The notes below the pieces were generated by a model, which did no database searches, was not told where the DNA came from, and worked only from the letters and a program-made list of their open reading frames with translations. This document shows positions 1 to 14,897 of a stretch of 14,897 nt of DNA, piece by piece. The stretch is from Dethiosulfovibrio sp. (GTDB lineage: Bacteria > Synergistota > Synergistia > Synergistales > Dethiosulfovibrionaceae), in the NCBI GenBank assembly GCA_028709985.1, contig JAQUTB010000009.1, positions 1 through 14,897 on the forward strand. The letters run 5' to 3'. Position 1 is the stretch's first letter. Every line of letters begins with the position of its first letter. The translations under genes and the position numbers were made by a program.

Positions 1-30
1 TTTTTGGTTTGTTATCGCTATGGTTATCAT
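1..30 (-). CDS. parA: ParA/Soj-type partition ATPase, N-terminal fragment
   Basis: Only ten codons lie in the window. On the minus strand they read MITIAITNQK, which matches the usual start of ParA/Soj proteins just before the deviant Walker A motif (NQKGGVGKT). The ATG overlaps the rsmG stop as ATGA, and a GGGAGG ribosome-binding site lies seven bases upstream inside the end of rsmG. In many bacteria rsmG (gidB) is followed directly by parA and parB, which segregate the chromosome origin. The call rests on a very short peptide plus this well-known gene order; the rest of the gene is outside the window. Confidence 0.72.
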   Translation of the reverse strand, partial: MITIAITNQK

Positions 31-719
31 CTTTTGGCCTCCCACCAAGGTGATTTCTCCGCCTTCCCAGGGGTTCTGGGGAAGCGATCGGGGCATGGGG
101 AGGTCTTTGTCATGGATATCAAAAATCCCTGCCTATCTCCGTTGATGTAGCTGAAAACCGAGGGATCGCCAAGACCCAGATCGTTCCATCTATCCCCTAC
201 TTTGCCCATTTCATCCAAGTACGCTGGTCCCTTTATGGCAAGGATACTCCCCCCTACTTTAACCAGAGGGGCGAGATATTCCGCCACGATTCCAAGCTCA
301 CTGACCCCTCTGGCCGTAGCCAGATCGAAGGATTCCCTCTCCGCCTTGGCTATCTCCTCCGATCTTCCCCATAAAACCTGGACGTTTTTGAGACCCAGCT
401 CGACCATCATGGATGAAAGAGCGTTTGTCTTTTTGCTCTGACTGTCCAGCAGGACCACCTCTAGGTCGGGCCTGCATATTGCCCATGCCGCTCCCGGGAG
501 CCCTCCTCCGGTCCCCACGTCTATGATCCTGCCTCCTCGTGGCAGGAGAGAAAGGCCAAAGAGGCAGTCCCTGATATGGTCCTTCCATATGGTCTCCTCG
601 TCCCTGGGCCCTGTGAGCCTAACCTTCTCGGAGGACCATCGGCTCAGCAGCTTGCAGTATAGCCTGAGAAGATCCTCCTTCTCTCCCGATATAGGAGGAA
701 AATCTAGTGTGTTAAACAA
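27..719 (-). CDS. rsmG: 16S rRNA (guanine-527-N7)-methyltransferase RsmG
   Basis: Cytoplasmic SAM-dependent methyltransferase that modifies G527 of 16S rRNA (also called GidB). The protein is 230 residues, normal for the family. Visible hallmarks are the SAM-binding loop IDVGTGGGLPG at residues 66-76, LDSQSKKT at 91-98 (family L-DS-KK/R motif), the WKDHIRD segment near 45-51 that corresponds to the usual W-HI-DSL, and a C-terminal RFPRTPGKAEKSP resembling the family's R-PG-P tail. The start is TTG at 719, preceded by AAGGGG about nine bases upstream; no ATG or GTG start fits better. It lies 27 bases downstream of lysR on the same strand, so the two may be co-transcribed, and its stop overlaps the parA start. 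Confidence 0.93.
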   Translation of the reverse strand: MFNTLDFPPISGEKEDLLRLYCKLLSRWSSEKVRLTGPRDEETIWKDHIRDCLFGLSLLPRGGRIIDVGTGGGLPGAAWAICRPDLEVVLLDSQSKKTNALSSMMVELGLKNVQVLWGRSEEIAKAERESFDLATARGVSELGIVAEYLAPLVKVGGSILAIKGPAYLDEMGKVGDRWNDLGLGDPSVFSYINGDRQGFLISMTKTSPCPDRFPRTPGKAEKSPWWEAKR

Positions 720-746
720 GCTAAAATCCCCTTCTTTCCGATTTTT

Positions 747-1661
747 TTATTCATCGAGATCGCCCTTTTTCCCCTTCTCGAGTATCCGCCTGAACGCCCA
801 ACCAGCAAATCCCAGGCCGGTCGAGTGACGGTAGAAGCACACTATGTCCATCTTCTTGCTGGAAAGCCCCTCCATAGGTATGGAGACCAGCTTTTTTGAA
901 TCTAGGTCTTCCTTGACCGAGCCCCTGTTTATGAAGGTCAACCCAGCCCCTGCCTTCACGAAGGCTCGAGCCACGTCCCTGCTGTTGACGAAGATTCCCC
1001 TGTGCTGGTCAACCCTCTGCTCCATCAGGTATTCTTGGATAAAAGGGCATAGAGAGCAGTCCTTTTCGTAAAGGATAAGGTGTTCTTCGTTTAGTTTTGA
1101 CGGGGTCACCTCCTGGCATCCCGCCCAGGGATGATCCGGTGGGGCCACCAGTATGACATCGTCTTTGCCTATGACGAAAGTCTTCAGGTCCTTGTCGTTG
1201 AAGGTTCTGACGTTCCCTTCGAGTATGGCTATCTCTATTCTACCCTGTCGTAACATCTCGTGTATGTCCGGGTCGTTTCCGGTCTGAATGGTCATAGCGA
1301 CGTCAGGGTGTCTGGACCTGAAGTTGGCCACATAGGGCGGTATTATCGATGTCCCTACATAGGTGGATACCCCAAGATCCAGCTTGCCGTACCTCATGGC
1401 CTGCATCTCCCTAAACCTGGCCGGTATGGCCTCGGACCTTTTCAGGACGTCTAAAGCCAGGGTGTAGAGGGCGTTCCCCTCCGGTGTGAGGGATAGCCTT
1501 CGACCCTTTCTATGGAAGAGATTTACGTCGTACTCCTTTTCCAGCGTGGATATATGCTGACTTACCGACGGTTGAGAAAGATACAGTCTTTCCGCAGCTC
1601 TGGTGAAGGATCCCTCCTCCACCAGGACGCAGAAAGTCCTGAGCTGATGTAGCGACATCAT
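747..1661 (-). CDS. LysR-family transcriptional regulator
   Basis: A 304-residue LysR-type regulator. The N-terminal winged helix-turn-helix spans roughly residues 3-62, with the typical LRTFCVLVEEGSFTRAAERL followed by LSQPSVSQHISTLE and LF-R-GRR-SLTPEG. The effector-binding domain starts near residue 88 (GKLDLGVSTYVGTSIIPP) and runs to about 295. The start at 1661 is chosen because AGGAGGGG lies eight bases upstream. An in-frame extension to 1805 exists but runs through the palindromic repeat and has no matching family sequence. The gene is divergent from the metabolic operon beginning at 2074, the usual arrangement for a LysR protein that controls its neighbour and itself. A dyad of LysR-box form lies at 1990-2004. 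The effector is unknown. Confidence 0.9.
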   Translation of the reverse strand: MMSLHQLRTFCVLVEEGSFTRAAERLYLSQPSVSQHISTLEKEYDVNLFHRKGRRLSLTPEGNALYTLALDVLKRSEAIPARFREMQAMRYGKLDLGVSTYVGTSIIPPYVANFRSRHPDVAMTIQTGNDPDIHEMLRQGRIEIAILEGNVRTFNDKDLKTFVIGKDDVILVAPPDHPWAGCQEVTPSKLNEEHLILYEKDCSLCPFIQEYLMEQRVDQHRGIFVNSRDVARAFVKAGAGLTFINRGSVKEDLDSKKLVSIPMEGLSSKKMDIVCFYRHSTGLGFAGWAFRRILEKGKKGDLDE

Positions 1662-1689
1662 CCAACACCCCTCCTGAGTTTTTATATAG

Positions 1690-1937
1690 GGCATCTCTAA
1701 AAAACTCACACTTGAGTGCCTCGGAGAGACCGCTCCGCCTGCGCCCTGTTTCGCCCAAACGTATTTTCGACCTGCCTGTTCCGTACGAACCGCCTCGGAG
1801 GGCACGTCCTGTGCCCCCTCGGCTTGGGGCGACGTCCTGTCGCCCCATTCATACTACACGACGGCATGTCGAAAATACGGGCTCAAATGGGCTTCGTCGG
1901 AGCGATCTCTCCGAGGATCAGCGTTTTTAGAGATCCC
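1690..1937 (+). repeat. 248-bp palindromic structured element, copy 1
   Basis: Non-coding element bounded by an imperfect inverted repeat: ATCTCTAAAAA (1693-1703) pairs with TTTTTAGAGAT (1924-1934), and GG/CC follows after one mismatched position. Inside is an 18-bp helix (1720-1737 with 1898-1915, one C-A mismatch) and then a 17-bp helix (1760-1776 with 1863-1879, one C-T mismatch). Three small hairpins sit at the tip: GTTC/GAAC (1778-1790), GGGCAC/GTGCCC (1800-1816) and GGGGCGAC/GTCGCCCC (1826-1846). The last two share the loop GTCCT. In this copy the end pairing extends outward as TATAGGG/CCCTATA. A second copy in the same orientation lies at 7676-7923. Candidate explanations are a MITE-like non-autonomous mobile element or a structured RNA. 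It separates lysR from the putative operator at 1990-2004. Confidence 0.88.
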
Positions 1938-1949
1938 CTATAGGCCTTT

Positions 1950-1977
1950 TTGATAATACTATACCACCTTATATTCA
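1950..1977 (+). promoter_or_regulatory. candidate promoter for the M20/PLP operon
   Basis: TTGATA (1950-1955) and TATTCA (1972-1977) are separated by 16 bases in an AT-rich stretch upstream of the gene at 2074. Both are imperfect matches to the sigma-70 hexamers. On the other strand the same stretch contains TATAGT (1958-1963), which could be a -10 box for lysR and would place the dyad at 1990-2004 about 45 bases upstream of a lysR transcript. Only weak support from sequence. Confidence 0.3.
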
Positions 1978-1989
1978 CTATGTTGATCT

Positions 1990-2004
1990 ATAGGCTTAGC
2001 CTAT
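1990..2004. promoter_or_regulatory. putative LysR-type operator
   Basis: Perfect 15-base dyad, ATAGGCT-T-AGCCTAT, in the lysR/M20 divergent intergenic region. It contains the T-N11-A arrangement (T1991 to A2003) typical of LysR-family boxes. It is flanked by TGTTGATC at 1981-1988 and again at 2025-2032, with ATCAAC at 2012-2017, which may be extra half-sites. Binding by the neighbouring LysR protein is inferred from position and form. Confidence 0.5.
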
Positions 2005-2073
2005 GAAACCTATCAACTTTATCCTGTTGATCATAATTATTCTCGGTGTATGCTCTATGTGGAGGTGGAGCTC

Positions 2074-3288
2074 ATGGAGGCTTCGAGAAGGGATGAATTG
2101 ATTCAGCTCTGCCAGGAGCTTATCAGGCATCCCAGCCCGTCGGGGGAAGAGGGCGATATCGCTCGTTTTGTGCGCTCCGTGATGATATCACTGGGCTACG
2201 AGGACGTATACGTCGATGGTTACGGCAGCGTTGTAGGGACGATCGACCTCGGGGGGTCCGGCCCAACCCTTCTCATGGAGGCCCAGATGGACCACGCCGA
2301 GGTCGGAGACGTCGGGGAGTGGCATAACTACCCTTTCGGAGGGCGTCTGGACAGAGGAAGGATCTACGGAAGGGGAGCCACGGACCAGAAAGGGATACTT
2401 GCCGCTATGGTCATGGCGCTTGCTTGGTTCAAGCAGGACAGGTCCGATGGGCTTCATGGAAGGGCCGTCATGGCCGCCATGGTCCACCAGGAGACCTTCG
2501 AGAGGGCTGCTTCCAAGCTGGTTGCGGACAACATAAGGCCCGACGGGGTTATCTCCGGAGAGCCCTCGGAGCTCACGATAGAGAGGGGCCAGAGAGGGCG
2601 GGCGTCCATAGTCTTGGAGACGTTAGGGCGTATGGAACACAGCTCCATGGGTGACAGGAGCTCCGCGGAGGTGTTGGTGCGTCTTATCTCCGAGATAAAA
2701 GACAAGTTCAAACCCAAGGAGGATCCTTTTTTCGGGAAGGGAGCCTTAACCCTCACAGGCCTTCACTCCTATCCCCTGGACGCTAGGACCACTCTGCCGG
2801 TTCGATGTAGGGCCACCTTCGACAGGCGAATCCTTCCCGGCGAGAGCAGGGATGGGGTTTTGGACGAGATAAGGTCCATATTGGGGGGCATTCAGAGCTC
2901 GTTTCCAGGCTTGGAGTTCAGCCTCGCTATAGACAGGGGAGACGGACATTGCTACACCGGAGCCATGATAGGTTCGGAGGGATTTGCCCCTGCCTGGCAG
3001 ATCGATCGGGATCATCCTTTTATAAGGACCGTCATGGATGGGATAAGCGACTCTGGTCTAAAGCCGGTGCTTTCCGAGAGATCGGGATTTGGCACAAACG
3101 GATGTATCTACGGCGGGGAGATGGAGGTTCCAACCGTTGTTTTTGGACCCTCCAGGAGGGAGCTAGCCCACGTCGTTGACGAGTATATAGATGTAGACCA
3201 GCTGGTAATGGGATGTGAATGTTATAATTTTATAGCAAAAAAAATATTAACACGAAGGGAGAGTGTCCGTGATGGGGAAGGCGATTGA
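2074..3288 (+). CDS. M20-family hydrolase paralogue (YgeY-like) with altered active-site residues
   Basis: 404-residue cytoplasmic protein clearly related to the YgeY/ArgE/DapE/CPG2 metallohydrolases and to the second M20 gene at 10984. Shared landmarks are GRGATDQKG (99-107, bridging Asp104), ISGEPSE (Glu163), the dimerisation-domain EHSS (His189) and the final ligand His366 in AHVVDE. Two positions differ from the family. The HxD motif reads QMD, so the usual zinc-ligand His is Gln71; and the catalytic Glu-Glu pair reads Gln139-Glu140, so the usual general-base Glu is Gln. The intact paralogue has HID and EE at these places. The protein may therefore have changed chemistry or only bind ligand. 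Start 2074 is supported by GGAGG eight bases upstream; the in-frame ATG at 2050 has no ribosome-binding site. It overlaps the next gene by 17 bases. Confidence 0.85.
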   Translation: MEASRRDELIQLCQELIRHPSPSGEEGDIARFVRSVMISLGYEDVYVDGYGSVVGTIDLGGSGPTLLMEAQMDHAEVGDVGEWHNYPFGGRLDRGRIYGRGATDQKGILAAMVMALAWFKQDRSDGLHGRAVMAAMVHQETFERAASKLVADNIRPDGVISGEPSELTIERGQRGRASIVLETLGRMEHSSMGDRSSAEVLVRLISEIKDKFKPKEDPFFGKGALTLTGLHSYPLDARTTLPVRCRATFDRRILPGESRDGVLDEIRSILGGIQSSFPGLEFSLAIDRGDGHCYTGAMIGSEGFAPAWQIDRDHPFIRTVMDGISDSGLKPVLSERSGFGTNGCIYGGEMEVPTVVFGPSRRELAHVVDEYIDVDQLVMGCECYNFIAKKILTRRESVRDGEGD

Positions 3289-4516
3289 ACTTAAATGTTC
3301 CCTGTGCGGAAGGAGCTACAGTCCTGACTCGAACGTGATGACATGCCAGGACTGCGGTATAGACGGGACGATGCACGTCCTCTACGACTACGACGAGGTG
3401 AGAAAAAGCCTGTCCATGGAGGGATTGGCTGCGGATCCTGAGAGATCTCTATGGAGATACCTGCCGCTCCTTCCTGTCTCCGATATGACCTACGTGCCGG
3501 AGCTTCAGGTGGGGTGGACTCCCCTATACGATAGCCAGGTGTTGGCTAGCCGCTATGGTGTTGGTCGGGTGATGATAAAAGACGACGGTAGAAACCCCAC
3601 CGCCTCCTATAAGGACAGGGCCAGCGCGGTGGCGGTGGCCATGGCTAAAGAGCTAGGCCGGGATGTTGTGGCCTGCGCCTCCACCGGGAACGCCGCCAGC
3701 TCCTTAGCGGGATTTGCCGCCGTCGGTGGTTTGAGGAGCGTCATATTTGTGCCAGAATCGGCCCCTGAGGCCAAGGTGACCCAGCTTCTCGTCTACGGGG
3801 CCCAGGTGTATCTGGTGAAGGGGGACTACGAGCAGACGGTAAACCTAGCCATAGAGGCCATAGATGCCAACGGATGGTACAACCGTAACTGCGCCATAAA
3901 CCCCTATCTGGTGGAGGGCAAGAAGACCTGCGCAATCGAGATAGCGGAACAGCTTGGCTGGCAGGTTCCGGACAGGATAATCACGTCGGTGGGAGATGGC
4001 TGTATCATCAGCAGCCTCTACAAAGGGTTCTGGGATCTCCTCCAAATCGGCCTTATCGACCACATGCCAAAAATCACCGGAGTTCAGGCGGAGGGAGCCT
4101 GTCCGATCCACCGGGCGATAGAGTCCGGGGCCGACAGGGTAACCTTCCAGCCAGCGGAAACGGTAGCGGACAGCATCTCCGTTGGAGCTCCCAGAAACTG
4201 GGTCAAGGCCTTGAACGCCGTCAGATCCAGTGAGGGCACTACCGTGACCGTATCGGACAAAGAGATACTGGAGGCCATGACCGAACTTGCCAGGGCCACA
4301 GGGGTCTTCGGTGAGCCAGCTGGAGTTACTGCCTTCGCCGGCTTCAAGAGAATGGCCCAGGACGGGCTTTTGGGATCCTGCGAGACCGTTGCCATAGTGG
4401 TGACGGGAAACGGCCTTAAGGATATAGTCAGCGCCAAAAAATCGGTGGGAGTTCCGACCGTGGTGGAGCCGAGCATGGAATCGTTCAGCGCCGCTATGGC
4501 TTTAAAAAATATTTAA
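3272..4516 (+). CDS. Threonine-synthase-like PLP enzyme (lyase/thiolase type)
   Basis: 414-residue fold-type-II PLP enzyme resembling threonine synthase. It begins with a small zinc-ribbon-like element (Cys9, Cys12, Cys25, Cys28), as in archaeal-type threonine synthases. The Schiff-base lysine is Lys114 in NPTASYKDRAS, STGNAAS (138-144) supplies the cofactor-contacting Asn140, and SVGDGCIISS (239-248) fits the phosphate-binding loop. Threonine synthase makes threonine from O-phosphohomoserine, but no homoserine-pathway gene is present. The neighbours are catabolic hydrolases, so a degradative lyase or thiolase role is at least as likely. The ATG at 3272 follows AGGGAG by ten bases; GTG codons at 3263 and 3269 are in frame and possible. 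The start lies inside the end of the M20 gene, indicating translational coupling. Confidence 0.78.
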   Translation: MGKAIELKCSLCGRSYSPDSNVMTCQDCGIDGTMHVLYDYDEVRKSLSMEGLAADPERSLWRYLPLLPVSDMTYVPELQVGWTPLYDSQVLASRYGVGRVMIKDDGRNPTASYKDRASAVAVAMAKELGRDVVACASTGNAASSLAGFAAVGGLRSVIFVPESAPEAKVTQLLVYGAQVYLVKGDYEQTVNLAIEAIDANGWYNRNCAINPYLVEGKKTCAIEIAEQLGWQVPDRIITSVGDGCIISSLYKGFWDLLQIGLIDHMPKITGVQAEGACPIHRAIESGADRVTFQPAETVADSISVGAPRNWVKALNAVRSSEGTTVTVSDKEILEAMTELARATGVFGEPAGVTAFAGFKRMAQDGLLGSCETVAIVVTGNGLKDIVSAKKSVGVPTVVEPSMESFSAAMALKNI

Positions 4517-4533
4517 AGGGAGTGTTTTTGAAT

Positions 4534-6012
4534 ATGGCATACAATTTGATCGATCTGACGGTTCATCAGGACAAGCTTAAAAACGCGATTGACAGGGCCA
4601 GGGAAAAAGGCATAGTCATCCCCACCTTCGCCCAGATGAAGGACCCCTCTAAAATCCCTGCGGAAATTCAGGAGAAGCTCAAATCCGTCGGCCTCTGGGA
4701 CATCGACCCTCTGAACCTGTTCAGGATCACATGGAAGAACGAGCCGGTCAAGGAGGGCGGGCTTTACAGCGGAGTCAACTACATAGAGATTCCCCAGTCC
4801 ATCTCCGGTGTGAAGGCCCGCATACTTGCGCTGGTGGGAAAGTGGTTTCCCACCGGAGCTCACAAGGTAGGAGCCACCTTCGGCTGCCTTGCCCCAAGGC
4901 TCGTGACGGGACAGTTCGACCCCATAAACCAGAAGGCAGTATGGCCCTCGACGGGCAACTACTGTAGAGGAGGGGCCTACAACGCCCAGCTTCTGGGATG
5001 CGAGTCCATCGCCATCCTCCCCGAGGGCATGAGCAAAGAGAGGTTCGAGTGGCTCAAGAAGGTGGCAGGGGAGGTCATAGCCACCCCTGGATCGGAGAGC
5101 AACGTAAAGGAGATCTTCGATAAGACCTGGGAGCTCAGGAACACCAGGGACAACGTGGTTATATTCAACCAGTTCGAGGAGATGGGCAACTATCTGTGGC
5201 ACTACCAGATAACCGGTGACGCCATAGAGGAGATGCTCAAGGAATCTATGAAGGAGGGCGACCGTTACTTCGGCTGTGCCTTCACCACCGGATCGGCTGG
5301 GACCATCGGTTGCGGCGACTACCTCAAGAAGATATACCCCTCCAGCGTAATAGCCGCCTCCGAGGCTCTTCAGTGCCCGACCCTGCTGTGGAACGGATGG
5401 GGAGCTCACAGGATAGAGGGCATCGGCGACAAGCACGTGCCCTGGGTTCACAACGTCAGGAACACCGACATGATAATAGACGTGGACGACAACGACTCCA
5501 TGGCCTGGATCAGGCTATTCAACGAGCCGGCAGGCAAGGAATACCTCAAGAAGCAGGGTGTTTCCGAGGATCTGGTGGAGCAGCTTGATCTGGTCGGTAT
5601 ATCCGGCGCGGCCAACATAATCTCCTGCATAAAGATGGCCAAATACTACGAGCTAACCGAGAAGGACGTACTGGTCACAGTGCTCACCGACTCCATGGAG
5701 CTTTACAACTCCCGTTTAACCGAGATGGAGGAGGAGTTCGGACCATACAGGGAGATGGACGCAGCTATCGACTACCATCAGCACGCCATGGGGCTCTCTG
5801 TGGACTACATGCAGGAGCTTTCCTACAGGGACAGAAAGAGGGTTCACGACCTTAAGTACTACACCTGGATAGAGCAGCAGGGCAAGACCATGGAGGAGCT
5901 GGACGCCCAGTGGTACGACGCCGACAGCTATTGGGGCGAGATAAGGGATATGGCGGACAAAATAGACGAAAAGATAGAGGAGTTCAACGATAAGGTTGGC
6001 CTCGTAAAATAG
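4534..6012 (+). CDS. TrpB-like fold-type-II PLP enzyme of unknown reaction
   Basis: 492-residue PLP enzyme of the tryptophan-synthase-beta/cysteine-synthase superfamily. The cofactor lysine is Lys111 in FPTGAHKVGATFG, where TGAHK is the TrpB-type motif. STGNYCRGG (139-147) is the Asn loop, and TTGSAGTIGCGDYLK (251-265) is the likely phosphate-binding loop. It is longer than TrpB (about 400 residues): it has an extra N-terminal 70 residues and a charged, aromatic C-terminal tail of about 100 residues rich in Tyr, Trp, Glu and Asp. No TrpA gene or other tryptophan gene is nearby, so a tryptophan role is unlikely. It may be the kind of protein annotated as a PLP-dependent beta subunit beside YgeY/YgeW genes. 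The gene starts 17 bases after the previous stop, with AAAGGGAG upstream; GTG 4522 and TTG 4528 are alternative in-frame starts. Confidence 0.8.
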   Translation: MAYNLIDLTVHQDKLKNAIDRAREKGIVIPTFAQMKDPSKIPAEIQEKLKSVGLWDIDPLNLFRITWKNEPVKEGGLYSGVNYIEIPQSISGVKARILALVGKWFPTGAHKVGATFGCLAPRLVTGQFDPINQKAVWPSTGNYCRGGAYNAQLLGCESIAILPEGMSKERFEWLKKVAGEVIATPGSESNVKEIFDKTWELRNTRDNVVIFNQFEEMGNYLWHYQITGDAIEEMLKESMKEGDRYFGCAFTTGSAGTIGCGDYLKKIYPSSVIAASEALQCPTLLWNGWGAHRIEGIGDKHVPWVHNVRNTDMIIDVDDNDSMAWIRLFNEPAGKEYLKKQGVSEDLVEQLDLVGISGAANIISCIKMAKYYELTEKDVLVTVLTDSMELYNSRLTEMEEEFGPYREMDAAIDYHQHAMGLSVDYMQELSYRDRKRVHDLKYYTWIEQQGKTMEELDAQWYDADSYWGEIRDMADKIDEKIEEFNDKVGLVK

Positions 6013-6031
6013 ATCAGTAAAGATCAATCGT

Positions 6032-6065
6032 TATGCCCCCTTTTGAAATCCTGAAAGGGGGCGTA
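6032..6065. other. GC-rich hairpin between the TrpB-like gene and the deacylase
   Basis: GCCCCCTTT (6035-6043) pairs perfectly with AAAGGGGGC (6054-6062) around a ten-base loop, and two or three further pairs extend it outward. No run of T follows on either strand, so it is not a convincing intrinsic terminator. It may act as a stabilising or processing hairpin, or a partial terminator that lowers downstream expression. Confidence 0.5.
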
Positions 6066-6091
6066 TATAGATAAAATTTAAGAGGGTATTT

Positions 6092-7669
6092 GTGTTGTTT
6101 GACGTTTTATTTAACGATGCTTTGATTGTGAACGGCGTTGGTTCAGACACGTTCCGTGCCGACGTCGCGGTTCTGGGTGGTGAGATAGCGGCAATAGGCC
6201 ACGATCTTGGCTTCGCCAGGGAGATCGTCGACCTACGTGGTCTGTATCTGGCTCCTGGATTTGTAGACATCCACGGACACTCGGAGCTCCGGGCTATGGT
6301 TGATCCTGGGCTCTACCCTAAGCTCCTTCAGGGTTACACCACTGAGCTGGGAGGCAACTGCGGTGTAGGGTTGGCCCCAGTTCGCCCCGAAGGCAGGGCC
6401 GATCTGGCTAAAGAGGTCTCTGGGATACTGGGCCTTGGGCCTTCCGACTGGCCCTGGAGCTCTTTCCCAGAGCTGTTGGACCATCTGGGATCGATGGACT
6501 TCGGCCTTGACCTGGGACTTTTAGTCCCACACGGTCCCCTCAGGCGCTTCGTCATGGGAGGTAGGTCCTGCCAGTCCGCCACGGCGGAGGACCTTCGCCA
6601 GATGGGGCTACTGCTCGATCAGGCCATGGATGCCGGGGCCTTTGGCCTCTCCACAGGGCTTTTTTACGACCCCTGCTGCTACTGTGACGGCAGAGAGCTC
6701 GAGGCCCTTTTCTCCGTGGTGGCGGCCCGAGGAGGGCTGGTCTCGGTCCACCAGCGCAGCGAGGGCGACGGCATTCTCGACTCCCTCGAGGAGATCCTGT
6801 CTCCCGCCGAGAGGACCGGAGCCAGGCTACAGATATCCCACCTCAAGATAGGTGGCAGACGAAACGCCCACAAGTTGGAGGCGGTATTGAACAGAATAGG
6901 AGCGGCGGTCGACTCAGGTGTGGACGTCGCCTTCGACCAATATCCCTACTCAGCTGGCTCCACGTCGCTGTACAGCCTGTTGCCCCCTAGATGGATGGGG
7001 CTTGACTTTAGTCTGCTAAGGCGGTCTCTCTGTGATAAAGTAGATAGATCCATCATAAGGGAGGAGATGGAGAACCCGGATGGCTGGGACGGGGTACACT
7101 CTCTGGTCGGTTGGGGCGGAATATACCTGACCTCCGCTCAGAGGGAGGAGCATCAGCCATACCTGGGTAAAAGCCTGGAGGAGATAGGCGGCATGAGAGA
7201 GGAGGATCCTTTCGATTCGTTCTTTTATCTCCTGTCGGAGGAGGGGAAGGCGTTGACCATGATTGACTTTATCACCTCCGACGAAATGGTGGACAGGATC
7301 ATGGCTCACCCGCTCCAGATGTTCGGGACCGACGGCCTTTACTCTCCCTGCCCTCATCCCAGGACCTTCGGCTGTTCCTACAGGGTCCTTGGGGATTACG
7401 TGAGAGGCGGAAAGCTCTCCCTGTCGGAGGCGGTGAACAAACTATCCTCGAGGCCAGCGGCCAGAATGGGCCTTACCGACAGAGGAACCATTCAGGTCGG
7501 TAAAAAGGCGGACCTGGTGGCTCTGGACGTGGATGCCATGGCTAATCTGGCGGACTACGGCCATCCCGACAGGATCGGGGAGGGCATACCTTTAGTCTGG
7601 GTAGGTGGAAAGCTGTCGGTCAGGGACAAGACGGTCGTAGGGTTGGGAGGGCGGTTGCTAAGGAGGTGA
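6092..7669 (+). CDS. N-acyl-D-amino-acid deacylase (D-aminoacylase family amidohydrolase)
   Basis: 525-residue zinc amidohydrolase that would remove the N-acyl group from an N-acyl-D-amino acid or related compound in the cytoplasm. The metal and catalytic residues known from D-aminoacylase are in place: HGH (His61, His63), GGNCG (Cys90), SVHQRSEG (His220), ISHLK (His250) and GTDG (Asp414). The N-terminal beta-sandwich strand (FDVLFNDALIVNG) and the C-terminal GTIQVGKKADLVALD segment are typical of the amidohydrolase fold. The start is GTG at 6092 with AGAGGG five bases upstream; TTG 6095 is also possible. It lies 79 bases after the TrpB-like gene across a hairpin. Palindromic element copy 2 begins seven bases after its stop. 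Substrate specificity, including D- versus L-configuration, cannot be decided here. Confidence 0.88.
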   Translation: MLFDVLFNDALIVNGVGSDTFRADVAVLGGEIAAIGHDLGFAREIVDLRGLYLAPGFVDIHGHSELRAMVDPGLYPKLLQGYTTELGGNCGVGLAPVRPEGRADLAKEVSGILGLGPSDWPWSSFPELLDHLGSMDFGLDLGLLVPHGPLRRFVMGGRSCQSATAEDLRQMGLLLDQAMDAGAFGLSTGLFYDPCCYCDGRELEALFSVVAARGGLVSVHQRSEGDGILDSLEEILSPAERTGARLQISHLKIGGRRNAHKLEAVLNRIGAAVDSGVDVAFDQYPYSAGSTSLYSLLPPRWMGLDFSLLRRSLCDKVDRSIIREEMENPDGWDGVHSLVGWGGIYLTSAQREEHQPYLGKSLEEIGGMREEDPFDSFFYLLSEEGKALTMIDFITSDEMVDRIMAHPLQMFGTDGLYSPCPHPRTFGCSYRVLGDYVRGGKLSLSEAVNKLSSRPAARMGLTDRGTIQVGKKADLVALDVDAMANLADYGHPDRIGEGIPLVWVGGKLSVRDKTVVGLGGRLLRR

Positions 7670-7675
7670 TATTTT

Positions 7676-7923
7676 GGAATCTCTAAAAACACATTCCTCG
7701 GAGAGACCGTTCCGCCTGCGCCCTTGTCTCGCCCGGGCGTATACTCGACCTGCCTGTTCCGTACGAACCGCCTCGGAGGGCACGTCCTGTGCCCCCTCGG
7801 CTTGGGGCGACGTCCTGTCGCCCCATTCGTACTACACAACGGCAGGTCGAGTATACGGGCTCGAAGGGGCTTCGTCGGAACGGTCTCTCCGAGGAGACTG
7901 GAGCGTGCTTTTTTAGAGATGCC
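7676..7923 (+). repeat. 248-bp palindromic structured element, copy 2
   Basis: Second copy of the element at 1690-1937, same orientation and length. Ends are GG-A-ATCTCTAAAAA (7676-7689) and TTTTTAGAGAT-G-CC (7910-7923). The 18-bp helix (7697 onward with its partner ending at 7893) and the 17-bp CGTATACTCGACCTGCC helix are both perfect here. Against copy 1, paired positions have changed together: CGCTCCG/CGGAGCG became CGTTCCG/CGGAACG, and TATTTTC/GAAAATA became TATACTC/GAGTATA. The tip hairpins with GTCCT loops are identical. The element fills most of the gap between the deacylase and dctP. Open frames cross it but have no ribosome-binding site or recognisable product. Confidence 0.88.
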
Positions 7924-7992
7924 TATTGTTTTTCCCTGTGGTTCTCCAGAGTACAGTCAGAGAAATTCACCTATAAAAGGAGGAATATGAGA

Positions 7993-9039
7993 ATGAACCG
8001 TAAAACTATGATCGTCGCGATGGCACTGGTGTTTGCCCTTACGACCTCCGCTATGGCGGGACCGAAGGTGCTTAAACTGGCTCACCTCAACCCACAACAG
8101 CCCTTCGAAAACGCTACAGGAGCTATGGCGGCGGTGTTCAAGAGCATGGTTGAGGCCGGTACGAACGGATCGGTCCAGGTCACCCTTTTCCCAGCGGGGC
8201 AGCTGGGCAACGAGAGGGAGACCATGGAGCAGGTCAAGATCGGCGTGGTCCAGAGCTATATATCCTCCGCCGGTGGAATGGCCCCCTTCTATCCCCTCTA
8301 CGGTGTGCTGGACATACCCTTTGCCGTACCTAACTATGCCGTAGCCTGGAAGGTCTTCGACGGCTCTTTCGGCGACTACCTTAAAGAGGACATCCGTCAG
8401 GCGACGGGTTTCAGGGTGTTGGGATTCGGCGAGGCCGGTGGCTTCTTCCAGCTCTCCAACAGTAAAAAGCCAATCGAGACCGTGGACGACATGAAGGGGC
8501 TTAAGATGAGGACCATGACCCTTCCGACCCACCAGAACCTGATGAAGACCTACGGTGCTGCCGCCACCCCCATAGCCTGGGCTGAGGTCTACACCGCCCT
8601 CCAGACTGGCGTTGCTGACGGACAGCACAACCCCCTTCCCATAGTGCTTCTCGGGAAGCTCTTCGAGGTTCAGAAGTACCTCACACTCACCAACCACATC
8701 TACAGCACCTACTGCTGGGTTATGAACGACGAGTTCTGGAACGGCCTCACCGATAACGAGAAGGACGTCATAAACTCCTCCGCCATGACCGCTATAGTGG
8801 CCGGCCGTGGGCTTAACAGGATCATAGAGGGATCGGACAAAGGCCTTCCCACCATCATAGAGAAGGGCATGAAGGTCAACACTCCCTCCCCCGAGGCCAT
8901 GGAGAAGTTTAGGGAGATGGGCAAGGAATCGGCCATGTCCTTTATAAAGGAAAATTTCGGAGACAAGGGCGTCGAGATAGCCGACCTCTACCTCAAGGCC
9001 ATCGACGAGGCTGTGGCAGAGATAAACCCGGTCAACTAG
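7993..9039 (+). CDS. dctP: TRAP transporter solute-binding protein, DctP family
   Basis: 348-residue secreted or periplasmic binding protein for a tripartite ATP-independent transporter, which takes up carboxylates using an ion gradient. It has a clear signal peptide: MNRK, a hydrophobic stretch to about residue 20, then cleavage after AMA (residue 22). Family features are KLAHLNPQQPFENA at the mature start, KMRTM with Arg173, which in characterised members holds the substrate carboxylate, and TALQTGVADGQHNP (201-214). The ATG at 7993 lies nine bases after GGAGG; the in-frame ATG at 7987 is only three bases away and less likely. Longer in-frame extension runs into the palindromic element and is not credible. 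The gene is followed by dctQ and dctM, making a complete system. Confidence 0.92.
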   Translation: MNRKTMIVAMALVFALTTSAMAGPKVLKLAHLNPQQPFENATGAMAAVFKSMVEAGTNGSVQVTLFPAGQLGNERETMEQVKIGVVQSYISSAGGMAPFYPLYGVLDIPFAVPNYAVAWKVFDGSFGDYLKEDIRQATGFRVLGFGEAGGFFQLSNSKKPIETVDDMKGLKMRTMTLPTHQNLMKTYGAAATPIAWAEVYTALQTGVADGQHNPLPIVLLGKLFEVQKYLTLTNHIYSTYCWVMNDEFWNGLTDNEKDVINSSAMTAIVAGRGLNRIIEGSDKGLPTIIEKGMKVNTPSPEAMEKFREMGKESAMSFIKENFGDKGVEIADLYLKAIDEAVAEINPVN

Positions 9040-9058
9040 TCCTCAAGGGGACGGGCTT

Positions 9059-9637
9059 ATGACCGACGGAAAAAAGAGCGCAGGCCAGGGGATTTTCTCC
9101 CTGGCCCAGCGCCTAGGCGACGGTTTGGAGCGGTTTTTGGAGATACCGGTGCTCATTCTATCTGTGGTTATGACCGTATCGGTGTTGGCTGGGGTGTTTT
9201 TCCGTTATGTGCTGAGGTCCCCACTAGGATGGAGCGAGGAGTTTTCTCGGTACGTGATGATATGGATGGCCTTATTGTCGGTGGCCCTGTGCATATGGAG
9301 ACAGGAGCACGTGGGCGTCACCATGTTCATAAAGAAACTCCCCAGGCTTTTGGCTAAACTTGTGGTTTTCGCCTCAAATTGTCTGATCATGTACTTTTTG
9401 TATATCCTGGTGGTCTACGGCTTCAAGATGGCTGAGAGGGGAAAGGCCCAGATCGCGACCGGGTTGAACACAACTATGGAGTGGTGGCTGATGGCGGTTC
9501 CGGTCAGTGCTTTTGTCTGCATGGTCATGCTTGTCTGTAAGATGGTTCTCGATGTCCGCAGAAAGAACCTGGACGACATACTTATGTCCGAGGAGCTTTT
9601 GGACACCGTTAAAAGAGAGGAAGGCCTCGACTTCTGA
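9059..9637 (+). CDS. dctQ: TRAP transporter small membrane subunit, DctQ family
   Basis: 192-residue membrane protein with about four transmembrane helices (near residues 28-50, 64-80, 95-120 and 142-165). The family signature FFRYVLRSPLGWSEEFSRY followed by IWMALLS is present, and QEHVGVTMF fits the region after helix 2. It pairs with DctM to form the membrane part of the TRAP transporter. A ribosome-binding site AGGGG lies eight bases before the ATG. It is 19 bases after dctP and 22 bases before dctM, so the three genes form one operon. Confidence 0.9.
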   Translation: MTDGKKSAGQGIFSLAQRLGDGLERFLEIPVLILSVVMTVSVLAGVFFRYVLRSPLGWSEEFSRYVMIWMALLSVALCIWRQEHVGVTMFIKKLPRLLAKLVVFASNCLIMYFLYILVVYGFKMAERGKAQIATGLNTTMEWWLMAVPVSAFVCMVMLVCKMVLDVRRKNLDDILMSEELLDTVKREEGLDF

Positions 9638-9659
9638 TCGAGGCGAAGGGGGATTTTAG

Positions 9660-10949
9660 ATGACCGGATTTCTGGGAGCGACCTTCGCCATATTAATAGT
9701 GGTCGGGATGCCCATAGGCTTTGTCCTCGGGGTGGCTGCTCTTTTAGGCATGGAGCAGATGGGAGGAGGGGCCATTTTAAACCTGGTCCCTCAAAGATAC
9801 TTCGCAGGGGTGGATATGTTCACACTCATGGCTATGCCCTTTTTCATCCTCGCAGGGGAGATCATGAACAAGACGGGCATAACCCAGAGGCTGGTTAAAT
9901 TCAGCAACATACTGGTGGGCCACCTACAGGGAGGTCTGGCCCACGCCAACATAGTGGCCTCCATTTTTTTCGCCGGAATCACTGGCTCTGCGGTCAGCGA
10001 CACCGCCGCTATAGGCTCTATGCTCATACCGGCAATGGTGGACGAGGGATACGATAAGGACTTCTCCGCCGCCATAACAGCGGCTTCATCCATTATCGGG
10101 CCCACCATACCGCCGTCGAACATAATGGTCATATACGGGGCCTTTATGCAGGTATCCATAGCGGGGCTCTTCATGACCGGCGTGATCCCAGGGCTTCTCC
10201 TCGGGGTGGCTCTCATGATAATGACCGCTCGGATATCAAAAAAGAGGGGCTATCCGGTAGGAGAGAAGAGGGCGACCATTAAGGAGATGGTCATAGGGCT
10301 CAAAGACGCCACTGTGGCCCTTCTTATGCCTCTTATCATATTGGGTGGGATCCTTTCCGGGATGTTTACCCCCACCGAGGCGGCGGCTATCGCGGTGGCC
10401 TACGCTATGGTGCTCGGATTCTTCGTCTACAGGAACCTCACCCTCAAGGAGCTTCTGCCCATATTCCTGAAGATGGCCCGGACCACTGGAGTGGTGTTTT
10501 TGGTGATAGCGGCGGCCTCCATACTGGGATGGGTCCTGACCATGGAGCAGATACCCATGAAGGTGGCCAACCTCATGCTGAGCATCAGCGACAACCGTTA
10601 CGTTATAATGGGGTTGATCCTGCTTATGCTTATGGTTGTGGGGATGTTCATGGACATAGCAGCGGCCCTAATCATACTTGGCCCCATACTTCACCCTCTG
10701 GCGGTTGAAATGGGATACCATCCCCTTCACTTCGGGATAATCATGGTGCTTGCGCTGAACATAGCCCTCATGAGCCCTCCGGTGGGAGCCTGTCTTTTCG
10801 TGGCCTGCGGCATAAGCAAGCTGAGCCTTGAGCAGATAAGCAAGGAGATATGGCCCTTTATCCTGGCTGAGGTTGCGGTGCTTCTGCTTATAACCTTTGT
10901 TCCGGCTATTCCTCTCGCCCTTCCCAGGGCGATGGGTCTTTTAGGTTGA
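9660..10949 (+). CDS. dctM: TRAP transporter large permease, DctM family
   Basis: 429-residue, highly hydrophobic permease, the usual length for DctM. Recognisable family segments are [16 protein letters not shown] (59-74), [15 protein letters not shown] (106-120), [15 protein letters not shown] (146-160), [11 protein letters not shown] in the middle, and [18 protein letters not shown] and [15 protein letters not shown] towards the end. It catalyses the ion-coupled transport step for substrate delivered by DctP. AAGGGGG lies seven bases upstream of the ATG. YgeY follows after 34 bases, so the transporter and hydrolase are likely in one transcript and may share a substrate. Confidence 0.93.
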
Positions 10950-10983
10950 CTTTGATCACAATTTAAAGGAGATGTTTTACCCT

Positions 10984-12192
10984 ATGAAAATCCCTTTTGA
11001 GCAGGTTCTGGCAAAGGCGGAGGAGTACAAAGACGACATGACCCGCTTCCTCAGGGACATGATAGCCATCCCCAGCGAGAGCTGCGAGGAGGAGGGCGTC
11101 ATAAACAGGATCAAGCAGGAGATGGAGAAGGTCGGCTTCGACAAGGTCGAGATAGACCCGATGGGCAACGTCCTGGGCTACGTAGGCCACGGCAAGCACC
11201 TTATCGCCATGGATGCCCACATCGACACAGTCGGCATAGGGGAGATAAAGAACTGGGAGTTCGACCCCTATAAAGGCATGGAGGAAGGGGACGTCATAGG
11301 GGGAAGGGGCGCCAGCGACCAGGAGGGCGGTATGGCGGCCATGGTCTACGCAGGGAAAATCATCAAGGACCTCGGCCTGGAGGACGACTACACACTTTTG
11401 GTCACAGGAACGGTCCAGGAGGAGGACTGCGACGGCCTCTGCTGGCAGTACATCATCGAGGAGGACGGCATCCGCCCCGAGTTCGTCGTCAGCACCGAGC
11501 CCACAAGCTGCCGGATCTACCGTGGTCAGAGGGGCAGGATGGAGATAAAGGTGGAGACCAGGGGAATAAGCTGTCATGGCTCCGCCCCTGAGAGAGGGGA
11601 GAACGCCATATACAAAATGGCTCCCATCATCACCGAGCTCAGGGCCCTTCACGAAAACCTTGGGGACGACGAGTTTTTGGGAAAAGGAAGCCTGACCATA
11701 TCCCAGATCTTCCATAAATCGCCCTCTCGTTGCGCCGTTGCCGACGGATGTACCATCTCCATAGACCGTCGACTCACCTGGGGAGAGACCTGGGAGGGAG
11801 CCTTACAGGAGGTCAGAAACCTCCCGGCGGTCAAAGAGGGAAAGGCGGAGGTGTCGCTCTATACCTACGAGAGGCCGTCATGGACGGGGCTGGTCTACCC
11901 CACTGACTGCTACTTCCCCGCCTGGAAGGTCGAGGAGGACCATCCAGCCTGTCAGGCCCTCATAGAGAGCTACAGGCATCTGTTCGAGAAGGAGCCCGTC
12001 GTGGACAAGTGGACCTTCTCAACCAACGGGGTCTCCATAATGGGCAGACACGGCATCCCGGTCATAGGCTTCGGTCCTGGCAACGAGGAGGAGGCCCACG
12101 CCCCTAACGAGAAGACCTGGAAGAGCCACCTTGTCACCTGTGCCGCCATGTACGCCGTCATCCCCGGGCTGTACGTGGAGGGACAGAAATAG
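10984..12192 (+). CDS. ygeY: YgeY-type M20 metallohydrolase
   Basis: 402-residue cytoplasmic M20 peptidase/deacylase of the YgeY (selenium-metabolism-linked hydrolase) group. The complete dinuclear zinc site is visible: DAHID (His79, Asp81), GRGASDQEG (Asp112), QEED (catalytic Glu146 and ligand Glu147), STEPT (Glu172), SCHGS (His198) and the last ligand His372 in EAHAPNEK. The ATG at 10984 lies 12 bases after AAAGGAG; the in-frame ATG at 10972 abuts that ribosome-binding site and cannot use it. In E. coli ygeY is adjacent to ygeW and ygeX; here ygeW follows directly and no ygeX is present. It would release an amino acid from an N-substituted substrate, but the true substrate of YgeY is not established. 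It is the intact paralogue of the gene at 2074. Confidence 0.88.
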
Positions 12193-12247
12193 ACTAGTCT
12201 CCGACCGCTTTGCGGTGGATTATAGAAAATTGAAAGGGGTTTTTAAG

Positions 12248-13240
12248 ATGAATAGCATATTCCGCGGCAGAGACTTTATCACCTTGGACGAGTGGACCAA
12301 GGAGGAGATAGACACCCTTCTTGAGGTCTCCAAGGACCTCAAGAAAGACTTCGCTATGAACAAGCCCACTCCCTATCTGCCCTACCAGACCGTGTTCCTG
12401 ATGTTCTTCGAGCAGTCCACCAGGACCAGGAACTCTATGGAGGCTGGCATCACCCAACTTGGCGGTCACGCTCACTTCCTGGACACCAGCACCATGCAGG
12501 TGTCTCACGGTGAGGTCGCCAAGGACACCGCCGTCATACTCTCCAGGATGGGTCACGCCATAGCCTGCCGTAACTGCTTCTGGGGTATAGGAAACGCCTA
12601 TCTCCGGGATATGGCCAAGCACTCTGCCGTGCCGATCCTCAACCTCCAGGACGACCTCTATCACCCCATGCAGGGCCTGGCGGACCTTATGACCATCCAG
12701 GAGAAGAGGGGCGGAAACCTGAAAAACCTCAAGGTCTCCATCATATGGGCCTACGCGACAACCCATAAGAAACCTATCTCGGTGCCTCTGACACAGAGCC
12801 TTCTGTTCCCCCGGTACGGCATGGACGTAACTTTGGCCTATCCAGAGGGATACGACCTTCCCGAGTGGGTCATAGAGAAGGCCAAAAAGTACGCCGACCA
12901 CACCGGCGGATCCTTCAGGATCACCCACGACCAGGAGGAGGCCTACAAAGACGCCGACGTGGTCATTCCGAAGAACTGGGGATCATGGGTCAAGAACCCC
13001 AGCACCGACGTTGTCGACGCAGGCCTTGAGGCTAACAAGGGCTGGAAGTGTACCGCCGATCGGTTCGCACTGGCGGACAGGGACTGTATGTACATGCACG
13101 CCCTTCCGGCGGACCGCAAAAACGAGGTCGAGGACTGCGTTATAGACGGCCCCAACTCCATAATCTACGACGAAGCAGAGAACAGGCTCCACACCGCCAA
13201 GGCGGTCATGGTCCTGACCATGGGCGGCAGAGGAAGATAA
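12248..13240 (+). CDS. ygeW: YgeW-type knotted carbamoyltransferase
   Basis: 330-residue member of the aspartate/ornithine carbamoyltransferase superfamily. The carbamoyl-phosphate motif reads STRTR (57-61), HPMQGLAD (139-146) is the HPxQ motif, and MHALPADR (283-290) replaces the usual HCLP loop. Overall it looks like the YgeW group of knotted transcarbamylases. E. coli YgeW is longer, about 396 residues. Known relatives move a carbamoyl group to or from an amino-group substrate. In catabolic clusters they may run toward carbamoyl phosphate, which a carbamate kinase could use for ATP; no such kinase is in the window. ATG 12248 follows AAAGGGG by eight bases. A 117-base in-frame extension back to 12131 overlaps ygeY and is rejected. 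It lies 55 bases after ygeY. Confidence 0.88.
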   Translation: MNSIFRGRDFITLDEWTKEEIDTLLEVSKDLKKDFAMNKPTPYLPYQTVFLMFFEQSTRTRNSMEAGITQLGGHAHFLDTSTMQVSHGEVAKDTAVILSRMGHAIACRNCFWGIGNAYLRDMAKHSAVPILNLQDDLYHPMQGLADLMTIQEKRGGNLKNLKVSIIWAYATTHKKPISVPLTQSLLFPRYGMDVTLAYPEGYDLPEWVIEKAKKYADHTGGSFRITHDQEEAYKDADVVIPKNWGSWVKNPSTDVVDAGLEANKGWKCTADRFALADRDCMYMHALPADRKNEVEDCVIDGPNSIIYDEAENRLHTAKAVMVLTMGGRGR

Positions 13241-13260
13241 CATAAGTTTAAATTAAGTTT

Positions 13261-13300
13261 AGGGGAGGCGGGCTCACCCGGCTCCCCTGGCCCCGTTTTT
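13261..13300 (+). terminator. candidate terminator or attenuator after ygeW
   Basis: AGGGGAG-G-CGGG (13261-13272) pairs with CCCG-G-CTCCCCT (13277-13288) around the loop CTCA, with one G-G mismatch. TTTTT follows at 13296-13300, seven bases beyond the stem. It is an imperfect intrinsic terminator and could separate the ygeW transcript from the BMP/ABC genes or reduce read-through. Just before it, TAAGTTTA is repeated at 13243-13250 and 13254-13261, eleven bases apart. Confidence 0.55.
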
Positions 13301-13322
13301 CCAAATCGAAGGAGGGAAAAAG

Positions 13323-14321
13323 ATGAACACGAAGAAAGCGTTTGTATCGTTGGTGCTAGCGGCATGTGTGGCTCTTATCGGTGTGGTCCCAGGTATGGCG
13401 TCGGACAAAAAGGCTGGTGACTACAAAATAGTGCTGGTGCTCCCTGGTCCCATAAACGACCAGAGCTGGAACGCCACAAACTACGCAGGGCTTCTGGCCT
13501 GCAACGAAAAGCTGGGAACATCAATGGAGTACGTCGAGAACGTGCAGGCGAGCGATTACGAGTCGACCTTCAGAAACTACGCCGAGAGAGGCTACGACCT
13601 CATAATGGCGGCGGGAACCCAGTTCGACGAGGCCGCCAACAGGGTTGCATCCAAATACCCTGACAGCGTTTTCTGCGTGGTCAACGGGATGGTCTCCAAC
13701 GGACCTAACGTCCGTCCCGTCCTCCCCAAGGAATACGAGGCCAGCTACCTGGCTGGGATAATCGCCGGGTTCACCACCAAGACCGGAAAAATAGGGATGG
13801 TCGGTGGATTCCCCAACAAGCTTATGGTCCGCCTCATGAACACCTACGAGTACGGTGTCAGGATAGGAAAACCTGAGGTCTCCGCTAACAGGGCCTACGC
13901 CAACTCCTGGAGCGATGTGGCCCTTGGCAAGCAGATGGCCACCTCCATGATAGACAAGGGAGCGGACGTCCTGTTCTTCTACGCCAACCAGGTCGGACTG
14001 GGAGCCATACAGGCAGCCAAGGAGAAGGGAGTCAAGTTCGTCGGCTTCGCCAGCAACCAAAACGACATAGCCAAGGGCACGGTGGTGGCCAGCGTTTACT
14101 TCGACTTCGCCGCCATGTACACCTGGACCCTCGAGAAGTTCATGGAAGGAACCCTTGCCCCTGAGGTCAACGGAGCGGGAGTCGCCGAGGGCATAGTCAA
14201 GGTTGCTTACACCGACCAGGTCTCCGAGGAGGTCAGAGGATACGTGAAGCAGGCCGAGGAGGCCATCTCCAACGGCAACGTGCTTTACTTCGCCTCTCAG
14301 TTCCCTCAGTCTCTGGATTAA
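13323..14321 (+). CDS. BMP-family ABC transporter substrate-binding protein
   Basis: 332-residue exported binding protein of the basic-membrane-protein (BMP/PnrA/Med) family, periplasmic-binding fold type 1. Characterised members bind nucleosides or purines, and others bind simple solutes. The family start after the signal is KIVLVLPGPINDQSWN, followed by VASKYPDSVFCVVNG and LPKEYEASYLAGIIAG. The N-terminus has KK, a hydrophobic segment, and either an AMA-like signal-peptidase I site near residue 26 (GMAS) or a lipobox-like LAAC ending at Cys15. Continued hydrophobicity after Cys15 favours ordinary signal cleavage, but this is not settled. GGAGGG lies six bases before the ATG. The ABC ATPase gene follows after a terminator. 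Confidence 0.9.
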   Translation: MNTKKAFVSLVLAACVALIGVVPGMASDKKAGDYKIVLVLPGPINDQSWNATNYAGLLACNEKLGTSMEYVENVQASDYESTFRNYAERGYDLIMAAGTQFDEAANRVASKYPDSVFCVVNGMVSNGPNVRPVLPKEYEASYLAGIIAGFTTKTGKIGMVGGFPNKLMVRLMNTYEYGVRIGKPEVSANRAYANSWSDVALGKQMATSMIDKGADVLFFYANQVGLGAIQAAKEKGVKFVGFASNQNDIAKGTVVASVYFDFAAMYTWTLEKFMEGTLAPEVNGAGVAEGIVKVAYTDQVSEEVRGYVKQAEEAISNGNVLYFASQFPQSLD

Positions 14322-14328
14322 CGTTACC

Positions 14329-14363
14329 GGCCGGGACGGGCTCGCCCTCTCCCGGCCTTTTTT
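14329..14363 (+). terminator. intrinsic terminator between BMP gene and ABC ATPase
   Basis: GGCCGGGA (14329-14336) pairs with TCCCGGCC (14350-14357), with an inner GGG/CCC stem, and is followed directly by TTTTTT (14358-14363). It begins eight bases after the BMP stop and ends 21 bases before the ATPase start. Such hairpins commonly lower read-through so the binding protein is made in excess over the membrane components. Confidence 0.85.
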
Positions 14364-14384
14364 GTAGGTGGAGGAGGGCTTTAC

Positions 14385-14897
14385 ATGAAAGGACAGGAAC
14401 CTGACGGGGTTCCAGCGGTGGAGCTGAAGGGGATAACCAAGTACTTCCCCGGGACCGTGGCGAACGAGGACGTGCATATATCGGTGAAAAAGGGGGAGGT
14501 GCTGGCTCTTTTAGGGGAGAACGGAGCCGGAAAGACCACCTTGATGAGGATACTGTACGGTATGTACCGGCCGGATCAGGGGGAGATCCTGGTGGACGGC
14601 TCATCGGTGAGGATAGATTCCCCTCAGGACGCCATGGCCCTGGGGATAGGAATGATACACCAGCACTTCAGCTTGGTTCCGGTCCATTCGGTGGCGGAAA
14701 ACGTCGTCTTAGGGCTGGGATCCTCTATGGATCGTCTCGACCTGGAGAGGGTCGCCTCGGAGCTGAAGGAACTGGGTTCACGGTACGGCCTTGAGGTCGA
14801 CCCTTACGCCAAGGTGGGGCAGCTCCGTGTGGGGATGCAGCAGAGGGTGGAAATAGTAAAGGCCCTCTACAGGAAGGCCAGGATACTCATAATGGAC
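14385..14897 (+). CDS. ABC transporter ATP-binding protein, BMP-associated (YufO/NupO type), 5' part
   Basis: Reads open from ATG 14385 to the window end: 171 codons of what is probably a roughly 500-residue double-ATPase protein. Walker A is GENGAGKT (44-51), the Q-loop is MIHQHFSLVP (Gln93), the signature region is the degenerate LRVGMQQRVEIVKAL (147-161), and Walker B begins as ILIMD at the last residues. HQHF and VGMQQRVEI are characteristic of the ATPases paired with BMP-family binding proteins and of sugar-type (RbsA-like) double ATPases. GGAGGAGGG upstream supports the start. The protein would energise uptake of whatever the preceding BMP protein binds. The C-terminal half and the permease genes lie beyond the window. 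Confidence 0.9.
   Translation, partial: MKGQEPDGVPAVELKGITKYFPGTVANEDVHISVKKGEVLALLGENGAGKTTLMRILYGMYRPDQGEILVDGSSVRIDSPQDAMALGIGMIHQHFSLVPVHSVAENVVLGLGSSMDRLDLERVASELKELGSRYGLEVDPYAKVGQLRVGMQQRVEIVKALYRKARILIMD

What the first reader, a model, noticed from the sequence alone, without database searches (positions are those of the whole stretch)
1690..7923. Two 248-bp multi-branched palindromic elements with compensatory base changes
Copies at 1690-1937 and 7676-7923 share length, orientation and an elaborate layout: end inverted repeat, 18-bp helix, 17-bp helix and three tip hairpins. Where they differ inside the helices, both strands change together (C-G to T-A in the first helix; T-A to A-T and T-A to C-G in the second). 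Three compensated pairs in two copies point to selection on the folded form, as RNA or as cruciform/single-stranded DNA, or to a process that copies one arm onto the other. I do not recognise the family.
Basis: seen in the sequence. Interest (0 to 1): 0.78.

Follow-up and report, generated by a model that had tools for sequence, protein, structure and literature searches.

The report
Mobile DNA repeats carrying regulatory-RNA hairpins
The two look-alike folded elements are copies of a small jumping DNA repeat whose cargo resembles an RNA thought to soak up a global bacterial regulator protein, so a selfish element may be spreading a regulatory sponge through these genomes.

Summary
Copies at 1689-1938 and 7675-7924 (250 bp) share the layout and the three compensated pairs described. 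They belong to a dispersed family: about 40 places in this incomplete genome, matches in all 7 genus genomes searched. It is an IS5-type MITE: ends GGGNANCTCTAAAAA, a 4-bp target duplication (44 of 89 perfect, 5.9 expected), an empty site in five relatives, and a 1.3-kb IS5-family insertion sequence with closely matching ends and a 4-bp duplication. The cargo, on the minus strand, passes Rfam's threshold for TwoAYGGAY RNA (57.2 and 56.3 bits, cut-off 43) and is found at E about 2e-10 by a model built only from Clostridia. Both loops read CAGGACG, the CsrB-type CsrA site (recalled); a CsrA role for TwoAYGGAY was proposed in 2014. The cargo core changes less than the ends, and its mismatches favour G-U over A-C (66 to 37 events) while the ends show no bias (30 to 31). 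TwoAYGGAY is multi-copy elsewhere too. Transcription and CsrA binding were not testable. In Clostridia the outer arms show no strand bias, so a DNA-level process is not excluded.

The parts
1685..1688 (.). left target-site duplication of copy 1 (TATA)
   Evidence: sequence; 4-bp duplications in 44 of 89 copies
1689..1938 (-). copy 1: 250-bp IS5-type MITE; RNA cargo reads on the minus strand
   Evidence: no element in the orthologous region of G001-G005
1689..1703 (.). terminal inverted repeat, copy 1, left (GGGCATCTCTAAAAA)
1924..1938 (.). terminal inverted repeat, copy 1, right
1939..1942 (.). right target-site duplication of copy 1 (TATA)
1719..1737 (-). helix P1, one arm (partner 1898-1916)
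   Evidence: covariation over 89 copies
1898..1916 (-). helix P1, other arm
1760..1776 (-). helix P2, one arm (partner 1863-1879)
   Evidence: covariation over 89 copies
1863..1879 (-). helix P2, other arm
1779..1857 (-). TwoAYGGAY-like core of copy 1
   Evidence: RF01731 57.2 bits over 1746-1899; Clostridia-only model R2, 36.4 bits, E 2e-10
1826..1846 (-). hairpin A, copy 1; minus-strand loop AGGAC at 1834-1838
1792..1823 (-). hairpin B with a GA/GA internal loop, copy 1; loop AGGAC at 1806-1810
7675..7924 (-). copy 2: 250-bp MITE; flanks ATTT / ATTG (3 of 4 of a duplication)
   Evidence: same site occupied in G003, inverted and partly deleted copy at the same site in G004
7757..7835 (-). TwoAYGGAY-like core of copy 2
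   Evidence: RF01731 56.3 bits over 7737-7857; model R2 35.9 bits
7804..7824 (-). hairpin A, copy 2; loop at 7812-7816
7770..7801 (-). hairpin B, copy 2; loop at 7784-7788

Best explanation
Each element is a non-autonomous IS5-type MITE. Its terminal repeats (15-20 bp) are moved in trans by an IS5-family transposase, with a 4-bp duplication of a C|TWWA|G target (repeats, duplication, partner and empty site: shown; the transposase acting on the MITE: inferred). Its cargo is a variant TwoAYGGAY RNA. When the minus strand is transcribed, probably by read-through from flanking genes (inferred, no transcript data), it folds into a long rod ending in a junction that presents two hairpins with CAGGACG loops 28 nt apart. 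That is the kind of paired site a CsrA dimer clamps (recalled; proposed for TwoAYGGAY in print). Tens of copies would together act as a dispersed CsrA decoy, and a copy that lands in a leader would put its gene under CsrA (inferred).
For: Mobility: 4-bp duplication 44 of 89 against 5.9 by permutation, maximum 13 in 1000; copy 1 absent from the orthologous intergenic region in 5 of 5 relatives looked at, G001-G005 (G006 not looked at); IS with matching ends (0 mismatches to the end pattern at one end, 2-3 at the other), 9 copies with both ends, 8 of 9 with a perfect 4-bp duplication, transposase NF033581 at 281 bits against a cut-off of 140. RNA cargo: RF01731 above cut-off in both window copies, 0 of 14 control genomes; Clostridia-only model finds both copies at E 2e-10 and 3e-10 and 10 of 10 further loci of G001-G005, with no hit in the 4 transposase and CsrA loci given to it. 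Constraint: 1.40 changes per site in the core, 8.09 in the terminal repeats, p 1e-8. Strand: G-U 66 to A-C 37 events, p 0.0055; terminal repeats 30 to 31. CsrA: present in 7 of 7 genus genomes and over the cut-off in all 8 RF01731-positive genomes of 61 (Fisher p 0.016, not corrected for kinship), and in 16 of 18 genomes fetched by the TwoAYGGAY pattern.
Against: No expression data; no convincing own promoter or terminator: the promoter scan is 7 against 3.3 (sd 2.0) in shuffles, the terminator scan 8 against 5.2 (sd 2.3), and the one terminator-like site inside a copy is on the plus strand (7887-7903). The loops are A-GGAC, one base short of AYGGAY. The plus strand also folds far below shuffles. 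The inner-versus-terminal difference in G-U/A-C is only p 0.07; P1, P2 and the two hairpins taken alone are not significant, only the junction helix is (p 0.027), and on internal branches alone it is 15 to 6, p 0.08. The RNA strand is more often antisense than sense between tandem genes (12 to 3, p 0.035; 84 of 89 copies looked at, 15 informative). G006 has CsrA and the MITE, but none of its copies tested is hit by RF01731 or R2 and several loops are flipped or lost. Core conservation is inflated to an unknown degree by having searched with a whole copy. 2 of 18 pattern genomes lack a CsrA hit.
Confidence: 0.6

Rival explanations
1. The same IS5-type MITE, but the interior is only a DNA palindrome inherited from a TwoAYGGAY-bearing ancestor. 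Pairing is kept by arm-to-arm copying (template switching or gene conversion), and no RNA function remains.
For: External (Clostridia) arms are paired with no strand bias, G-U 109 and A-C 120 in 60 copies (p 0.51); hairpin A of 29 external rows has 0 G-U in 232 cells; hairpin flips in G006 and an inverted copy in G004 show that DNA-level rearrangement of the palindrome happens; internal deletions in 10 of the 11 G004 units fetched, most of which were chosen as short.
Against: Inside the copies of this genus G-U outnumber A-C 66 to 37 while the terminal repeats are even; G-U to Watson-Crick completions 29 against 3 from A-C, terminal repeats 12 against 4; hairpin B of external rows has 10 G-U and 0 A-C cells; the core, loops included, changes less than the paired arms P1 and P2 (p 0.005).
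Confidence: 0.28
2. A cis-acting leader element (Rfam's type for RF01731 is Cis-reg) that controls the next gene, here the LysR-type gene downstream of copy 1.
For: Copy 1 lies in the lysR direction, about 27 bp upstream of its likely start (by eye), with a promoter-like site (1986-1958, minus) on the other side.
Against: Insertion absent from five relatives; copy 2 is antisense to its operon; informative tandem contexts 3 sense, 12 antisense; promoter scan little above shuffles (7 against 3.3, sd 2.0). Whether gene neighbours are conserved over all copies was not tested.
Confidence: 0.07
3. The interior hairpins are a transposition signal, as in REP or Y1-transposase elements.
For: Hairpins at the ends are the substrate of Y1 enzymes (recalled).
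Against: Ends, duplication and partner are of the DDE IS5 type; the two partner IS loci tested have the ends but were not hit by the RNA model (L221, L218).
Confidence: 0.05

Closest known systems
TwoAYGGAY RNA (Rfam RF01731; Weinberg 2010, PMC2864571, passage seen)
   Same: Two adjacent hairpins, AAUG N6 [loop] N6 CAAG spacing, CGGUU after the second hairpin, a GA/GA internal loop, minus-strand score over the gathering threshold
   Different: Loops A-GGAC not AYGGAY; outer helices differ; carried between IS5-type terminal repeats. The 2010 table lists human gut, gamma-Proteobacteria and Clostridiales
CsrA-sequestering sRNAs (CsrB, RsmY, RsmZ)
   Same: CAGGACG-type sites in hairpin loops, in a pair, in genomes with CsrA
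   Different: Two sites rather than many (recalled for CsrB); tens of mobile copies; no own promoter seen; binding untested
IS5-family MITEs
   Same: Terminal repeats, 4-bp duplication, autonomous partner, empty site, deletion derivatives
   Different: Interior is more conserved than the ends and matches a structured RNA family
Structured bacterial MITEs (Correia/NEMIS, ERIC; recalled)
   Same: Short mobile palindromes that fold when transcribed
   Different: No GGA-loop CsrA sites known to me; other ends (recalled, not compared here)

Membership tests
IS5-type MITE | short terminal inverted repeats at both ends | tested here: met
   89 of 109 copies have both ends within 3 mismatches; 122 end matches in G004 against 7 for the reversed pattern, up to 1 mismatch
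IS5-type MITE | target-site duplication of fixed length | tested here: met
   4 bp, 44 of 89 perfect, permutation mean 5.9
IS5-type MITE | autonomous partner with matching ends | tested here: met
   1.3-kb IS in G001 (8 copies with both ends) and G003 (1); NF033581, PF01609; none found in the window's own genome (0 PF01609 matches)
IS5-type MITE | empty site | tested here: met
   copy 1 absent in 5 of 5 orthologous regions looked at
IS5-type MITE | mobilised in trans by that transposase | not testable with these tools
   needs a transposition assay
TwoAYGGAY (RF01731) | score over Rfam gathering threshold | tested here: met
   57.2 and 56.3 bits, cut-off 43
TwoAYGGAY (RF01731) | found by a model built without this genus | tested here: met
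   E 2e-10 and 3e-10 with 25 rows titled Lachnospiraceae, Roseburia or Eubacterium
TwoAYGGAY (RF01731) | both loops literally AYGGAY | tested here: not met
   both loops are A-GGAC, one base shorter; hence filed as a variant, not as a typical member
TwoAYGGAY (RF01731) | tandem G.A in a stem (named in PMC4333381) | tested here: met
   GCCGAGG / CCGAGGC of hairpin B: a GA/GA two-by-two internal loop in the sequence and in the predicted fold
CsrA-sequestering sRNA | GGA in the loops of at least two hairpins | tested here: met
CsrA-sequestering sRNA | CsrA in the same genome | tested here: met
   7 of 7 genus genomes, the window's own among them
CsrA-sequestering sRNA | own promoter and terminator | tested here: inconclusive
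   consensus scans near shuffle level
CsrA-sequestering sRNA | binds and titrates CsrA | not testable with these tools
   needs gel shift or CLIP

The most novel reading that the evidence does not exclude
TwoAYGGAY is not an ordinary single-copy regulator but the cargo of mobile elements in several phyla: selfish DNA that spreads a CsrA decoy. Copy number then sets the dose of free CsrA, and each insertion can put a gene under CsrA, so transposition rewires a global post-transcriptional network. (Mobility is shown here only for this genus; elsewhere only the multi-copy state was seen.)
Probability: 0.3. Interest if true: 0.85.

Novelty: new variant of a known kind. Interest (0 to 1): 0.62.

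Why it matters
It joins two things that I did not find joined in the papers searched here: an orphan RNA family with a suspected CsrA role, and a mobile repeat with an identified candidate transposase. If RNA and CsrA meet in the cell, transposition becomes a way to spread or dose a global regulator's decoy, and the multi-copy state of TwoAYGGAY in Lachnospiraceae and Alteromonadaceae records gets an explanation. The genus offers natural contrasts: RF01731 match counts of 0 to 33 per genome (lower bounds), one csrA match each, occupied and empty sites.

Tried and rejected
Pattern GACAGGACGTC N5 AAGCCGAGG in genome contigs gave 0 hits (near relatives of the window's genome may be left out); the TwoAYGGAY pattern in viral contigs gave 0. 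REP/Y1 idea for G018 (two hits 2 kb apart in opposite orientation): the arms are 156-nt repeats around a gene that by its ORF looks like a PLP-dependent enzyme, no transposase recognised by eye among the listed ORFs, no family search made; dropped. Autonomous partner by perfect end pairs alone failed in the complete lists of G001 and G006 and in the listed part of G004 and G003; the PF01609 search found it. The RNA-versus-DNA test on external arms came out against my reading. Model R1 held 3 rows of this genus, so it was not used for searching; R2 without them was built instead.

Two scripts stopped on my own errors: after its first results, rerun; before any result, rerun.

Rows dropped before counts: 20 of 109 copies lacking one end; 5 of 89 with short flanks; of 31 picked external sequences, L252 and L267 as likely chance pattern hits, leaving 29 in A1, and from A2 also the 4 gammaproteobacterial rows and the 3 rows of this genus; copies with under 120 nt of flank or an arm score under 25 (their number was not printed); the edge pair of P1, the A-G column of P2 and the outer pairs of hairpin B in the G-U/A-C test. 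The 109 copies were made distinct by flank, so an insertion shared by two genomes can count twice (window copy 2 and L163, for example).

Papers: 9 of 10 searches used. Passages seen of PMC2864571, PMC11701678, PMC4333381, PMC11661157, PMC7657543 and PMC4383904; all others only in search listings. In those searches I saw no paper that joins TwoAYGGAY or CsrA sites to MITEs; the library lacks most subscription papers.

The organism of the window was not identified by any search; I take it for a member of Synergistota from recalled gene content only.
Full report
WHAT WAS CLAIMED AND CHECKED. Two elements of 248 bp at 1690-1937 and 7676-7923 with shared layout and three compensated pairs. The sequence and repeat search confirm them. 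The terminal repeats set the ends at 1689-1938 and 7675-7924, 250 bp each, the commonest length in the family (45 of 89). Copy 1 folds far below shuffles on both strands, more stably on the minus strand (-149.3 against -131.6 kcal/mol); copy 2 minus -157.3.

HOW COMMON. The own genome (358 contigs, 66% complete) holds about 40 distinct places (62 matches, the rest being mostly cross-matches of the palindrome; 40 of 66 candidates scored). All 7 genus genomes searched have matches. Copy numbers per genome are lower bounds, because each search scores at most 38-40 candidates. By RF01731 the counts are 23, 9, 4, 33, 32, 7 and 0 for G000-G006.

IT IS MOBILE. From 109 copies distinct by flank (an insertion shared by two genomes can count twice), 89 have both ends within 3 mismatches of GGGNANCTCTAAAAA. 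The 4 bases outside are identical on both sides in 44 of 89 (mean 5.9, maximum 13 in 1000 permutations) and match at 3 or more of 4 in 75 of 89 (mean 27.8); target C|TWWA|G. Lengths of 5 to 7 give nothing. Copy 1 has TATA on both sides; the orthologous lysR-peptidase gap in G004, G003, G005, G001 and G002 has no element (G006 not looked at). Copy 2 is shared with G003; G004 has at the same place an inverted copy lacking one hairpin. Eleven further end-to-end units fetched from G004 carry the ends and, to a varying degree, the interior of the same element; 10 are shortened by internal deletions (48-221 bp from end to end) and one (L317) is near full length.

THE PARTNER. A search with PF01609 over the 7 genus genomes gave 12 matches in 3 genomes, none in the window's own incomplete genome. 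Nine have both ends, one end with 0 and the other with 2-3 mismatches to the end pattern: GGGCATCTCTAAAAACTCCC and TGGGGTTGCTAGAGGTGCCC in G001, variants in G003. They are 1298-1300 bp, with a perfect 4-bp duplication in 8 of 9 (CTTA, TATA, GTAA, ATAT, ATGA, TCTC, GCTT, TAGA; L219 fails). The transposase (348-aa frame) is IS5 family by NF033581 (281 bits, cut-off 140) and has PF01609 and PF05598. So the MITE has a plausible driver inside the genus.

THE CARGO. Both copies score over Rfam's threshold for TwoAYGGAY on the minus strand. In 61 genomes of the order (stricter filters above 40 genomes) 8 have a match at E 0.001 or better, 7 over the cut-off, and 0 of 14 control genomes. To test membership without the window I fetched 77 stretches of genome contigs with a TwoAYGGAY pattern. 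By record title 64 are Lachnospiraceae or Roseburia, 6 Eubacterium, 1 Clostridiales and 6 gammaproteobacterial. Single assemblies hold many: 15 stretches in RUG297, 17 in one Roseburia bin, 3 in Alteromonadaceae BrNp21-10. Twenty-five rows from the Lachnospiraceae, Roseburia and Eubacterium records gave model R2. It finds exactly the two window copies, at E 2e-10 and 3e-10, 10 of 10 tested loci of G001-G005 and 5 of 5 gammaproteobacterial loci, but 0 of 6 G006 loci. Sequence shared beyond what the pattern imposes includes CGGUU after hairpin B. The loops differ: AYGGAY there, A-GGAC here. The 32-row alignment A1 (3 rows of this genus) has strongly covarying stems: 90.6% of 605 cells paired, 61.7% in shuffles, 178 double-changed cells against 54. 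The loops there are fixed by the search pattern and are no evidence. The three rows of this genus are misaligned by one base in hairpin B and lower its figure.

CONSTRAINT AND STRAND. Parsimony changes per site over 89 copies: terminal repeats 8.1, subterminal 10.7, P1 2.7, P2 2.7, core 1.4, loops 1.6 and 1.0. For a MITE the ends should be the conserved part; here the cargo is. The caution is that copies were found with a whole-copy query. Mismatch type separates RNA from DNA pairing, since G-U pairs on one strand are A-C on the other. In the inner helices G-U arose 66 times and A-C 37 (p 0.0055); completions to Watson-Crick 29 and 3; the terminal repeats gave 30 and 31. P1, P2 and the two hairpins alone are not significant, the junction helix is (16 to 5, p 0.027), internal branches alone give 15 to 6 (p 0.08), and inner against terminal is p 0.07. 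External rows: hairpin B 10 G-U, 0 A-C; hairpin A 0 and 1. External outer arms: 109 G-U and 120 A-C in 60 copies, no bias. So the RNA reading is favoured in this genus and not general.

LINK TO CsrA. [quoted passage not shown] Both loops here read CAGGACG, the CsrB repeat type (recalled). CsrA is in 7 of 7 genus genomes and over the cut-off in 0 of 7 sister-genus genomes (one, G011, has a sub-threshold match), which also lack RF01731; 27 other genomes of the 61 have CsrA over the cut-off without RF01731. Of 18 pattern genomes 16 have it; the base rate in Lachnospiraceae was not measured. In the divergent G006 copies (15 rows, 14 distinct), by eye GGA is kept in 10 of 14 hairpin A and 11 of 14 hairpin B loops, with 3 flipped hairpins and one lost; neither RF01731 nor R2 reports the G006 loci tested.

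CONTEXT. Of 84 copies with enough flank, 15 lie between tandem genes by a crude ORF rule: 12 with the RNA antisense, 3 sense (p 0.035). This speaks against a general leader role. Copy 1 lies between a promoter-like site and lysR, copy 2 antisense between a D-aminoacylase-like gene and a TRAP transporter gene (gene names by eye, not searched).

VERDICT. Real and mobile: an IS5-type MITE whose cargo is a variant TwoAYGGAY RNA. RNA function and CsrA titration are the best reading of the anatomy but remain unshown.

Noticed in passing
L230, L235, L239, L242, L245, L246, L270, L273, L274, L278, L281, L288, L291, L294 (Lachnospiraceae RUG297): TwoAYGGAY copies sit between outer arms that pair within a copy (mean local score 25.5 over a 42-nt outer arm, 14 copies) but barely align between copies (mean 7.1, maximum 16 of 182 comparisons). 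Either very fast compensated change, arm copying, or insertion at palindrome tips.
   Followed up: partly
G061, G064, G065, G066, G073 (and G062, which has only this type): Several TwoAYGGAY-bearing Lachnospiraceae or Eubacterium genomes carry a second, divergent CsrA-like frame (about 54-58 bits).
   Followed up: no
L169:1880-2045: In G004 the element orthologous to window copy 2 is inverted in place and has lost one hairpin, with traces of a second end repeat beside it.
   Followed up: partly
L061:3672-3827 and 5655-5810: G018 has 156-nt inverted repeats around one gene that weakly match TwoAYGGAY (43.6 bits; R2 E 1e-4), a different repeat with similar hairpins; G035 has a similar match (40.4 bits).
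   Followed up: partly
L195, L199, L202 (G006): Single hairpins have flipped so that the loop reads as its reverse complement (ATCCT or CTCCT for AGGAT or AGGAG), a DNA-level event.
   Followed up: no
L027 and L029, left ends: A copy lies directly beside another copy's end sequence (CTCTAAA|GGG), as if a MITE had inserted into an end repeat of the same family.
   Followed up: no
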